Shown here piece by piece: positions 1-64,000 of a stretch of 64,000 nucleotides of DNA. A model generated the notes under the pieces. It was given only the letters and a program-made list of their open reading frames with translations, had not been told where the DNA came from and ran no database searches. The stretch covers positions 1 to 64,000 of the forward strand of contig JAJYIU010000023.1 of NCBI GenBank assembly GCA_021789895.1, written 5' to 3'. How positions within the stretch are numbered: the stretch's first letter is position 1; each line of letters opens with the position of its first letter. The stretch is from Acidobacteriota bacterium. GTDB taxonomy: Bacteria > Acidobacteriota > Terriglobia > Terriglobales > SCQP01. The translations under genes and the position numbers were made by a program.

Positions 1-156
1 TCACGGCAATGCGAAGCGTAAATAGCGATTCGGACTGGTTTCCAGTGCATCGCATGTTTCTGCGTCGGAGTTTATCCTCGCTCGATACATTGACACCTGG
101 AAGGCACTTCTACCACGGGCTGCTAGCGTATCCACCCCATTGATGGGCTGCACGCG

Positions 157-2556
<2,400 letters not shown>

Positions 2557-2673
2557 AGACGAATCCGGCGCCGGCGGCGAGCGCCGGAGTTCACTCCTTA
2601 TTGTATAGGGATGAAGGGGCGGGCGGCGGGGATTCGAAATCTCCCGCACCGGCCGCGCCGCCAGCGCCGGGGG

Positions 2674-3951
2674 TTAGCCGGCTTTTTCCATCGCCTGGAG
2701 CGCGACCTCGCGCTTTTTGACCATTTCGCGCGTGACCGCGAACTCGCGCACCCGCTTTTGCGCGGGCAGGTTGTACATCAGGTCGAGCATCAGCTCTTCC
2801 AGGATCATGCGCAACCCGCGGGCGCCGACCTTGCGCGCCAGCGCCTCCAGCGCGATCTCCTCGAGGGCGTCGTCTTCGAAGCGCAGCTTGACGTTTTCGA
2901 ACTCGAACAGCTTCTGGTACTGGCGCACCAGCGCGTTGCGCGGCCGGGTGAGGATCTGAATCAGCGCGGGCTTATCCAGATCGTCGAGCACACCGATGAC
3001 CGGGAGGCGGCCGATGAATTCCGGAATCAGGCCGGCCTTGATCAAGTCGGCAGGCTGCACGTGGTTGAGCAATTCGGTGTCGCGCAAGCCCTGGGCGGCG
3101 ATTTGCTGGGCATCGCCCTCATCGGAGCGGAAGCCGACCGAGCGGCGGCCGAGGCGGCGGGCGATGATTTTTTCCAGCCCGACGAAGGCGCCGCCGCAGA
3201 TGAAGAGGATGTTGGTGGTATCCACCGGGGTAAATTCCTGGTGGGGGTGCTTGCGGCCGCCCTGCGGCGGGACGTGGGCGAGGGTGCCTTCGAGGATTTT
3301 GAGCAGCGCCTGCTGCACCCCTTCGCCGCTGACGTCGCGGGTGATGGAGGGGTTCTCGTCGCGCTTGGCGATCTTGTCTATTTCGTCAATGTAGATGATG
3401 CCCTGCTGGGCGCGGGCCACGTCGCCATCGGCGGCCTGGAGCAGCTTGAGGATGACGTTTTCCACGTCTTCGCCGACGTAGCCGGCTTCGGTAAGGGTGG
3501 TGGCGTCGGCCAGGGCGAAGGGCACGTCGAGCATCTTGGCCAGGGTTTGCGCCAGCAAGGTCTTGCCGGTGCCGGTGGGGCCGATGAGCAGGATATTGGA
3601 TTTCTGCAGTTCGACTTCGTTGCTGCCGGCCGGGCGCGAGCGGTTCATGTGCAGCCGCTTGTAATGGTTATAGACGGCGACCGCCAGCTTCTTTTTGGTG
3701 CGGTCCTGGCCGATGACATAGTCATCGAGGAACGCCTTGACCTCATGCGGCTTGGGCAACTGGGTCAGGCCGGGCGAGGCCGGTTCCAGCCGGTCGTCTT
3801 CCAGGATGGAATTGCAGACCGCCACGCACTCGTCGCAGATGTAGGCGCGCGGGTATTCGTTCGGGCTGGAAATCAGCTTGGCGACCGCGTCCTGGCTCTT
3901 ATGGCAGAACGAACAGCGCAGCACTTCTTCTTGGCCATTCTTGCTTCGCAC
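2674..3951 (-). CDS. clpX: ATP-dependent Clp protease ATP-binding subunit ClpX
   Basis: Hexameric AAA+ unfoldase that feeds substrates to ClpP. The N-terminus has the four-Cys zinc-binding domain (CSFCHK near the start, then CDECVAVC), followed by Walker A GPTGTGKT, Walker [10 protein letters not shown], the GYVGEDVE pore region and the arginine finger/sensor region ending in [12 protein letters not shown] assign the GTG at 3951, which gives 425 aa, matching the usual ~424 aa; the frame stays open upstream to 4131, but that part is low-complexity and unlike ClpX. A purine-rich AAGGGG lies upstream of the GTG. Gene order with clpP and lon is the common bacterial one. About 216 bp separate it from clpP, so it may have its own promoter. 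Confidence 0.95.
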
Positions 3952-4144
3952 GTTGAACCCCTTCGGGGCTGGGGGGAGGCCCCCGGTCCGCGACGCCACA
4001 CTTGCCTTTGCCGCGGCCGATTGCCGCCGGACTCCCGGGACCTGTTGCTCCGGGAACAAATGCCGGCGCCAGCCTAAACTGCCATGCCCGGCCCTTCCCT
4101 GCACATCTGGAAGCGGCTCGGGCCTGCCCACCGATCCACACCGG

Positions 4145-4164
4145 CCGGCCCGGGAACGGGCCGG
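4145..4164 (-). terminator. GC hairpin just 3' of clpP
   Basis: Perfect 8-bp inverted repeat (ccggcccg at 4145-4152, cgggccgg at 4157-4164) with a 4-base loop, starting 4 bp past the clpP stop. There is no U tract after it on the minus strand, so it looks more like an attenuator, processing or mRNA-stabilising hairpin between clpP and clpX than a classical intrinsic terminator. Confidence 0.4.
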
Positions 4165-4167
4165 CGC

Positions 4168-4824
4168 TCATTTATGTTTATAGATGATGTCATCTACAAT
4201 GCCATACTCTTTGGCCTGTTGCGCGTTCATGATGAAGTCGCGCTCGACATCGCGCTCGATACGTTTGATATCCTGGCCGGTATGCCTGGCCAGCATCTGG
4301 TTGGTGATTTCGCGCATGCGCAGGATTTCGCGGGCGTGAATGTCAATATCGGTCGCCTGGCCGGAGAGGCCGCCGAGCGAGGGCTGATGGATCAGCACGC
4401 GGGAGTTGGGCAGCACGAAGCGCTTGCCCCCGGCGCCGGCAGCCAGCAGCAGCGCCGCCATGCTGGCCGCCTGCCCGATGCAGACCGTGGTGACGTCGGG
4501 CTTGATGAACTGCATGGTATCGTAAATGGCCAGCCCGGCGGTAATCGAGCCGCCCGGGCTGTTGATGTAGAGCCAGATATCTTTTTCCGGGTCTTCGGCG
4601 GCGAGGAAGAGCAGTTGGGCAGTGACCAGGTTGGCGATATTGTCGTCAATCGGAGTGCCGATGAAAATGATATTGTCGCGCAGCAGGCGGGAATAGATGT
4701 CGTAGGCGCGCTCGCCGCGATTGGTCTGCTCCACCACCATCGGCACCAGGGCCGCTTGCGGCGCGGCGGCCAGTCCGGAAGGCCAGACCGGCCCGGGAGC
4801 GGTGTAATCGCCGGGCTTCATCAC
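4168..4824 (-). CDS. clpP: ATP-dependent Clp protease proteolytic subunit ClpP
   Basis: Barrel-forming serine peptidase that works with ClpX (and probably the ClpC encoded at 12.4 kb). The 218-aa product carries the family motifs: [19 protein letters not shown], the nucleophile Ser in GQAASMA, the catalytic His in RVLIHQP, and the YINSPGGS oxyanion region. The ATG at 4824 overlaps the tig stop (ATGA), implying translational coupling. The first ~28 residues before MVVEQTNRG resemble a propeptide or an over-extended N-terminus; a second Met immediately follows the first, and Met29 is the alternative start. Confidence 0.96.
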
Positions 4825-6101
4825 GTCGTCTCCACTGCAGCAGGCTCCCGCCCGGTGGCCCGGGCCAGCAGCCGGTTAAGGGCTTTTTGCTGGAGCAATT
4901 GACTGCGCAGCCGCTCCAGCGCGCCATTTTGTTGCATGCGGGCATAGACCGCGGCGGCGTTTTGCCCGCCGGACAGGCGCTCGACTTCCTGCCGCAGCTC
5001 GTCCTCGGCGACGGCAAGCTGCTCGCGCCCGGCCAGGCGCTCGAGAATCAGCGAGGTTTTGACCTGCTGGCGCGCCGGCTGTTCCTGTTCGCGGCGCAGC
5101 GCCGCCCAGTCGAGCTTCAACTGATCCAGATCCACACCCTGCGCGGCGAGCGAATGCAGGCCGCGCTCCAGCCGCAGCGCCGTTTGCTTTTCCACCAGCG
5201 CATCGGGCACGGCAAAATCGTGGCGCTCCAGCAGTTGGCGGATCAATTCCTGGCGGGCGGCGTCCTCGACGGCCTGCTTCTTTTCCGTTTCCAAATCCGC
5301 GCGCAGCCGCGCGCGCAGCGCCTCGACGGTCTCCACGCCGGCGTCCAGACCGCGCACGAACCCGTCATTCAACTCGGGCAGTTGGCGGCGCTTGCGGCCG
5401 GTGACTTCCAGCTTGAAATGCACCTGCCTGCCGGCGACCTCGGTATTGGCATAATCGGCGGGATAGGCGATGTCGAATTCGCGGCGATCGCCGACGCTCG
5501 CGCCGGCCAACTCGCGCGCAAATTCCGGCAGCGTCTCCGGATCGCCCAGCTCGATGAAGGCCTGGTCCACATGGCGGGGTTCGGCTTCGCCTTCGAGCGA
5601 GCGGTCGTAGCGCACCACCGCGGTCTCGCCCTCGGCCAGCGGCGCATCCGCCGGCAGGTCTTCCCAGGTAGCGGAGCGGCGGCGCAGAGCTTGCAGCGCC
5701 TGCTCGACCTCGGCCTCATCCACCGCCGCCGGCTCCAACCCGACCTGCAGCCCTTCCGTGGACAGATCGAACGGCGGAACGACTTCGAAGCTGGCTTTAA
5801 ACCGGATCGGCGCGCCGGCCTGGAAGCTGAGATCTTCGATGGCGGGGCGGGAAACCGGTTCGAGCTGCTCGCGCTCGAAAGTGGAGCGAAGATAGGCCGG
5901 CACCATGCTCTGCACCACCTCGTCCCAAATCTGGCCCTGATAACGCTGGCGAACCAGCGAGAGCGGCGCTTTGCCGGGACGAAAGCCGGGGATGCGGGCG
6001 CGGCGTTGCCAATCGCGCGCGATGCGTTCGTATTCGCGCTCAACCTCGCCTGCCGGGATTTCGACCTCGATTGCCTGTTTGCAGTCGGCCGCGGTAGCCA
6101 T
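4821..6101 (-). CDS. tig: Trigger factor (ribosome-associated chaperone)
   Basis: Chaperone that binds nascent chains at the ribosome exit tunnel. The 426-aa protein has the expected three-part layout: an N-terminal ribosome-binding domain with the signature GFRPGKAP at about residues 39-46, a central FKBP-like domain (~150-240) in which the sequence [10 protein letters not shown] can be seen, and a long helical C-terminal arm rich in Arg, Glu and Leu. It is the first gene of the tig-clpP-clpX-lon block and overlaps clpP by 4 bp. The 147 bp upstream (6102-6248) probably holds the promoter. Confidence 0.95.
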
Positions 6102-6248
6102 TATTTCAACCTGGAGCTGAGGAAATTAAAGCCGGCCCCAATCCACCACTTTCGACCGACCCGGATAGCCATGCTGCCGCGTAGCGCTCATCACTCAATT
6201 ATTCGACGAATTCCCCGCCGGTGCAACCATGGAAATCACCTTAGCCGA

Positions 6249-7484
6249 TTATGACCGGGCGCGCACGGCCAAAACGGCATTCAAGCCGCCGAAGGCAAAC
6301 GAGTTGGAAAGGGCGGCGCGCAAGCGGCGCGGGCGCGCCTGGTTGGGGGTGACATCGAGATTGCAAGCGGGATCGGGGAGGTTAAAGTTGGCGGTCGGGG
6401 GGACCGTCTGGTGCTCGAGGGCCAAGACGACCGCCGCCAGCTCCAACGCTCCGCTGGCGCCCATGGCATGGCCGTGCATGGATTTGGTCGAGCTGATGGA
6501 GACGGCGGCGGCGGATTCGCCCAGGAGTTCGCGGATGGCGGCGATCTCGACGGCATCGTTGAGCCGCGTGCCGGTGCCGTGGGCATTGATGTAATCCACT
6601 TCATCCGGCCGCAGGCCGGCGGAGTGCAAAGCGTAGCGCATGGCCGACAACGGACCTTCGCGGCCGGGCTGGGTGATGTGACCGGCATCGGCGCCGGCGC
6701 CGTAGCCGGCGATTTCGGCCAGCACCGGGGCTCCGCGGCGCCGGGCGGTGGATTCGCGCTCGAGCACGAAGATGGCTGCGCCTTCGGCGAGCGCCATACC
6801 GGCGCGGTCGCCGCTGAAGGGCCGGCAGGCGCGCTGGGGCGCGCCGTTGGCCGGGGCCAGCACGCGCATGCCCTCCCAGGCTTTAAAGACGCCGTAGGTC
6901 AAAGGCGCGTCGGCGCCGCCGGCGATGATGAGGTCGGCGGCGTCATCGCGCAAATAGCGCCAAGCTTCGCCGATGGCGTGGGTGGCCGAGGCGCAGGCGG
7001 TGGAGAGGGTGAAACACGGTCCCCGCGCGCCGGATTGCATGCTGATATGCGCGCTGGCGGCGTTGGCCATCATGCGGGGAATGCAGAAGGGATGCAGGCG
7101 GGCCGCATGCTGGCCATAAAGCTGAAAGAAGGCGCGGTCTTCACTCTCCACCCCGCCCAGACCGGTGCCGGTGATGACGCCGACGCGCTCGGGCCGAAAC
7201 CAGGGCTGAAGGCCGCCGGATAATCCCGCTTCCGCCAGGGCGCGGCGGGCGCAGTAGAGCGCCAGTTGGGCAAAACGATCGAGCAGATCGAGCTGCTTGC
7301 CGAACAGGGCTTCGGCATCGAAGCCGGCGATTTCGCCCGCCACGTTCGCGGCCAATCCCTTGGGATCGAAGCGGGTAATCGGCCCCAGCCCGCTTTCGCC
7401 GGCTGCCAGGCGACGCCAGAAGGCGCGGCGATCCAGACCGAGGCAGGAAATCACCTCGTAACCGGAGATGACGATAGGTTCCAT
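6249..7484 (-). CDS. Beta-ketoacyl-ACP synthase II-like enzyme
   Basis: Condensing enzyme that extends an acyl-ACP with malonyl-ACP. The 411-aa protein has the Cys-His-His triad of the KAS family: nucleophile Cys in STACASATHA, His in INAHGTGT, and His in KSMHGHAMGASG, with a C-terminal NSFAFGGLNAVL. Length and motifs fit FabF-type KAS II. It lies 16 bp after an acyl carrier protein gene on the same strand. No malonyltransferase or ketoreductase is nearby, so I cannot tell whether the pair serves housekeeping fatty-acid synthesis or a specialised lipid; I therefore give no gene symbol. Confidence 0.9.
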   Translation of the reverse strand: MEPIVISGYEVISCLGLDRRAFWRRLAAGESGLGPITRFDPKGLAANVAGEIAGFDAEALFGKQLDLLDRFAQLALYCARRALAEAGLSGGLQPWFRPERVGVITGTGLGGVESEDRAFFQLYGQHAARLHPFCIPRMMANAASAHISMQSGARGPCFTLSTACASATHAIGEAWRYLRDDAADLIIAGGADAPLTYGVFKAWEGMRVLAPANGAPQRACRPFSGDRAGMALAEGAAIFVLERESTARRRGAPVLAEIAGYGAGADAGHITQPGREGPLSAMRYALHSAGLRPDEVDYINAHGTGTRLNDAVEIAAIRELLGESAAAVSISSTKSMHGHAMGASGALELAAVVLALEHQTVPPTANFNLPDPACNLDVTPNQARPRRLRAALSNSFAFGGLNAVLAVRARS

Positions 7485-7500
7485 TCAACGGCCGTATAGT

Positions 7501-7752
7501 CTAGACCGCCGAGGCCTGACCCAGTTGGCGGCGCAGCGCCTCGACCACCTGGCCCACACTGGTCATCTCGCGCGCAACCTCGTCCGGGATGGTGAGGTTG
7601 TATTTTTCTTCCAGGGCGAAGACGATATTGACGCCATCGAGGGAATCAATTTTCAGTTCCTGGAAGGTCGCATCCGGCCGAATTTTCTCCGGCGCCATGC
7701 GCTGCTCGCGGGCGATGATGGCGATGACATCCTGGGTCAACTGGTCCGACAA
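7501..7752 (-). CDS. Acyl carrier protein
   Basis: Small acidic carrier of 83 aa that holds acyl chains on a 4'-phosphopantetheine arm. The attachment Ser lies in the motif IDSLDGV, close to the canonical DSLD(T/M)VE, followed by the typical FALEEKYNLTIPDE helix. It is upstream of, and presumably co-transcribed with, the ketoacyl synthase gene (16-bp gap). The divergent polX gene begins 101 bp away. The sequence after the DSL motif (GVNIVFALEE) differs from common AcpP (VELVMALEE), so it may be an alternative ACP rather than the main one. Confidence 0.9.
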   Translation of the reverse strand: MSDQLTQDVIAIIAREQRMAPEKIRPDATFQELKIDSLDGVNIVFALEEKYNLTIPDEVAREMTSVGQVVEALRRQLGQASAV

Positions 7753-7853
7753 TCAACGCGCCTCCGTACGAAACCATATGATACACGCAGCGGGAAGGCC
7801 ACGGCCAGCCGCGCCGGGGAGCGAATGGGCCGCCCCCAACGGCGGGCCTTAGA

Positions 7854-9719
7854 ATGAACACGATGGAGAACCGAGAACTCGCCCGGCTGTTGCGCGAAAC
7901 CGCCGACCTGATGGAAATCGCCGGCGCCGACAGCTTCCGAATCCGCAGCTATCGCCGCGCCGCAGATGCAGTGGAAACTTATTCCCAACCGCTGCGGACG
8001 ATGGCGGCGGAGCCGAAAAAATTGCTGGAGCTGCCCGGCATTGGCAAGGGCATTGCCGCACACCTGATGGAAATGCTCGAGACCGGGCGATTTTCCGAGC
8101 GGGAAAAGCTGCTCGAAAGCCATCACCCGGCGATGCTGCAACTATTGCAGATTCAGGGGCTGGGGCCGAAGACCATCGCCGCGATCTGGGCGAAGCATCA
8201 CGTGGCGACGGTGGACGAGGTGGAGGCGCTGGCGCGCGCCGGGCAACTGCGCGAGCTGCCGCGCATGGGGGAAAAAGCGGAGCAGAAGATTCTGAAGGCG
8301 ATCACCGCCTGGCGGGCGATGAGCGGCCGTTTTTTGTTGAGCGAAGCGCGGCGCACCGCCGGCGAGGCGCTGGCGCGGCTGCGCGCCGTCGCCGAAGTGG
8401 AGCAGGCCGCCGCGGCCGGTTCGCTGCGGCGCGGGCGGGAGACCGTGGGCGACCTGGACCTACTGGTCTCCGGCCGCCGGCTGCAGGGCGCGGCGCTGGC
8501 GGCCGCCATGGAGCATTTTCTCGGCTTGCCCGGCATTGTCGAGATCTATGGCCGCGGCGAGACCAAGCTCTCGGTGCGGCTGCATGCCGGCTTGCAAATT
8601 GACGTGCGCTGGCTGCCGCCGGAAAGCTTCGGCGCGGGGCTGCAGTACTTCACCGGCTCGCAGGCGCACAACATCGCCCTGCGCGGGCGCGCACTGAAGG
8701 CGGGATATCGCTTGAACGAATATGGCTTGTCGCGGCTGGAAGGGAGCGAGGCGCCGGCCGCGGGCGGGCGCAGCTCATCCCGCAGCGGGGGCAAGGCGGC
8801 GCCGCCGGCCGGCCTGCTGCCGGCCGCCGCCGAAGCCGAAGCCGCAGAGGAGAAGATCTACCGCAGCCTCGGCCTAGCCTGGATCGCGCCCGAGCTGCGC
8901 GAAGATGCGGGCGAGATCGAAGCCGCCGCCGCCGGACGGCTGCCCCGGCTGGTGAGCGAAGCCGACATCCGCGGCGATCTCCACATGCATACCGTCGCCA
9001 GCGACGGCCGGGCCACGATCGAGGAGATGGCCGATGCGGCGCTGGCGCGCGGCTACGAATACATCGCCATCACCGATCATTCAGCCTCGCTGGCGATGGT
9101 GCAGGGGCTGGATGAGCGCCGCATGCTGCAGCAGTTGAAACGCATCCGCGCCGCCGACGCCAGTTATCGCCAGGGCCGGCGCCCGCCGGGAGGCGGGCCG
9201 GAGCGCCCGCTGCGCATCCTGGCCGGGATTGAAGTGGATATTCTGGCCGACGGCCGGCTCGACCTCGCCGACGACGTGCTGGCGCAGCTCGACCTCGTCA
9301 TCGGCAGCATTCATTCCCGTTTCGATCAGCCGCCGGCAGCGGTGACGGAGCGCCTGCTGCGCGCGATCGAACACCCCGCGCTGCACCTGCTGGGCCATCC
9401 GACGGGCCGGCTGCTGCTGCGCCGCGAGCCCCTGGCGCTGGATTTTGAAACCATCCTGAGCGCCTGCCTGCAACATGGGGTCATGCTGGAAATCAACTCC
9501 GCGCCCGACCGGCTGGATTTGCACGATCGCCACGCGCGCCGCTGCCGCGAAGCGGGCGTGCGGGTGGCCATCAATACCGATGCCCACCATCCCCACCATC
9601 TCGGACTGCTGCCCTACGGCCTGGCGATGGCGCGCCGCGGCTGGCTGGAACCGGGGAACGTGCTCAATACCCTGCCGGCGGACGAACTGATGCAGGCCCT
9701 GAATGCCCGGCGGAAATAG
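7854..9719 (+). CDS. polX: PolX family DNA polymerase/3'-5' exonuclease
   Basis: Family X DNA polymerase with a PHP exonuclease domain, expected to act in base-excision or gap repair. The 621-aa chain contains an N-terminal helical 8-kDa-like domain with helix-hairpin-helix motifs (ELPGIGKGIAAHL; IQGLGPKTIAAIW), a nucleotidyltransferase core with AAAGSLRRGRETVGDLDLL where the DLDLL acidic pair sits, and a C-terminal PHP domain starting GDLHMHTVASDGR with further metal-ligand motifs ITDHS, GIEVDIL, GSIHSRF and INTDAHH. Length is near the bacterial PolX norm (~570 aa); a Gly/Ala/Ser-rich insertion around residues 300-325 accounts for the excess. It ends 9 bp from the convergent permease gene. 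Confidence 0.93.
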   Translation: MNTMENRELARLLRETADLMEIAGADSFRIRSYRRAADAVETYSQPLRTMAAEPKKLLELPGIGKGIAAHLMEMLETGRFSEREKLLESHHPAMLQLLQIQGLGPKTIAAIWAKHHVATVDEVEALARAGQLRELPRMGEKAEQKILKAITAWRAMSGRFLLSEARRTAGEALARLRAVAEVEQAAAAGSLRRGRETVGDLDLLVSGRRLQGAALAAAMEHFLGLPGIVEIYGRGETKLSVRLHAGLQIDVRWLPPESFGAGLQYFTGSQAHNIALRGRALKAGYRLNEYGLSRLEGSEAPAAGGRSSSRSGGKAAPPAGLLPAAAEAEAAEEKIYRSLGLAWIAPELREDAGEIEAAAAGRLPRLVSEADIRGDLHMHTVASDGRATIEEMADAALARGYEYIAITDHSASLAMVQGLDERRMLQQLKRIRAADASYRQGRRPPGGGPERPLRILAGIEVDILADGRLDLADDVLAQLDLVIGSIHSRFDQPPAAVTERLLRAIEHPALHLLGHPTGRLLLRREPLALDFETILSACLQHGVMLEINSAPDRLDLHDRHARRCREAGVRVAINTDAHHPHHLGLLPYGLAMARRGWLEPGNVLNTLPADELMQALNARRK

Positions 9720-9728
9720 CCGCAAGGA

Positions 9729-11051
9729 TCATTCGTAGCGCAAAGTCTCGGCGGGCGGGACCTGGACGGCGCGCTGCGAAGGATACAGCGTCGCCAGCAG
9801 ACCGATGCCCAGGCTGAGCGCGGACACTTCCACGCCGGCCAGCCAGCCGGCGTGGAAGGGGACATAGCTGATCGAATAAACCGCGGCGGAGACGTGAATC
9901 CACTGATAGCGGTTGGCGGCCCAAGCCAGGAGGAAGGCGGCGAACAGGCCGGCGGCGGTGCCAATCAGGTCAAGCAGCATGCCCTGCAGAATAAAGATGC
10001 GGCGGATCTGGCGGCGCCGGGCGCCGAGCCCGAGCAGGATGGCGATTTCGCGCCGTTTTTCCATCACCAGCATGGTGAGCAGGATGAGGACATTCAAGCC
10101 GGCGACGAAGACGATCAGGCCGATCAGCAACACCGTGCCCAGGCGTTCCAGACTGAGCGCTTGAAACACGGCCTGGTTTTGCGACATCCAGGTCACCGCG
10201 ACGAAATCCGGCCCGGCGGCTCGTTCCGCTCGCCGGGCCACCTGGGGGGCGGCGTAGATATCGTCCAGCCGGAATTCGATGACGCTGGCGCGGTCGCGGC
10301 CGCCGGCCGCGACCGGATGCAAGTTTTGCGCCGCCTGCAGGCTGGTATAGGCCCAACTGGAATCGAAGTCGGCGAAGCCGGAACGAAAGATGCCGGCCAC
10401 GCGGAAAGGGGTGGTGCGGCCGACGTAGCCGAGCGGGGTCAGCACCGCCTGGGGAACGTAAACCTCGACCCAATCGCCGACGTTGACCTGGAGGCGGTTA
10501 GCCAGCTCGCCGCCGAGCAGCAGGTTGGGCGCGCGCGGATGGCCGGCCAGGACGCGCCATCCGCCTTGCCTGACGCGGCTGAGGAGCGAGCCGACGCGCA
10601 GCTCTTCGGCCGGCAGCACGCCCTTGAGCGTCACCTGGGCGGCGCGATTGCCATGGCTGAGCAGGACGCTGTCGTAGAAGGCCGGCGCCAGCGCCACCAC
10701 ATGCGGCAGGCGGCGGAGACGGCGCATGAGGGCGCGGTAATGCGTGAACGCCGCGGGCTCGCGGCGCAGCAGGTTGATTTGGGCGCTGGCGCCGACGAGT
10801 TCATTCTGCAGCGCGTCGCGAAAGCCATCCATGACCGCGAGCGAGAGAATGAGCGCCGCCACGCCGGCGGCGAAAGCCAGCACCGCAATCGCCGCCACTA
10901 CGGAGATTAGGCCGCGGCCGCGCCGGGGGCGCAGATAGCGCCAGGCGATAAAGAATTCCAAGCCCAGGGGGCGGGGCCGGCTGACGCCGCGGCCGCCGCC
11001 GGCGGGCGGGAGGACGGCCGGCTTTTGCTCCGGCCGGTTTTCTGCTGGCAT
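9729..11051 (-). CDS. LolC/LolE-type lipoprotein-releasing permease (FtsX-like)
   Basis: Inner-membrane permease of the ABC family that releases lipoproteins from the inner membrane. With the ATG at 11051 (MPAENRPEQ) the product is 440 aa, begins its first membrane helix after EFFIAWRYLRPRRGRG, has a large periplasmic MacB-like domain (~60-280), and three further helices containing MVMEKRREIAILLGLGARRR, the usual FtsX/LolC cytoplasmic loop. The open frame continues to 11285 but would run through the promoter of the divergent gene. Only one permease is present, so it may act as a homodimer. The divergent neighbour carries a LolD-like ATPase, its probable partner. LolC and LolE cannot be told apart here. 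Confidence 0.88.
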   Translation of the reverse strand: MPAENRPEQKPAVLPPAGGGRGVSRPRPLGLEFFIAWRYLRPRRGRGLISVVAAIAVLAFAAGVAALILSLAVMDGFRDALQNELVGASAQINLLRREPAAFTHYRALMRRLRRLPHVVALAPAFYDSVLLSHGNRAAQVTLKGVLPAEELRVGSLLSRVRQGGWRVLAGHPRAPNLLLGGELANRLQVNVGDWVEVYVPQAVLTPLGYVGRTTPFRVAGIFRSGFADFDSSWAYTSLQAAQNLHPVAAGGRDRASVIEFRLDDIYAAPQVARRAERAAGPDFVAVTWMSQNQAVFQALSLERLGTVLLIGLIVFVAGLNVLILLTMLVMEKRREIAILLGLGARRRQIRRIFILQGMLLDLIGTAAGLFAAFLLAWAANRYQWIHVSAAVYSISYVPFHAGWLAGVEVSALSLGIGLLATLYPSQRAVQVPPAETLRYE

Positions 11052-11117
11052 ACTAATAAAGAGGGTAGCGGAGGCCGCCGGTTTTTGCAGCCGGCGTTCC
11101 GCCGGAGGCCAAGCGCG

Positions 11118-12359
11118 ATGTTCGACCGCTTTACCGAATCCGCGCGGCGGGTCGTATTTTACGCCCGCTACGAGGCCAGCGAGCTTGGCGGCGATGCGAT
11201 CGCGGCCGAGCACCTGCTGCTCGGCATTCTGCGGGAAGACCCAGCCCTGATCCAGCGCTATCTGCCCTCGCCGGCCGCCAGGCAAGCGCTGCGCGCGGAA
11301 ATACGCCGCCCGGCGGGACGCAACGGGAAGTCAACCACCGCCGCGGATATGCCGCTCAGCCCGGAAGCACGCCAGGCGCTGGGTTACGCCGCCGAGGAGG
11401 CCGAGCGGCGCGGCGATCCGCACATCGGCCCCGAACAGCTCTTGCGGGGGTTGCAGCGCGAGGAGACCGGATTTACGGCGGACCTGCTACGCCGTTATGG
11501 AGCGCCAGCAAACGCCACGCCCGCGGCGGACGGCGGCGGCGCGGAGGCGGCGAGCGCCGGCCAGGCGAGGGACAAAAACAGAATCCAAGCGGCGGCGGCA
11601 GCATCGAATCAAGCAGAGGCCGCCGGCGGCAACGACGGCGCCGGCGGAGGGGGCGAAGGACTGCGCGCGGTGGGGATCAGCAAGCGCTATGCCGCCGGCG
11701 GGCAGGAACTGCAGGTTTTGAGCGGCATCCATCTGGAACTGGGGATGGGCGAGATGGTGGCGGTGGTGGGGGAATCGGGCTGCGGCAAAAGTACGCTGCT
11801 GCACGTATTAAGCACGCTGGACACACCGACGGAAGGTGCCGTATACTTCGCCGCAAGTTGTTTGAGCCGCATGGGGAGCGATCAATTGGCGGAGTTCCGC
11901 AACCGGGAGATCGGATTCGTCTGGCAGATGCCGCACCTGCTACCGGAATTCACGTTATTGGAGAATGTGATGCTGCCGCGAATGATCGCCGGCGAGACGG
12001 CGGCGGCGGCGGCGCGCCAGGCGGCGGCGCGGCTGGAAGAAGTGGGGCTGGAGCGGCGCGGCACGCACCGCGCCGGCGAGCTATCGGGGGGAGAACAGCA
12101 GCGGGGCGCGCTGGCGCGGGCGCTGGTGATGCAGCCGCGGCTGCTCATGGCGGATGAACCCACCGGCAACCTGGATGAAGCCACCGCCGAACGGGTATTC
12201 GCGCTGCTGGTGGAGATGCACCGGCGACACGGGCTGACCACGCTACTGGTGACACACAACCTGCAGTTCGCCCGGCGCTGCGATCGCGTCTGGCGGCTGC
12301 ACCAGGGGAAGTTGGAGCGGCTCGATACGGCTTTCCCCGGCCCATCCGAGGCGAGCTAA
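11118..12359 (+). CDS. Fusion of Clp N-terminal domain and LolD-like ABC ATPase
   Basis: A 413-aa protein of two parts. Residues 1-~140 are a double Clp N (R) domain: MFDRFTESARRVVFYARYEAS and [20 protein letters not shown] are close to the start of the ClpC encoded next door. After an Ala/Gly-rich linker (~140-185) comes a complete ABC ATPase of the LolD/MacB type: Walker A GESGCGKST, Q-loop region FVWQMPHLLPEFTLLENV, signature LSGGEQQRGALARAL, Walker B LLMADEPTGNLD and H-loop LLVTHN. I take the ATG at 11118 because it starts exactly at the Clp N homology. It is divergent from the Lol permease, so it probably powers that permease. The Clp N part could bind substrate or adaptor proteins; this is inference. 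Confidence 0.9.
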   Translation: MFDRFTESARRVVFYARYEASELGGDAIAAEHLLLGILREDPALIQRYLPSPAARQALRAEIRRPAGRNGKSTTAADMPLSPEARQALGYAAEEAERRGDPHIGPEQLLRGLQREETGFTADLLRRYGAPANATPAADGGGAEAASAGQARDKNRIQAAAAASNQAEAAGGNDGAGGGGEGLRAVGISKRYAAGGQELQVLSGIHLELGMGEMVAVVGESGCGKSTLLHVLSTLDTPTEGAVYFAASCLSRMGSDQLAEFRNREIGFVWQMPHLLPEFTLLENVMLPRMIAGETAAAAARQAAARLEEVGLERRGTHRAGELSGGEQQRGALARALVMQPRLLMADEPTGNLDEATAERVFALLVEMHRRHGLTTLLVTHNLQFARRCDRVWRLHQGKLERLDTAFPGPSEAS

Positions 12360-12406
12360 GCCGGCGCGCCGACGCGCCGCCAAAGAGGCAGACTGCCGGG
12401 GCCAAG

Positions 12407-14851
12407 ATGTTCGATCGTTACACCGAAAAAGCCCGGCGGGTGATCTTTTTCGCCCGCTACGAAGCCAGCCAATGCGGCAGCAACAGCATCGAGACGGAAC
12501 ACATCCTGCTGGGGCTGCTGCGCGAAGACAAATCGCTGACCAACCGCTTTCTGCGCTCGCACGCCACCATCGAATCCATCCGCAAAGAGATCGAAAGCCG
12601 CACCACGCCGCGCGAAAAGGTATCCACTTCGGTGGATCTGCCGCTGAGCCAAGAATCGCGCCGGGTGCTGAATTATGCCGCGGAAGAGGCGGAGCGGCTC
12701 AGCCACAAGCACGTCGGCACCGAGCACCTGCTGCTGGGGCTGCTGCGCGAGGAGCGCTGCTTCGCCGCCGAGATGCTGCAAAGCCGCGGGCTGCGCCTGG
12801 CCGCGGTGAGAGAGGAACTGCAGCGCACGGTGCAGGAAAAGAGCGCGCGGCCGAAGGAAGCCAGCCTGTTGTCGGAATTCAGCCGCGACCTAACCCAGTC
12901 GGCGCTCGACAGCCAGCTCGATCCGCTGGTGGGCCGGGAAAACGAACTGGAGCGCGTGATCCAGATTCTCTGCCGGCGCACCAAGAACAATCCCGTGCTG
13001 ATCGGCGAGCCGGGGGTGGGCAAGACCGCGATCGTCGAGGGCCTGGCGCAGCGCATCGCGGAAAGCGAGGTGCCCAGCTTCCTGGCCGAGAAGCGCATTT
13101 TGGCGCTGGACCTGTCGCTGATCGTCGCCGGCACCAAGTACCGCGGGCAATTCGAAGAGCGGCTGAAGACGATCATGAAGGAGTTGATGGACAACCCCAA
13201 CATCATCATCTTCATTGACGAGTTGCACACGCTGGTGGGCGCCGGCTCGGCGGAAGGCTCGCTCGACGCCGCCAATATCCTCAAGCCGGCGCTGTCGCGG
13301 GGCGAGGTGCAGTGCATCGGCGCCACCACCCCGGCGGAGTACCGCAAAAGCATCGAGCGCGACCGCTCGCTGGAGCGCCGCTTCCAGGCGGTCAAGGTGC
13401 CGCCGCCGGACGAAGACGAGGCGCTGGAAGTGCTGCAGGGCATCAAGGAGCGCTACGAGAAATTCCACGCGGTCAGCTACAGCGACGAGGCGCTGCGCTA
13501 CGCGGTGCTGCACTCCAGCCGCTACATTCCCGACCGTTTCCTGCCCGACAAGGCGATTGACCTGCTCGACGAGGCGGGGGCGCGGGTGAAGCTGCGGCAG
13601 AGTTCGGTGCCGGAAGAGGTAGCGGAGGTGCAGCGGCGGCTGAAGGTGATCATCCACCGCATGGAAGCCGCCATCGCCAGCCACGAATTCGAGAAAGCGC
13701 GCTATTACTCCGACGAGGAGCGCAAGGAGCGGGAAAACATCCGCGCGCTGCACGACAAGTATCACCTGGACGACGCCAGCGGCGCGCAGGTCACGCGCGG
13801 GGATATCGAAGACGTGGTTTCGCGCTGGACCGGCGTGCCGGTCAGCTCGGTCAAAGAAGAGGAGATGCAGAAGCTGCTGCGCATCGAGGAAGAGCTGCAC
13901 AAGCGCATCGTCAGCCAGGAAAAGGCGATTTCGGCGCTGGCGCGCGCCATCCGGCGCAGCCGCGCGGGGCTGAAAAATCCCAACCGCCCGGTGGGCTCAT
14001 TCCTCTTCCTCGGCCCCACCGGCGTGGGCAAGACCGAAGTGGCGCGCACGCTGGCGATTTTTCTCTTCGGCAGCGACAAGGCGCTGGTGCGCTTCGACAT
14101 GTCCGAATTCATGGAAAAACACTCGGTCTCCAAGCTGATCGGCTCGCCGCCGGGTTATGTCGGCTACGAAGAAGGCGGGCAGTTGACCGAACGGGTCAAA
14201 CGCGCTCCCTACAGCGTGGTGCTGCTGGACGAGATCGAGAAGGCGCATCCCGACATATTCAACGTGCTGCTGCAGGTTTTCGAAGACGGCCACCTGACCG
14301 ACGGGCTGGGCAACCAGGTGGATTTCAAAAACACGATCATCGTCATGACCTCGAACATCGGCGCCCGCTACCTGGAAAAGCGCAGCCAACTGGGCTTCCA
14401 GTCGCCCAGCGGCGAACAGGCCAACGCCAAGATCGAAGACCTGGTGCGGGGCGAGGTCAAGCGGCTGTTCAACCCCGAGTTTCTCAACCGTCTGGACGAA
14501 ATCATCCTCTTCAACGCCCTCAGCGACGACGATCTGCTGCAGGTGATCGAGATGCTGATCCAGCAGCTCAACCAGCACCTGGGCCAGAAGGGAGTGAGCA
14601 TCACCGCCACGCAGGAGGCGAAGCGCTGGATTCTGGAAAAGACCTGCGCCGACCGCTCCTACGGGGCGCGGCCGCTGCGGCGCGCGCTGCAGAAGTACAT
14701 CGAAGATCCGCTTTCCGACCTGCTGCTGCAGGGGGCCATCAGCCAGCCGGCGTTCATCGAGGTGTTCCTCGAAAACGACAGCCTCTATTACCGCCCGGTG
14801 TCTTCGCAGCCGGATGCCGCGCAACAGGAACCGATGCTGCTGACGCGGTGA
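12407..14851 (+). CDS. clpC: ClpC-type AAA+ unfoldase
   Basis: Class I Hsp100 unfoldase that partners ClpP. In 814 aa it has a double Clp N domain (1-~145), AAA domain 1 with Walker [10 protein letters not shown] and Walker [11 protein letters not shown], a UVR-type middle segment ([20 protein letters not shown]), AAA domain 2 with GPTGVGKTE, pore loop [13 protein letters not shown], Walker [11 protein letters not shown] and arginine finger [11 protein letters not shown], and sensor 2 GARPLRR. The tripeptide LGF in [12 protein letters not shown] sits where the ClpP-docking loop is found. It starts 47 bp after the Clp N-ABC fusion, likely in one operon, and overlaps the next gene by 4 bp (GTGA). 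Confidence 0.95.
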
Positions 14852-15708
14852 TCGCGGCGCGGCGCCGGCCGCCGCGGGCCGCAACCGGCGCCGGGCTGGC
14901 GCTGGCGCTCGCCTGGGCGGCGGCGGCGGCGTGCATTCCCGGCGCGGGAGCGCAGGCGCGCCCGCGCCCGCCCGCGTCCAAACGCCCGGGCGGCGCGCCG
15001 CCCAGCGCCGCCGCCATCCGCCCGACGTTATTGCGCAATTTTTCCGACGACCAGGCGGCGGTCTGGCGTTACCGCCACGTCGAGCGCGTGGTGATCGACA
15101 AAAACCACCACCTGGAAGACCGCACCGTCCGCCTGGATTACGTCCACGGCCATGAAGTACCGATGGTGCTGGCGATCAACGGCCGCCCGCTGCAGCCCGC
15201 CGCGCTCGCAGGCCAGCGCGCCGCCGCCCGCAAGCGCGCACAAGCGATGGCCAAGCGGCCGCCGGCGCCGCGCGGCGGCCTGGTTTTCAACCACAAATTT
15301 TATTCCTTCGCCCGCCTGGCCAACGATTACGTTTATGGACAGCCCAGCGCGCGGCAGTGGCACGGACGGCTGACCTGGGTGTATCCCGCCTCACCGAACC
15401 CCGCCGTGCATTCGCGCTCGCGCGCGGAGCAGATTTTGCTGGCTTCGCGCGGCGCCATCTGGGTGGACGCCGGCGACCTGCACGTCTGCCGCATCGAGGT
15501 GGCGACCTTCCAGCCGGTGCGGTATTGGCTCGGCTTTCTGGCGACGGTGCACAACGCCGGCCTGGATCTGGAATTGGAACGCCATGCGCCGGGACGCTGG
15601 CTGCCCGCCTATGCCCACTTCTGGGCCAACGCCACCATCCTGCTGTTCAAATCGTTCTCCGAAACCAAGACCCAGCGCTTCAGCGACTGGCAGCTTCGCA
15701 AGCGGTAA
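14848..15708 (+). CDS. Hypothetical exported protein
   Basis: A 286-aa protein that I cannot assign to a family. It starts at a GTG overlapping the clpC stop (GTGA). The first ~35 residues are a signal peptide: Arg-rich n-region, hydrophobic GLALALAWAAAAA, cleavage probably after GAGAQA. The mature part reads as a beta-rich periplasmic or outer-membrane protein (FLATVHNAGLDLELERHAPG; YAHFWANATILLFKSFSE) and ends in basic residues. The layout is reminiscent of LolA- or outer-membrane-lipoprotein-carrier-like folds, which would suit the Lol genes upstream, but I see no diagnostic motif and treat that as a guess. Confidence 0.7.
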   Translation: MIAARRRPPRAATGAGLALALAWAAAAACIPGAGAQARPRPPASKRPGGAPPSAAAIRPTLLRNFSDDQAAVWRYRHVERVVIDKNHHLEDRTVRLDYVHGHEVPMVLAINGRPLQPAALAGQRAAARKRAQAMAKRPPAPRGGLVFNHKFYSFARLANDYVYGQPSARQWHGRLTWVYPASPNPAVHSRSRAEQILLASRGAIWVDAGDLHVCRIEVATFQPVRYWLGFLATVHNAGLDLELERHAPGRWLPAYAHFWANATILLFKSFSETKTQRFSDWQLRKR

Positions 15709-15764
15709 GGGCTTGTGGAATATGCCAGAAGCGTTAATCGAACTTAGCGTAAATCAATGGCGGA

Positions 15765-15846
15765 GGCCGGGGCTGACAGGAAACCCCGGCCCTCCCACCC
15801 GATTTCCGGGTTTTTAATTCCCCGCGGCGGACCCGTGGGCCGCCGC
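15765..15846 (+). repeat. Dispersed structured repeat, family A, copy 1
   Basis: Within the 15709-15896 intergenic stretch. First hairpin: ggccgggg (15765-15772), loop ctgacaggaaa, ccccggcc (15784-15791). Then a small acccg/cgggt stem followed by a T run (15797-15815), which looks terminator-like. Last hairpin: gcggcgg (15824-15830), loop acccgtggg, ccgccgc (15840-15846). The same order of conserved loops is seen at 61995-62077, and the last hairpin again at 30813-30837. Confidence 0.75.
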
Positions 15847-16013
15847 TACCGAGGCGGCAAGCAGCGATGCTTCCGCCGTTACTCCCTTAAGATTCCATGA
15901 AAGGCCGCAGCGGCGGCGGGGGATACCCTGAATCCCGCCGCGCGGGCGAGGGCGCGAGCGCCAGGTTTGAATCGAATCCGCCGGCTGCAACATCCCATGA
16001 CCAGAGTGAGGTC

Positions 16014-17072
16014 ATGGCTATGTCCTGCGCCGCACGAATGGTATTGAATCCGCAACGCCGCAGCCTGGCGGCGGAAAAGCTGATGCAGGATTTACACACC
16101 CGCGTCGTCGGGCAGGATGGCGCGCTGGCGCGGATCGTGGATGCGTATCAGATGTACCTCGCCGGGCTGGCCTCCAGCCGCCGCCCGATCGCCAGCTTTC
16201 TGCTGCTGGGCCCCACCGGCACCGGCAAGACGCGCGTGGTGGAAGCGCTGGCGGATTGCCTGTTCGGCAATCCGCGCGCGGTCATCAAAGTGGATTGCGC
16301 CGAATTCCAGCACAGCCATGAAATCGCCAAGCTGATCGGCTCGCCGCCGGGTTATCTGGGCCATCGGGAAACGCATCCGGTGCTCTCGCAGCAGGCGCTG
16401 GACGAGCACCAGACGCCGGAAACGCCGCTCAGCCTGGTGCTGTTCGACGAAGTCGAAAAGGCATCCGACGCTTTATGGCAACTGCTGCTAGGGGTGCTGG
16501 ACCAGGCCTCGCTGACGCTGGGGGACAACCGCAAAGTGGATTTTTCCCGCTGCCTGATCTTCCTCACCAGCAACCTGGGCGCGGCGGAGATGCAAAAGCT
16601 GCTCGATCCCAGTTTCGGCTTCGCCTCCGCGACGCCGCCGGCCTCGGTGCAGGACCGCATGACCCAGGCGGCGATCGTCGCCGCGCGGCGCAAGTTTTCG
16701 CCGGAATTTTTCAACCGCCTCGATCACGTGCTGGTCTTTCATCCGCTGGATGCGGCGCAACTCGAAGCCATTCTCGACCTGGAGCTGGAGCAGGTGCGGG
16801 CGCGGCTGGCGCATCCGGCCACTCCGCTGCCCGGCGGCGCCGCGCCGCGGTTCCAGTTCCGCTGCACGCCGGCGGCGCGGAAATTCCTGCTGGCGGCCGG
16901 CACCGACGCGCGCTATGGGGCGCGGCCGCTGAAGCGGGTGATCGAGCGCTCGCTGGTGATGCCGCTGGCCAGCCTGCTGGCGACCGGGCAGATCAGCGAG
17001 CAAGACCGGATCGCGGTGGACGTCAACAGCGAGGGCGACGGGCTGGGATTTTTCCGCGAAACCACAGCCTAA
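16014..17072 (+). CDS. ClpB/ClpC-like AAA+ ATPase with a single (D2-type) domain
   Basis: A 352-aa AAA+ ATPase corresponding to only the second ATPase module of ClpB/ClpC. Motifs in order: Walker A GPTGTGKT, pore loop GSPPGYLGH, Walker B LVLFDEVEKA, sensor 1 IFLTSNLG, arginine finger FSPEFFNRLD, sensor 2 YGARPLKR. No N-domain, D1 or middle domain is present. I prefer the ATG at 16014 (MAMSCAARMVLNPQRR); the frame is open back to 15897. A GF tripeptide (DPSFGFAS) sits where ClpC has its ClpP-docking LGF. The function is unknown: a Clp-type unfoldase, a regulator of ClpC, or a decayed paralogue that keeps all catalytic motifs. It ends 26 bp from the convergent redox operon. Confidence 0.85.
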   Translation: MAMSCAARMVLNPQRRSLAAEKLMQDLHTRVVGQDGALARIVDAYQMYLAGLASSRRPIASFLLLGPTGTGKTRVVEALADCLFGNPRAVIKVDCAEFQHSHEIAKLIGSPPGYLGHRETHPVLSQQALDEHQTPETPLSLVLFDEVEKASDALWQLLLGVLDQASLTLGDNRKVDFSRCLIFLTSNLGAAEMQKLLDPSFGFASATPPASVQDRMTQAAIVAARRKFSPEFFNRLDHVLVFHPLDAAQLEAILDLELEQVRARLAHPATPLPGGAAPRFQFRCTPAARKFLLAAGTDARYGARPLKRVIERSLVMPLASLLATGQISEQDRIAVDVNSEGDGLGFFRETTA

Positions 17073-17098
17073 GAAGACGCGGGCGGAGCGGTACGGCG

Positions 17099-17551
17099 CT
17101 ACTTCAGCCGAGCATGAAAATTCAGGCGGGCAGGCCGCAGGCAGAGGCGATCGTTGCAGGCCTGGTAATCGAGTTCGCCGCGCAGCACCGCGCCGCGCGG
17201 AGCCCGCAGCAACAGCCGCAGCGGAAAAACGCCGCTGTAAACAGCCAATGGCGCGTTCATGAAGCTGAGCTTTTTTTGTTCCGGGCGCGGCCATTGCTGC
17301 TTCAACAAGCGTTCGCCTTTGGCGGGAAGCAGCTTGACGGCGGTGGGAATCAGATAATCGAAGCTGGGGTGATGGGCGTTGACGTGGTAGCCGGGGGCAA
17401 TCTGAAACCGGAGCAGCAAGCGCACGCCCGCCGCCGTCTTCCAGCTTCGGGCCGAGAGCAGCTTCACCACCGTCTTGGGCACCGGCGATTGCGCCGCCAG
17501 GCCCAGAGCCAGCGCCAGCGGCGCCAGGTACTTAGAGAATGTTTTGCACAT
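17099..17551 (-). CDS. Stand-alone DsbD N-terminal (DsbD-alpha-like) domain protein
   Basis: A 150-aa exported protein whose C-terminal half resembles the periplasmic alpha domain of the thiol:disulfide interchange protein DsbD; the segment LDYQACNDRLCLRP carries the CxxxxC pair of that family. The ATG at 17551 (MCKTFSKYLAPLALALGLAAQ) gives a signal peptide and overlaps the end of the thioredoxin gene by 20 bp. With ccdA and tlpA upstream it completes a three-gene split version of DsbD: CcdA moves electrons across the membrane, and the two periplasmic parts would pass them to target proteins. The frame is open further upstream but that part lies antiparallel within tlpA sense sequence and is not needed. 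Confidence 0.8.
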   Translation of the reverse strand: MCKTFSKYLAPLALALGLAAQSPVPKTVVKLLSARSWKTAAGVRLLLRFQIAPGYHVNAHHPSFDYLIPTAVKLLPAKGERLLKQQWPRPEQKKLSFMNAPLAVYSGVFPLRLLLRAPRGAVLRGELDYQACNDRLCLRPARLNFHARLK

Positions 17552-18164
17552 GATCTTGCAAGTCCGCATTGTCTTCCAGCCCCACCACCAGAGATGAAAT
17601 GGTGCCATCGGGCTTGATGAAAAGCGTGGTCGGCAGGCCAAACGGAAAGCCGTAGCTGGGATCGATGGAGGAATCCGCCACAACCACCGGGTAATCCAGC
17701 GCATGGCTCTGCAAATAGTTTTTGAGGTCGGACAATTTCAGATCTTCCGAAACACCGATCACGACCAGCCCGCGATTGCGATATTTCGCCTGCAGCTTGT
17801 TCCACCATGGGATTTCCAGCTTGCAAGGCCCGCACCACGAGGCCCAGAAATCCAGCACGATGGGATGGCCGTGAAACTGGGCCAGCGAGAGCATCTTGCC
17901 GTCGGGCGTGGGCAGCGTCCAGTCAGGCGCCTTGCGACCCACCACCTGGCTGGGATCGGCGGTCAGCAGTTTCGAGTTTTGGCCGGAGGAGGCGGCGGCC
18001 GGCGGCTGCGGACTATGTTGCCTCACCCAAGCCAGATAGGCCAACCCGCCGATCACCACCAGGCCGATCACCAGCCAGGAACGCCAATTGCCGCCGCCGG
18101 CCGGCGCGCCCGCGGCGGGGGGGGGCGGCTCGGGATGCCCGGGAGGATTAGGAAAGTCAGCCAT
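17532..18164 (-). CDS. TlpA/ResA-like membrane-anchored thioredoxin
   Basis: A 210-aa thioredoxin-fold protein on the outer face of the cytoplasmic membrane. A Pro-rich N-terminus is followed by one membrane anchor (WLVIGLVVIGGLAYLAWV, about residues 28-45) and a redoxin domain with the active site FWASWCGPCKLEI and the cis-Pro region GLPTTLFIKPDG. The ATG at 18164 is preceded by GAGG; earlier in-frame starts up to 18245 lack support. It is the middle gene of ccdA-tlpA-DsbD-N on the minus strand, so it most likely receives electrons from CcdA for cytochrome c maturation or reduction of periplasmic disulfides. Confidence 0.9.
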   Translation of the reverse strand: MADFPNPPGHPEPPPPAAGAPAGGGNWRSWLVIGLVVIGGLAYLAWVRQHSPQPPAAASSGQNSKLLTADPSQVVGRKAPDWTLPTPDGKMLSLAQFHGHPIVLDFWASWCGPCKLEIPWWNKLQAKYRNRGLVVIGVSEDLKLSDLKNYLQSHALDYPVVVADSSIDPSYGFPFGLPTTLFIKPDGTISSLVVGLEDNADLQDHVQNIL

Positions 18165-18221
18165 GTCAGACCTCATTGCCGCGGTGGCGGCAGGGAAAAA
18201 CGAATGGAAAAGCATCGCATC

Positions 18222-18330
18222 GCTTCGTTGTGCGCCGCTCGGCATGCCTTATGTACGCCCATGTACATTCCGATTGCCTCGCTCCTCACGCCTCGCTCTG
18301 CCCGCATCTCCCTTCGCCTCATAGCAAACC
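18222..18330. repeat. Dispersed intergenic repeat, family B, copy 1
   Basis: Located between ccdA and tlpA. It shares with 61782-61960 the blocks gcttcgttgt (18222-18231), atgtac-gccc-atgtac (18251-18266) and gcctcgctctgc (18289-18300). The tandem atgtac half-sites, four bases apart, are the most striking part. Copy B2 differs mainly by extra hairpins inserted between the shared blocks. Confidence 0.6.
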
Positions 18331-18357
18331 AGCGACCAGCCACTCGCCATCAACCGG

Positions 18358-19092
18358 CTATAACGTCAGCTTATTCAATATCGGAATAGATGCCAAATAG
18401 TTCGAGATCAGGCTGAAGCGGTGGGTGAGCAGCAGCACGCCCACCAGCACCAGCAGCGCGCCGGAAAACACTTCCACCTGGTGCAAGTGCTTGCGGAAAC
18501 CGCTGTAGAAGCGGGCAAAACGGTCCAGCGCCAGCGTCGTCAGCAGGAACGGCACCGCCAGCCCGAGCGAATACACCACTAGCAGCATGAGACCGACGCG
18601 CACCGTGCCTACCTGCGCCGCCAGCAGCAGGATCGCGCCCAGGATCGGTCCGATGCACGGGGTCCAGCCAAACGCGAAGGCGAAGCCGATCGCGAACGCG
18701 CCCAGCGCGCTGGCGCCGCGGGCCTGGCTGCGCATGCGCTTGTCGCGGTACAGCGCGCCGATTTTGATCCAGCCCATCAGGTGCAGGCCGAACAGAATGA
18801 CGATGATGCCGCTGATCTCGCTCAGCAGCAATTGATGGGCGCGCAGCACCTGGCCGACCGAGGTGGCCGCCGCGCCCAAAGCGATGAAGACCAACGAAAA
18901 GCCGAGAATGAAGGCGAGCGAGTTGCGCACCAGCCGCGTGCGCACGGCGCCGCCCGCATCCGGCGCCAAGGATTCGCCGGCGCTGCCGGAAAGCATGGAA
19001 ACGTAGCCGGGCACCAGCGGCAGCACGCAGGGGGAGAGAAACGAAAGAACACCGGCCAGAAAAGCGTAGGCGATGCTGACGTGAGTGTGCAT
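18358..19092 (-). CDS. ccdA: Cytochrome c biogenesis protein CcdA
   Basis: Integral membrane thiol-disulfide transporter that carries reducing power from cytosolic thioredoxin to the periplasm. The 244-aa protein has six or so membrane helices and both signature cysteines of the DsbD-beta/CcdA family, in LSPCVLPLVPGY (helix 1) and GWTPCIGPILGA (helix 4). Length is normal for CcdA. It is the first gene of a minus-strand set with tlpA and the DsbD-N-like gene, although a repeat-containing 193-bp gap separates it from tlpA. The ATG at 19092 begins right before the first helix. Confidence 0.94.
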   Translation of the reverse strand: MHTHVSIAYAFLAGVLSFLSPCVLPLVPGYVSMLSGSAGESLAPDAGGAVRTRLVRNSLAFILGFSLVFIALGAAATSVGQVLRAHQLLLSEISGIIVILFGLHLMGWIKIGALYRDKRMRSQARGASALGAFAIGFAFAFGWTPCIGPILGAILLLAAQVGTVRVGLMLLVVYSLGLAVPFLLTTLALDRFARFYSGFRKHLHQVEVFSGALLVLVGVLLLTHRFSLISNYLASIPILNKLTL

Positions 19093-19244
19093 GAGACGAG
19101 GGGCGAACCGCCCGCTTCCAGCTTAGCAAGCCAGACCGAGGGCGCAAACAGCCGGCCACGGCCGGCCGTGCCTTACCTAGATGGGATTCGCGCGGCGGCA
19201 GCCGGTGACAGCGTTTTCCGCCCGGCGCGGCGCCGGACGCCGGA

Positions 19245-20423
19245 TCAAATGATGCCCTGTTCGCGGCCGACCCGGCGGAAAATGGCCAAGGCTTCATCCA
19301 AGTCGGCTTCGGTGTGGGCGGCGGTGACGATGGTGCGCAAGCGCGCCTTGCCTTCCGGCACGGTGGGATAGGCGATGCCGGTAGCGAGCACGCCGGCTGC
19401 ATACAAGGCGCGGGAAAACTCCATCGCCCGCCGGCCCTCGCCCACCATCACCGGGGTAATGGGCGTCTCGCTGGCGCCGGTATCGAAGCCGGCGGCCTCG
19501 AGCCCTTGCTTGAAGCGGCGGGTATTGCTCCATAACCGCTCGATGCGCCCGGGCTCGTTTTCGAGCACGTCAAAAGCGGCCAGACAGGCGGCGGTCACCG
19601 CGGGCGGATGCGAGGTGGAAAACAGGAACGGCCGGCCGCGCAATTGCAGCCATTCGATCAGGGAATGGGTGCCGCAGATATACCCTCCCAGCGCGCCAAT
19701 CGCCTTCGAAAGCGTTCCCACCTGGATATGCACCCGGCCGTGCAGCCCGAAGTGATCCACCGTGCCGCGCCCATTGCGCCCCAGCACGCCGGAGGCATGA
19801 GCGTCGTCCACCATCATGATCGCGCCATGGCGTTCGGCCACATCGCAGAGTTGGGGCAGCGGCGCGATATCGCCGTCCATGCTGAAGACGCCGTCGGTGA
19901 TCAGCAGCTTCCGGCCGGTCTTGACCTCATCCAGCAGCCGGCCGGCGGCCGCGGCATCACGATGGGGGAAGACCTTGATCGCCGCGCGCGACAACCGCGC
20001 GCCGTCAATGATGCTGGCGTGGTTGAGCTCATCGCTAACGATGGTGTCTTCGCGGCCCAGCACTGCCGCCACGACGCCGGCATTGGCGGTAAAGCCGCTT
20101 TGGAACACGATGGCAGCTTCGGTCTGCTTGAATCGGGCAATACGCGCCTCCAGCTCCACATGCTGCCGCATCGTGCCGGTAATGGTGCGCACCGCGCCCG
20201 AGCCCACGCCCAGTTCGCGCACGGCGCGCTCCGCCGCCGAGCGCAGCGCCGGATGGGTGGTCAGGCCGAGATAATTGTTCGAACTCAGGTTGATGACCCG
20301 GCGGCCGTCGAAGACCGCCACCGGAAGCTGTTCCCCATCCAGCACCCGCGGGCGGGTACGCAGGCCTTGGGATTCGAGCTGCTGTAACTGCTGATCGAGA
20401 AAGGCCAGCGGATCGGCCGCCAT
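19245..20423 (-). CDS. kbl: Glycine C-acetyltransferase (2-amino-3-ketobutyrate CoA ligase)
   Basis: PLP enzyme that cleaves 2-amino-3-oxobutanoate with CoA into glycine and acetyl-CoA, the second step of threonine degradation. The 392-aa product is an alpha-oxoamine synthase: SSNNYLGL near the N-terminus, GSGAVRTITGTMRQHVELE, the PLP-contact DDAHASGVLG and the Schiff-base Lys in GTLSKAIGALGG. A full AGGAGG ribosome site lies 7-9 bases before the ATG at 20423. It follows the threonine dehydrogenase gene by 75 bp on the same strand, which distinguishes it from BioF or HemA paralogues. Confidence 0.94.
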   Translation of the reverse strand: MAADPLAFLDQQLQQLESQGLRTRPRVLDGEQLPVAVFDGRRVINLSSNNYLGLTTHPALRSAAERAVRELGVGSGAVRTITGTMRQHVELEARIARFKQTEAAIVFQSGFTANAGVVAAVLGREDTIVSDELNHASIIDGARLSRAAIKVFPHRDAAAAGRLLDEVKTGRKLLITDGVFSMDGDIAPLPQLCDVAERHGAIMMVDDAHASGVLGRNGRGTVDHFGLHGRVHIQVGTLSKAIGALGGYICGTHSLIEWLQLRGRPFLFSTSHPPAVTAACLAAFDVLENEPGRIERLWSNTRRFKQGLEAAGFDTGASETPITPVMVGEGRRAMEFSRALYAAGVLATGIAYPTVPEGKARLRTIVTAAHTEADLDEALAIFRRVGREQGII

Positions 20424-20498
20424 GGTTGAGTTCCTCCTACAGAACGGGCGTTGACGCCGGGCAAGCCGCGGGCCGGAAATGCTCCGGCGCGGCGCGGT

Positions 20499-21614
20499 TC
20501 AGGGCCGGCGGCTATGAATTGCCGGCTGCGCGGCGGCGCCTGGCCGCGACGGCGCGACGGCGGCGGCGGCGGCGTTGGGATACAGCAGGACTTTTGCCGC
20601 CACGCCCTGGCGCAAGCGTTCCAGCCCGAGTTCGAACTGTTCCATCGGCAGCCGGTCGGTGAAGAGAGGTTCGAGATGCAGGCGGCCGGAGAGCAGCAGC
20701 AGTTCCATTTCGTACCAGGTTTCGAACATCCGCCGGCCATTGATGCCCTGCAGCGTCAGGCCTTTGAAAATGACATCGCGCGCCAGGTCCAGTTCCAGCG
20801 GCCGGCCTGGAATTCCCAACAGGCGGACCCGCCCACCGCGCCGGGTGAGGCGCAAGAGGCTGCGGATGCCGTCGGGGTTGCCGGAAAACTCCAGCCCGAC
20901 GTCCACACCGCGTCCGGGAGTGCGGGCCAGGATTTCGGCTTCCGCCGCTTCCTGCCCGGCGTCAAACCCGGCGTCGGCGCCCAACGCCTGCGCCAGGCGG
21001 CGGCGCTCGGGATGGGGTTCGATCGCAAAAATTGGCGACGCGCCGGAGGCGCGGCAGATGGCGACCGCCATCAGCCCGATCGGACCGCAGCCGACGATGG
21101 CCACGCTGCGCCCGGAAACGGCCCCCGCCATTACGGTATGCACGGCATTGCCGAGCGGGTCGAGAATGGCCGCGCACTCGGGCGCGATGCCATCGGCGAT
21201 CTGCCAGATGTTGGCGGCGGGAATGACGACATACTCGGCAAAACAGCCCGGTCCATCCACGCCCAATATGCGCACGTCAGGGCAGATGTGCGCTTCGCCG
21301 GTGCGGCACTGGAAACAGCGCCCACACGGGATATGCATTTCGGCGGAAACGAAGTCGCCCTCATTCAACCCGGTCACGCCGGCGCCGAGCCGTTCGATGC
21401 GCCCGCAGAATTCATGCCCGAAAACCAGGGGCGGACGGATGCGGCTTTGCGCCCAGCGGTCCCAGCCAAAAATATGCAAATCGGTGCCGCAGATCGAAGC
21501 GGTCTCGACCCGGACCAATACTTCGCCCGGCCCGGGCTCGGGCCGCGGCACTTCGCGCAATTCCGCTCCCGGCGCACTCGCCGGCTTGACCACTGCGCGC
21601 ATGGTTTTAGACAT
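20499..21614 (-). CDS. tdh: L-threonine 3-dehydrogenase
   Basis: Zinc-dependent, NAD-linked medium-chain dehydrogenase that oxidises threonine to 2-amino-3-oxobutanoate, the substrate of Kbl encoded downstream. The 371-aa product shows the catalytic zinc region CGTDLHIFGWDRWAQ and GHEFCG, the structural zinc cysteines CGRCFQCRTGEAHIC, and the nucleotide-binding GCGPIGLMAV. I place the start at the ATG at 21614 (MSKTMRAVVK); upstream in-frame sequence to 21692 has no homology. The C-terminus carries a ~25-residue Ala/Pro-rich tail that looks unconserved. Confidence 0.93.
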   Translation of the reverse strand: MSKTMRAVVKPASAPGAELREVPRPEPGPGEVLVRVETASICGTDLHIFGWDRWAQSRIRPPLVFGHEFCGRIERLGAGVTGLNEGDFVSAEMHIPCGRCFQCRTGEAHICPDVRILGVDGPGCFAEYVVIPAANIWQIADGIAPECAAILDPLGNAVHTVMAGAVSGRSVAIVGCGPIGLMAVAICRASGASPIFAIEPHPERRRLAQALGADAGFDAGQEAAEAEILARTPGRGVDVGLEFSGNPDGIRSLLRLTRRGGRVRLLGIPGRPLELDLARDVIFKGLTLQGINGRRMFETWYEMELLLLSGRLHLEPLFTDRLPMEQFELGLERLRQGVAAKVLLYPNAAAAAVAPSRPGAAAQPAIHSRRP

Positions 21615-21860
21615 GGATCCGGCTTTCTGGCAGGCGTGGCGCCGTTGGCGATGCGATTGTGCCGAAACGAACCGCGCAGGCCAAACTGGCATGTTAGCAT
21701 GCGGCTTCTTTCAGCGCAGGTGGATTTCGGTCAATTTGAGGAGGCGGCATTACCCGGATCTGCCTGCAAGGCATACCCCGCAAATCGTTCTGGACGTAGG
21801 AACCGCCGCCAGGAACATGCCCGCGCCGAGAGCGCCGCCCTACCCTGCGCGCGTTTCCGC

Positions 21861-21866
21861 TATAAT
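21861..21866 (+). promoter_or_regulatory. Possible -10 box before lipoprotein gene
   Basis: A perfect TATAAT lies 13 bp before the ATG at 21880 in the 265-bp divergent gap between tdh and the lipoprotein gene. No clear -35 hexamer is visible at 16-18 bp upstream, and the spacing would give a very short leader. Confidence 0.35.
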
Positions 21867-21879
21867 CGGAAATTCCTTG

Positions 21880-23883
21880 ATGCTGAACCGCTTCTTTTCC
21901 CGCATCCCCTTGGCCGCGACCCGTTTTTGGCCGGCTGGAATGTCGTTTTGCCTGGCTTGGCTGGCCGCCGCCCTGCTTGCCGGCTGCAGCGAGTACTACA
22001 TTCCACCGCCGTCCATCGCGGTAACGATCACCAATCCAAGCTTGCTGGCGAATACGCTGCCGCTGGCCACGACCGACTCCAGCGGCAATATCGTAGCCAG
22101 CACCCTGCAATGCACGGCCGTAGTGCAGAACACCACCAAGGGACAGAGCACGGCCGTCACCTGGGCCATTCAAGATCCCAATCCCCACGACAGCGGTTAT
22201 CTCCAGGCCTGTCCCGCCAGCCCGGCCGCGGGAACGACGTGCGCCACGCTGGGAACCATCAGCTCGACCGGACTCTATACCGCGCCCTCGCTACTGCCGC
22301 AATACAATTCGGTGATCGTGATGGCGACCTCGGTCGCCGATCCGACCCAGATCGCCTACTCGCCGCTGGTATTACAGAACCCCGAGGCCATGATCAATTC
22401 GGTCAGCCCGGCGTTCCTCACCGCCGGCAGCGGATATACGCTCGACATCAAAGGACAGTATTTCTACCCCACCACCACGGTGTCGGTTACCGGCGCGCAG
22501 GCAGGCGCGGTAACCCCGGTCAATCCCAACAGCACCGAGCCGTTCGGCGAATTGACCGTGCCGATTCAGATTTCGCTGCCCGGCCTGGTTCAGGTGCAGG
22601 CCGCCAATCCGCAATCCGGCTCCTCGGTGGGCAATGCCTACCCGGTCATTGGACAACCGTCGAGCGCCGCTGCTTCTTCCGCGATCGCGGTGCAAATCGA
22701 GCAGGTGGGCACCATGCCCGATCCCAATAACGCGGGCTCGACCCTGCCGGTTTACGGCAACACCGCCTTCGTGCCGCTGACCGCGACGAACGCGCTGGTT
22801 CTGGTCAACGCCGATGCCGGCGCGGTGCTCAAAAATTCCAACAGCCAGCCGCTGACGATCGCCATGCCCGCCGGCTTCGCGCCCACCGCCGCCGCCGCCA
22901 ACCCCGCCCACGATACCGTTGCCGTGATCAGCGCCACCACCCCCGACCTGGTGGTGGTGGATGCGGTCAAGGACACCGTGGTGAGCGAATACCCCATCCC
23001 GGTCAACACGACAGCGAGCTTCAGCGACGGCTCCTGCGCCGTCTGCGCGGTGGTGGTGGATTCGATTCGCAACCTGGCCGTGCTCGATACCGCTTCCGGC
23101 TATCTGACCATGGATCTGGCCACCGGCAAAACCTCCGCCATCATGAACGCGCCCGCGGCGGAAAATTTTGCTTACGATCCCAATACCCAAACCGCCTATA
23201 TTCCTTACTACAACAGCAACAACAGCGGGCTCGACCTGCTCAACCTGGCCACGGGACAGCTTTCCAGCTTCACCCCTCAGAACGGCGCCAGCGGCGCCGG
23301 CGCCCAACCCGACAGCGCCGCCTACGATCTCTCGACCGGCATCGCGGTTATCGCGGATGAATCCAGTTCGAATTACGCGCTGGTGAATTTCAACCGCCGT
23401 TCGGTCGCCGGCAGCCAGATTACCGCGCCCTCGCTGCAGTTTCCAATCACGACCAACTGCACCGGCGCCTGGGACGCCGCCGACCTGGAATTTTCCAGCC
23501 ATCTGGGCTGGTTTGCAAACGAAGGCGGCTGCGTGGCCCTGGTGCAGTTGCCGACGGCGCCGGTCAGCGGCAGTCTATCATCGCCTGCGGCGCAGCAATC
23601 CAACAGCTCGGGACAGAGCGTCGGCGTGCGCTGGGCGAGTTTGGGCGCCGGGCCCGATGGCGTCAACTGGACCGCGGCGCCGCACGCGCTCGCCACCTAT
23701 CTCGGCATGGACGGCAACGCCTACGGCCTGGCGCTGCGCGCCGACCGGGCCATGCTGGTGAAGGTCAATTTAAAGCAACTCTTTGCCGCCCCGGCGCCGG
23801 CCACGCCCGCGGATGCCAACCAGGTTGATCCCACCGCCACGGTCAATAATGCGGCGATTGTGAACTATATACCGCTGCCTTGA
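21880..23883 (+). CDS. Lipoprotein with Ig-like and YncE-type beta-propeller repeats
   Basis: A 667-aa exported lipoprotein. The N-terminus has a signal peptide with lipobox LLAGCSEYY. Residues ~40-190 are Ser/Thr-rich beta-sandwich-like sequence of the kind seen in bacterial Ig-like or IPT/TIG domains (SVSPAFLTAGSGYTLDIKG). From ~195 onward the chain shows repeated blades such as LVLVNADAGAVL, DLVVVDAVKDTVVSEYPI and LAVLDTASGYLTMDLATG, typical of YVTN/YncE-like propellers. The substrate is unknown; similar architectures act as surface adhesion or scaffold proteins. I chose the ATG at 21880 because it begins the signal peptide; the open frame continues far upstream through the tdh antisense. 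Confidence 0.8.
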   Translation: MLNRFFSRIPLAATRFWPAGMSFCLAWLAAALLAGCSEYYIPPPSIAVTITNPSLLANTLPLATTDSSGNIVASTLQCTAVVQNTTKGQSTAVTWAIQDPNPHDSGYLQACPASPAAGTTCATLGTISSTGLYTAPSLLPQYNSVIVMATSVADPTQIAYSPLVLQNPEAMINSVSPAFLTAGSGYTLDIKGQYFYPTTTVSVTGAQAGAVTPVNPNSTEPFGELTVPIQISLPGLVQVQAANPQSGSSVGNAYPVIGQPSSAAASSAIAVQIEQVGTMPDPNNAGSTLPVYGNTAFVPLTATNALVLVNADAGAVLKNSNSQPLTIAMPAGFAPTAAAANPAHDTVAVISATTPDLVVVDAVKDTVVSEYPIPVNTTASFSDGSCAVCAVVVDSIRNLAVLDTASGYLTMDLATGKTSAIMNAPAAENFAYDPNTQTAYIPYYNSNNSGLDLLNLATGQLSSFTPQNGASGAGAQPDSAAYDLSTGIAVIADESSSNYALVNFNRRSVAGSQITAPSLQFPITTNCTGAWDAADLEFSSHLGWFANEGGCVALVQLPTAPVSGSLSSPAAQQSNSSGQSVGVRWASLGAGPDGVNWTAAPHALATYLGMDGNAYGLALRADRAMLVKVNLKQLFAAPAPATPADANQVDPTATVNNAAIVNYIPLP

Positions 23884-23891
23884 CGCGGCGG

Positions 23892-24353
23892 TCAGGCCGT
23901 CGCCGAGGTCGCCGACTGACCGCCGGCAAAGGCCTGTTTGACGTGCGGCTTCAGCAGATAAAGCACAATCCAGGCGCAGATGGCCACCGCGATCAATTGG
24001 GTAATCAGTGCCGGGATGATCAGATGCGCGAGCCCGCTCACGATGCCCAGCAGGCCAAATACCAGCCCGATGGCGGCCAAGACGATGGTGAGGATGCGGG
24101 CCCAGTTCAGCAGCTTGAGCAGTCCAATTCCAACGACGATGGAAAGCGCCGCGCACAGCAGGAAAACCACCGCGGCCATGGCGCCCCCCAGCCCGGCAAT
24201 CATCGCCAGCGGGCTCCGGCTCTGAGCCCCCGCCGCCGCACTCGCACCTACAATCGCGCCGATGGCCCCCGCGCCCAATGCGAACAAGGCGCAGAAGGCG
24301 GCAGCGATAAAATTCAATACCGCCAAGATCGTTACTCCGGTTGGACGTTGCAT
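23892..24353 (-). CDS. Small integral membrane protein of unknown function
   Basis: A 153-aa protein with four predicted membrane helices (FIAAAFCALFALGAGAIGAI; AAVVFLLCAALSIVVGIGLL; ILTIVLAAIGLVFGLLGIV; LITQLIAVAICAWIVLYLL). It starts MQRPTGVTILAVLNF, an opening common in small DUF-type membrane proteins of Acidobacteria and Verrucomicrobia. No catalytic motif is visible. It ends 8 bp from the convergent lipoprotein gene and is divergent from the uronate isomerase gene. Confidence 0.75.
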   Translation of the reverse strand: MQRPTGVTILAVLNFIAAAFCALFALGAGAIGAIVGASAAAGAQSRSPLAMIAGLGGAMAAVVFLLCAALSIVVGIGLLKLLNWARILTIVLAAIGLVFGLLGIVSGLAHLIIPALITQLIAVAICAWIVLYLLKPHVKQAFAGGQSATSATA

Positions 24354-24499
24354 TGCTTTCCCCTCCTGACGAAATCAGCCATGGAACCGCTGTTTTCCGG
24401 CTTCGGGCGAACCGTAGCGCCGAATGCAGGGAAAATCAAGTGGAAAAAAAGGGCACGCGAGAGGCGGCATGACCCCGGGCTGCGGCCACTTCCTGTATG

Positions 24500-24515
24500 A
24501 TGTAAATGTTTACAT
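24500..24515. promoter_or_regulatory. 16-bp palindrome on the uxaC start codon (LacI/cre-like)
   Basis: Perfect palindrome ATGTAAATGTTTACAT; its last two bases are the A and T of the uxaC ATG at 24514. The core TGTAAA-N2-TTTACA is the shape bound by LacI-family repressors and CcpA. A TATGAT (24496-24501) just upstream could be a -10 box, so a bound repressor would block initiation. Confidence 0.6.
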
Positions 24516-25962
24516 GGCAAGATTTAGCGAAAACTTTCTGTTATCCACTCCAGTCGCGGAGCGTCTTTTTCATACTTACGCCCAAGCCCAGCCCATCCTC
24601 GATTTTCACTGCCACCTGACCGCGGAGACGATTCTGCGCAACGAGCGCTTCCGCGACCTGCACCATATCTGGCTGGAAGGCGACCACTATAAATGGCGGC
24701 TGATGCGCGCCGACGGCGCCGCCGAGCGGCTCTGCACCGGCGATGCCCCGCCCTGGGAGAAGTTTGCCGCCTGGGCGCGCACCGCGCCGCGCACCTTGCG
24801 CAACCCCATCGCCCACTGGAACCAGCTCGAGCTGGTGCGCTATTTCGGCATTGACCAGCCCTTGAACGAAGCCAGCGCGCCGGAGATCTGGAAACGCGCG
24901 AACGAAATGCTGGCCGGCGATGAATTGCGGCCGCAAGCGATCTTGCGCAAATTCAAAGTCCGCGCCGTCTGCACCACCGACGATCCCGCCGATGATCTGG
25001 CCGCCCATCGCGAACTGGCCCGCCATCCGGCCCCGGCGCAGGTCTTCCCCACGTTTCGCCCCAACGCCATTGCCCAGCTCGACGAACCCGGAGTTTTCCG
25101 CGCCTGGCTGGACCGGCTGGGGCCGCAGGCCAATATCGAAATCGCGCGGCTTGCCGATCTGGAGCAGGCGCTGCGGCTGCGCCATCAGGCGTTTCATGAG
25201 CTGGGATGCCGCGCCTCCGACCACGGTCTGCTGGCCTGCCCGCGCGAAATCAGCCCGCGTCCGGAAGCGGAACGCCTGTTCGAGACGCTGCGGGCCGGCC
25301 GCGCCCTGCCGCCGGAGGAGGCCGAGCGCATGTGCGGCTTCCTGCTCGATCTCTGCGCCCGACTCGACGCCGAACAGGGCTGGGCCATGCAATTGCACCT
25401 CGGCGCCCTGCGCAACGTGAACCCGCCGATGATGCGCCGCCTCGGCCGCGATACCGGCTTCGACACCATCAGCGACCGCCCGCTGGCCGCCGGCCTGGCC
25501 GCCTTCCTGGGGCGGCTGAGCGAAGCCAACGCGCTGCCGAAAATGGTGCTGTACAACCTCAACCCGGCCGGGAATTATATACTCGCCACCCTGGCCGGCT
25601 GCTTTCAGGGCGGTTCGACGCCGGGCAAGATCCAGCTCGGCAGCGCCTGGTGGTTCCTCGATCACAAACCCGGCATCGAAGCCCAGCTCAACGCGCTATC
25701 CGAAACCGGCCTGCTCGCGCGCTTCGTCGGCATGGTCACCGACTCGCGCTCGTTTTTGTCCTATCCACGGCATGAATACTTCCGCCGCGTGCTTTGCAAC
25801 CTGATCGGGCGCGAACTGGAATCAGGAGAGCTGCTGGCCGAGGAAAAAGCCGCCGGCGAGATGATCGCCGATATCTGCTACGCCAACGCCGAACGCTATT
25901 TCCAGTTTCCACTGGCAAATGCGGCGGCGGCGAAAAACATGCCGGCTACCCGTCCGGCTTGA
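24514..25962 (+). CDS. uxaC: Glucuronate/galacturonate isomerase
   Basis: Isomerises D-glucuronate to fructuronate, or galacturonate to tagaturonate, at the entry of uronate catabolism in the cytosol. The 482-aa protein is an amidohydrolase-fold UxaC: FSENFLLSTPVAERLF, the metal-like DFHCHL, VCTTDDPADD, MQLHLGALRNVN and MVTDSRSFLSYPRHEYFRR near the C-terminus. I take the ATG at 24514, where MARFSENF matches the family N-terminus; the frame is open back to 24424. No uxuA, uxaB or kdg genes are adjacent, so the rest of the pathway must be elsewhere. An operator-like palindrome overlaps the start. Confidence 0.94.
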   Translation: MARFSENFLLSTPVAERLFHTYAQAQPILDFHCHLTAETILRNERFRDLHHIWLEGDHYKWRLMRADGAAERLCTGDAPPWEKFAAWARTAPRTLRNPIAHWNQLELVRYFGIDQPLNEASAPEIWKRANEMLAGDELRPQAILRKFKVRAVCTTDDPADDLAAHRELARHPAPAQVFPTFRPNAIAQLDEPGVFRAWLDRLGPQANIEIARLADLEQALRLRHQAFHELGCRASDHGLLACPREISPRPEAERLFETLRAGRALPPEEAERMCGFLLDLCARLDAEQGWAMQLHLGALRNVNPPMMRRLGRDTGFDTISDRPLAAGLAAFLGRLSEANALPKMVLYNLNPAGNYILATLAGCFQGGSTPGKIQLGSAWWFLDHKPGIEAQLNALSETGLLARFVGMVTDSRSFLSYPRHEYFRRVLCNLIGRELESGELLAEEKAAGEMIADICYANAERYFQFPLANAAAAKNMPATRPA

Positions 25963-25990
25963 ACCATAGCCGGCGCGAGCCGGCAGCGGC

Positions 25991-27346
25991 TCACGCGCCC
26001 GCCCGGCCCGCGCTCTGCAGTTCCAACACTGCCGGCCGCAGCCCCGCCTTGGCCAGCGCCCAATACACGGCGAAGCCGGCAACGAAGGAATACAAGGCCG
26101 AGGGATTGTCCCAGGAAAGCCAGTTGAACATGCCGGCCAGGCCGAGCAGGAAACCGGCCGCCCAGGCCAGGTAGCCGGCCCAATTGATGCCCGCCCGCGG
26201 TCCCGACCACCGCCGGCCGGCCAGCAGGTAATCGGCGGCCATGGCGCCGCAGATCGGCGCAAACGAGGCGCCGACAATCGAGAAAAATGCCACCAGGTGA
26301 TTGGCGGCGCCGCTAGCCGCCAGCCAAACGCCGATGGTCACCCCCACCAGGGTCGAGAGCCAGCGGGGGATGCGCGGCAGCATGGTGGCGAAGCTGTTGG
26401 AGGCGATGAAAGCGCAAAAACTGGTGGGCACCAGCGAAGCCAACGCGAAAAGGAAAAACATGACGCCGGAAAGCGCTCCGACGCCGGCGATGGCGTTGGA
26501 AAAATCGTAGCTCGTGGTCAGGCCGCGTCCGATCGCGCCGGCCACCGCCAGCACCGCCAGCCCGCCGGAAACCACGATCGCCAGCGTGATGCCGATCAGC
26601 CCGCCCCAACGGATATCGGAGGCATGACGGTTGTTCATGCCAAAATCCGCACCCGCCGCGCCGGCGGTGGCGAAAAAGCCGATGACGATTTCCAGCATGG
26701 CCGCCAGCGCCAGCCAGGGATGATGCCCCGGCGCCTGGGGCAGAGAGCGAGCCTGCGCCGCGTAGTTTGCAATGCCCGAGCGCATCGCGAAAAACACGAT
26801 CAGCAACATCAGCAGCGGCACCCAATTCAGCACCTGCGCCACGCGGGCGACATACTGTATGCCCTGGATTGCGATCCATGCCAGACCATAGCCCCAGAGC
26901 AGCGCGACTACGATGAATAATTTGTGCGGCTCGCCCGCCAGCCAATGCTGGCTGTCCAATCCCTTCAAAATGAAATCGGTGGAAACATAGGTGGCGACCG
27001 AAAACCAGCCGATCTGCAGCGCGCCCATCAGCAAACCCGGCATGAAATAACCGCCGGTGGCGCCGAAAGTGGACGCGCCGACGATATAGAGCGGACGGCC
27101 AGTCTGCATGCCCAGCATGCCGGGGGCATAGTAGTAAAGCCCGAAACACAACAGCCCGGCCAGCAACAGTCCCAGCAGGCAAACGCCCACCCCTCCCTGG
27201 CTGAGCGTGGTTCCCGACATTTGCAGATAAAACGCCACCCAGAGAAAAATGCCGGCGTAAGCGGGGGCGGTATTTTTGTACCAGGGCGCGCGCTGGCTGG
27301 CGGGATTGGGCTTGGAGGCGGCCAGATAAGCAGGCAGGTTCGGCAT
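25991..27346 (-). CDS. NCS1 family purine-cytosine permease-like transporter
   Basis: A 451-aa membrane transporter with about twelve helices. The N-terminus PWYKNTAPAYAGIFLWVAFY and the internal GASTFGATGGYF, ADFGMNNRHASDIRWGGLIG and CGAMAADYLL segments are characteristic of the nucleobase:cation symporter-1 family (CodB, PucI and relatives). The substrate cannot be read from the sequence: cytosine, another nucleobase, hydantoin or thiamine precursors are possible. A purine-rich AAGGGAAG precedes the ATG at 27346; the much longer open frame upstream is not needed. It is convergent with uxaC (28-bp gap), with no sign of functional linkage. Confidence 0.88.
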   Translation of the reverse strand: MPNLPAYLAASKPNPASQRAPWYKNTAPAYAGIFLWVAFYLQMSGTTLSQGGVGVCLLGLLLAGLLCFGLYYYAPGMLGMQTGRPLYIVGASTFGATGGYFMPGLLMGALQIGWFSVATYVSTDFILKGLDSQHWLAGEPHKLFIVVALLWGYGLAWIAIQGIQYVARVAQVLNWVPLLMLLIVFFAMRSGIANYAAQARSLPQAPGHHPWLALAAMLEIVIGFFATAGAAGADFGMNNRHASDIRWGGLIGITLAIVVSGGLAVLAVAGAIGRGLTTSYDFSNAIAGVGALSGVMFFLFALASLVPTSFCAFIASNSFATMLPRIPRWLSTLVGVTIGVWLAASGAANHLVAFFSIVGASFAPICGAMAADYLLAGRRWSGPRAGINWAGYLAWAAGFLLGLAGMFNWLSWDNPSALYSFVAGFAVYWALAKAGLRPAVLELQSAGRAGA

Positions 27347-27495
27347 GGCTTCCCTTTCGTGCGATTTCCGCGGGCTCCGCGCCGCGCCTGGCGGGTGAGC
27401 CCTCGGGCGAACCCGGCGCGCCGCAGAAAGACATCGTGCGGGATGATAGGCCAGCCAGCCCTGCCCTGGCAAGGGTTTAAAGCGGCAGGGTGAAT

Positions 27496-28599
27496 TCAAG
27501 CCAAGCCGGAACCGGCGCTGGATTGCATGAATTGGCTGTAGAGCCGCTCGTGCGCGTCCAGGCAGCGGCCCAGATCCAGCGTTAACTCGGCATGCCTCCG
27601 GCAGCCGGCGCGCGAGAGTGTGGCCGCCCGCTGCAGCGCGCTCGCCGCCGCGGCGATATTGCCGGCGGGCACCAGAAAACCGGTTTTGCCGTCGGCCACC
27701 ACTTCCGCCAACCCTCCGCGGCGGAAGCCGACGACCGGAGTGCCGCAGGCTTGCGCTTCCGCCGGGGCCAGGCCGAACGGTTCTTCCCAATTCGAGGGAC
27801 ATAGCAGCGCCGCGGCCCGCTGCATGATTTCCCAGAGTTGTGCCCGCGGCTGCGCCGGAAAAATGGCGATGCCCGGCTGCCCGCGATGCGAATACACTTT
27901 TTCCCGGGCGTAAACGGCATCATAGGCATCGCCGTAGAGCGCCAGCGGCACGCCTGCCGCGCGCGCGATCGCGATCGCTTCGGCAGCGCCCTTTTCCGGG
28001 CTGAACCGCCCGGCGAAAACCGCGCCTACGCCCGGCGATGCCGACCAGGGAATGCGCGCGGTGGGCACGCCATTCGGCAAGACCGCATCTATGCGGGCCA
28101 GCCGGCGCCAATCGCGCGCCTGCGCCTCCGACACGCAGGCCACCACCGGCGGCCGCTTCCCGCCGGCCGCCTGCGCCAGCGCCCCGGCCATTGCTGCAAC
28201 CGGCGTCATGTGCAGCGTATGCACCACGGGCAGCTTCAACCCCGCCAGTTGCCGGATGGCCGGCACATCGAAGGCATGATTGTGCGCCAGCGCGAAATCG
28301 CGGCGGTCTAAATCGGCGGCGATGCCTGCAAAGGCCGCTTCCATGGCTTCGCCGCCCGCCTGGCCAGCCGCCGGCGCGCGCCGGGTAATGACAATCCGCG
28401 ATGCGCGCAGCCGGGCGGCGTCGATTCCAGTTTCGACGACCGTGACGCCGGGAATGGCCGAGCCGCCGGCGGCGTAAACTTCCACCCGATGGCCGCGCTC
28501 GGACAGGCCGCGGGCCAGATCGGCCAGCAGCGCCTGCGCCCCGCCCATCTGCGGTTCGCGCAACGGCGCCACCAGCGGCGCAACCAAGGCAATCTTCAT
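27496..28599 (-). CDS. Glycosyltransferase family 4 protein
   Basis: Cytosolic or membrane-associated retaining glycosyltransferase of 367 aa with the GT-B fold. Visible marks are the N-terminal MKIALVAPLVAPLREPQMGG (a Gly-rich donor/acceptor loop), HNHAFDVPAIRQL, the middle GRFSPEKGAAEAIAIARAAG that opens the second Rossmann domain, and the nucleotide-sugar site EEPFGLAPAEAQACGTPVVG with the E-x7-E pattern. The acceptor and sugar are unknown. It lies alone between the permease gene and the divergent DUF2075 gene. Confidence 0.9.
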   Translation of the reverse strand: MKIALVAPLVAPLREPQMGGAQALLADLARGLSERGHRVEVYAAGGSAIPGVTVVETGIDAARLRASRIVITRRAPAAGQAGGEAMEAAFAGIAADLDRRDFALAHNHAFDVPAIRQLAGLKLPVVHTLHMTPVAAMAGALAQAAGGKRPPVVACVSEAQARDWRRLARIDAVLPNGVPTARIPWSASPGVGAVFAGRFSPEKGAAEAIAIARAAGVPLALYGDAYDAVYAREKVYSHRGQPGIAIFPAQPRAQLWEIMQRAAALLCPSNWEEPFGLAPAEAQACGTPVVGFRRGGLAEVVADGKTGFLVPAGNIAAAASALQRAATLSRAGCRRHAELTLDLGRCLDAHERLYSQFMQSSAGSGLA

Positions 28600-28698
28600 G
28601 GCGCTAGGAAAATTTTAACTTGCGCCCGGCGTGGATGCAGAAGGCATATCTTGCTGCGGTTGTGAGTTATAGTGGCGGCTTGACCGCGCTGATTCCTT

Positions 28699-30765
28699 AT
28701 GGCGGCATCCGGCCCAATTCCCGCACCGCTGCCGCGCGCCTGGTATGGCGCGAATATTGCGGATTTTTTAAATTCAGACCCCAGCAGTGTATTGGGCTGC
28801 CTGACGGAGAATAGCGATTTTAGCGTGATCGCGGAACAAAAGAATGCCTGGCGGGATGAAATTGCCATCCTGCGCGCGGCATTATGCGGCTTGAACGGCC
28901 GGCTCTATCTGGAATTTACGATCCCGCGCATGGGCCATCGCGCAGATGCGGTGCTGCTGATTGGACCGGCGTTGTTCGTGCTGGAATTCAAGCTGGGAGA
29001 AACGAAATTTCATCGCGCCAGCCGGGACCAGGTGTGGGATTACGCGCTCGATCTTAAAAATTTCCATGCCGCCAGCCATGCGCTGCCGATCGTCCCAATT
29101 CTGATTGCTACCGAAGTTCCGGATGCAGAGGTGGAGACCGGCCCAATCAGTGCCGATCCAGACCGGGTATATCGCCCGGTATCCGTGAATTCGCATTTGC
29201 TGCGGAGGCTGCTGGACGCGGCGCTGGCGGCCATTTCCGGCCCGGAGATCAACGCCGCGGAATGGGCTGCCGCCCCTTACCAGCCCACGCCGACGATTAT
29301 TGAAGCCGCTCGCGCGCTTTACGCGCACCATTCGGTTGAAAACATAACCCGTTCCGATGCCGAGGCAACGAACCTCACCGTCACCTCCGAACGCATTCTG
29401 GAAATCGTGCATTCGACCCGCCGAGACCGGCGCAAAGCCATCTGTTTCGTTACCGGCGTGCCCGGCGCAGGCAAGACGCTGGTAGGGCTGAATGTATCGA
29501 CCAGAAAATTGGAACCGCAGCTCGCGCCACAAGAGAATGGCGGCGAACATGCCGTATTTATCTCCGGCAATGGTCCGCTGGTTGCCGTTTTAACTGAAGC
29601 CCTGACGCGCGACGAATTCAGCCGCAGACAACAAAAACATGAATCGGTGCGCAAAGGGCATGTGCAGAATGAAGTCAAAGCCTTTATCCAGAATGTGCAT
29701 CATTTTCGGGATGAAGGCTTGCGGCATGCCGGTCCGCCCAGCGAGCATGTGGTGATTTTTGACGAAGCGCAACGCGCCTGGAATCTAAACAAGACCGCGA
29801 ATTTCATGCGGCGGAAAAAAAATATAGCCGATTTTCAGAAATCCGAGCCCGAATTTCTGATTTCCTGCATGGACCGGCATCGGGATTGGGCGACCATCGT
29901 CTGCCTGGTCGGCGGCGGGCAGGAGATCAACACCGGCGAAGCCGGCATCGGCATCTGGCTGGAAGCGATCATGGAGCATTTTCCGGATTGGAACATGCAC
30001 CTTTCGCCTCACCTGAATCAATATGGCTCCTTTATTTCCGAGCATGCGTCCGGCATCGCTACCCAGAAAAGCAGCCAGGCACTATGGGAAAAAATTCGTG
30101 CCTATGCCCATGCCCGGTTCGATCCGGACCTTCATCTCGGGGTCTCCTTGCGTTCTTTTCGCGCCGAAAAATTATCGGCATTCGTGGACGCCTTGCTGGA
30201 TTTAAACCGGCATGCGGCCGGCGGCGCCTGGAATGCGATTGCGCCGCGTTATCCCATTTGCATAACCCGAAATTTGGCTTCCGCCAAAGCATGGCTACGC
30301 CAAAAGGCCCGGGGAAATGACCGGTTTGGCATGCTCGCTTCTTCCAAGGCGGAGCGGCTGAAGCCGTTTGCCATTGATATACGAGTGGACGTCAACCCGG
30401 TGCAATGGTTTCTGAATCAGCGCGACCATATTCGTTCCAGCTATTACCTCGAAGACGTGGCAACCGAATTCGATATTCAGGGCCTGGAATTGGATTGGGC
30501 GTGCGTCACTTGGGATGGCGATCTGCGTTGCCAGGGCGATCATTGGAGCCATCATGATTTCCGCGGCAAGCAATGGACTCAAGTAAAGATAGTGGAGAAT
30601 CAGAAATATTTATTGAATGCGTATCGCGTCCTGCTGACCCGCGCCCGCCAGGGAATGGTCATATTTGTGCCGGCCGGCAATGAGGACGATCCCACGCGTA
30701 CGCCGGCTTTTTACGATTCCACCTTTACCTATCTCCGCTCAATCGGTTTGCCGGTATTGAATTGA
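28699..30765 (+). CDS. DUF2075 ATPase/helicase-like protein with nuclease-like N-terminus
   Basis: A 688-aa protein. The C-terminal two-thirds is a DUF2075 (SF1-like) P-loop ATPase with Walker A GVPGAGKTLVGL, Walker B VVIFDEAQRAW and a final helicase-type motif LLTRARQGMVIFVP. The N-terminus (~85-150) contains DAVLLIG followed by FVLEFKLGETKFHR and QVWDYALDLKNFH, a D...ExK pattern of the PD-(D/E)XK nuclease kind. It probably handles nucleic acid; many relatives are found in defence or mobile contexts. Base composition looks more AT-rich than its neighbours, suggesting transfer. It stands alone, convergent to the RiPP operon. The start at 28699 is the first good ATG. Confidence 0.82.
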   Translation: MAASGPIPAPLPRAWYGANIADFLNSDPSSVLGCLTENSDFSVIAEQKNAWRDEIAILRAALCGLNGRLYLEFTIPRMGHRADAVLLIGPALFVLEFKLGETKFHRASRDQVWDYALDLKNFHAASHALPIVPILIATEVPDAEVETGPISADPDRVYRPVSVNSHLLRRLLDAALAAISGPEINAAEWAAAPYQPTPTIIEAARALYAHHSVENITRSDAEATNLTVTSERILEIVHSTRRDRRKAICFVTGVPGAGKTLVGLNVSTRKLEPQLAPQENGGEHAVFISGNGPLVAVLTEALTRDEFSRRQQKHESVRKGHVQNEVKAFIQNVHHFRDEGLRHAGPPSEHVVIFDEAQRAWNLNKTANFMRRKKNIADFQKSEPEFLISCMDRHRDWATIVCLVGGGQEINTGEAGIGIWLEAIMEHFPDWNMHLSPHLNQYGSFISEHASGIATQKSSQALWEKIRAYAHARFDPDLHLGVSLRSFRAEKLSAFVDALLDLNRHAAGGAWNAIAPRYPICITRNLASAKAWLRQKARGNDRFGMLASSKAERLKPFAIDIRVDVNPVQWFLNQRDHIRSSYYLEDVATEFDIQGLELDWACVTWDGDLRCQGDHWSHHDFRGKQWTQVKIVENQKYLLNAYRVLLTRARQGMVIFVPAGNEDDPTRTPAFYDSTFTYLRSIGLPVLN

Positions 30766-30790
30766 CACACCAGTTCAAAATCCATTGCCT

Positions 30791-30837
30791 TCCACTCGAT
30801 CCATTTAATTTCCAGCGGGTTAACTCGTGGGCCGCTG
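30791..30837 (+). repeat. Dispersed structured repeat, family A, copy 2 (partial)
   Basis: In the 83-bp convergent gap between the DUF2075 gene and tfuA. It keeps the ccactcga block and the last hairpin of family A: cagcgg (30813-30818), a loop ending actcgtggg, and ccgctg (30832-30837). The first hairpin with ctgacaggaaacccc is absent. The stem sequence differs from the other copies but still pairs. Confidence 0.55.
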
Positions 30838-30848
30838 CGAGAATACCG

Positions 30849-32039
30849 TTAGCTGCCGGGCATCCGGCCCACATCTTGGGTGGCTGCAATTTGCCGATCA
30901 TTGCCGGCGAGATGGATTTTTTGCCACAATTGCTCGCGAATCAAGGCGCGTAAAAACTCGCGCCATCGCGCGCGGGCCAACGCCAGAAAGGCCGGCTTTT
31001 CCGAGGCGGCATCCGGATGGTGCAGCAGCCAATCCAGCAGCGCTTCGGCTTCCAGTTCCTCATCGCCCTCGCCGCGATCGTCCCAACCCTGGGCAAGCAA
31101 GCCGCGTTGCTTGTGCAGGGCGCGATCACGCAGCGCGGTATAAGCTCCCGCCTGCCGCAGCCAGGCGAGCAAATGCGGCTGCGCCGGATCGCCCGCCGGG
31201 CGTGCGGCGGCCGAACGATGAGCCGCCAAGCAGAGTTGCGGCTGCAACCAGAGCTCATCCAGCACCGCTTGCACGCGGAGTTCCAGGGCCGGCTCGGCCG
31301 GCGACTCGGCCTCGGCCGTTGCCATCAAGTGCTGCCAGGCGGTGGTGCGATGAAAAACGAAATTGGGCGCGGACGGGCCAGGTGGATTGGCCAGCAGGCG
31401 TCGCGCCTGGCGCAGCACAGCGAGCGCGTCCCGCCGTTTAAGGTCGAGCTTATGGCGCGGCCACCAGGCGGCAAAACGCGTGAGTTCTTCCGCACTGGCG
31501 CCGCAAGATGCTGCCAATTCGAGGGCCGCAGGATAATCCCGCCGGGGGTAAAACAGTGATTTGGCCGCCGATGCCACGATCCGCCGGGTGCGCGGACCAA
31601 TACAGCCGGCGCGGCGGGCCCGGCGCAGCGTGGCCCGGATATTCACCATAGCCTCGGACAGAGGAAGATAACGGCCGCCGACGCGGGCATAAGCTACGGC
31701 CACCTCGTCATCGTCGCGCAGACGGCGGTCACGATAGGCGGCAAAGATCGCGCCCACGCCGATCATTCCGAAGGCACAAAGTTCGGCGGCACGCAGCGCG
31801 CCCATGCTCGCGGCGCCCAGGACCGTGCACCCCTGATCCAAAGCCCAAAGAATTTCCTTATGCCAGACCGCCGGAACCTGATCGAACTCACCGTCAATCA
31901 GGACCAACAAGCGGGCGCCGGCGCGGACGGCGCGATAGACGTCGCCCTGGGTCACCGGGGGACGATAGTCCGCCCCCGCCAGACAGCGGCATGCTTCGGA
32001 AAGCGACAGGGACGGTCCCAGGAACACGACCGGGCTCAT
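30849..32039 (-). CDS. TfuA-like protein, partner of YcaO
   Basis: A 396-aa TfuA-domain protein. The first ~150 residues carry the family core: VVFLGPSLSLSEA, GDVYRAVRAGARLLVLIDG, VWHKEILWALDQG, GAASMGALRAAEL and the acidic DDDEVAVAYA. In characterised systems TfuA proteins accompany a YcaO enzyme and are needed for backbone thioamidation (for example archaeal McrA and the thiovarsolin pathway). The C-terminal ~230 residues are helical, Arg/Ala-rich and not recognisable. Its ATG overlaps the ycaO stop (ATGA, 32036-32039), so the two are translationally coupled. It is the last gene of the proposed RiPP operon. Confidence 0.9.
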   Translation of the reverse strand: MSPVVFLGPSLSLSEACRCLAGADYRPPVTQGDVYRAVRAGARLLVLIDGEFDQVPAVWHKEILWALDQGCTVLGAASMGALRAAELCAFGMIGVGAIFAAYRDRRLRDDDEVAVAYARVGGRYLPLSEAMVNIRATLRRARRAGCIGPRTRRIVASAAKSLFYPRRDYPAALELAASCGASAEELTRFAAWWPRHKLDLKRRDALAVLRQARRLLANPPGPSAPNFVFHRTTAWQHLMATAEAESPAEPALELRVQAVLDELWLQPQLCLAAHRSAAARPAGDPAQPHLLAWLRQAGAYTALRDRALHKQRGLLAQGWDDRGEGDEELEAEALLDWLLHHPDAASEKPAFLALARARWREFLRALIREQLWQKIHLAGNDRQIAATQDVGRMPGS

Positions 32040-33385
32040 GTGGCACGCTCCTGCGCCCTGCGGGCGCGTCTGCCCGGACGATAATGGGGATCGAAGTGGC
32101 AGCCTTCCAGGCCGGGAACCACCATTTTTACTACAAATATGTCCGATCCGGGCCGGCTAAGGTTGACTGCCACGACGCGCGCCACGCCCAAATCACGCAG
32201 GCGCGCCAAGAGCCAGGCAACATCCTGGCGCAGGCTGGAAGCACGCCAATGCGGCGCAGCCCGAAAATCGCGTTCACCCGCACCCGGCCGCAGGTGGCGA
32301 AAGCGGAAGCGTTTCCAATCCGGATCGCGCAGGCGCAGGTATTCCTCGCGGAAGACGTCGTCGCGCGAGCCGGCGATGAAAGTCAGCCGGCTTTGGGCCG
32401 CTTCGGTGAGAGCGCGCGAGAAGGCCACGCCACGGTCGGGATGGCAGCCCATGCCCAGGGCGTAATAGCCGAAGTGGAGGCGATCTTCACGGCGCTCGCA
32501 GATCATGCAGCGGAAGACGGGGACGCCGGCATCGCCGGCGAGGTCCCAGGCGGTGACATCAATTCCAGCGGCCGCAAAACGCTCGAGTAGTAGACGGCCA
32601 CCAGCGTCGCCGGCGCCGGCTAGCGCGAGGCGGGTGGCGTCGCGTTCCGCATCGGGGCGCAACTGCCAGAGCGCGATGGCGTCGCGCTCGATCACTTCAC
32701 AAAGCCCCGAGCTGACCGCCTCGAGCAGGATATTGCCGGAGGCCAAGCCGTTGGAGTTGGCTTGAAAAAAGCCGCTGCTGGGAGGCCAAGGTAGCGAAGC
32801 ATCGGCGTGCACCAACTCGAAAGGAAGCCAGACCGGCTGCCGCTGCAAAAGGTCGAATCCTTCAATCCAAAAAATCGGAGTTTCCGGGGTCCACTCCCGT
32901 CCGGCGGCGAACGGCAGGTCCTCCATTTCGATCAGCGGCAACTCGCGCACTAGCGAAGCATAGCAGCCAAAGCGCCGCGGCAGGCGGATGCTTTCCGCAT
33001 GCTCCAACTCGATACTTTCCATTACCGCCGAAACGGCGGCGGCAGCCGGCTTGAGTCCTTTCCCTTGCGAGACGGAGAGGTTACGGGAATTGGGGCGAAT
33101 GGCGACCGCGACGGGAATGCCGATGCGGTCGAGGCCGGTAATATCGGCCACCCGAGTGATGCCGAATTCCGCCAGGCGCGGGGACAATTTCGCCAGGGTG
33201 ACGGTGGGCGAGCAGACGCGATGCGTGCCGGCGCGATAACGTTTCCGGCCGGGATCGTCGTCGCCGGGCAGGAGCGACGCGAGTTCCTTCAGATCCGGCG
33301 AGAGCGGTGCATCTTGCTTGAAATTCGCCCCTGGCCGGGAAAATTGAGCTTCGTTTATCATGCCCGGTGGCGGTGAGCTTGGCAT
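32036..33385 (-). CDS. YcaO-domain ATP-dependent backbone-modifying enzyme
   Basis: A 449-aa YcaO protein. The fold's nucleotide-site motifs are visible: NLSVSQGKGLKPAAAAVSA, ESIELEHAE, LASGNILLEAVSSGLCEVI and ERDAIALWQL. YcaO enzymes phosphorylate peptide-bond oxygen to install azolines, amidines or thioamides. The C-terminus lacks the PxPxP ending of azoline-forming members, and no E1-like or ocin-ThiF partner is encoded nearby, whereas TfuA is coupled downstream; thioamidation is therefore the most likely chemistry (inference). The start could be 33385 or the in-frame ATG at 33361; neither has a strong ribosome site. It follows the kinase gene by 21 bp. Confidence 0.92.
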   Translation of the reverse strand: MPSSPPPGMINEAQFSRPGANFKQDAPLSPDLKELASLLPGDDDPGRKRYRAGTHRVCSPTVTLAKLSPRLAEFGITRVADITGLDRIGIPVAVAIRPNSRNLSVSQGKGLKPAAAAVSAVMESIELEHAESIRLPRRFGCYASLVRELPLIEMEDLPFAAGREWTPETPIFWIEGFDLLQRQPVWLPFELVHADASLPWPPSSGFFQANSNGLASGNILLEAVSSGLCEVIERDAIALWQLRPDAERDATRLALAGAGDAGGRLLLERFAAAGIDVTAWDLAGDAGVPVFRCMICERREDRLHFGYYALGMGCHPDRGVAFSRALTEAAQSRLTFIAGSRDDVFREEYLRLRDPDWKRFRFRHLRPGAGERDFRAAPHWRASSLRQDVAWLLARLRDLGVARVVAVNLSRPGSDIFVVKMVVPGLEGCHFDPHYRPGRRARRAQERAT

Positions 33386-33406
33386 GGGGAGCGCGGAAGC
33401 TTGAAC

Positions 33407-35665
33407 TTATGCCTGAGTCGGCGCCGCAGAGTCGTTCGCCAGCGATAAGCCATACCCCGGGCCGATGCGGGCCAAAAACGCTTGCATGCTCGGCTCGTTC
33501 AGAAAGCGGCGAAGCCGGGGCCAATGCTGGAGGGTGCATTTGACCACGAATAATTTATTATCGCGGGCCTGCCAGGCCCGCTCGAACCAAGCCAAGCCGC
33601 CCTCCAGATCTCCCAAAAACAAGCATAGAAAGGCCAGATCGAAGCTGGGCGGGCGCGGGCTGGAGCCGAGCTCGGCGAGAATGGCACGGGCATCGCTTTC
33701 CCGGCCTGCCATGGCATACCCCCAACCCAGATGGCCGCGCGTCCAATGAAATTGCTCAATCAGTCGGTTGCCCTCTTGGTAACGTTCCAAATACCAAAGC
33801 ACCAGCGCCTGCATCGCTTTGAGCGGAAGATAGCCGGGCGAAATGAGCGCGGTGCGATGAATCTGCTCGAGCGCATCCTGATGGCGATCCTGCATGAGCA
33901 AGACCCAGGCCAGATGGCCGCCGGCGATGGGTTCCAAAGGATCGATGGCGAGGGCGCGTTGGGCTTCCAGCAGCGCCTCCCCGGGGCGATCCAGGACGGC
34001 CTGCAATAACATGCTGTAGGCCAGATGGGTTTCGGCGGAGTTCGAATTTTGTGCGAGCGCGTCCTGGAAGGCACGCTCCGCCGCCGGCCAGTCCCAATCA
34101 TAGTTGAGCGCGATCATGCCTGCGGCCAGTTGCGCTTCCGGCAAGCGGGGCTCGAGTTTGAGCGCCTTGCTGAGGGCGGCGCGGGCCAATTGATAAGCTT
34201 CCGCCGGCGGCAGAAATCCATAATTGCCGGCGCGCACATAGCTGCTGGAGAGCGCGGCATAAATAGGGGCGTACGTGGGCTCGAGCTGCAAGGCCTGTTG
34301 AAAATCGCGCCACGCCCGTTGCAATCCCTGCAGCGTCATTTGTTGACCGGCCTGGCGGGCTTTGAGATATAGCCGGTAGGCTGCGGGGTCCACGCGCGCG
34401 CACGGCGCCGACTGGGGCGATTCGACTTCAGGAACGCGAAGCTGGAGCGCGCGCGCAATTTTTTGCGCCACTTCGGCCTGGATGGCGAGCACGTCGCCTA
34501 CGTCGCGGTCGTAAGCTTCGGCCCAAAGCTGGCTCTGGCTGGATAATTCGGTGAGCGCAATGCGAATGCGCAAGCGATTTCCGGTATGGGCCACGCTGCC
34601 CTCCAGCAGCGCGCCGACTCCGAGTTCGCGGCCAATTTCAGCCAACGATTTTGGGCTGTTTTTATAACGCATGGCCGAGCGGGAAGAGATGACGCGCAAG
34701 CCGCGGACTTGGGCCAAGCGAAGCGCAATTTCCTCGGTCATGCCATCGCTGAAATATTCTTCCGCCTCGCCACCGCCGCGATTGACGAGCGGCAGCACCG
34801 CCAACGAAGCCGGCGCCACGGCAGTGGCGGAAGGGGTAGCCCGGGGATGAAGGTCCCGGCCGCGCAAGGCGTCAGCCAATTCGCGCGCGCTAGAAAAACG
34901 ATCAGCGGACTTCTTGGCCAGCAGCCGGTCCAGAATCGGCGCCAGCGCAGGGAAAGGCAGCGGCGGCGGCGTTTCATTCAAAATGCGCAGCGCGGCGCTC
35001 ATGCCGGCCGGCCCGGCGGGATCTAGGAATGGATGGCGGCCAGACAGCATCTGATAAAACACGATGCCCAGGGCAAATAAATCACTGCGGGCATCCAGCG
35101 GTTGCGCCTGCAATTGCTCGGGCGACATATAAGCGAGCGTGCCAATCAGCCAGCCCGGCTGGGTCAGCGCGGTCGCCATCGTTTCCGCCTCCAACACCGC
35201 CAACCGCTTGGCCAGGCCGAAATCGACCACTTTGACGTGCAGGTCGGGGGTCAACATAATGTTGGACGGCTTCAAATCGCGATGCAGAATGCCGCGCGCA
35301 TGCGCCGCAGCCAGCGCGTCGGCGATCTCGAGGGCCAGCTTGACCGCCTGCTCCACCGGCAAGGGCCCCTGGCGCAGGCGTTGGTCCAGGCTTTCGCCCT
35401 GGATATATTCCATCGCGATGTAAGCTACGCCTTCGGCTTCGCCGGCCTCGTAAATTTTGCAAATGAACGGATGGTCAATCGTCGCCGCCGCGCGAGCTTC
35501 CTCGAAGAAACGGCGGCGCGCAGCCTCGCCCGGCAGCTCGGAAGGAGCGAGAAACTTGAGCGCAATATTTCGACCCAGGCGCGGGTCTTCAGCCAGGTAG
35601 ATCTCGCCCATGCCGCCCAGGCCCAGTTTGCGGCCCACCAGATAATGCGAAAATTTCCGCTGCAT
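33407..35665 (-). CDS. Serine/threonine protein kinase with TolB-like and TPR domains
   Basis: A 752-aa soluble protein. Residues ~8-270 are a Hanks-type kinase: GLGGMGEIYLA, the ATP Lys in IALKFL, catalytic loop HRDLKPSN, DFG in VVDFGLA, and GTLAYMSPEQ. Residues ~285-420 resemble the TolB/FlgO-like region found between kinase and TPR parts in this protein class (LAVLPLVNRGGG; YFSDGMTEEIALRLAQ). The rest is a TPR array (LEPTYAPIYAALSSSYV; LAIDPLEPIAGGHLAWVLL). No membrane helix is seen. It sits between the Nif11-like peptide gene (91-bp gap) and ycaO (21-bp gap) on the same strand, so it may control or be co-expressed with peptide production. Confidence 0.92.
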   Translation of the reverse strand: MQRKFSHYLVGRKLGLGGMGEIYLAEDPRLGRNIALKFLAPSELPGEAARRRFFEEARAAATIDHPFICKIYEAGEAEGVAYIAMEYIQGESLDQRLRQGPLPVEQAVKLALEIADALAAAHARGILHRDLKPSNIMLTPDLHVKVVDFGLAKRLAVLEAETMATALTQPGWLIGTLAYMSPEQLQAQPLDARSDLFALGIVFYQMLSGRHPFLDPAGPAGMSAALRILNETPPPLPFPALAPILDRLLAKKSADRFSSARELADALRGRDLHPRATPSATAVAPASLAVLPLVNRGGGEAEEYFSDGMTEEIALRLAQVRGLRVISSRSAMRYKNSPKSLAEIGRELGVGALLEGSVAHTGNRLRIRIALTELSSQSQLWAEAYDRDVGDVLAIQAEVAQKIARALQLRVPEVESPQSAPCARVDPAAYRLYLKARQAGQQMTLQGLQRAWRDFQQALQLEPTYAPIYAALSSSYVRAGNYGFLPPAEAYQLARAALSKALKLEPRLPEAQLAAGMIALNYDWDWPAAERAFQDALAQNSNSAETHLAYSMLLQAVLDRPGEALLEAQRALAIDPLEPIAGGHLAWVLLMQDRHQDALEQIHRTALISPGYLPLKAMQALVLWYLERYQEGNRLIEQFHWTRGHLGWGYAMAGRESDARAILAELGSSPRPPSFDLAFLCLFLGDLEGGLAWFERAWQARDNKLFVVKCTLQHWPRLRRFLNEPSMQAFLARIGPGYGLSLANDSAAPTQA

Positions 35666-35756
35666 GGCGCGCGCCGCAACCCTCCGGCTGCGTCAAGGCA
35701 TGGAACCCCGCGATTCCATGCGGCCTCTTCTAACACCCTTGCGGCCAGGGTAAGCT

Positions 35757-35993
35757 TTATTTAGCCACCCACACGATGCAATTCGCCTCCTGATCCGTAG
35801 CGACGGGAGAGACGGCGTTGAACTTCGCCCGCAAGGCGTTGAAGAGATCGGCCTTGGTGAAGCTGTAACCATGTTTTTGCCCGCTGGCGAGCATGACTTG
35901 AAAAAACTGGTTGCCATTCGCCAGCACTTCCGAGCGCAGCTCCAGATTACTTTGCATTTGCTCCAGAAACGCTTTTGCATCGTCCAAAGCCAT
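35757..35993 (-). CDS. Nif11-like leader peptide, candidate RiPP precursor
   Basis: A 78-aa peptide. Residues 1-~57 match the Nif11-type leader pattern: MALDDAKAFLEQMQSN opens like the family, and HGYSFTKADLFNALRAK (41-57) corresponds to its conserved GF/Y-x-F-(S/T)-x-x-(D/E)-L-x-x-A-L ending. The remaining ~20 residues would be the core, ending ANCIVWVAK (70-78), short, hydrophobic and with one Cys. There is no Gly-Gly cleavage site. An excellent ribosome site, GGAGG, lies 8 bases before the ATG at 35993. It lies 80 bp after the N-methyltransferase gene and 91 bp before the kinase gene, all on one strand. It could be a substrate for YcaO-TfuA, the methyltransferase, or both. Confidence 0.82.
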   Translation of the reverse strand: MALDDAKAFLEQMQSNLELRSEVLANGNQFFQVMLASGQKHGYSFTKADLFNALRAKFNAVSPVATDQEANCIVWVAK

Positions 35994-36073
35994 ATTGAAT
36001 TCCTCCGGGCAAGAAGTCGAGCAGTCCGGTCAGCACGCTTCCACTACAATAGCAAGAAAATAGCGCGGCGGAG

Positions 36074-36862
36074 TCAAGCCTCCGGAAGGCCCAATTTTTT
36101 TGCCATTTCGCCATCGCGCGGAGGCGCGGCGGCGGGGGGAATCAACAACGTCGTGAGGCGGGTGATTTTGGCCGCCGGCAACCGATGGAGCGGCATGGGT
36201 TGGATGCTGGGCGGACAGGCCGGAAAATTGGCGGCCTCGTAACAGATGACTTGGTGGCCGGCGGGATAATAGCGCAGCAACTCCGCCGCCAGCAATTGCA
36301 ATCCGGCCCGGTTCGGCCCGGCCAATTCATATTGATATTGGCCGACAATACCGATTTGCCACAGGATGAGCGCGCACAGCGGATCAGGCCGGCGATGCTG
36401 GAGCAGGAACAGGGTGGCTTCGAAGCACTGATAGCCGGCCGTGGACAGATCGAAATCCAAAGCGGCGCCCAGATCGGCAAACAGGCAATCTTCGGCAGAG
36501 ATACCGGGCAGCATTTCCGCTTCGCAACCGGCGGCGCGGGCGCGGCGCACCGCTTCCGGGCCGAGGTAAGAGAAGACCGCGGGATGACCATAGAGCAGGA
36601 CGCCCAACCGGCAGCCGTCGCGCAAGCGCGAGGCAATATGATCCAGCATGCGCTCGTAGGATTCCTGGCGGGAGCGGCCGGGAAGGAAAAAAGCGTCGAG
36701 CGATTCCGCGCCCGGCTGCAAGCGGCGCAGCCAGGCGGCGGTACCGGGCTCCGAGACCAGGAACAATAGTTTTTGCGCGTGCCGAATCAACCCACGGGTT
36801 TGGAGCGTGACGTGGGAAACCATCTGTATGCCCGCGCCGGCAACCCAGAGCGAGCCGTTCAT
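36074..36862 (-). CDS. Split-borosin-type peptide backbone N-methyltransferase
   Basis: A 262-aa SAM-dependent enzyme of the tetrapyrrole-methylase superfamily that most resembles borosin alpha-N-methyltransferases (OphMA, SonM). Supporting segments: the opening MNGSLWVAGAGIQMVSHV, R65-x3-Y69 in SRQESYERM (equivalent to the catalytic Arg/Tyr pair of OphMA), LLYGHPAVFSYL (89-100), EMLPGISAEDCLFADLG (116-132), QCFEAT and LILWQIGIVG. It lacks a fused core peptide, so it would act in trans as in Shewanella SonM. The ATG overlaps the stop of the small gene upstream (ATGA), with AAGGAG 8 bases before it. Classical CobA or SUMT roles are unlikely: no corrin or haem genes are near. Confidence 0.88.
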   Translation of the reverse strand: MNGSLWVAGAGIQMVSHVTLQTRGLIRHAQKLLFLVSEPGTAAWLRRLQPGAESLDAFFLPGRSRQESYERMLDHIASRLRDGCRLGVLLYGHPAVFSYLGPEAVRRARAAGCEAEMLPGISAEDCLFADLGAALDFDLSTAGYQCFEATLFLLQHRRPDPLCALILWQIGIVGQYQYELAGPNRAGLQLLAAELLRYYPAGHQVICYEAANFPACPPSIQPMPLHRLPAAKITRLTTLLIPPAAAPPRDGEMAKKLGLPEA

Positions 36863-37140
36863 GACTGGGGCTCCTTCGCCGGGGGGGCGGAGGGTTGCGT
36901 TTCGCCGGCGGCCTCCGCCGCTTCCAACAATCCCCTCCAGGCCAGCAGCAACAGATCGTGTTCCGGCGGCAACGCCAGCAGCGTCCGCAGGCGCAAAGCG
37001 TTCGAAGTCAACAGGGCTTGCCGTTCGTCTTCATGCAAGCCGCGTCCGGCCAGCAACGATTCCGGCTGGGCGCGAAATGCCCGCGCTTGGAGCGGATCTT
37101 CCGCCAACTCGATCAGAAAATCCAGCAAGGCTTCTGACAT
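36859..37140 (-). CDS. SonA-like borosin-binding-domain peptide, candidate precursor
   Basis: A 93-aa peptide. Residues 1-~55 (MSEALLDFLIELAEDP..., then FRAQPESLLAGRGLHEDERQALL) follow the LigA-like helical pattern of the borosin-binding domain: a D-P-x-x-x-x-x-F-x-x-x-P-x-x-x-L-x-x-x-G-L-x-x-x-E-x-x-A-L spacing, as in SonA of Shewanella. The part after the domain, PPEHDLLLLAWRGLLEAAE (58-76), is the probable core region, followed by a Pro/Ala tail. It directly precedes, and overlaps by 4 bp, the N-methyltransferase gene. I chose the ATG at 37140 because it starts exactly at the domain; TTG/GTG starts up to 37230 would add a basic extension. Its own ribosome site is weak. Confidence 0.8.
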   Translation of the reverse strand: MSEALLDFLIELAEDPLQARAFRAQPESLLAGRGLHEDERQALLTSNALRLRTLLALPPEHDLLLLAWRGLLEAAEAAGETQPSAPPAKEPQS

Positions 37141-37279
37141 GCTGCCCAGCTTAGCGTAAAACAATCGCCGGGCCGGAAGGTCGCGTTGCGCCGCTTCTCC
37201 CACCGGCTCTCGTCCATGCAGTACGGCCAAACGAGTCAGTTAACGCCTTCCGCCGGTGGACCTGAATTCACGGGGATGC

Positions 37280-38080
37280 TCATAGCAGTTTGCCGGGGCT
37301 ACACGGGGTGAATTCCTGCCATTGGGTTTTGAACCGGGCCGGGTCCGAAACCCATTGGATTGCGGACGGGGCAGCCTCGAACTGCGCGTAGATCGGCCGG
37401 GCAGGGTTTAAGCCCAGCTCGCGATAATCCCGCGGAGGGCCGAGGCGGAGCTCACTTCGGAAGTAACGCGGATTCGGCTGCCATTCGAGTTGCCCGTCTT
37501 TTCCGAGCCAGGGATACCAGGCCAGCCCGCCTCGCGCCCGCACCTCATCATAGAGAAAGCCATATTCGCGGTCACACCAAGCGCCGAAGGTCAACGGCTG
37601 TTCAAAATCGGCGCTGATGGTGGCGTGAGCCCATCCGGGCGGGACCACCACCACCTCGCCCGGCCCGGCTTCCACGGCAAAACAACGGCCGGGGTGGTCG
37701 GCGGCGAATTCCTGCATATAAATCACGGCCCGGCCGCTCCAGATCTCGTAAAGTTCGGGTGGCGACCATCCGCTATGCTTCGAGACCCGGTGGATATGGC
37801 CCTGGCTGCGGACCGGTTCGTTTCCAAGCTTCCCCGCCGCAAAAGCGACCACCCCGAAGAGCAGCATCCTGGATTGGAGTTCATCCCGATGCTCCCGCTT
37901 GCCAACATCCATGACGATGGCGTAGACGGGATCCGGACCGGCGCAGGCAGGATCGCGCAGGCTGGAGCGAATCGCATCCAGGCGGCGGAATTCCGCTGCC
38001 GGACCGAACACATCCGGCCGGTATTGAAACCCCAGCGGATTGTAGGTGGCATATACGCCAATGCCCGGATCAAAGCTCAT
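37280..38080 (-). CDS. Cupin-type glucose-6-phosphate isomerase (second copy)
   Basis: A 266-aa cupin protein of the archaeal-type phosphoglucose isomerase family. The metal-binding cupin motif is present: H-x-H in QGHIHRV, Glu in PPELYEIW, and the distal His in PPGWAHAT. It would interconvert glucose- and fructose-6-phosphate, or a related aldose/ketose phosphate. The ATG at 38080 overlaps the stop of the upstream mannose-6-phosphate isomerase gene (ATGA). Its ~80 C-terminal residues exceed the core cupin and are unrecognised. It is the last sugar gene before the RiPP operon, with 139 bp between. Confidence 0.8.
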   Translation of the reverse strand: MSFDPGIGVYATYNPLGFQYRPDVFGPAAEFRRLDAIRSSLRDPACAGPDPVYAIVMDVGKREHRDELQSRMLLFGVVAFAAGKLGNEPVRSQGHIHRVSKHSGWSPPELYEIWSGRAVIYMQEFAADHPGRCFAVEAGPGEVVVVPPGWAHATISADFEQPLTFGAWCDREYGFLYDEVRARGGLAWYPWLGKDGQLEWQPNPRYFRSELRLGPPRDYRELGLNPARPIYAQFEAAPSAIQWVSDPARFKTQWQEFTPCSPGKLL

Positions 38081-39807
38081 GGGTTGGTTCTCACGAACGC
38101 TTTGATCGTGGCACAACGGCCCGGCCGCGCCGGCTGAATCGTGTAGCGCCCGACGGCCGCGGGAACAATGAAGGTCTCGGCATAATGAATCACCAAGGGC
38201 TCGAAAGCGTGATCCGGGCTTTCGACCACGACCGCATCGCCCGCCACCAAGTTCAGCACGTTGACGCCTCCGTGGGTATGATGCTCAACCTTTTGACGGA
38301 ACCAGTGGCGCCGCGTCTCGATAAATTCCCGCTCGTGCAATCCCGTACGCTCCTCCGACCACCCCTCGTGGGAAGCCAGCCTTTCCGTGCGATGCAGCAG
38401 ATTCTGCCGGACCCAAGGCGTGGTGGAATTCCACTGGATGTTGTTCCGTCCGTGCTCAAGGTGAATCGGCCGGGGTAAACCATCCAGGCCCAAACGGCCC
38501 CAGTCCCAGAGTTTGAAGGTGAAAATATACGGCGTGGCGCTGATCTCAAGCACCATACAGTTTTTGCCCGAGCAGTGGATGGTTCCCGCGGGGATGAGGA
38601 CGTGGTCATGCTGCTTCACCGGCCAGCGGTTCACGAACTGCCCGGCGGGGAAAGGGGCGCCGCCTTGCTGCGCCCGTTCTAAAGCGCGGAGCATCCCGAC
38701 CGGCTGGATGTTTTCCTGCAACCCCAAATACACCACGGCATCCTTGCCGGCATCGAGCAGGTAATAACTTTCATCCTGGGTATAATGCATGCCGAATTTA
38801 TCTTGAATATATTCGGTCAGCGGGTGGACCTGGAGCGAGAGATTCCCCCCGTCCATGGTGTCGAGCATATCGAAACGAATCGGAAATTCCCTGCCAAAAC
38901 GCGCATAGACGGCTTCACCCAGCAGCTCTCGCGGATGAGTGAAGACCAGATCAATCGCCGGCACCTCCAGGCGAACTTCACCCAACCCCAGCAGCAGGCT
39001 ATTTTCTTCCGGCACGCAGTCGAAACACCAGGCAAAATTCGGCGGATCTTCCGGAAGCCCGATCACCCGGCGCATCCATTCTCCACCCCACGGCCCCGGA
39101 TCGAAGAAGGGCACCACGCGAAACGGCCGCCGCACCACGGCGGCGAGGGCGCTCCGGAAAAGATCGCCCGAGATCAATTTCGGGTCATCCCGCCGGTTGG
39201 TGTCTAAAACGAAATCGGCGCGCGGCAGAAGGCGCTGCTTCAGCCGGTCCGCCGCGCGCCAATCCACAAAAAACGCGCGTTTATACTTGAGCGAGGCGCG
39301 CTCCAGGTGATTCTCCGCTCCCAGGTTAGGAATTTCGTTGTTCCTTTGACGAGTCTGGATTTCCCAGCGCGCCAGATCGGCGTAGATCAGGACATCCGCC
39401 TCGGGCGCCAACAAGGCTGCGCCGGTGCCGATCACGAGCACGCCGCCCGCGGATTCCGCAATGCTCTTTCTCGCGGCGTCGAATTTCTTCCGGTCGAAAA
39501 AGTCAGCCAGTTCGAGGCCATTCATCCTGCCAAAAACCGGGTCCTCGCCCAAATAAGGCGCCAGCATGGCCTCGATTTCCGGGGGAGACTGCAAGCACTC
39601 GCTCGCGCGAAAGATACGCGAGGGCCGCAGCGCGTTCGCGATCGCCTGCTCGATTGGCTCGACCAAAACGCCGGGATAGCACTCGATACATAGCCGGCCG
39701 CCGCGGCAGCGGCGGAGGCAATCGGCAATGGCCGGCCACCCGACCGCACAGTCGCTGGAAAAAGCGCTGATGGCCACCGTGGGCTGGGTATCGTAGCGGG
39801 AAGGCAT
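38077..39807 (-). CDS. Class I mannose-6-phosphate isomerase, long form
   Basis: A 576-aa protein. The C-terminal half (~210-576) is a class I phosphomannose isomerase cupin: zinc-site motifs GGNLSLQVHPLTEYIQ, QDESYYLLDA and HVLIPAGTIHCSG. The N-terminal ~200 residues resemble the kinase-like or substrate-binding domain found in the long bacterial forms (ECYPGVLVEPIEQAI; GGVLVIGTGAALLAPEADVLIY; ARWEIQTRQRN). No Walker A is visible, so an active kinase there is unlikely. It interconverts mannose- and fructose-6-phosphate. Start and stop overlap the flanking ROK kinase (TGATG) and cupin isomerase (ATGA) genes, defining a tight operon. Confidence 0.86.
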   Translation of the reverse strand: MPSRYDTQPTVAISAFSSDCAVGWPAIADCLRRCRGGRLCIECYPGVLVEPIEQAIANALRPSRIFRASECLQSPPEIEAMLAPYLGEDPVFGRMNGLELADFFDRKKFDAARKSIAESAGGVLVIGTGAALLAPEADVLIYADLARWEIQTRQRNNEIPNLGAENHLERASLKYKRAFFVDWRAADRLKQRLLPRADFVLDTNRRDDPKLISGDLFRSALAAVVRRPFRVVPFFDPGPWGGEWMRRVIGLPEDPPNFAWCFDCVPEENSLLLGLGEVRLEVPAIDLVFTHPRELLGEAVYARFGREFPIRFDMLDTMDGGNLSLQVHPLTEYIQDKFGMHYTQDESYYLLDAGKDAVVYLGLQENIQPVGMLRALERAQQGGAPFPAGQFVNRWPVKQHDHVLIPAGTIHCSGKNCMVLEISATPYIFTFKLWDWGRLGLDGLPRPIHLEHGRNNIQWNSTTPWVRQNLLHRTERLASHEGWSEERTGLHEREFIETRRHWFRQKVEHHTHGGVNVLNLVAGDAVVVESPDHAFEPLVIHYAETFIVPAAVGRYTIQPARPGRCATIKAFVRTNP

Positions 39808-40748
39808 CAGTCCGCCTGGCCTTGCAGTAGCGGAATTGCGCCCAGCAGCGCCGCCTGATTCCCCAATTGGGCGCCCTGCAGGCTAACCTTTCCCCATGGC
39901 GTCCAGGCATGGCGAGCGACATAATCCTGGAGAAATGGCAGGATCGCGGCAGCACTCTTCATCACCCCGCCGCCGATGATCACCATTTCCGGATCGTAGG
40001 CGTGGATAAGGCCCACGGTTGCCGCTCCCCAAATTTTCAGGCACCGGTCCCGCACCTCCATCGCCGCAGCATCCCCCGCGCTCGCATGGTGGAACAAACG
40101 CTCGAAGGTAATCTGCTTTTCGCGAGCCAGCAAGCTGGAGGCAAACCCGCTCGCGGCGCGGCAGAGTTCCGGCAACGACCATCCGGAAGCCTCCGCCTCG
40201 ACGCAGCCGATGGCGCCGCAGGTGCAACGCCTGCCGTTATAAAGCACCGGAAGATGGCCGCCGAGGCACCCCGCCTGGGCATGCTTGCCGCGAAGAAGCC
40301 GCCGCTGAATCATGGCCGCTCCTCCGACTCCGGTCCCCAGGGTAATCATGACAATGTCTTCCATCCCCTGCCCCGCGCCCGCATACCATTCCCCCAGCAA
40401 CGCCATGCGGGCGTCATTTTCAATCTCGAAGCGCAGTCCCAACGAGGTTTCACACCATGCTTTCAGATGCAGGCGCGGAGCGTCATCGTATTTGGCGTTG
40501 GTGGAAGCCACGCGGCCGCCGGCATGATCCGCCAGCCCGCAAAAGGAAAACGCCAAGCCGGCACATGCTGAAGCCGGGGTGTCCGCCTCGTGCAGGAGCG
40601 AGCGCAAGGCGCCGGCCAGCCGCGGAAGGAGGGGCGCAAGCCCGCCCGCTCCATCGGCGGCCAGCGTTTTCGCATGGAGGATGGCGCGATCCTCGATCAG
40701 CGCGCAGGCGGCATGCGTGCCGCCGAGATCTACGGCCAGCGCTTTCAC
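39807..40748 (-). CDS. ROK family sugar kinase (glucokinase-like)
   Basis: A 313-aa ROK-family kinase that would phosphorylate glucose or another hexose with ATP. Visible motifs are the phosphate-binding LAVDLGGTHAACALI at the N-terminus, the catalytic Asp in ENDARMALLGEW, GTGVGGAAM, and the zinc-type ROK signature CTCGAIGCVEAEASG. I choose the GTG at 40748 because it begins immediately at the fold (VKALAVDLGGT) and forms a GTGA overlap with the stop of the upstream cupin gene. The upstream in-frame extension to 40904 has no homology. It is flanked by isomerases for its expected product. Confidence 0.9.
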   Translation of the reverse strand: MKALAVDLGGTHAACALIEDRAILHAKTLAADGAGGLAPLLPRLAGALRSLLHEADTPASACAGLAFSFCGLADHAGGRVASTNAKYDDAPRLHLKAWCETSLGLRFEIENDARMALLGEWYAGAGQGMEDIVMITLGTGVGGAAMIQRRLLRGKHAQAGCLGGHLPVLYNGRRCTCGAIGCVEAEASGWSLPELCRAASGFASSLLAREKQITFERLFHHASAGDAAAMEVRDRCLKIWGAATVGLIHAYDPEMVIIGGGVMKSAAAILPFLQDYVARHAWTPWGKVSLQGAQLGNQAALLGAIPLLQGQAD

Positions 40749-41302
40749 GCAACTTCCACCAGAGCGGGCGTGCCGTTGATATTTCGAAGCCGGGCGCTGA
40801 AACCCCGGGAGGCGATCGTGCCGTAGTCGTGCCCGGCATCGCTGGGCCAGCAGGCGAGAAACGACAGCAGCGAATCCCCGGTATTGGCCACGCGATGCGC
40901 GCAATGAAAGGGAATGTAATGGATGGACCCGGGGCGCATCGGCTCGAAAACCGTGCGGCCGTTTTCGTCCATCAGAATCAGGGCGCCGCTCCCCGCAGCG
41001 GTGATGTAGAACTCGCTGCGGTTGCGGTTCAGGTGAAAATGCCCCTTGGTCATGAAGTACTCATCCCCCACCCGGCCGGGCTCGATCAACGTGGTTCCGA
41101 GAAACAGCCCGCCTTCCTGTCCTTCGGGCGCCGGCAGCCAGGCTTGAACCCGGTAAACCAGTTTCCCTGGATCCAGATGCTGGCGGGCGGGTTCATCGCG
41201 GTAATAGCCTTGCATATCGGCGACGGTGCAGCGCTTTTCGTGCACGGTTGCGCCAGTGATCTCGGCGGTTGAGAAATTCAACCTGGGATGGGCAGTGTTC
41301 AT
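40745..41302 (-). CDS. Cupin-type glucose-6-phosphate isomerase (first copy)
   Basis: A 185-aa cupin of the GPI family, the size of archaeal phosphoglucose isomerases. Metal ligands are H-x-H in TKGHFHLN, Glu in RSEFYITAAG and the distal His in PFHCAHRVAN. The first residues (STAEITGATVHEKRCTVADM) also fit the family. The start is either the ATG at 41302 or the one at 41335; neither has a clear ribosome site, and I prefer the shorter one. It is the first gene of the four-gene set cupin-ROK-PMI-cupin on the minus strand. The 131 bp upstream, before the oxidoreductase stop, is free of genes and may hold its promoter. Confidence 0.86.
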   Translation of the reverse strand: MNTAHPRLNFSTAEITGATVHEKRCTVADMQGYYRDEPARQHLDPGKLVYRVQAWLPAPEGQEGGLFLGTTLIEPGRVGDEYFMTKGHFHLNRNRSEFYITAAGSGALILMDENGRTVFEPMRPGSIHYIPFHCAHRVANTGDSLLSFLACWPSDAGHDYGTIASRGFSARLRNINGTPALVEVA

Positions 41303-41433
41303 GGGAGGACAATCCACGAGATACCAGAAAACCATTCGAGCCCAACGATTCGATTTCTTCCAGGGCGCCGCCTACGTCCGGCCGAGCCGGCCGTCAACGG
41401 GCCTTGCTCGCGCGCCCGCCGCCCAGTTCGCGC

Positions 41434-42552
41434 TTACGCGGTCGCGCCGGATTGGCGGCGCAGCCATGGCTCGATTGGACGGACTTCGGGCGCTGGCTGG
41501 AAAGCATCGAGATCGATCGCACGTCCGCGGGCGGCGGATTCATAGGCGGCATAGATAATGCGCAGCACTTCGCGCCCATCCGCGCCAGTTTCCTGCGCCG
41601 GATTGCCTGCGCGCAGGCAATCCACGAAATGCTGCAGCTCCTGCGGAAATCCGTAGTTCCAGGCCTCCTCAAAAACGGTAAACGAGTAGCCCCGGGTTGA
41701 ACCGGCTTTTTCCATGGCGTAGCCGTACCCAGGATTGCTCCAGGTCTTCATGGCGTTGCCCTGGACGAGATCGCAGAAGACCGAGCCCTCGGTGCCACAT
41801 AACTCCGCGCGGTCGTCCATGCCGCCGAAGAAGGCCCAGCTATCTTCGATCAGCGCCCGCCCGCCGCCTTTGAATTCGAGCACCAGCATGGCTTCGTCTT
41901 CGGCGCGAGTGCGATCGGCATGGCGGACGGTCGAACAAAAGGCGCTCACGCTCCGCACCGGGCGCTTGTCATAGAGCCAGCGCGCGAACTCGATGCCATG
42001 GCATCCCATGTCGAGCAACACGCCCCCGCCGGCGCGCTCCACCTGCCAGAACCAGCCGGCGTGGGGGCCGGAATGTTTTTCCAATTGCTTGACCAGAAAA
42101 AGCTCGCCCACCGCGCCTTCATTCACCAATTGCTTGAGGCGGACGTACTTGGGCGCAAAGACCAACTCTTCAGCATAGAAAAGCTGCCGGCCGGCGGCGG
42201 CGCAGGCGGCCAGCATGCGATCGGCTTCGGCCAGCGTGACGCAGAGCGGCTTTTCCACGATCACGTGCTTGCCGGCGGAAGCGGCCTCGACCACCACCTT
42301 CTCGTGCAGATCGTTGGGAATGCCGATTATGACGGCGTCGATATCATCCCGCTCCAAGAGGCGCCGATAATCGGTGAACGCCTGTGGAATGCCGAACTCC
42401 CCGGCCAGCCTGGCCGCATGCCCGGGCGTGGGCGAAGCGACGGCGCGCAGCGCGGCGCCGCGCACAAAACGATGCAACGATTCGGCATGCGCCCGCGCCA
42501 CAAACTGTGAGCCGATCATGCCGATGCCAATCTCTTTGCCGGGTTCCATCAT
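41434..42552 (-). CDS. Gfo/Idh/MocA family oxidoreductase
   Basis: A 372-aa NAD(P)-dependent sugar or cyclitol dehydrogenase. The N-terminal Rossmann fold reads IGIGMIGSQFVARAHAESL, followed by DDIDAVIIGIPNDLHEKVV and the conserved VEKPLCVTLAEADRM with the catalytic Lys. The C-terminal sheet domain contains GGGVLLDMGCHGIEFARWL. Two Met codons occur at the start (42552, 42549); the longer open frame upstream runs into the promoter region and is rejected. The substrate is unknown. It is divergent from a second, exported member of the same family. Confidence 0.9.
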   Translation of the reverse strand: MMEPGKEIGIGMIGSQFVARAHAESLHRFVRGAALRAVASPTPGHAARLAGEFGIPQAFTDYRRLLERDDIDAVIIGIPNDLHEKVVVEAASAGKHVIVEKPLCVTLAEADRMLAACAAAGRQLFYAEELVFAPKYVRLKQLVNEGAVGELFLVKQLEKHSGPHAGWFWQVERAGGGVLLDMGCHGIEFARWLYDKRPVRSVSAFCSTVRHADRTRAEDEAMLVLEFKGGGRALIEDSWAFFGGMDDRAELCGTEGSVFCDLVQGNAMKTWSNPGYGYAMEKAGSTRGYSFTVFEEAWNYGFPQELQHFVDCLRAGNPAQETGADGREVLRIIYAAYESAARGRAIDLDAFQPAPEVRPIEPWLRRQSGATA

Positions 42553-42804
42553 GCCGATCTTCCAACATTGTATCCGCTGAAAGGCCGAACCGAGGCGGCT
42601 CAACGGTTGTGGCCGGCGAACGCATGGCTTCGGGAAATTGCTTCGATATTGCCGGGCACGCGTACTTTTGCCCGACTTTTTCGGGCTGCGTTTCGGGCTC
42701 CGCCCCATGATCACTCACAGGTGTATAGTGGCGGGTTATAGAGTTGCTCAAATGGAAATACCGTTGTATTGCCATTTTGGCAACCTGCGGCAAGCCAGTT
42801 TTTC

Positions 42805-44199
42805 ATGAAAAAACCATCTATCTCGCGCCGTGAATTCATGTATAGCTCGACGGGAGCGGGTCTGGCCATGGCGATGCCCCCTTATGTATCGGCCTCTGAG
42901 CCGGGCACGGCCCGGCGGCCGGCATCGCCCCGCGAGCGAATTCATTTCGGCATGATCGGTATCGGCATGGAAGGCTCCGGCGTGCTGGACACTTCCATCC
43001 GATTGCCGGGGGTGGAGTGCGTGGCGGCTTGCGACCTGTATGACGGGCGCCAGGCGCTGGCCAACGAAATCATCAGCGGCGCGACCGGCAAAACGGTGCC
43101 CAGCACGCGGCATTATCAGGAATTGCTCGACAACCAGGCGATTGATTGCGTCGTGGTCGCCGTTCCCGATCATTGGCACAAGACCATCATTGTGGACGCC
43201 TGCAACGCGGGCAAGGATGTGTATTGCGAAAAGCCAATGACGCATAAGGTCGAGGAAGGCTTCGAGATCATCGCGGCCGCGCAGCGGAACAAACGCATCG
43301 TGCAGATCGGCAGCCAGCGGCGCAGTTCCATCAACTTTGCCAAGGCCAAGCAACTGATCGAACAAGGCGCCATCGGCGACGTCTGGTTCGTGGAAGCAAT
43401 CCTGGGGCGCAATTCGCCCTGCGGCGCTTGGGTCTATCCGCCGCCGCCCGATCTTTCACCCGACAATCTCGATTGGAAAACCTGGCTGGGCGAGACTCCG
43501 GATCACCCCTTCGATCCGATCCGCTTCGCCCGCTGGCGCAGCTATCAAGCCTACGGCGAAGGTTTGCCGGGCGATCTTTTTGTGCACACGCTGACGGGCA
43601 TTCACTATGTCCTGGGCGTGGACGCGCCACCGCAGCGGGCGCAGTCCAATGGCGGGCTCTATTATTGGAAGGGCGCCCGCATCCTTCCGCAAACCGAGCG
43701 CGATTTCCCCGATTTGATGACCACGATCTACGATTATCCGAATCTACAAGTGGCCGTGCTGATGACGCAGATGACCCATCAACGCGAAGTGACGCGTTTT
43801 CTGGGCACGCGGGGAATCATCGAAATCTACGAAGATGGCGATCAATTGACCATCAAGCCGCAGGATGGCCGGGACCACGGCCCCTGCTACTACGTGTCGA
43901 GCTATCCCGGAAAGCTGCGATCCGCCTATGAAAAACAATGGCATGCGAAACACGATCCCAGGATGGGAACCGGCATCCAACCGGCCGAGGGCGAGCAAAC
44001 CTTTCTCTACCCGCCGAATTACTCCGAATTTGAAAACCACCTGTGGAATTTTTTCGAGTCGGTGAGGACCCGGCAGCCATCGGTTGAGGACGCGGTCTTC
44101 GGCAACCACACGGCGATCGGTTGCCACATGGCCAATTACTCCTATTTCCATAAGGCGGCAGCAGTTTGGAACGCCGCCCGCAGAACCATCACCGGTTAG
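42805..44199 (+). CDS. Tat-exported Gfo/Idh/MocA family oxidoreductase
   Basis: A 464-aa oxidoreductase with a twin-arginine signal (SISRREFMYSSTGAGLAMAM), so it is exported folded with its nucleotide cofactor. The Rossmann fold starts IHFGMIGIGMEGSG, and the catalytic EKPMTHKVEEGFEI motif follows. The C-terminal part (FFESVRTRQPSVEDAVFGNH) is typical of the Tat-exported group in Acidobacteria, Planctomycetes and Bacteroidetes. Partners of this kind oxidise sugars at C3 to 3-keto glycosides; the DUF1080 lipoprotein gene that follows 36 bp downstream fits cleavage of such products. The ATG at 42805 was chosen because it begins the signal. Confidence 0.92.
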   Translation: MKKPSISRREFMYSSTGAGLAMAMPPYVSASEPGTARRPASPRERIHFGMIGIGMEGSGVLDTSIRLPGVECVAACDLYDGRQALANEIISGATGKTVPSTRHYQELLDNQAIDCVVVAVPDHWHKTIIVDACNAGKDVYCEKPMTHKVEEGFEIIAAAQRNKRIVQIGSQRRSSINFAKAKQLIEQGAIGDVWFVEAILGRNSPCGAWVYPPPPDLSPDNLDWKTWLGETPDHPFDPIRFARWRSYQAYGEGLPGDLFVHTLTGIHYVLGVDAPPQRAQSNGGLYYWKGARILPQTERDFPDLMTTIYDYPNLQVAVLMTQMTHQREVTRFLGTRGIIEIYEDGDQLTIKPQDGRDHGPCYYVSSYPGKLRSAYEKQWHAKHDPRMGTGIQPAEGEQTFLYPPNYSEFENHLWNFFESVRTRQPSVEDAVFGNHTAIGCHMANYSYFHKAAAVWNAARRTITG

Positions 44200-44235
44200 G
44201 AAAGTGAACCGTTCAACGATTCGAGGCGAAAGACT

Positions 44236-45225
44236 ATGCATCCAATGAAGCCGCTGTGGTCAACGATTGCGCTCACCCTGCTCTTCGCCAGCGGGGGGTG
44301 TTCCCATCGAGCAAATTCACGGCAAAACCCGCCGGCAGCGATGACGCCGTTTTTGGGGCGGTGGGATGTAACGGTAAAAACTCCGTCCCGCGATTATCCT
44401 TCCTGGATCGAAATAGCCGAAACGGGGGCGCAGCCGCAGGCGCTGGTGGTGGGCTTCGCGGGCGCGGCGACTCACGCCATCCAGGCGCAGGTGGTGGACG
44501 GAGCGATCGAGTTATCCATGCCCTCCCATGCGGATTACTACGGCCCCGGGCAGTTTACGGGCAAGCTGGCCAAGGGCCGGCTGGAAGGAACCGCTAAGGG
44601 CCCAAACGGGGCTATTTGGCCATGGACGGGCCGGCGCGCCCCGTCACTTACCGGCCAGACAGTTTCCCGATGGGGCCAACCCATCCGCCTGTTTAACGGC
44701 CGGAATTTTGCCGGATGGAAGTTCGCCGATCCCAGCAAAGCCAAAGTCTGGCGGATCGAACGCCATCTGCTGGTAAAAGATGGAACGGGTTCCGAACTGA
44801 TCTCCACCGCCCAATATTCGAATTTCAAGCTGCACGTCGAGTTCAAAGCAGGCCCTAATTCGAACAGCGGGGTCTACCTGCGCGGCCGCTACGAAGTGCA
44901 GATTGAAACTAATTCGGGGTCCGCGCCGGCCGACCAGCAAGAAGGGTCGATTTACGGCTTCCTTGCGCCTCATCCGGCCCTGCCGCGCCGCGTCAACGTT
45001 TGGCAGACTTACGACATTACTCTTGTCGGGCGCACCGTCACCGTCGCGCAGAATGGCACAACCATCATCGATCATCAGCAGATTCCGGGGATCACCGGCG
45101 GCGCGCTCAACAGCAACGAAGAGTCGCCCGGCCCAATTTACCTGCAGGGCAGCGAGGCAGGCCGGGTGGAATTTCGAAACATCGCCATCCAGCCCGCGTT
45201 GTTGACCGCTCAAACTTTGCACTAG
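44236..45225 (+). CDS. DUF1080 (3-keto-disaccharide hydrolase-like) lipoprotein
   Basis: A 329-aa exported lipoprotein (signal with lipobox FASGGC). The N-terminal part (~35-135) is a small beta domain of unknown role. From ~145 on it is a DUF1080 jellyroll: IRLFNGRNFAGWKFAD, VWRIERHLLVKDG, NFKLHVEFKAGPNSNSGVYLRG and the ending GPIYLQGSEAGRVEFRNIAI. Members hydrolyse 3-keto-glycosides made by periplasmic Gfo/Idh/MocA enzymes, one of which is encoded immediately upstream. The two genes are probably co-transcribed. Confidence 0.92.
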   Translation: MHPMKPLWSTIALTLLFASGGCSHRANSRQNPPAAMTPFLGRWDVTVKTPSRDYPSWIEIAETGAQPQALVVGFAGAATHAIQAQVVDGAIELSMPSHADYYGPGQFTGKLAKGRLEGTAKGPNGAIWPWTGRRAPSLTGQTVSRWGQPIRLFNGRNFAGWKFADPSKAKVWRIERHLLVKDGTGSELISTAQYSNFKLHVEFKAGPNSNSGVYLRGRYEVQIETNSGSAPADQQEGSIYGFLAPHPALPRRVNVWQTYDITLVGRTVTVAQNGTTIIDHQQIPGITGGALNSNEESPGPIYLQGSEAGRVEFRNIAIQPALLTAQTLH

Positions 45226-45490
45226 CGTTTGGCGCTTCCGCCAGCAACTAAGGCGGCCACGGGCTTATGGCTGGTGAACCTCATAAAGCTCGTTGTGTTC
45301 AATTCCGCTCGAAGCTGGCGGTTTTCTTCTATTCGTAATACATCACCGCTGCCGGTAACGGCGCTGCTGCCGGCAGTCAAACCAGCCGGATCGGCGCTGA
45401 AAATCGCGCTAACGGGCAGCATTCGAATATCCAACCTGCGCTTTGCCTGATCGCGCGCCTTCGTTGGAAGACCTATATCGGCACGCGCGG
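45226..45490. other. Intergenic stretch, no supported gene
   Basis: 265 bp between convergent genes. A 92-codon minus-strand frame (45222-45500) covers it, but it overlaps both neighbours, has no ribosome site and resembles nothing I recognise. A possible remnant of a longer protein, not called as a gene. Confidence 0.3.
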
Positions 45491-46981
45491 TCAGTAACAA
45501 CTCGCCTGAGCGGGGCTGCAGGGCGGATTTTCCACCAGCGTTGTTTTGGGGTGAAGGGGCAAGAGCAGGGGCGGCCGAGGATGCCGGTTGAAATCAAAAT
45601 CTTTCATGAGATTCCCCAACCCGAGGCTGGTTTCCCGAACGTCGGGCCGGGAGTCTGGCCGGCCGTCCGTTTTGGGGTTGAGCCGCTGGCCATGCAGGAA
45701 AACGTCCTCAATAAATTTGAGGTAAGCATCCGGGCTGAGCGTCTGATGGTCGATATACCCGCGCTTGGCATAGGGGCTGATCACCAGACCCGGCACGCGG
45801 ATGCCGTAGCCCATGGTATCCACCCGCGGCGGGACAACGTGATCGTAAAACCCTCCCCAGTCGTCCCAGGTGAGGAAGATGGCGGTGCTCTTCCAGTCGG
45901 GGCTTCGCATCGCGGCATTCACAATGCGCGTCACGTAGGATTGCCCCACACTCACCTTGGCAGGCGGATGCTCGCTATCATTGCCGTTGGGCGAAATCCA
46001 GCAAACGGCCGGCAAGGTTCCGGCTTTGGCCGCCGCAAAAAAGCGGCTCAGGTCTTCGATGCCGGTCAGTTGGTGATCCTGATGCACATCGGTAAAGCCG
46101 GGCAGCACATTCCAGATGACCGGAACGCCGCTATTGGCGTTGGGGCGGGCGCGGGGCATGCGAAAACGCCCGGCACTCCTGCGGAACCCGGGCGGCGCCG
46201 GCAGCGCGCCGTGGTCCAGATAGTAAACCCAGCGCACATGCGCTCGATGGAGCAGGTAGGTGATATCGGTCCACGCGAACGGCGCAGGATTTTTCCGCGT
46301 TCGATCCTTGGGCATGAGAGCGCTGACGCAACTTGTGGGGTCTTTGGATTGACCGCAATTGGCCGACCATGCGGAAACCAGATACAAATGCGAGGGAAAA
46401 CTCCAGGAATGCAACGCCTCGAACATGTGGTCCTGGAGCACAAAGTGTCGAGCGTAGGCCCAGTAATTCGGGATGTCGCCGCCGTTATGGTACCCCATGA
46501 CGGCATCCGACTCCTTGGGGTTAGCGGGGCGTTTACAAAATTGACGAGCCCATGCCAGCGGATATAAACCGAAGGCCCCCTGGGCTTGGACTTCCCGGAT
46601 GAATCCATTCATCGCTCCGTTCGCAACAGCTCCGAGGGAATGTTCCGCGGCATGCGGGCCGCCGCAGTTCACGTCATCGTGATCGAGATAGGGCTTGACA
46701 CAATTGCCTGTCTTGGGATCGGGAACACAGACGGCGGGCACCCCGTTTTGCATCGGAATGCCATCTGCTCCCGGGTAGGTGCCGAAGTAGGAGTCAAACG
46801 AACGGTTTTCCTGAAAGATAACAATGACATGCTTGATCGGTATGTTTTTCGCGTGCGACGCTGCACTCTTTTTGCCCGTGGTTTTGGCGGGCGCGGCAGA
46901 AATGACCAGCAGCGCTATCAACGGCACCAGGGCCGCCCAGGCTGCATAGCGGCCACGGCAACGGACCGACGGCTCTTTCAT
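45491..46981 (-). CDS. Exported phosphoesterase (phospholipase C/acid phosphatase superfamily)
   Basis: A 496-aa secreted hydrolase of the PF04185 phosphoesterase family, which includes bacterial phospholipases C and AcpA-type acid phosphatases. A signal peptide ([23 protein letters not shown]) leads into the metal-site opening [19 protein letters not shown], then [18 protein letters not shown], and further family motifs [16 protein letters not shown] and [17 protein letters not shown] near the C-terminus. The ATG at 46981 has a perfect AGGAGG 9 bases upstream, which settles the start. The substrate (phospholipid or phosphomonoester) cannot be told from the sequence. Confidence 0.91.
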
Positions 46982-47352
46982 CGCGACATTCCTCCTGGCT
47001 GAGAAATTTTTGAAAAAGCAATACTCCTGCATTGGGCTAAACGGCCGCGCCTTTTCCCTGGCGGCCATGCCGCAGGCCTGCTTGGCGCTGGCTTCGTCCG
47101 GCATGCCTGGGCTTCGCTGCGCCACGCGTGGGGGGAATGGGGTCGTTGGATAAGTTCCCAGAGCCCGTACCGGTGAGCCAAGCAGTAAAACTTTGTCGAG
47201 TCATATAAGTCTGATGAATATGGAGTATGTTATATCAGATTGCAATGAAGCGCTGCCGTTCGGAATGAAACAGGAACACCGTTCCCGTCTGCATGGATGG
47301 CCAACTCGCCTGCCCACCGGCTGAACGCCCTCGCCGATTCCCGCTATCCAGA
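46982..47352. other. 371-bp intergenic region, nothing recognised
   Basis: Lies upstream of the phosphoesterase gene and beyond the PP2C stop, both on the minus strand. It holds the AGGAGG ribosome site of the former at its left edge and a short AT-rich segment around 47205-47245. Open frames here are antisense to or run into the PP2C gene and show no coding features. A promoter for the phosphoesterase gene is expected but no clear hexamers are visible. Confidence 0.5.
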
Positions 47353-48999
47353 TTAGGGGCGGCCATCGAAACCGGCTTCGAGCAAGGTGCAGTCGTCGCG
47401 CATGGGAGTCGAACCACGGAAGGCATGCACGCGGGCCAGCAACTCCTCGAGCGATCTGCAAGCGGCCAGAGCCTGTTCCAACCGTTCTTCGCCGAAGAAC
47501 TCGGCGTCGGCATTTTCCATCTCGGTTACGCCATCGGAGACCAGCAGCAGGCGGTCGCCAGGGGCAAGTTGCCGGGAATGAGCCTGATATTGGGTTTCGG
47601 CAAACAGGCCGAGGGGGAGGCCGCCTTCGCGGCAGCGTTCGATCTGGCCGGAAGCGCGGGCCAGCAAAGGCGGCACGTGTCCGCAATTGACGATTTCCAG
47701 CAGGCCCTCGGTCGAGAGGCTGGCGAGGATGCCGGTGGCATATTTTTCACCGCTCGTGCGCTGGCAAAGATACTGATTGGCGGTCGCGGCCACGGCGGGC
47801 AGGGAGGCGCCGGAGAGGATTTGGGCATAGAGCAGTCCCTGCAAGCTCGCGGCCAGAATGGCGGCGGAGATGCCCTTGCCGGCGACATCGATCAACGTCA
47901 AAAAAATCTGCGAGCCGCGGGCGAGGCAATCGAAGAAATCGCCGCCAACCTGCTGGCAAGCTTGGCTGGTGCCGCACAGTTGGATGCCGGGCAAGGAGGG
48001 CAAATCCAGCGGCAGCAGCCGGCTCTGGATTTCAGCGGCAATGGCCAGTTCCTGCTGCAGGCGGCGGGCCTCGCGTTCGGCACGCGCCAGGCGGGCATTT
48101 TCCACCAGGTTAGCGGCCTCGCCGGCAATGGCGTGCAGCAGATCGGAGTTGAGCGCGGAAAGGTCGCGGGCGGCGGCATGACTGTCGAGATAGAGTACGC
48201 CGAGCGCCGATTCCGGGCGGACGATCTGGCTTTGCAATACCTCCTCGCGCACTTGTCGCGGGCGCAGCGGGAAGCAGAGCACCATGCGGAGGTGCTGATC
48301 GAGAATGCTCTGGCGGAGGCGGGCGGAAGCGACGACGCGGGTGTCGCTAAAGACAAACTCGGTAGCCGAGGCAAGCGCGTCATGAATGGTGGAGCGGGAA
48401 ATGGAGGCGTCGTCGGGAAGAGGCTCACCAGCCTGATTGCGCGCCGCCGCCAGGCGCAACTCCCCGGCATGCTGCAAAAAGACATACCCGCGCTCGGCGC
48501 CGGTCAACCGCAGGGTGGTCTCGATCAAGCTGACCAACACGTCTTCCAGGGCGCCGGGCGAGTCGAGCTTGCGCGACAGTTCGAGAAAGAGGCTGAGTTT
48601 TTCGAGATCGGCGGTACTGGTGACCGGGTCCACGACCGAGAGTTGCTGGAGGAAGTCGCGGGCGACGCCGGCCAGAGGGGAGAAGACCAGGCGAGGGCCA
48701 TCGGGGGCGCCCAGCGCGATCTCATCTCCCGGTTTCAGCAGCACGGAATGAATGCGTACGCTATTGACCCAGGTGCCGTGGCGGCTATTGAGGTCGCACA
48801 ATTCATAGCCTTCGCCCCTGGGCCGGATCTCGGCATGATCGCGCGAGATACGCTGATCGAGGATAACCAGATCCTTGCCGCCGCGGCGTCCAATGCTGAA
48901 ACCACCAGGCGGCAGCAAGAATTCGCGCCGCTCCTCGCCCTGATGATAGAACAGACGCGGCGGCTCAACCGCTAATCGAGAAGGTGCGAACCCCGACAT
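47353..48999 (-). CDS. FHA-GAF-PP2C (SpoIIE/RsbU-type) protein phosphatase
   Basis: A 548-aa signalling phosphatase. An N-terminal FHA domain (~20-110; FSIGRRGGKDLVILDQRISRDHAEI with the phosphothreonine-binding GRR, SRDH and NSRHGTWVN residues) is followed by a GAF domain (~150-310; LRLTGAERGYVFLQ) and a PP2C/SpoIIE domain (~340-548) with the metal Asp residues in VGGDFFDC and IDVAGKGI and the late DRLLLVSDGVTE. It would bind phospho-Thr proteins through FHA and dephosphorylate a target. It is divergent from a Ser/Thr kinase gene, a natural functional opposite. Confidence 0.92.
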   Translation of the reverse strand: MSGFAPSRLAVEPPRLFYHQGEERREFLLPPGGFSIGRRGGKDLVILDQRISRDHAEIRPRGEGYELCDLNSRHGTWVNSVRIHSVLLKPGDEIALGAPDGPRLVFSPLAGVARDFLQQLSVVDPVTSTADLEKLSLFLELSRKLDSPGALEDVLVSLIETTLRLTGAERGYVFLQHAGELRLAAARNQAGEPLPDDASISRSTIHDALASATEFVFSDTRVVASARLRQSILDQHLRMVLCFPLRPRQVREEVLQSQIVRPESALGVLYLDSHAAARDLSALNSDLLHAIAGEAANLVENARLARAEREARRLQQELAIAAEIQSRLLPLDLPSLPGIQLCGTSQACQQVGGDFFDCLARGSQIFLTLIDVAGKGISAAILAASLQGLLYAQILSGASLPAVAATANQYLCQRTSGEKYATGILASLSTEGLLEIVNCGHVPPLLARASGQIERCREGGLPLGLFAETQYQAHSRQLAPGDRLLLVSDGVTEMENADAEFFGEERLEQALAACRSLEELLARVHAFRGSTPMRDDCTLLEAGFDGRP

Positions 49000-49167
49000 G
49001 AGGAGACTCGATGCGGGCAGGCGTCCGCTCACAGGCTACGCCGTGAGTAGAGGGTATGGCAAGCCGCAGGTCTCGCCGCCTTCGTGCAAGGGATTTCATT
49101 GCAACGTCTGCGTATACGAAAGTAGAGTTGAATTCGGCTTAGGCGGAGAATATATTCCGGTATATAT

Positions 49168-51852
49168 ATGGATCCTCCAAGGGCGCCGGTAACGATATCC
49201 CATTACCGCATACTTGAGCGATTGGGCGGCGGCGGCATGGGTGTCGTCTATAAAGCCGAAGACCTGCGGCTGAAGCGGCAAGTGGCGCTGAAGTTTCTGC
49301 CGGAAGAATTGGCGAACGATCGCCAGGCGCTGGAGCGTTTCCAGCGCGAAGCCCAGACCGCCTCGGCGCTTAACCATCCGAACATCTGCACGATTTTCGA
49401 TATTGGCGAGGAGGGGGGTAAGCGCTTCATCGCGATGGAGTTGCTCGAGGGGCGCACATTGAAATGTGAAATCCAAGGCAGAGCGCTGGAGCCCGAGCGG
49501 CTGCTGGATTTAGCCATACAGATTAGCGATGGGCTGGCGGTAGCGCACAGCCAGGGCATCGTGCACCGCGATATCAAGCCCTCCAATATTTTTGTAAGCG
49601 GGCAGCAGGTTAAAATTTTGGATTTTGGACTCGCCAAAGCCAAGCTGGCCATGGCCGGGAGCGCGGCGGCCGGACTTTCGTTCCCCACCGCCAGCCTGGA
49701 ATCGGAGCAACTGACCAGCCCGGGCGCGGTGATCGGCACCGTGGCTTATATGAGCCCGGAGCAAGCGCACGGCAATTCGCTGGATGCACGCAGCGATATA
49801 TTCAGTTTTGGGCTGGTGCTCTATGAGATGGCGACCGGGCGCATGGCATTTGCGGTGGGCTCGATCGCCGCCACCTTCGACTTCATCTTGAATCGCGCGC
49901 CGGCTTCGGCCTCAGCGCTCAACCCGCAACTGCCGGCGAAACTGGTGGCCATCATCGAGAAAGCGATCGAGAAGGATCGCGAATTGCGTTATCAAAGCGT
50001 GGCGGAGCTGAGAGCGGATTTGAAACGGCTGCGGCGCGACTTGCGCGACGGCAGCGCAGCCGCCACACCGGCGCTGGCGGCCGCCGCGCCCGGGGTGAAG
50101 GGGGCGCCACCAGCGGCCCGGCAGCGATGGTTGAACTGGGCCACAGGTCTGCTGGCCGGAGCTTTGCTGACGGGCGTGGCGAGTTGGTGGCTGTATCGAC
50201 CAGCGCCAATGCCGGCTATGCATTTTCGCGTGATCACCAACTTTGCCGGAGCGCAGGAATTTCCCGCGCTCTCACCCGATGGACGCTCCATCGCCTTTGT
50301 CGCCAATCGCGACGGCGCCTATAACGTTTATGTGGGCGTGATCGGCGGCGGCAACCTCGTCGAGATCACACATGATGCCCAGCTCAAATCACGGCCGGCC
50401 TGGACCCCGGATGGGGAGTCGATCGCCTACGGCCGCCTGAATGCTTCCGGTCTCTGGGACATCTGGAAAGTGCCGGCGTTAGGGGGGACACCGCGCCGCC
50501 TGGTACAGAATGCCGACGATCCCGCCTGGTCGCCGCATGGACAGCGGTTGGCCTATGTTCGAGCTTCCGACGGCTCCCTCTGGATCGCCAGCGCCACCGG
50601 CGAAGATGCGCGCCAAGTGCTGGCCAATACGTCCATATTGAAATTCATCCAGGGGCCGCGCTTCTCGCCCGATGGGAAAAAATTGGCCTTTATCCTGCAC
50701 GATAGCGGTCCTTATTCCGCGCTCAATGTGCTCGATTTAGCTACGGGCAAATTGAAGAGTTTGACCCATCAATCGCTGGCGCTCTGGCCCGCCTGGTCAC
50801 CCGATGGCCGGACCATTTACTTCGCTTCCAGCCGCAGCGGCGCGATGAACATCTGGAAAATCGGCGCGCAGGGGGGGCGGCCCATTCAAATTACTGCCGG
50901 ACAGGGCGACGATTCCGAGTTGGACGTTTCGGCTGACGGTAAAAAAATCGTGTTTTCAACCTTTCGCGAAAACATCAATATCGCGCAGATCGATCTGGTC
51001 AAGCACGCGAAAACGGAGACGAGACTGCTCACGAACGATCCGGTGCGCGACCAATTGGCGCCGGCTTATTCACCCGGCGGGCGCCGGCTTGCCTATTTCA
51101 CCAATCTCAAGGGCGTAGAGCTGGAAAGTATCTGGGACGCCAATGCCGACGGCTCCCTGCCGGTGCCGCTGGTGCAGGATCAAGCTGCCGACGTTCTTCC
51201 GCAGTGGACGCCGGATGGAAAAAATTTGATCTACACCGCCAATCCCTTCTCGAAGCTAGGGGCCATCGCCAGCGTTCCCGTTTCCGGAGGCGCGCCGCAG
51301 CTGTTATTACAACACACGCCGATGTGGGCAAACGTGGACATCGGGCGCGACGGGCGGATTTTGTTTGCAGATCTGTCGGGCCAGCTGTATGCGTTCGATC
51401 CGCGCACACGCCAAGCACGCTCCTTCGGTGTGATTCCGGGAGCAGAGCACTGGACCTCTTTCCTGTGGTCGCCGGACGAGCGCTCGGTCGCCTTTATCCG
51501 GGAATCAGAATACGACGGCGATCCGCGCGCCGGGGTGTGGGTGGAGACGCCGCCCGCGGCGCCCCGCCAGATCCTACAAACCTGGGTGGTTTGGATCACG
51601 CATGGGCCTGGAGCAACGATCTATGCGCTGGCAGGGCGGCCCAACTTAATTGCCCGGATATGGAAGCTTGCCTGGGCGGGTGGCCCCTCCAGAAAACTGC
51701 CGCTAACTCTACCCATGGTGAATTCCTATTACATGCAGATCGGGGAGAATTCCCAAAATTTTTTTAGCGTCTCGCCTCGGGGCAACACGCTGGCCTTCAA
51801 TATGGAGTCTGTGTACAGCGCCAACATCGGCATGATCGAGATGAAGCGATGA
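49168..51852 (+). CDS. Membrane Ser/Thr kinase with PD40/TolB-like propeller
   Basis: An 894-aa transmembrane protein. Residues ~13-280 are a Hanks-type kinase (GGGGMGVVYKA, ATP Lys in VALKFLPE, HRDIKPSN, DFGLAK, GTVAYMSPEQ). A single helix follows (WATGLLAGALLTGVASWWLY, ~325-345), and the outer part is a six-bladed PD40 propeller with repeats such as FPALSPDGRSIAFVANRDG and PAWSPDGRTIYFASSRSG. The propeller probably senses a ligand outside the membrane. The start is the ATG at 49168; no ribosome site is seen at a normal distance, and the preceding AT-rich tatatatatg may mean a leaderless or very short leader. Confidence 0.93.
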   Translation: MDPPRAPVTISHYRILERLGGGGMGVVYKAEDLRLKRQVALKFLPEELANDRQALERFQREAQTASALNHPNICTIFDIGEEGGKRFIAMELLEGRTLKCEIQGRALEPERLLDLAIQISDGLAVAHSQGIVHRDIKPSNIFVSGQQVKILDFGLAKAKLAMAGSAAAGLSFPTASLESEQLTSPGAVIGTVAYMSPEQAHGNSLDARSDIFSFGLVLYEMATGRMAFAVGSIAATFDFILNRAPASASALNPQLPAKLVAIIEKAIEKDRELRYQSVAELRADLKRLRRDLRDGSAAATPALAAAAPGVKGAPPAARQRWLNWATGLLAGALLTGVASWWLYRPAPMPAMHFRVITNFAGAQEFPALSPDGRSIAFVANRDGAYNVYVGVIGGGNLVEITHDAQLKSRPAWTPDGESIAYGRLNASGLWDIWKVPALGGTPRRLVQNADDPAWSPHGQRLAYVRASDGSLWIASATGEDARQVLANTSILKFIQGPRFSPDGKKLAFILHDSGPYSALNVLDLATGKLKSLTHQSLALWPAWSPDGRTIYFASSRSGAMNIWKIGAQGGRPIQITAGQGDDSELDVSADGKKIVFSTFRENINIAQIDLVKHAKTETRLLTNDPVRDQLAPAYSPGGRRLAYFTNLKGVELESIWDANADGSLPVPLVQDQAADVLPQWTPDGKNLIYTANPFSKLGAIASVPVSGGAPQLLLQHTPMWANVDIGRDGRILFADLSGQLYAFDPRTRQARSFGVIPGAEHWTSFLWSPDERSVAFIRESEYDGDPRAGVWVETPPAAPRQILQTWVVWITHGPGATIYALAGRPNLIARIWKLAWAGGPSRKLPLTLPMVNSYYMQIGENSQNFFSVSPRGNTLAFNMESVYSANIGMIEMKR

Positions 51853-51865
51853 CACCGCCGGCGGG

Positions 51866-52138
51866 TTGAGCGAGGTGATGCGCGCCGGCCAGAACGGACA
51901 CGGCAAGCTCTACGGCGAGCCACTCACAATGCCCAGACAATGGTTCATGCGCGCCTGCAGCAAGGCCGCCGTTTCCAATTACACCTGGCACTCGAATCGG
52001 CACACTACGGCCTCGCGACTGGTGCAGGCTGGTGTACCCTTGAAGGTGGTGCAAGAAATCATGGGACACCGGACCATCCAGACCACGCTGCTGCGTTGCG
52101 CCCACCTGGCTCCGGGCAGGCGTTGGATGCCGTTGTAA
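51866..52138 (+). pseudogene. Tyrosine recombinase C-terminal remnant
   Basis: About 90 codons matching only the C-terminal end of phage-type integrases. The HxxR box (WHSNRHTTAS) and the following helix (LVQAGVPLKVVQEIMGHRTI) are intact, but the catalytic Tyr is replaced by Cys in TLLRCAHLAPG, and the N-terminal domain and first Arg box are missing. The frame starts at a TTG 13 bp after the kinase gene. It lies 40 bp from tRNA-Leu, a usual target for such integrases, so it is probably the debris of an old element. Confidence 0.8.
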
Positions 52139-52178
52139 AAAGTGCAGGTTGCTGTAAATTAAAGGCTTATATATGATT

Positions 52179-52266
52179 GCTGGAGTGGCGGAATTGGCAG
52201 ACGCAGCAGACTCAAAATCTGCCGGGGCTTAGCCTCGTGGGGGTTCAACTCCCCCCTCCAGCACCA
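52179..52266 (+). tRNA. tRNA-Leu (anticodon CAA)
   Basis: An 88-nt type II tRNA. Acceptor stem GCTGGAG pairs with CTCCAGC, followed by ACCA encoded in the gene. The D-arm is TGGCGGAATTGGCAGACGC, the anticodon arm GCAGA-CTCAAAA-TCTGC gives anticodon CAA, then a variable arm (cggggcttagcctcg) and T-arm GGGGGTTCAACTCCCCC. The long variable arm and the CAA anticodon identify leucine. Confidence 0.97.
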
Positions 52267-52324
52267 TCCATTTAAATCGCCGCGCCGTCGTTTCTACCGC
52301 TGCCGCCCGGCATCCAATCTGCTC

Positions 52325-53074
52325 ATGATGGCCCAAGCGGCCCTGCCCGCGGCCGTGCGCGTCGGCTGCTCCGGCTTTGTTTATAAACACTGGCGCGGCG
52401 GCGTCTTTTACCCGGATAAATGGCCGGCCCGGCGCGAACTCGAATATTACGCCGCGCAATTCGATACGGTCGAGTTGAACAACCCCTTCTACCATCTGCC
52501 ACCGCGCTCGACTTTTGAAAAGTGGGCGGCCGGCACCCCTGACGGCTTCCTTTTCGCGGTCAAGGCCAGCCGGTTCATCACTCATCTCAAGCGCCTGCGC
52601 GATGCCGGCCCGGCGCTCGAAACCTTTCTCGAAAACGCGCGCGGCCTGGGACGCAAACTCGGCCCCATCCTATTTCAATTTCCCGCCCGCTGGGAACTGC
52701 ACCTGGAGCGTTTGGAAGAGTTCCTGCCGCTGCTGCCCGCGCGGCTCAGCTTCGCTTTTGAGTTTCGGCACGCGAGCTGGTTTCAGCCGCCGGTGTATCG
52801 CGCCCTGGAACGCGCCGGCGCCGGGCTCTGCCTGCCAGTCAGCCCTGCCCTTCCCGAGCCGCCGCAGGCCGCCACCAGTCCCCTGGTCTATCTGCGCATG
52901 CATGCCGGGCGCGGCCGAGATGGCAACTTCGAGCCCGGCGAGCTCCGCCTCTGGTCACGCCGCCTGCGTGAACTGCTCAGCCCTTCCAGCCGCGGCTTTG
53001 TATATTTCAATAACGATTGGCAGGGCTTCGCCCCGAAGAATGCCCACCGGTTTCGCGAACTGCTCTCCGCCTGA
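52325..53074 (+). CDS. DUF72 family protein
   Basis: A 249-aa TIM-barrel-like protein of the DUF72 family (YecE-like), whose biochemical role is not established. Visible family features are the opening RVGCSGFVYKHWRGGVFYP, FDTVELNNPFYHLP, FAVKASRFITHLKRL, LGPILFQFPARW, FEFRHASWF and the closing YFNNDWQGFAPKNAHRF. Length is normal. It starts 58 bp after the tRNA gene and ends 56 bp before the DUF4337 gene on the same strand. Confidence 0.9.
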   Translation: MMAQAALPAAVRVGCSGFVYKHWRGGVFYPDKWPARRELEYYAAQFDTVELNNPFYHLPPRSTFEKWAAGTPDGFLFAVKASRFITHLKRLRDAGPALETFLENARGLGRKLGPILFQFPARWELHLERLEEFLPLLPARLSFAFEFRHASWFQPPVYRALERAGAGLCLPVSPALPEPPQAATSPLVYLRMHAGRGRDGNFEPGELRLWSRRLRELLSPSSRGFVYFNNDWQGFAPKNAHRFRELLSA

Positions 53075-53130
53075 TCTCATACATTCCGGCGCTGCCTGTA
53101 TACTGCTTTTTCACCCGGGGGATCTGCCGC

Positions 53131-53652
53131 ATGGAACCGCAAGAAATACACGAATTGGCCGAAAAGGCCGCGCGCCGGAAAGAAAAAGGCATCGGCCTGA
53201 CCACCGCCATTCTGGCCGTTCTGCTGGCCGTAGTCACCATGATGGCGCACCGCAGCCATACCGAAGAAGTCGTGTTGCAAACCCGGGCCGCCGACCAATG
53301 GAGTTATTACCAGGCTAAAAACATCCGCCGCCATATGTATGCCGCCGACAAGCAACTGGCGCAGGCTTTGGGCGCCGGCGGCGGCGCCGCCGCCGCCGGT
53401 TTTCAACGGCTCTATGCCCACGAGATGAAAAAGCTTCCCGCCGTGATGAAAGATGCCCAGCGCCTCGAAGCCGAAGCGTTGGCCATTTCTTACCGCGCCG
53501 ATTTTTACGACGTCGCCGAAATCTTCTTTGAGCTTGCAGTCGTCCTCTGCTCGATCGCCCTGCTCGCCGAGCAGTTGGTTTACTGGCGGTTTTCCATGCT
53601 CAGCGGCGTCCTCGGCATTGGGATAGCGGTCATTGGCCTGCTGCGCCATTGA
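53131..53652 (+). CDS. DUF4337-type membrane protein
   Basis: A 173-aa membrane protein of unknown function. The N-terminal helix (LTTAILAVLLAVVTMMA) is followed by the family-like stretch AADQWSYYQAKNIRRHMY, a helical central part containing a Gly/Ala insertion, and two closing helices (IFFELAVVLCSIALLAEQLVYW; MLSGVLGIGIAVIGLL). I start at the ATG at 53131 (MEPQEIHELAEKAARRKEKG); the frame is open upstream through the end of the DUF72 gene. No functional link to its neighbours is visible. Confidence 0.82.
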   Translation: MEPQEIHELAEKAARRKEKGIGLTTAILAVLLAVVTMMAHRSHTEEVVLQTRAADQWSYYQAKNIRRHMYAADKQLAQALGAGGGAAAAGFQRLYAHEMKKLPAVMKDAQRLEAEALAISYRADFYDVAEIFFELAVVLCSIALLAEQLVYWRFSMLSGVLGIGIAVIGLLRH

Positions 53653-53735
53653 TGCGCCAGGCGGCGGCTTTAAAAATTTCCTTCGCCGGCAACTTTTTCG
53701 CTAAACTCCAGCTTCTCTTAATCTTGACCTTTTTG

Positions 53736-53755
53736 TACAGTTTTGCGAAACTGTA
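53736..53755. promoter_or_regulatory. Perfect palindrome upstream of sufB (candidate operator)
   Basis: Arms tacagttt (53736-53743) and aaactgta (53748-53755) around tgcg, 113 bp before the sufB start in a 215-bp gap. A TTGACC that could be a -35 box sits 6 bp upstream (53724-53729). The likely regulator is the Rrf2-type protein encoded at the end of the same operon. Confidence 0.6.
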
Positions 53756-53867
53756 ATGGAAGTTTCGGCTAAGGGCTTTATTTCCATACATCAGGGATGG
53801 CTGAGCGCGCCGGCGGTCCGGCATTGCGCATAGCAAGCCTGATGAGGGGACTGTTGGGGGCTAAACG

Positions 53868-55316
<1,449 letters not shown>

Positions 55317-55336
55317 CAGCCGGAAACTCAAGGGAC

Positions 55337-56101
55337 ATGGATCCATTCATGCTGGAAATTCGCAATCTGCATGCCCGCGCGGGAGAGCACGAAATCCTGC
55401 GCGGCATCGATTTGACGCTCAAGCCGGGGGAAGTGCACGCCATCATGGGCCCGAACGGGTCGGGCAAGAGCACGCTGGCGCAGGTGCTGGCGGGGCGGGA
55501 AACCTACGCCGTCACCGCGGGCGAGGCGCGCTATCTCGGCCGCGACCTGCTGGAAATGAAGCCCGAGGAACGCTCGCGCGAAGGCCTGTTTCTCGCCTTC
55601 CAGTACCCGGTGGAGATTCCCGGCGTCAGCAACATGTATTTCCTGCGCGCGGCGTTGAATGCGGCGCGCAAGCAGCAAGGGCTGGAGGAGCTCGACGCGG
55701 CCGATTTTCTGGCGCGCGTGCGCGACAAAATCCGCCTGCTGGGGATGGAAGAATCGCTGCTGCAGCGCTCGGTCAACGAGGGCTTTTCCGGCGGCGAGAA
55801 GAAGCGCAATGAGATCTTCCAGATGGCGGTGCTGGAGCCGAAGCTGGCGGTGCTCGACGAAACCGACTCCGGGCTCGACATTGACGCGCTCAAAGTCGTC
55901 GCCCAGGGCGTCAACGCCCTGCGCGACCCGGAACGCGGCATCCTGCTGGTCACTCATTACCAGCGGCTGCTGAACTACATCGTTCCCGACTACGTGCACG
56001 TGCTCTCGAACGGGCGCATCGTGCGCTCGGGCGGCAAGGAACTGGCGCTGGAACTCGAAGAGAAGGGTTACGGCTGGCTGGAAACGGCGGCGGTGGCCTA
56101 A
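55337..56101 (+). CDS. sufC: Fe-S cluster assembly ATPase SufC
   Basis: ABC-type ATPase (254 aa) that drives conformational change in SufBCD. Walker A GPNGSGKST, Q-loop FLAFQYPVEIPGV, signature FSGGEKKRNE, Walker B LAVLDETDSGLDID and the H-loop LLVTHYQRLL are all present; the signature with KKR and the FQYP Q-loop are specific for SufC. The ATG at 55337 lies 20 bp after the sufB stop and is preceded by AGGGA. The frame is open upstream in sufB, but that extension is out of register with SufB and not coding. Confidence 0.96.
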   Translation: MDPFMLEIRNLHARAGEHEILRGIDLTLKPGEVHAIMGPNGSGKSTLAQVLAGRETYAVTAGEARYLGRDLLEMKPEERSREGLFLAFQYPVEIPGVSNMYFLRAALNAARKQQGLEELDAADFLARVRDKIRLLGMEESLLQRSVNEGFSGGEKKRNEIFQMAVLEPKLAVLDETDSGLDIDALKVVAQGVNALRDPERGILLVTHYQRLLNYIVPDYVHVLSNGRIVRSGGKELALELEEKGYGWLETAAVA

Positions 56102-56105
56102 GGCA

Positions 56106-57494
56106 ATGAGCACGGAAACCATCTCCCAACCCGCGCGGGCGGAGGAAATTCCCGCTGCGGCCGCGGCGCGCCGCTACCTGGAGCGCTTTGCCGCTCCGCG
56201 CGCCGGCGCGGCCGCGCCGGCCTGGCTGCGCGCCCGGCGCGAGCAGGCCATGGACCGCTTTGCCGCGCGCGGCTTCCCCAGCCAGCGGCAGGAAGGCTGG
56301 CGGCACACCAGCCTGGCGCCGATCGTGCAGACCGAGTTCAGCTTCGCCGAAGCCGCCGCCCCGCCGGCGCCGGCCCTGCTCCGGCAGCTCGAACGCCTGC
56401 CGCTGGCGGGGCTGGGCTGCCCCCGCGCCGTGCTGCTCAACGGCCGCTTCGCGCCGGAATGGTCGCGGCTGGAAGGGCTGCCCGCCGGCTTGCGCGTCAC
56501 CCCGCTGGCGCACGCCTGGCGCGAAGTTTCCGCCGCCGAGGCGCATTGGGCCCGCCTCGCCACCAGCGAGCGCCACGGCCTGATTGCCCTCAACACCGCT
56601 CTCGCCGAAGACGGCCTGCTAATCGAAGCCGCGCCCGACGCCGACCTGCGCGAGCCGCTGCTGGTGATTTACGCCTCCGCCGCCTCGCGCCCGCTGGCGC
56701 AGTTTCCGCGCGCCCTGGTGCTCGCCGGCCGCGGCGCGCGCCTGGCCTTGATCGAACTCTTCGTCACGCTCGACGGCGAAGGACACTTCACCGACGCCGC
56801 CACCGAAATCCGGCTGGATGAAAATGCCGAGGTGGATCACTACAAGATCGCCCACGAATCCCTGTCGGCCCTGCATTTCGGCGCGATCGAAGCCCGGCTC
56901 GAACGCGACGCCCGCTACCGCACCACCTCGGTGCTGCTCGGCGGCCGGCTGACTCGCAACGAGACCGGCGCCTGCCTGGCCGGCGCCGGCGCCGACTCCC
57001 GCCTGCTCGGCCTCTATGCCGCCGCCGGCCGCCAGCACATGGACAACTTCACCCGCCTCGACCACGCCCACCCCCACGGCTCCAGCCGCGAATATTACAA
57101 GGGCATTCTCGACGGCGAAAGCGCCGGGGTCTTCAGCGGGCGCATTATCGTACGCCCCGGAGCGCAGCGCACCGACGCGATCCAGAGCAACAAAAACCTG
57201 CTGCTTTCCGAATCCGCCAGCCTGCGCGCCGCCGAGCCGCAGTTGGAAATCTACGCCGATGACGTCCGCTGCACCCACGGCGCCACCGTCGGCCAGCTCG
57301 ACCCGGAAGCGCTGTTTTATCTGCGCACCCGGGGGCTGGAAGCCGACGCCGCCCGCCGCCTGCTGACCTACGCCTTCGCCAACGAAATCCTGACGCAGAT
57401 CGAAATTCCCCGCCTGCGCCAGGCGCTCGAAAACGAGCTGTTCGCGCGCTGGACGGGCACGGCCGCCGGCGCGCAGGCAAACGCTCCGGCCTGA
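56106..57494 (+). CDS. sufD: Fe-S cluster assembly protein SufD
   Basis: Partner of SufB in the SufBCD complex, needed for iron acquisition by the scaffold. The 462-aa product has an Ala/Arg-rich N-terminal helical part (GFPSQRQEGWRHTSLAPI), a right-handed beta-helix core and the conserved SufD tail: SSREYYKGILDGESAGVFSG, IQSNKNLLLSESA, EIYADDVRCTHGATVGQLD. It begins 4 bp after the sufC stop. The conserved Cys-His pair used in the SufB-SufD interface can be seen in VRCTHGAT. Confidence 0.95.
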   Translation: MSTETISQPARAEEIPAAAAARRYLERFAAPRAGAAAPAWLRARREQAMDRFAARGFPSQRQEGWRHTSLAPIVQTEFSFAEAAAPPAPALLRQLERLPLAGLGCPRAVLLNGRFAPEWSRLEGLPAGLRVTPLAHAWREVSAAEAHWARLATSERHGLIALNTALAEDGLLIEAAPDADLREPLLVIYASAASRPLAQFPRALVLAGRGARLALIELFVTLDGEGHFTDAATEIRLDENAEVDHYKIAHESLSALHFGAIEARLERDARYRTTSVLLGGRLTRNETGACLAGAGADSRLLGLYAAAGRQHMDNFTRLDHAHPHGSSREYYKGILDGESAGVFSGRIIVRPGAQRTDAIQSNKNLLLSESASLRAAEPQLEIYADDVRCTHGATVGQLDPEALFYLRTRGLEADAARRLLTYAFANEILTQIEIPRLRQALENELFARWTGTAAGAQANAPA

Positions 57495-57503
57495 ACCGCC
57501 GTC

Positions 57504-58757
57504 ATGGCCAGCTTGTCGTCCCCAACCCGATCCCGCCCGGCGTTCGATGTGGAAGCCGTGCGCCGGGACTTCCCCGCCCTGCAGCAGCAGGTCAACGGCC
57601 ATCCGCTGGTGTATCTCGACAACGCCGCCACCACCCAGAAGCCGCTGCCGGTGCTGGAGGCGCTGCGCGGCTACTACGAGCGCGACTGCGCCAATATCCA
57701 TCGCAGCATTCATCAACTGGGCGAGCGCGCCACGGAGGCCTTCGAGCATACGCGGCTGGTGGCGCAACGCTTTCTCGGCGCCGGCTCGGCGCGCGAAATC
57801 GTGTTTACCGCCGGCGCGACCGCCGGCCTCAATCTCGTGGCCCAGACTTTCGGGCGCATGCGGGTGGGTTCCGGCGACGAGGTGCTGATCACCGCCATGG
57901 AGCACCATTCCAACATCGTGCCCTGGCAAATGCTGTGCCAGGAAAAAGGCGCCCGGCTCGCCGTCGTTCCGATCAACGACGCCGGCGAGCTGATCTGGGA
58001 GGCCCTGGAAGAGCGCCTGACGCCCCGCACCCGGCTGCTGGCGGTGACGCACGTTTCCAACGCGCTGGGGACGATCAACCCGCTGCGGCAAATCGTCGCC
58101 GCGGCCCACGCCCGCCAAATCCCGGTGGTGGTGGATGGGGCGCAGGCGGTGGCCCACATGCCGGTCAGCGTGGCCGAGCTGGACTGCGATTTTTATGCTT
58201 TTTCCGGCCATAAAATCTACGGCCCCACCGGCGTCGGGGTGCTCTACGGCAAAAGCGAATGGCTGGAGCGCATGCCCCCCTGGCAGGGCGGCGGCGATAT
58301 GATCCGCTCGGTCAGCTTCGAGGGCACGACGTACAATCGCGTGCCCTACAAATTCGAAGCCGGCACGCCGCACATCGCCGGGGTCATCGCGCTGGCGGCG
58401 GCGCTGGAATACGCCCTCCGGCTCGATCCCGCCGCCGCCGCCGGGCACGAAGACGGCCTGCGCGCGCTGGCCGCCGAGCGCCTGGCCGCCATCCCCGGCG
58501 TGCGGCTGATCGGCACCGCGCCGCAGAAGGTCGGCGTGCTCTCGTTCGTGATCGAAGGCATACACCCGCACGACGTCAGCACCCTGCTCGATCAGCAGGG
58601 CATCGCGGTGCGCGCCGGCCACCATTGCGCGCAGCCGCTGATGGAGCGTTACGGGGTTGCCGCCACCAGCCGCGCCTCGCTGGCCGCCTACAACACCCGG
58701 CAGGAAATCGAGGCCCTGGCCGCCGGCGTGGCGCAGGTCAAGGAGATGCTGGGCTGA
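57504..58757 (+). CDS. sufS: Cysteine desulfurase SufS
   Basis: PLP-dependent cysteine desulfurase (417 aa) that supplies sulfur to SufU and the scaffold. Motifs: YLDNAATTQKPLPV, NIHRSIHQLGERAT, HHSNIVPWQ, the Schiff-base Lys in YAFSGHKIYGPTGVGVLYG, and the catalytic Cys in VRAGHHCAQPLM. The RAGHHCAQP loop marks it as group II (SufS/CsdA) rather than IscS. It starts 9 bp after sufD and its stop overlaps the sufU start by one base (TGATG). Confidence 0.96.
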   Translation: MASLSSPTRSRPAFDVEAVRRDFPALQQQVNGHPLVYLDNAATTQKPLPVLEALRGYYERDCANIHRSIHQLGERATEAFEHTRLVAQRFLGAGSAREIVFTAGATAGLNLVAQTFGRMRVGSGDEVLITAMEHHSNIVPWQMLCQEKGARLAVVPINDAGELIWEALEERLTPRTRLLAVTHVSNALGTINPLRQIVAAAHARQIPVVVDGAQAVAHMPVSVAELDCDFYAFSGHKIYGPTGVGVLYGKSEWLERMPPWQGGGDMIRSVSFEGTTYNRVPYKFEAGTPHIAGVIALAAALEYALRLDPAAAAGHEDGLRALAAERLAAIPGVRLIGTAPQKVGVLSFVIEGIHPHDVSTLLDQQGIAVRAGHHCAQPLMERYGVAATSRASLAAYNTRQEIEALAAGVAQVKEMLG

Positions 58758-59212
58758 TGCCGGATTGGCGCGAGCTTTACCAGGAATTGATCCTGGACCA
58801 CAACCGGCGGCCGCGGAATTTCCGCCGCCCGCCGGCGGCCAACCGCGAGGCGCAGGGCTTCAATACCCTCTGCGGCGACCGCATCGTGCTCTATCTCGAC
58901 CTGCGCGACGGCATCATCGCCGACATCGGTTTCCAGGGCGCCGGCTGCGCCATTTCCACCGCCTCGGCCTCGCTTTTGACCGAGCGGCTCAAGGGCAGAA
59001 CCGCCGCCGAGGCCGAAGCGCTGTTCCGGCGCATGCACGCCCTGCTGACCGGAGTGAGCGAGCCCGCGGAAGGCCAGCCGGAGCTGGGCAAATTGGAGGC
59101 ATTGTCGGGGGTGGCGGAGTTTCCCACCCGGGTCAAGTGCGCCACCCTGGCCTGGCATACGCTGCATGCCGCGCTCGCCGGCAGCCAGGCGATGGTCAGC
59201 ACCGAAGAGTAG
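58757..59212 (+). CDS. sufU: SufU-type sulfur transfer protein
   Basis: A 151-aa IscU/SufU-fold protein that accepts sulfur from SufS; SufU members use a zinc site rather than act as the main scaffold. The three cysteines are in place: FNTLCGDRIVLYL, FQGAGCAISTASASLL and FPTRVKCATLAWHTL, with the ~20-residue insertion between the second and third that distinguishes SufU from IscU. The start overlaps the sufS stop. Confidence 0.95.
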   Translation: MPDWRELYQELILDHNRRPRNFRRPPAANREAQGFNTLCGDRIVLYLDLRDGIIADIGFQGAGCAISTASASLLTERLKGRTAAEAEALFRRMHALLTGVSEPAEGQPELGKLEALSGVAEFPTRVKCATLAWHTLHAALAGSQAMVSTEE

Positions 59213-59222
59213 GAGCGAAGAG

Positions 59223-59621
59223 ATGAAAATTCCCGGCCTGCATTCCCAAGCCGCCGCCGAGCCGGCCCCCGCGGAAAGCGCCGGCGCCGCGCCGCAAGCG
59301 CTGAGCGAAGACCGGCGCGGCGAAATCCGCGAGGCGGTGATCGCACAAATCCGCACCTGCTACGATCCTGAAATCCCGATCAACATCTACGACCTGGGAT
59401 TGATCTATGAAGTGCGGGTCGAGCCCAACGGCTTCGCCTACGTGCAGATGACGCTCACCTCGCCCGCCTGCCCTTCCGTCTATCAGTTGCCGGGCGAGGT
59501 GGAAGACAAAACCCGCGGCGTCGCCGGCGTCACCGACTGCCGCGTCGAACTGGTATGGCAACCGCCCTGGACGAAGGAAATGATGTCCGAGGCCGCGCGG
59601 CTGCAACTGGGCCTGGATTAG
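59223..59621 (+). CDS. sufT: SufT (DUF59/MIP18-family) Fe-S assembly factor
   Basis: A 132-aa protein whose last ~95 residues form a DUF59 (PaaD/MIP18) domain: YDPEIPINIYDLGLIYEVRV, MTLTSPACPSVYQLP with the conserved Cys, and VELVWQPPWTKEMMSEAARLQLG. Such proteins aid maturation of Fe-S proteins. The N-terminus is Pro/Ala-rich and probably disordered. The ATG at 59223 has AGGAG upstream. It lies 10 bp after sufU in the operon. Confidence 0.93.
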   Translation: MKIPGLHSQAAAEPAPAESAGAAPQALSEDRRGEIREAVIAQIRTCYDPEIPINIYDLGLIYEVRVEPNGFAYVQMTLTSPACPSVYQLPGEVEDKTRGVAGVTDCRVELVWQPPWTKEMMSEAARLQLGLD

Positions 59622-59640
59622 CTCTCGGGGGGGAGAAAGC

Positions 59641-60135
59641 ATGAAATTCACTTCCCAGGAAGAATATGGCCTCCGCTGCCTGCTCCAGCTTGGCCGCCAG
59701 CCGGCCGGCGCCAGCTCAAGCATTCCGGAAATTTCCCAGCGCGCCGGACTCTCCGAGCCCTACGTCGCCAAACTGCTGCGCATCCTGCGCCAGGGCAAGT
59801 TGATCACCAGCGTGCGCGGACAGGCCGGCGGCTATGCCCTGGCGCGTCCGCCCGAGCAAATCCTGGTCGGCGAGGCGCTGACCGTGCTCGGCGGCCGTCT
59901 CTTCGACGGCGAGTTCTGCGACAATCACCCCGGCCACCATACCGTCTGCAACCTTGCCGACGATTGCGCCCTGCGCTCGCTCTGGCGCACCGTGCAGGAG
60001 GTCGTGGACCAGGTGCTCAACCGCACCAGCCTGAAAGACCTGCTGGTGAGCGAGCAGCAGATGGAGAGCTGGGCCGGCAGCCTGGTCAACATCGCGCCGG
60101 CCGCAACCACGCAAGCCGGCACCTTACCCCGCTAG
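59641..60135 (+). CDS. Rrf2 family transcriptional regulator with Fe-S-type cysteines
   Basis: A 164-aa winged-helix regulator of the Rrf2/IscR family. The N-terminal MKFTSQEEYGLRCLLQL and HTH SIPEISQRAGLSEPYVAKLL with the wing VRGQAGGYAL are typical. Three cysteines lie in CDNHPGHHTVCNLADDC (C-x9-C-x5-C); IscR has C-x5-C-x5-C, so the spacing is longer but compatible with cluster binding. As the last gene of the suf operon (19 bp after sufT) it likely adjusts suf expression to Fe-S demand, perhaps through the palindrome at 53736-53755. Confidence 0.92.
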   Translation: MKFTSQEEYGLRCLLQLGRQPAGASSSIPEISQRAGLSEPYVAKLLRILRQGKLITSVRGQAGGYALARPPEQILVGEALTVLGGRLFDGEFCDNHPGHHTVCNLADDCALRSLWRTVQEVVDQVLNRTSLKDLLVSEQQMESWAGSLVNIAPAATTQAGTLPR

Positions 60136-60348
60136 CGCCGCCCCGAGGCGATGAGACACGCAGACGCGGTGTGAAGCCGTAAAATCGAGGACATCTATTT
60201 GAGATGGAAGAAGTTAATGTCAGGCGCAGGCAAAAACGAAATCCGCAAAGTGTCTCACTTCTCATTAGCATATTTTAATAAACTTAGTGGAGACAATATC
60301 CACCACAGAGGCGCGGCAGGATTTTTTTAAGTGGATTCCGATCAAGTT

Positions 60349-61740
60349 ATGCCGGTTGAAGAAGCGCCGCCGCCGCTGGCTGCCGAGCCGGAACCGGCTC
60401 AAGATCAGGCACAGCAGCCCGCGGAATCCAAGCGGCCGCGCATCGTCATCGCGGGCGCCGGTTTTGGCGGGCTTTATGCCGCCCTGGCGCTGCGCCCGGC
60501 GCGCGCCAACGTATGGCTGATTGACCGGCGCAATTTTCATCTCTTCCAGCCGCTGCTCTACCAGGTCGCGACTGCCGGGCTTTCACCGGGGGACATCGCC
60601 TGGCCGATCCGCGCCCTGCTGCGCCATCAGCCCAACACCACCGTGCTGCTGGCCGAGGTTTGCGGCCTCGATCTGCGCCGGCGCCAGGTCTTTCTGCGCT
60701 ACACCGGCGGGCCAGCGCAGTTCCAGCCGGAAACCCTGGCCTACGATTTTCTGATCCTCGCTCCCGGCTCGCGCAACAGCTATTTCGGCCATGACGCCTG
60801 GGCGGCTTCGGCCATCGGGATGAAATCGCTCGAAGACGCGCTCGAAATCCGCCGCCGCCTGCTGCTTGCCTTCGAGCGCGCCGAATACTCCGCCGCATCG
60901 CGCGCCGCCCTGCAAACCATCGCCGTCATCGGCGGCGGCCCGACCGGAGTGGAAACCGCCGGCGCGGTGATGGAAATCGCGCGCGAGGTGATGCTGCGCG
61001 ACTTTCGCAGCCTCGATCCCCGCCACACGCGCGTGGTGCTGCTCGAGGCCGGCGAGCGCCTGCTGCCGGCCTTCGCTCCGTCGCTTTCGGACTATGCCCA
61101 AAACGCCCTGCGCGCCCGCGGCGTCGAAGTCTGGACCCGCTCGCCGGTCACGGAAATTTCCGATGGCGGGCTGGCCGCCGGGGGCCGGCGGCTGCAAGCC
61201 GGCACCCTGATCTGGAGCGCCGGCGTCAGCGCCTCGCATCTCGGCCATGCCCTGGGGGCGCCGCTGGAGCGCGATGGCCGCGTGCAAGTCACGCCCGCCC
61301 TCCATCTCCCCCATCATCCTGAAGTTTTCGTGATTGGCGACCTGGCCTGGTGCGCCGGGCGCGACGGCCGTCCGCTGCCCGGCCTCGCCCCGGTGGCCAT
61401 GCAGCAGGGGCGCTGGTCGGCGCGCAATATACAGCGCGCCATCGCCCTGGGGCCGCGCGAGGGCAGTTGGGCCCGCCCCGAAGCTTACCGCCCGTTCCGC
61501 TATCGCGACAAGGGTATGCTGGCCACGATCGGCAAGCGCGCCGCGGTCGGACAGCTCGGCCGCATCCGCCTGCGCGGAGGGCTGGCCTGGCTCATCTGGG
61601 TTGGGGTGCACATACGCTATCTCATCGGCTTCCGCAACCGCTTCATGGTCGCGGTCGAATGGGCCTGGGCTTACTTCACCCCGCATCGCGCCGCCCGGCT
61701 GATTACCGAAGAGCGCCGAAGCAAGCCGCCCGCCGACTAG
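60349..61740 (+). CDS. Type II NADH:quinone oxidoreductase-like protein (NDH-2)
   Basis: A 463-aa membrane-associated flavoprotein that transfers electrons from NADH to quinone without proton pumping. Two dinucleotide folds are visible: the FAD site IVIAGAGFGGLYAALAL near residue 36 and the NADH site VIGGGPTGVETAGAV near 200; the FAD contact VFVIGDLAW and the quinone-side AMQQGRWSARNIQRA follow. The hydrophobic WLIWVGVHIRYLIGF near the C-terminus is the typical membrane anchor. The start is the ATG at 60349 or the GTG at 60331. Upstream, an imperfect tgtctcac/gtggagaca inverted repeat (60251-60295) flanks an AT-rich stretch. Confidence 0.92.
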   Translation: MPVEEAPPPLAAEPEPAQDQAQQPAESKRPRIVIAGAGFGGLYAALALRPARANVWLIDRRNFHLFQPLLYQVATAGLSPGDIAWPIRALLRHQPNTTVLLAEVCGLDLRRRQVFLRYTGGPAQFQPETLAYDFLILAPGSRNSYFGHDAWAASAIGMKSLEDALEIRRRLLLAFERAEYSAASRAALQTIAVIGGGPTGVETAGAVMEIAREVMLRDFRSLDPRHTRVVLLEAGERLLPAFAPSLSDYAQNALRARGVEVWTRSPVTEISDGGLAAGGRRLQAGTLIWSAGVSASHLGHALGAPLERDGRVQVTPALHLPHHPEVFVIGDLAWCAGRDGRPLPGLAPVAMQQGRWSARNIQRAIALGPREGSWARPEAYRPFRYRDKGMLATIGKRAAVGQLGRIRLRGGLAWLIWVGVHIRYLIGFRNRFMVAVEWAWAYFTPHRAARLITEERRSKPPAD

Positions 61741-62080
61741 AAGTGGTTTCGGATGCTGGGCGAAGCGATAAGCGTCGCTGGGCTTCGTTGTTTTGTCATG
61801 CTTTAAGCAAAACCTGCGGTTTTGCTATTGGCTCGGCAATCCTCATGTACGTCCATGTACACCAGGTCACCTCGCAGCATTGCTAAAAGCAATTTCTGCG
61901 AAATTGCTATTGCGCCTCGCTCTGCTCGCGACTTCTCCTTTCGCAAAACCTTCGGTTTTGCTTGGCTTCGCCTTGGCGTTACTGAATCGCGGAGGGTCGG
62001 AACCTGACAGGAAACCCCGACCTTCCCCACTCGACCTCGGCATATCTAACTCCCATCGGTGGACTCGTGGGCCGCCGCTA
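61741..62080. repeat. 340-bp intergenic region built of repeats (A copy 3, B copy 2, hairpins)
   Basis: Lies between convergent genes. From left: family B blocks gcttcgttgt (61782-61791) and atgtac-gtcc-atgtac (61845-61860); three perfect hairpins, agcaaaacc/ggttttgct (61806-61826), agcaattt/aaattgct (61888-61908) and gcaaaacc/ggttttgc (61943-61961); then family A with ggtcgg (61995-62000) / ccgacc (62017-62022) around ctgacaggaaa, and cggtgg (62057-62062) / ccgccg (62072-62077) around actcgtggg. No gene is seen here. Confidence 0.75.
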
Positions 62081-63760
62081 CTAGAGCTCGCCCTTTTTCA
62101 TCTCGCCCAGCAAATAATCGCAGGAGCGCACCGCCAGCGCCATGATGGTCAGGGTCGGATTCTGGCAGCCGGAGGAGGGAAACGCCGCCCCGTCCATCAC
62201 GAACAGGTTCTTGACGTCGTGCGACTGCTCGAACTGGTTGAGCACGCTCGAGCGCGGGTCGCCGCCCATGCGCGCCACCCCCAATTCGTGAATCGCCCAG
62301 CCCGGCATCGTAGGCTTGGCGTAGGCCTGTATATTGCGCGCCCCGGCCGCTTCCAGCATCTCCGCCATCTGCACCGACGCATCCGCCACCATCGCCCGCT
62401 CGTTCTCGCCATACTGCACATGGAAGCGCAAAACCGGGATTCCAAACGCGTCCACCACGTCAGGATCGATGGAGACGTGGTTTTCGAAGCGCGCCAGGCT
62501 CTCGCCAAAGCAGCCAAACCCGACGGTCACGCGCGGATCGAAGATCGCCTTTTTAAAATAGCCGCCGAAGCCGCGCGCCTGCCAGTTGTAATTGGCCCCG
62601 CCGCCGCCCTCGTAGCCGTAGCCGCGGATGAAATTTTTGTTGTAGGACTGCGGCTGGCCCGGCAGGTTTTGAAAGCGCACGAGGTAGATATCGGCCGGGC
62701 GCTTGGCGCCGCCCAGCGACGGCCGGTCGGCGACGCCGTCGAGCTCGCCGGAAGCGCCGCCGCCCATGACGTTATCCATCAGGTAATGCCCCAGTGCGCC
62801 GGAGGAGTTGGCCAGGCCGTTGGGATAGCGCGGGGTGCTGGAATTGAGCAGGATGCGGGCCGATTCGAGCGCCTGGGCGCACAGCACCACGGTGCGCCCG
62901 CGCACTTCCACCGCCCGGCGGGTGATGCGGTCAATATAGAGCAGGCCGCGGGCGCGGTTGCGGGCGTCATCCATCAGCACCTGGTAGCCCATGGCGTTGG
63001 TGATGTGGGTGCAGCGCCCGGTGCGCAGGGCGTCGGCGATGGTGGTGAAGTTGGAATTGAAATAGGAGTGGGTGACGCAGCCGCGGTGGCAGGGGCCGCA
63101 GTAATGGCAGGGAGCGCGGCCGTTGATGCCGCGCGTCAGATTGGCCGAACGCGCCTGGGTCATGGTGCGGCCCAGCCGGGACTTGACGCGATCGCGAAAA
63201 CGCCACTCGGCGCAGGTCAGTCCCATCATCGGCTGGAACTGCCCGTCGGGGAGTTGCGGCAGGCCTTCTTTCATGCCGGTAATGCCGACGTATTCTTCCA
63301 CCAGGTCGTAATAGGGCGCCAGGTCTTTATAGCGCAGTGGCCAGTTGACCCCATAGCCGTCATGATCGGCGGCGGCCAGATCGTAATCGCTCAGCCGCAG
63401 GCTGACCCGTCCCCAGCAGTTGGTGCGCCCGCCGGTCATGCGGATGCGCGCCTGCCAACTGAACGGCATGCCCGCGTCGTGGGTGAAGGGCTCTTCGCGG
63501 TCGTTGCAGTACCAGGCGTGGGTGTATTCGTCGCAGGCGTAGCACTGGGTCTGGACCGGCTGCGCCGCCTGCAGCAGGTAGCGCGCCTGGTTGCGGAAGG
63601 GCAACTGATAGGCCGGCTTGTGCTCGGTAAAATTCGCGTCGGTCTGCTGGCGGCCGGCATCCACCAGCGCCACTTTCAACCCGGCCTCGGTCAGCCGCTT
63701 CGCCGCCCAGCCGCCCGAGGCGCCCGAGCCGACCACGATGGCATCGTAAATTTCGCCCAT
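62081..63760 (-). CDS. GMC family oxidoreductase
   Basis: A 559-aa FAD-dependent oxidoreductase of the glucose-methanol-choline family. The FAD site YDAIVVGSGASGGWAAKRL opens the protein, the middle carries CHYCGPCHRGCVTHSYFNS, a Cys-rich insertion of the gluconate/sugar dehydrogenase-like group, and the C-terminus has HELGVARMGGDPRSSVLN with the catalytic His and FVMDGAAFPSSGCQNPTLT. I choose the ATG at 63760 (MGEIYDAIVV); the open frame to 63811 lacks homology. Members of this type often pair with a small gluconate-dehydrogenase subunit 3 protein; a divergent exported gene follows but is cut by the window. Confidence 0.93.
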   Translation of the reverse strand: MGEIYDAIVVGSGASGGWAAKRLTEAGLKVALVDAGRQQTDANFTEHKPAYQLPFRNQARYLLQAAQPVQTQCYACDEYTHAWYCNDREEPFTHDAGMPFSWQARIRMTGGRTNCWGRVSLRLSDYDLAAADHDGYGVNWPLRYKDLAPYYDLVEEYVGITGMKEGLPQLPDGQFQPMMGLTCAEWRFRDRVKSRLGRTMTQARSANLTRGINGRAPCHYCGPCHRGCVTHSYFNSNFTTIADALRTGRCTHITNAMGYQVLMDDARNRARGLLYIDRITRRAVEVRGRTVVLCAQALESARILLNSSTPRYPNGLANSSGALGHYLMDNVMGGGASGELDGVADRPSLGGAKRPADIYLVRFQNLPGQPQSYNKNFIRGYGYEGGGGANYNWQARGFGGYFKKAIFDPRVTVGFGCFGESLARFENHVSIDPDVVDAFGIPVLRFHVQYGENERAMVADASVQMAEMLEAAGARNIQAYAKPTMPGWAIHELGVARMGGDPRSSVLNQFEQSHDVKNLFVMDGAAFPSSGCQNPTLTIMALAVRSCDYLLGEMKKGEL

Positions 63761-63873
63761 GCTTTGGCTGCATCCTCCCCTGCGCCGCGCTTTTTCACAG
63801 CATAGCAGCACTGCATGCGCTGACTTGTAGTGGCTACGGGTATGATGATGCTGCAGTCCCGGGAGCTCGCACC

Positions 63874-64000
63874 ATGCGCTTCAGTCCCCGCCTCGTTCCG
63901 GCCATCGCGGCCCTGGCGCTGGCCGCGGCGGCCGCGCCGCCCGCTGCGCCGGCCTCCGCCGTGCCGCCGAAATACCGCCATTTCCAGCTCACCGTTTATA
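63874..64000 (+). CDS. Exported protein, 5' end only
   Basis: The first ~42 codons of a gene cut by the window end. MRFSPRLVPAIAALALAAA is a signal peptide with a likely cleavage after APASA; the mature part begins VPPKYRHFQLTVY. The frame is open to the end. Identity unknown. It is divergent from the GMC oxidoreductase, with 113 bp between the starts. Confidence 0.6.
   Translation, partial: MRFSPRLVPAIAALALAAAAAPPAAPASAVPPKYRHFQLTVY

Follow-up and report, generated by a model that had tools for sequence, protein, structure and literature searches.

The window, a 64,000-nucleotide stretch from the genome of an Acidobacteriota bacterium, contains an open reading frame in which a ClpC-type N domain is joined to a LolD-like ABC ATPase. 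The features of the locus are as follows:

9729 to 11051, minus strand: lolC/E-type permease (TIGR02212), divergent from the fusion
11101 to 11117, plus strand: leader of the fusion, with GGAGG
11118 to 12359, plus strand: Clp_N-LolD fusion ORF, 413 aa; ATG at 11118, stop ending at 12359
11118 to 11501, plus strand: ClpC-type double Clp_N domain, residues 1-128 (Pfam, phmmer, AlphaFold2, Foldseek)
11502 to 11657, plus strand: Ala/Gly-rich linker, residues 129-180 (~50 residues)
11658 to 12359, plus strand: LolD-like ABC ATPase, complete; residues 181-413 and stop codon
11670 to 11672, plus strand: in-frame GTG with AAGGA upstream, candidate internal start of the fusion ORF
12407 to 14851, plus strand: clpC-type AAA+ unfoldase with two Clp_N repeats and two AAA+ modules

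The sequence-only reading had described an uninterrupted frame at 11118-12359 encoding a ClpC-like double N domain and a full ABC ATPase; its coordinates are exact, and Pfam and phmmer agree with it. A GGAGG lies 9 nt upstream of the ATG. The linker is 58% Ala+Gly, and in its second half it is similar to the N-terminal extension of the stand-alone lolD found in the single other genome of the genus (the congener). The in-frame GTG is a candidate start from which a LolD without the Clp domain may possibly be made. As the same reading had stated, clpC begins 47 bp downstream of the fusion, and no terminator-like site was found between the two genes. About 1 kb after clpC lies a ClpA/ClpB/ClpC-like ORF (15897-17072, plus strand) with one second-kind AAA+ module and D2-small; it has neither an N domain nor D1, and the congener has a match at the same place (L137:10669-11613).

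In a BLASTN comparison, the fusion leader (2e-21) and the linker's second half (2e-4) both aligned with the congener's lolC-lolD interval, and the two flanks of the domain are therefore in their native place. Homology supports the Clp_N frame to about residue 128, and homology to the congener's lolD supports the LolD frame from about residue 153; residues 129-152 alone have no such support for their frame. Both shifted frames of the linker are free of stop codons for more than 70 codons, and a single indel would therefore not yield two clean genes.

The N domain was matched by Pfam to PF02861 (Clp_N; 48.9 bits against a cut-off of 20.7, the stretch matched being repeat 2), and a phmmer search of the PDB aligned residues 1-132 to ClpC N-domains across both Clp repeats (best E 1.2e-18). 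AlphaFold2 modelling covered the N domain only (residues 1-151, pTM 0.74), as the N domains came out misaligned when fusion, LolD and ClpC sequences were aligned together; Foldseek assigned the model to the ClpC1 N-domain with a probability of 1.00. Both repeats were covered by phmmer and by Foldseek alike, and the model, itself fairly confident, shows the ClpC N-domain fold. About seven helices are predicted, the last helix of repeat 2 being replaced by the linker, and the TEH motifs are changed to AEH and PEQ. Phe2, Thr6, Glu31, Arg85 and Glu106 are retained in the alignment; with positions numbered in this way, they would match the groove Phe, the phosphoarginine-pocket Thr and Glu, and the basic residue of ClpC. 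The roles of the E32/E106 pockets, T7, K85 and the groove have been described for ClpC (PMC12583610), as has that of F2 in its N-domain (PMC10030653); the corresponding ClpC positions lie in the hydrophobic groove and in the phosphoarginine pockets, and contribute to keeping the resting state (PMC12583610, PMC10030653). In contrast to its counterpart in ClpC, the domain sits on an ABC ATPase and not on AAA+ rings: no AAA+ unfoldase domain in 11118-12359 reaches the Pfam cut-off, so that the product lacks the two AAA+ modules of a ClpC unfoldase. Clp_N was found in three proteins of the genome, namely the fusion, clpC and one further Clp ATPase on another contig (C19).

The C-terminal part scored 109.6 bits to PF00005 (ABC_tran), and residues 186-400 matched E. 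coli LolD in the PDB with an E value of 1.5e-62, E. coli LolD chains being the closest solved relatives. Walker A, Q-loop, signature, Walker B and H-loop are all present, and the motifs are complete (GESGCGKST, LSGGEQQR, LLMADEP, VTHN). The best NCBIfam match is TIGR02211, for which the fusion is the top ORF of the genome (262 bits; next ORF 232); it lies below the curated cut-off of 307.75 bits, which was reached in only 1 of 14 control genomes, and is accordingly filed as LolD-like. The divergent LolC/E permease claimed beside it was also found: the ORF at 9729-11051 scored 292 bits to TIGR02212, the next in the genome 75, and it is the only clear lolCE match of this genome, although it too falls below the curated cut-off (362), as most control genomes do. 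A LolD-like ATPase is thus encoded together with a LolC/E permease, as is LolD of LolCDE, from which the fusion differs by the extra 180 N-terminal residues of Clp_N domain and linker. These matches suggest that the ABC part still acts as a lipoprotein-export ATPase; LolD redundancy in the genome is possible, since paralogous ATPases score not far lower. In the ABC signature region (12081-12125), whose sequence is LSGGEQQRGALARAL, a Gly stands at a position that is mostly Val in the other LolD sequences of the alignment; the congener has the same residue.

Clp_N was absent from lolD in all 13 other family genomes examined, the congener included; two of the 13 are 54% and 73% complete. Where a family lolD was found, it starts at the ABC part or bears an unrelated short extension. 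Among the matches listed for 396 phylum and 397 order genomes, evenly drawn, no second fusion appeared and LolD alone was recovered; a fusion would score well above LolD alone and rank first among such matches. Two apparent fusions in the phylum (G217 and G072) proved false, the adjacent lolC frame having been misaligned to the N domain. The collection searched covers roughly half of all known species, and on present evidence the fusion is confined to one genome. The sequence-only reading had proposed that separate genes in relatives would point to a frame error or a single-strain oddity. The relatives do carry lolD and clpC apart and without the extra domain, and the congener, whose ABC part is 88% identical to that of the fusion, lives without it; a frame error is not the cause, and the single-genome oddity stands for now.

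The neighbourhood itself is widespread (L149-L168, L009-L030). Among 20 phylum loci, sampled as strong LolD matches across Acidobacteriota, clpC lies downstream of lolD in 18, within 1 kb in 16; it also lies downstream in nearly all order loci, and with few exceptions lolC stands ahead of lolD or faces it. In a further set of lolD loci, mostly from other phyla (L031-L107), where some contigs are short, a clpC match beside lolD was seen only in L040, which belongs to Acidobacteriota. The literature searched makes no mention of a lolD-clpC linkage. As lolD and clpC are long-standing neighbours, their fusion would be mechanically easy, and by gene-fusion logic it hints at a functional link.

The N domain had been described as very similar to that of the adjacent ClpC and explained as a locally duplicated 5' end of clpC. 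The similarity turned out to be modest: 67 of 128 residues (52%) are identical, and every ClpC sampled from the order and family lies about as near to the domain (66-70 of 128). A ClpC-type origin stands, and two details agree with a local one. Asp3 is common to the fusion domain and the ClpC of its own genus, Glu3 being found in every other ClpC sampled; and the leader GCCGGAGGCCAAG resembles GCCGGGGCCAAG, located directly before clpC, in 12 of 13 bases (p ~0.01-0.02), a match that is suggestive only. Against it are the low identity, the open tree and the age of the split. The branch of the fusion domain is 1.7 changes per site long, and the AU test permits several positions for it. Codon branch lengths place the divergence of the domain from ClpC at more than about 2 neutral units, compared to ~0.8 since the congener split; the former split is the older, and a recent local duplication is therefore disfavoured. 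A recent duplication followed by neutral drift or positive selection would need a branch of ~0.8 neutral units, at a penalty of ~15-22 lnL, given a common neutral rate. Both an old local duplication with clean loss in the congener and the capture of a diverged Clp_N gene, or of one from an unsampled donor, fit the data.

No decayed copy of the domain was detected in the congener's DNA (score 115; null mean 89, maximum 150), where simulated neutral decay would score about 255 or more. The N-terminus of the congener's lolD (MSRDRYPEAARR...) was considered as a relic of the domain and rejected, protein similarity being at chance level (p 0.43). About 480 bp separate lolC and lolD in the congener (L009:1052-1530), a distance not much different from the size of the Clp_N segment that is absent there; this interval is no decayed copy of that segment, and it holds a 128-aa ORF (1043-1429) with no similarity to the Clp_N domain. 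Two genomes of another genus of the family contain short stand-alone Clp_N ORFs, one apparently whole (148 aa; G007, L138:1090-1536, minus strand) and one broken by a stop codon (G010, L139, about 3709-4086, minus strand); they are 41-43% identical to the fusion domain and are possibly ClpC2-like proteins.

Selection on the domain was estimated by a two-ratio codon model (own script; 128 codons, eight sequences). Omega was 0.20-0.23 on the fusion domain branch versus 0.031 for ClpC, a constraint about 7-fold weaker, and omega = 1 was rejected on three topologies (2dlnL 19.0, 22.8 and 25.2). The domain has been under purifying selection since it separated from ClpC; as there is no second fusion for comparison, this selection may predate the fusion and have acted in another gene.

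The explanation that we tentatively prefer, as a possibility and not a probability, is that of a working LolD whose tethered ClpC-type domain recruits clients of ClpC, adaptors or even ClpC to the lipoprotein-release complex. Two LolD copies are expected in such a complex. Two fusion chains would thus serve it, each with its Clp N domain facing the cytoplasm; on their flexible linkers these domains would hold ClpC-type clients, adaptors or ClpC, and ClpCP could thereby work beside the Lol complex, either turning over the complex or jammed lipoproteins or controlling their quality. Recruitment by the N domain is the least certain step, plausible because the phosphoarginine-pocket Glu and Thr are retained and the lolD-clpC linkage is conserved. 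We counted in favour the architecture, the position of the best LolD by the only clear lolCE, the omega value, the ligand-site residues, the clpC linkage and the lack of a terminator; against it count the occurrence in one genome only, a congener that does without the domain, the lost helix of repeat 2, the altered TEH motifs and the missed TIGR02211 and TIGR02212 cut-offs. ClpS was not found in the genome in a search whose control worked, and a ClpS-family adaptor is therefore an unlikely ligand; in the search for McsB the control was silent.

It is also conceivable, if somewhat unlikely, that a Clp_N segment became joined to lolD, has no selected role and is tolerated because LolD is undisturbed by an extension that a flexible linker holds at its N-terminus. 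The fusion is present in one of the two genus genomes and one of the 14 family genomes examined, N-terminal extensions of lolD vary freely across the family, and no trace of the domain is left in the congener, where neutral decay would still be detectable. Such a passenger would, however, have to keep a long intact frame with an omega of ~0.2 and retain its fold and ligand residues; it requires a young event and a donor that had itself diverged under selection beforehand, and the genome shows no gene of that kind.

A decoy function, in which the tethered domain and ClpC compete for the same clients, adaptors or ClpC-targeting peptides, appears decidedly unlikely. Its precedent is mycobacterial ClpC2, a non-ATPase Clp_N protein and partial ClpC homologue that acts as a sponge and repressor, titrating cyclomarin and slowing casein degradation by ClpC1 (PMC10030653); retention of the groove Phe2 and the position directly before clpC would suit this role. 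The abundance of the fusion would, on the other hand, be capped at that of a membrane transporter ATPase. ClpC2 resembles the fusion in carrying a ClpC-type N domain outside an unfoldase, but it has its own N-terminal dimerisation domain, regulates its own promoter and has no ABC ATPase (PMC10030653), whereas in the fusion Clp_N starts at residue 1 and no dimerisation domain precedes it.

More improbable still is intramolecular regulation of the LolD ATPase or of LolC coupling by a Clp_N fold that no longer receives Clp clients. Regulatory accessory domains are common on ABC ATPases, and both the constraint, weaker than on ClpC, and the lost helix would be in line with such a role; the known accessory domains of this kind are, however, mostly C-terminal, and the known ligand-site residues are conserved although this reading does not require them. 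Frame error and chimeric assembly are unlikely, and the probability that either merged two separate genes is very small: the genome is a draft in 79 contigs, the linker is GC-rich and no second genome has the fusion, but leader and linker are homologous to the congener's interval, a domain 52% identical to clpC is no mis-assembled copy of it, and shifted frames yield no clean separate ORF.

Clp_N-LolD is a genuine gene fusion and a new domain architecture assembled from known domains. The literature searched yielded nothing relevant to a Clp_N-ABC architecture or to a LolD-ClpC link, and nothing that connects lipoprotein export to the cytosolic Clp protease system. Besides mycobacterial ClpC2, the fusion is a further example of a ClpC N domain that is not part of an unfoldase, and, occurring within a phylum-wide lolD-clpC neighbourhood, it is a gene-fusion clue to an interaction of the two systems. 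In its broadest form, which we consider unlikely, this would mean that one species has turned into a covalent bond a physical or functional link between the Lol complex and the ClpCP protease, a link to which the conserved neighbourhood points in all Acidobacteriota, and that ClpC surveys or regulates lipoprotein export.

Follow-up and report, generated by a model that had tools for sequence, protein, structure and literature searches.

Nif11 precursors have already been published for TfuA clusters (PMC8120280). The N11P peptides, for which TIGR03798 is the stricter NCBI leader model with the Gly-Gly region included, possess a Nif11 domain in their first 50 residues, a YcaO gene nearby and a family-marking cleavage region of the form ELSDEELEAVAGG (PMC2887384). 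Stand-alone Nif11 proteins without known function also exist, and the NHLP-Burk clusters contain a large Ser/Thr kinase (PMC2887384). The type IV split borosins, exemplified by SonM and SonA, consist of a methyltransferase and a separate precursor with an N-terminal borosin-binding domain (PMC8429565).

In this work, we examined the window, i.e., the whole 64,000-nucleotide stretch of an Acidobacteriota contig presented above, in which elements of these systems occur side by side. The peptide encoded at its centre of interest is most likely a variant of the known YcaO-TfuA RiPP systems, namely a Nif11 precursor devoid of GG, the gene of which seemingly lies in one operon with those of a split borosin pair.

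Organization of the operon

The features of the operon are collected in Table 1. On the minus strand the genes follow one another in the order SonA-like protein, methyltransferase, Nif11 peptide, kinase, YcaO and TfuA. Overlaps of 4 nt connect the SonA-like gene to the methyltransferase gene and the YcaO stop to the TfuA start, and the remaining genes are separated by 80 nt (methyltransferase to peptide), 91 nt (peptide to kinase) and 21 nt (kinase to YcaO). The peptide, kinase, YcaO and TfuA genes are consecutive and co-directional. A previous sequence-only reading of the window had positioned the peptide between the N-methyltransferase and YcaO genes; this is correct on the methyltransferase side, but on the YcaO side the kinase gene intervenes.

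In energy, the hairpin of the peptide/kinase spacer does not exceed what chance would give (z -1.2), and the promoter and terminator signals searched in the operon occur in numbers close to the shuffle level. No protease or exporter gene is located within the operon. The next gene past TfuA (window 28699-30765) has the opposite orientation and codes for a Schlafen group 3 helicase-domain protein.

Table 1. Features of the operon in the window, listed in the direction of transcription
Feature	Position	Strand	Characteristics and evidence
SonA-like borosin precursor	36859..37140	(-)	93 aa; borosin-binding domain and LLLLAW-type tail; PDB, profile, fold
Borosin-type peptide alpha-N-methyltransferase (SonM/OphMA relative)	36074..36862	(-)	PF00590, family profile, alignment
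Ribosome-binding site GGAGGA	35994..36010	(-)	upstream of peptide ATG; sequence, duplex energy
Nif11-leader precursor peptide	35757..35993	(-)	78 aa, ATG start; PF07862, helix model, ribosome site
Intergenic spacer, peptide/kinase, with 10-bp hairpin	35666..35756	(-)	fold -40.9 kcal/mol, z -1.2 (not beyond chance)
Ser/Thr protein kinase, C-terminal TPR repeats	33407..35665	(-)	PF00069 1.1e-44 and TPR
YcaO protein, TfuA-associated thioamidation type	32036..33385	(-)	PF02624 2.2e-75; TIGR03266 3.3e-66 (below curated cut-off); PDB
TfuA-like protein	30849..32039	(-)	PF07812 1.1e-44; NF033432 1.9e-62 (below curated cut-off)

The Nif11 peptide

The full translation of the peptide gene is MALDDAKAFLEQMQSNLELRSEVLANGNQFFQVMLASGQKHGYSFTKADLFNALRAKFNAVSPVATDQEANCIVWVAK. 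Its C-terminal end reads ...ATDQEANCIVWVAK, with the hydrophobic tail ANCIVWVAK, and its single Cys is residue 72. Residues 1-50 match the entire PF07862 (Nif11) profile (positions 1-48 of 48, E 3e-9) with 37.5 bits, compared to a Pfam gathering cut-off of 23.8 bits, and the leader of Nif11 pattern that had been proposed from the sequence is thus borne out. Since a scan of the whole genome yielded no second match above this cut-off, a chance match is unlikely. The open reading frame is a genuine Nif11-domain peptide gene.

With TIGR03798, the peptide scores 26.5 bits, below the cut-off of 32.3, because the Gly-Gly region is absent from it; only model positions 1-51 of 68 are aligned, and the match stops ahead of the cleavage motif. 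Of 13 further Nif11 peptides from the phylum, 11 carry a GG ahead of the core, unlike the window peptide. The peptide therefore shares with the N11P family the location of the Nif11 domain and the proximity of a YcaO gene, but not the cleavage region that marks the family.

In a single-sequence structure model, helices extend over residues 3-13, 16-40 and 47-61, with fair confidence up to residue 61 and low confidence in the tail from there on. A fold search with this model gave no meaningful match, and SonA was not among the results.

The ribosome site preceding the ATG (GGAGGAATTCAATATG) has a duplex energy of -9.5 kcal/mol, the best in the operon among well-spaced sites. The earlier claim that it is the strongest of the operon holds within this limit, as the kinase site reaches -10.0, yet with its GGAGG about 15 nt upstream. 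The G+C content of the peptide gene is 0.53, versus 0.63-0.66 for its neighbours.

YcaO and TfuA as probable partners of the peptide

The best PDB match of the YcaO protein is the archaeal MJ1094 (2.4e-35), well ahead of cyclodehydratases; judged from its sequence, the protein resembles the archaeal McrA-thioamidation type most, rather than the cyclodehydratases. As in loci for thioamidated RiPPs of the YcaO-TfuA class, the ycaO and tfuA genes are adjacent, and a precursor gene, that of the Nif11 peptide, is found in the same operon, co-directional and one gene away.

We consider it reasonably probable (roughly 0.6), from sequence comparison, that the Nif11 peptide is a RiPP-type precursor, the tail of which is modified by the YcaO-TfuA pair and not by the borosin methyltransferase. 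The Nif11 leader, helical in the model, would comprise about residues 1-61; the 15-17 residues at the C-terminus (about 62-78, the PVATDQEANCIVWVAK region, with the end NCIVWVAK) would be the part destined for modification. The YcaO-TfuA pair encoded downstream would act on this tail, most likely by replacing the oxygen of one or more backbone amides with sulfur to give thioamides; alternatively, cyclisation at Cys72 may take place. Of the sequence-only reading, the resemblance to a RiPP precursor that combines a Nif11 leader with a short hydrophobic tail, its gene sharing an operon with N-methyltransferase and YcaO genes, is supported.

Nif11 peptides upstream of YcaO and TfuA genes also occur on Rhizobium and Sinorhizobium plasmids, where their tails read TIMAAALVK. 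Sinorhizobium medicae (L220) has several such copies with this tail, and Rhizobium johnstonii (L225) has one Nif11 peptide. The submitters annotated the latter as a precursor with a Nif11-like leader, and genes for YcaO, TfuA, a ThiS-like protein and MoeB come after it. The TIMAAAL stretch is, we presume, reminiscent of thioviridamide-type cores. Hydrophobic tails are thus also a property of Nif11 peptides beside YcaO-TfuA, which speaks against taking the Val/Ile/Trp run of the window peptide for a borosin core. Like the rhizobial systems and those of PMC8120280, the window combines a Nif11 leader, a short hydrophobic tail, YcaO and TfuA. It differs from them in that (i) the peptide contains neither a Gly-Gly nor an SVSSG-like site before the tail, (ii) a kinase replaces the ThiS/MoeB sulfur-carrier genes, and (iii) the operon additionally includes the split borosin pair.

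A query with the Nif11 peptide (E <= 1e-3) against 396 genomes of the phylum and the plasmid set found no relative. The single sequence relative known to us from this analysis (27% identity, tail STCFVPFSEAPGR) comes from another Acidobacterium (L185). On a 3.3-kb contig, its gene follows or precedes, on one side, that of a TPR protein and, on the other, precedes that of a TOMM leader-binding protein (TIGR03882, 3.7e-25), a cyclodehydratase component.

In some of the YcaO-TfuA loci, the product of the gene directly upstream ends in a Cys followed by two hydrophobic residues. In an Acidobacterium of the same order as the host (G024), a kinase, a peptide ending in SGCVIAVIGPSC (tail GCVIAV), YcaO and TfuA are encoded in sequence. 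The tails TCYVLN and TCYLLD of Polyangium and Corallococcus belong to genes that follow a kinase or kinase/cyclase protein, and TCWLVN is found in Sinorhizobium. The window peptide has NCIVWV, and its TOMM-linked relative TCFVPF. About four unrelated scaffolds with a link to YcaO-TfuA share a tail of the [TGNS]C-hydrophobic-[VIL] type; the N-terminal parts show no significant mutual similarity, except for the window and L185, Polyangium and Corallococcus, and the two Sinorhizobium proteins. As a background, [TGNS]C[YWFIVL][VIL] occurs in the last 28 residues of 6 among 845 ORFs. The pattern was spotted post hoc and is absent from most of the YcaO-TfuA loci examined, and we regard it as a lead, not proof. 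A different stretch, resembling GADGxLYxLT, is common to proteins upstream of other YcaO-TfuA pairs (L169, L172, L175, L177 and L219).

The kinase

Eight kinases were found in the genome, that of the operon included, and its placement in the operon is therefore not mere background. Its role is probably to regulate or activate the pathway, which is also suspected of the kinases in other kinase-linked YcaO clusters. The kinase-accompanied TOMM clusters (TIGR03903; NHLP-Burk) likewise unite a kinase, a peptide and a YcaO in a single operon, but the kinase of the window has TPR repeats and falls far short of the TIGR03903 cut-off. No lanthionine synthetase was detected among the scanned operon proteins; the kinase matches LanL models through its kinase domain alone, and the peptide does not class as a lanthipeptide precursor.

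A possible small helical protein without modification

The peptide might instead be a small helical Nif11 protein of structural or regulatory function, or the product of a decaying gene, with an unmodified tail. We hold this to be unlikely. The missing Gly-Gly site, the divergent G+C content and the precedent of stand-alone Nif11 proteins are in its favour, as is the failure to find a conserved homologue; since no close homologue appeared in the sets searched, the proposed core is not backed by conservation. In addition, the 95.5% complete genome gave no match to the C39 peptidase (PF03412), the domain of the transporter by which N11P precursors are cut and exported, and with neither protease nor exporter encoded in the operon, the release of a core lacks a candidate enzyme. 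Against a non-precursor stand the strong ribosome site and the location between modification enzymes, together with the relative in a TOMM cluster and the Nif11/YcaO-TfuA pairs of the rhizobial plasmids.

The split borosin pair

A PDB search with a profile built from 11 relatives of the methyltransferase retrieved SonM (1.6e-84) and OphMA (about 1e-81). In the alignment, R65 and Y69 are the equivalents of SonM R67 and Y71, and F59 occupies the position of SonM Y58; the Y58F exchange in SonM lowers the catalytic efficiency about tenfold (PMC8429565). Within the sampled order, the enzyme had distant matches only. The PDB matches of the SonA-like protein were exclusively to SonA (best E 0.005), which was also the top match, although weak, of its predicted fold. 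With a borosin-binding-domain profile made without it, the SonA-like protein scored 43.3 bits, versus -0.7 bits for the Nif11 peptide. The pair at 36074-37140, a SonM-like methyltransferase with a separate SonA-like precursor, fits the type IV split borosins, whereas the Nif11 peptide is outside the pair and has no N-terminal borosin-binding domain. The SonA-like protein, encoded just upstream, is likely the methyltransferase's own substrate, which the enzyme would modify.

Related loci show several further arrangements. In three of them (L033 3224-4183, L034 6264-7271 and L037 400-1401) the borosin-binding domain is fused N-terminally to the methyltransferase, and a second methyltransferase gene comes after it. 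Another borosin-type precursor (L032 14674-15102) consists in its C-terminal half of a long array of AIKAKTA repeats. Distant methyltransferase relatives (L005 1-2274 and L004 865-2277) are found beside peptides with Asn/Trp/Gly/Arg repeats (GNWRNY-type), in L005 also with a protein resembling a radical SAM enzyme. Of 79 related methyltransferase loci of various phyla (L049-L127), 38 have a Ser/Thr kinase within 10 kb, and in 27 the distance is no more than 2.5 kb; in the open-licence papers searched, we found no report of an association between split borosins and kinases.

Cooperation of the two modules is also improbable in our estimation, whether the peptide would be both thioamidated and N-methylated or the SonA-like protein would be modified by both enzymes. 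Equally doubtful is the broader proposal of a hybrid RiPP made by one operon, with cooperating YcaO-TfuA and borosin modules, a GG-less Nif11 and a SonA-like precursor, and dedicated kinase control. Both modules do reside in one apparent operon, and the search of close relatives turned up no copy of the YcaO or of the methyltransferase: the YcaO is absent from the 13 further genomes of the host family and, as a single query against genome contigs, yielded no relative. In the cyanobacteria Dendronalium (L079 877-1731) and Symploca (L071 3231-5537), YcaO genes are separated from borosin methyltransferase genes by 365 bp and 4.4 kb, respectively, and these loci are a second hint that YcaO and borosin genes co-locate. 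However, each module has its own precursor, there is no sign of one leader recognised by both enzymes, and among the 79 loci YcaO occurs within 10 kb of the methyltransferase in two and TfuA in none. No borosin/YcaO-TfuA hybrid was seen in the sampled genomes or in the open-licence literature, outside which the main split-borosin surveys perhaps fall.

Very improbable is the borosin-like core of the sequence-only reading, in which the methyltransferase would N-methylate the VWV tail of the adjacent Nif11 peptide: the genes are neighbours in one operon, the tail is hydrophobic and the enzyme is a true borosin methyltransferase, but its gene overlaps that of the SonA-like precursor, such precursors lie at most 3.1 kb away in 67 of the 79 loci (many phyla) and convincing Nif11 peptides in none, no Nif11 match is near the methyltransferase gene in 50 genomes with a related enzyme, and the peptide, which fails with the borosin-binding-domain profile, matches the whole of the Nif11 profile. 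The Nif11 matches in the 79 loci were weak (best E 0.012), and several were the borosin precursors themselves. The borosin-binding-domain and Nif11 models cross-match in their first two helices, a point in favour of a borosin; an Acidobacteriota borosin precursor (L036 8592-8861) passes the Pfam Nif11 cut-off over the first 25 domain residues, its higher score being due to the first helices that the models share. Despite this cross-match, the scores led us to reject the idea that the Nif11 peptide is a borosin-binding domain that has diverged. The YcaO-TfuA pair thus appears from these comparisons to be the best partner for the Nif11 peptide, ahead of the methyltransferase.

Conclusions

The peptide can now be assigned to a testable enzyme pair, and two RiPP systems in one operon can be told apart. 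If both modules cooperate, the product would be a hybrid with backbone thioamide and backbone N-methyl groups, undescribed in the open-licence literature searched. If the pairing with YcaO-TfuA is true, the thioamide family would gain a Nif11 precursor that lacks the usual Gly-Gly site, and the recurring Cys-hydrophobic tail would serve as a handle for finding more substrates.

Follow-up and report, generated by a model that had tools for sequence, protein, structure and literature searches.

The 93-residue product of a small gene that overlaps a SonM-like α-N-methyltransferase (MT) gene, in the 64,000-nt stretch of Acidobacteriota contig JAJYIU010000023.1 analysed here (the window), is most probably a substrate of that enzyme and not only its docking partner. 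On balance we regard it as a split-borosin precursor (type IV-like), whose N-terminal borosin-binding domain (BBD) would bind the MT, whose following segment would be methylated and whose tail would serve as a follower. The genes concerned lie on one strand in the transcription order 93-mer, MT, Nif11 precursor, kinase-TPR protein, YcaO and TfuA (Table 1).

Table 1. Positions in the window of the genes and of the putative core.
Feature	Position	Strand	Remarks
93-aa BBD peptide gene	36859..37140	minus	product MSEALLDFLIELAEDPLQARAFRAQPESLLAGRGLHEDERQALLTSNALRLRTLLALPPEHDLLLLAWRGLLEAAEAAGETQPSAPPAKEPQS; BBD is residues 1-56
Putative core EHDLLLLAWRG, residues 60-70	36931..36963	minus	ungapped register with L121; candidate methylation segment
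SonM-like α-N-methyltransferase, 262 aa	36074..36862	minus	counterparts of SonM R67, Y71 and Y93 conserved; Phe59 at the position of SonM Y58
Nif11-leader RiPP precursor, 78 aa	35757..35993	minus	ends ...ATDQEANCIVWVAK; PF07862 37.5 bits, cutoff 23.8
Ser/Thr protein kinase with TPR region, 752 aa	33407..35665	minus	PF00069 E 1.1e-44
YcaO, 449 aa	32036..33385	minus	PF02624 E 2.2e-75
TfuA, 396 aa	30849..32039	minus	PF07812 E 1.1e-44; NF033432 210 bits, cutoff 235

The 93-codon frame is confirmed as a real gene with a real BBD and not a chance open frame. Scored with a BBD profile that was made from 35 other peptides and left the window out, it reaches 48.6 bits (E 1.8e-14), and nothing else among the 615 open reading frames of the window reaches E 10. 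The family profile also recovers, at 1e-7, the OphMA clasp, a region that has been called homologous to the BBD (PMC8429565). Codon usage of the frame fits that of the neighbouring genes (+44 bits); of the overlapping frames on the opposite strand, the two longest score -17 and -71 and the third, of 80 aa, +23. PDB matches obtained by single-sequence phmmer are SonA chains only (best E 0.0053). AlphaFold2, run with a 36-row alignment (mean pLDDT 81), predicts five helices (residues 3-14, 16-24, 26-30, 37-44 and 48-55) matching those of SonA, and a sixth, of lower confidence, at residues 59-78. The top ten Foldseek matches to this model are all SonA (probability 0.96-1.00, TM by target length 0.66-0.80), the first-ranked with a probability of 1.00 and a TM of 0.80. 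The profile, the predicted helices and the Foldseek matches uphold the SonA-like BBD that the initial annotation had placed at the N-terminus. Its description of this region as LigA-like holds for the fold, since the model superposes on LigA/DesB by VIA-align over residues 1-75 (Z 9.0-9.5, rmsd 2.0, 69 aligned), with the helix over the core included, but Pfam LigA scores 13.5 bits against a cutoff of 25.3, so the domain is recognised via the borosin family and not LigA itself. PF07862 (Nif11) does not match the 93-mer, and no LigB dioxygenase is encoded among the scanned neighbours (30849-40754). A single-sequence search found no second BBD in this genome. Within its own family, four other genomes gave weak matches to the 93-mer (E 0.02-0.08), none of them convincing as orthologues.

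The adjoining enzyme is a SonM-like N-methyltransferase, as first annotated: it matches SonM at E 4.9e-52 and has the TP-methylase fold, and no further MT of the SonM type was found in the genome. R65, Y69 and Y91 correspond to SonM R67, Y71 and Y93, and an alignment of 105 relatives shows that the equivalents of F99, E146, W166 and Q167 are also kept. The exception is the position of SonM Y58, where the enzyme has the only Phe among the 105 MTs; Y stands there in 86 and N in 17, the latter on our reading mostly an alignment-shifted cyanobacterial loop. Since SonM Y58F keeps activity, reduced by a fall in kcat of about 15-fold (PMC8429565), Phe59 is treated as a variant site that lowers, without denying, the expectation that the enzyme works like SonM. 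A quickly built tree places the MT on a long branch by itself, without a supported sister. Translational coupling of the two genes, as initially suggested, is supported by the ATGA at which the stop codon of the 93-mer shares 4 nt with the MT start, an overlap of a length also found between BBD and MT genes in five other loci (L080, L090, L113, L127 and L128). A BBD frame is present in 70 of the 79 best MT loci, and the BBD-MT gene pair is therefore the norm in this family.

The initial annotation preferred a binding-only adaptor to a true substrate on two grounds, a Leu-rich core and a tail longer than that of SonA. The EHDLLLLAWRG segment and the Pro/Ala tail are both present, but a comparison with 65 other BBD peptides from related MT loci shows that both fall within the family range. 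The best hydrophobic 6-mer, LLLLAW, begins 9 residues past the BBD (median 9, interquartile range 7-11 in the others) and scores 2.68 against a family median of 2.10, a score that a shuffled tail reaches in 7% of cases. Leu-rich cores occur elsewhere in the family (AMILLLL, with MILLLL, in L048; GGLLILLAFDEEE, with LLILLA, in L127), and 17 of the 65 peptides have followers of at least 20 aa, long Pro-rich tails being found in the cyanobacterial L055, L057, L073, L076 and others. Hence neither the Leu-rich core nor the long tail rules out a substrate, and the adaptor is not supported as the leading reading. Beta-branched residues (Ile, Val, Thr) are absent from the 6-mer, as they are from those of three of the 65 others. 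Its helical moment is in the top 7%, and it lies within a predicted 20-residue amphipathic helix; in SonM-R67A, the unmethylated core of SonA was likewise observed to be helical (PMC8429565). The methylated residues of SonA, Leu63 and Ile65 (PMC8429565), align with Leu64 and Leu66 of the 93-mer in an ungapped comparison with the Shewanella peptide L121 (offset one). The suggestion that homologues be judged by conserved residues after position 55 proved non-discriminating: past the BBD, residue identity is lost across the whole family, and hydrophobic character alone is kept in register. From these alignments, the Leu63-66 stretch is a likely methylation site, and backbone N-methylation of the 93-mer would most likely fall within residues 61-70, mainly at Leu64 and Leu66.

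We therefore propose the following scheme. The N-terminal five-helix BBD would dock on the MT made from the overlapping gene, and residues 61-70 (HDLLLLAWRG), set off by a short linker, would enter the active site, where backbone amides, likeliest those of Leu64 and Leu66, would be methylated; the Pro/Ala tail would be a follower that is taken off later. The pair heads a probably co-transcribed gene run, in which the gene for a separate Nif11 precursor comes next, then that for the kinase and then YcaO and TfuA. Counted against the split-borosin reading are the Leu-only core, its predicted helix, the 7% of shuffled tails that equal its hydrophobic score, Phe59, the long branch of the MT and the second precursor in the operon.

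That something besides the 93-mer might be modified was a useful point of the initial annotation and leads to this second precursor, whose C-terminus is NCIVWVAK. It is the sole Nif11 of the genome, has no orthologue in 396 phylum genomes or on plasmids, and its model matches best, if weakly (Z 5.6), the solved Nif11 leader 9zn4, with no SonA among the matches listed. The YcaO, likewise the only one in the genome, has as its best NCBIfam match the McrA thioamidation YcaO, below the equivalog cutoff of that model; TfuA overlaps it by 4 nt, and no azoline partner protein was seen in the operon. Sugar genes (a cupin/G6P-isomerase-like gene at 37280-38080, a ROK kinase and a Gfo/Idh oxidoreductase) lie 139 nt upstream in the same orientation, and downstream of TfuA a helicase-domain gene occupies the other strand. 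A promoter and terminator scan gave background levels, and an Rfam scan for riboswitches and RNA elements returned only one tRNA, at 52179. Ser/Thr kinases occur within 3.5 kb of the borosin MT in 27 of 79 loci (L055-L133), and also in L044, L047, L048 and the window (33407-35665), with a density of 0.158 per 2.5 kb adjoining the MT gene and 0.029 at 5-7.5 kb.

The operon could hold two independent, adjacent RiPP systems, each with its own product: the borosin pair, and a unit of Nif11, kinase and YcaO-TfuA. We take this to fall just short of probable; it concerns the operon and is compatible with the 93-mer as a split-borosin precursor. Each module also exists by itself in other loci. No MT accompanies the TfuA loci that come closest within the phylum, and two of these (L142, L141) encode a clear small peptide themselves. 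In L142 the order is the same as here, a kinase, an 87-aa peptide ending GGSSGCVIAVIGPSC, YcaO and TfuA. In L167 a TPR protein is followed by a Nif11 peptide ending STCFVPFSEAPGR and a further frame, read as a cyclodehydratase, and the BBD-MT pair of that genome sits on another contig. All other BBD-MT loci in the sample are without TfuA, and in the window the MT and Nif11 genes are separated by 80 nt, the latter with a strong Shine-Dalgarno sequence (GGAGGA) of its own. Against a separation, the genes share a strand with short gaps, terminator-like sites are no more frequent than in shuffles, and it is precisely at this locus that the genome has its only YcaO and its only Nif11. The kinase is moreover nearer to kinases that flank borosin MTs, the closest sampled (323-387 bits), than to the YcaO-linked kinase of L142 (224 bits).

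That YcaO-TfuA clusters can carry Nif11 precursors is established (PMC8120280). MT-less YcaO-module precursors likewise end in a Cys with hydrophobic residues after it (...GGSSGCVIAVIGPSC in L142, ...STCFVPFSEAPGR in L150), the typical pattern for them here; NCIVWVAK is therefore assigned to YcaO-TfuA first, and this pair most likely thioamidates the Nif11-borne core. In L141, YcaO and TfuA are followed by a 71-aa peptide (9837-10052), with no MT nearby, that gives weak BBD, LigA (0.006) and Frankia_peptide (3e-5) matches, and a BBD/LigA-like leader fold may thus also serve YcaO-TfuA. L140 has a YcaO-TfuA pair beside a larger gene that looks like a B12-radical-SAM protein.

The NCIVWVAK tail also bears on the binding-only adaptor proposed initially. 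In the form considered here, the BBD would dock on the MT and open it, and the Nif11-borne CIVWVA would be methylated in trans, giving one peptide with N-methyls and a thioamide. This tail, on the second precursor of the operon, resembles the borosin cores IVIWIV (L103) and PIFWIIVR (L079), and the stretch of the 93-mer that looks like a core is Leu-only and prone to form a helix. There is also precedent for a core-less BBD in one acidobacterial family: in G227, G239, G262 and L102 it is fused to an MT without R67/Y71/Y93 equivalents, next to an active MT and a repeat protein that is coding but lacks a BBD. Yet the same Cys-hydrophobic ending occurs in the MT-less precursors of L142 and L150, and the BBD alone inhibits SonM (Ki 3.9 uM; PMC8429565). 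A reading of the Nif11 leader as a second BBD was not established, the match being unconvincing (hhalign probability 32%, E 5e-4) and its model fitting a Nif11 structure best. In the literature searched, with the main borosin surveys outside its scope, no Nif11-type leader is linked to borosins. We consider the adaptor unlikely, and still more doubtful the fuller claim that the BBD is a detachable adaptor, the MT acting in trans on CIVWVA and YcaO-TfuA also thioamidating it to give a hybrid peptide. Least probable of all is a degenerating or repurposed pair, in which the enzyme works slowly or not at all and the peptide, without a modified core, is a structural partner resembling LigA: the unique Tyr58-to-Phe change, the long branch of the MT and the LigA/DesB superposition (best Z 9.5) fit it, but the frames are open and overlapping with a normal coding signal, the R67/Y71/Y93/W166/Q167 equivalents are kept and the scanned neighbours lack a LigB dioxygenase.

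Other arrangements of the BBD were encountered among the sampled loci. It is fused N-terminally to a degenerate MT (P/T/H at R67/Y71/Y93) in L046:5471-8047, L045:2191-4959, L102:2208-4784 and L049:442-2177; these fusions overlap an active MT and adjoin a 248-312 aa repeat protein (SPDGLQALKLAPEDGLSAAKAAPD...) without a BBD. Fusion and repeat genes look functional, because substitutions in both favour third codon positions, and the BBD is apparently split from its core in these four loci. BBD peptides with Lys/Arg-rich tails (L042:1533-3316, L162:1207-3024, L161:8417-9561, L078:6650-6970, L072:3484-3741 and L088:4836-5084) lack an obvious hydrophobic core, L162 having a Lys-rich N-terminus instead; in L042 a second, catalytically degenerate MT overlaps the active one. 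Tandem repeated cores (DAAIIKGYAP..., AAIKAKTAP...) occur in L124:9970-11439 and L044:13673-14272, apparent multi-core borosin precursors. Two of 38 BBD family members (L048:7643-7858 and L119:9774-9977) exceed the Nif11 Pfam cutoff, and annotation by Pfam only can therefore mislabel a borosin precursor as Nif11.

The combination of genes in the window is unusual. Neither Nif11 nor TfuA was found near related MTs in about 95 loci (79 contig, 11 phylum and 6 class loci), in a search by similarity to the proteins of the window itself, which distant relatives could escape, and with several loci on short contigs; no second locus with the same gene set occurs in this sample. A SagD-like YcaO lies upstream of a borosin MT and BBD peptide in two cyanobacterial loci (L066:3231-12202 and L073:1069-5617), the L073 frame being short and possibly broken. 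No report joining borosins to TfuA/YcaO or Nif11 was found in literature whose scope excludes the main borosin surveys (types V-X, Lee et al. 2024). The BBD-MT pair is probably a further member of the split borosins, and in the loci and literature covered its Nif11/YcaO-TfuA setting appears to be new.

Backbone N-methylation and thioamidation both stabilize peptides and aid their passage across membranes. An operon encoding enzymes for both would give a test bed for combining them, and a BBD working apart from its core, if true, would make the MT programmable. With the 93-mer comes a candidate core that is Leu-only and helix-prone, and with the MT a natural Tyr-to-Phe active site that can be compared with the kinetic data for SonM. 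The unusual point is that a peptide which very probably docks on its MT shares an operon not only with the MT gene but with a second peptide and genes for another backbone modification, sulfur insertion.

Among known systems, SonA-SonM of Shewanella oneidensis (PMC8429565) shares with this locus a separate small precursor with a five-helix BBD, an adjoining MT of ~263 aa, a hydrophobic core at residues ~62-71 and most catalytic residues. Unlike there, the precursor gene here precedes and overlaps that of the MT, the core is Leu-only and not YLVI, Phe replaces Tyr58, a follower of ~25 aa carries the Pro/Ala tail, and the operon adds Nif11, kinase, YcaO and TfuA. The YcaO-TfuA clusters (PMC8120280) have the same adjacent YcaO and TfuA and a Nif11 precursor, which here are joined to a borosin MT and BBD peptide. 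LigA of the LigAB/DesB dioxygenases has the same helical fold as the 93-mer model, but the 93-mer stays below the Pfam LigA cutoff and has no LigB among its scanned neighbours. The cyanobacterial borosin loci L055-L076 resemble the window in their BBD peptide, short hydrophobic core, long Pro-rich follower and nearby kinase; they also have TPR proteins and, in two cases (L066, L073), a nearby YcaO of the SagD-like, azoline type, whereas their BBD lies 1-3 kb from the MT, beside which no TfuA or Nif11 was found.
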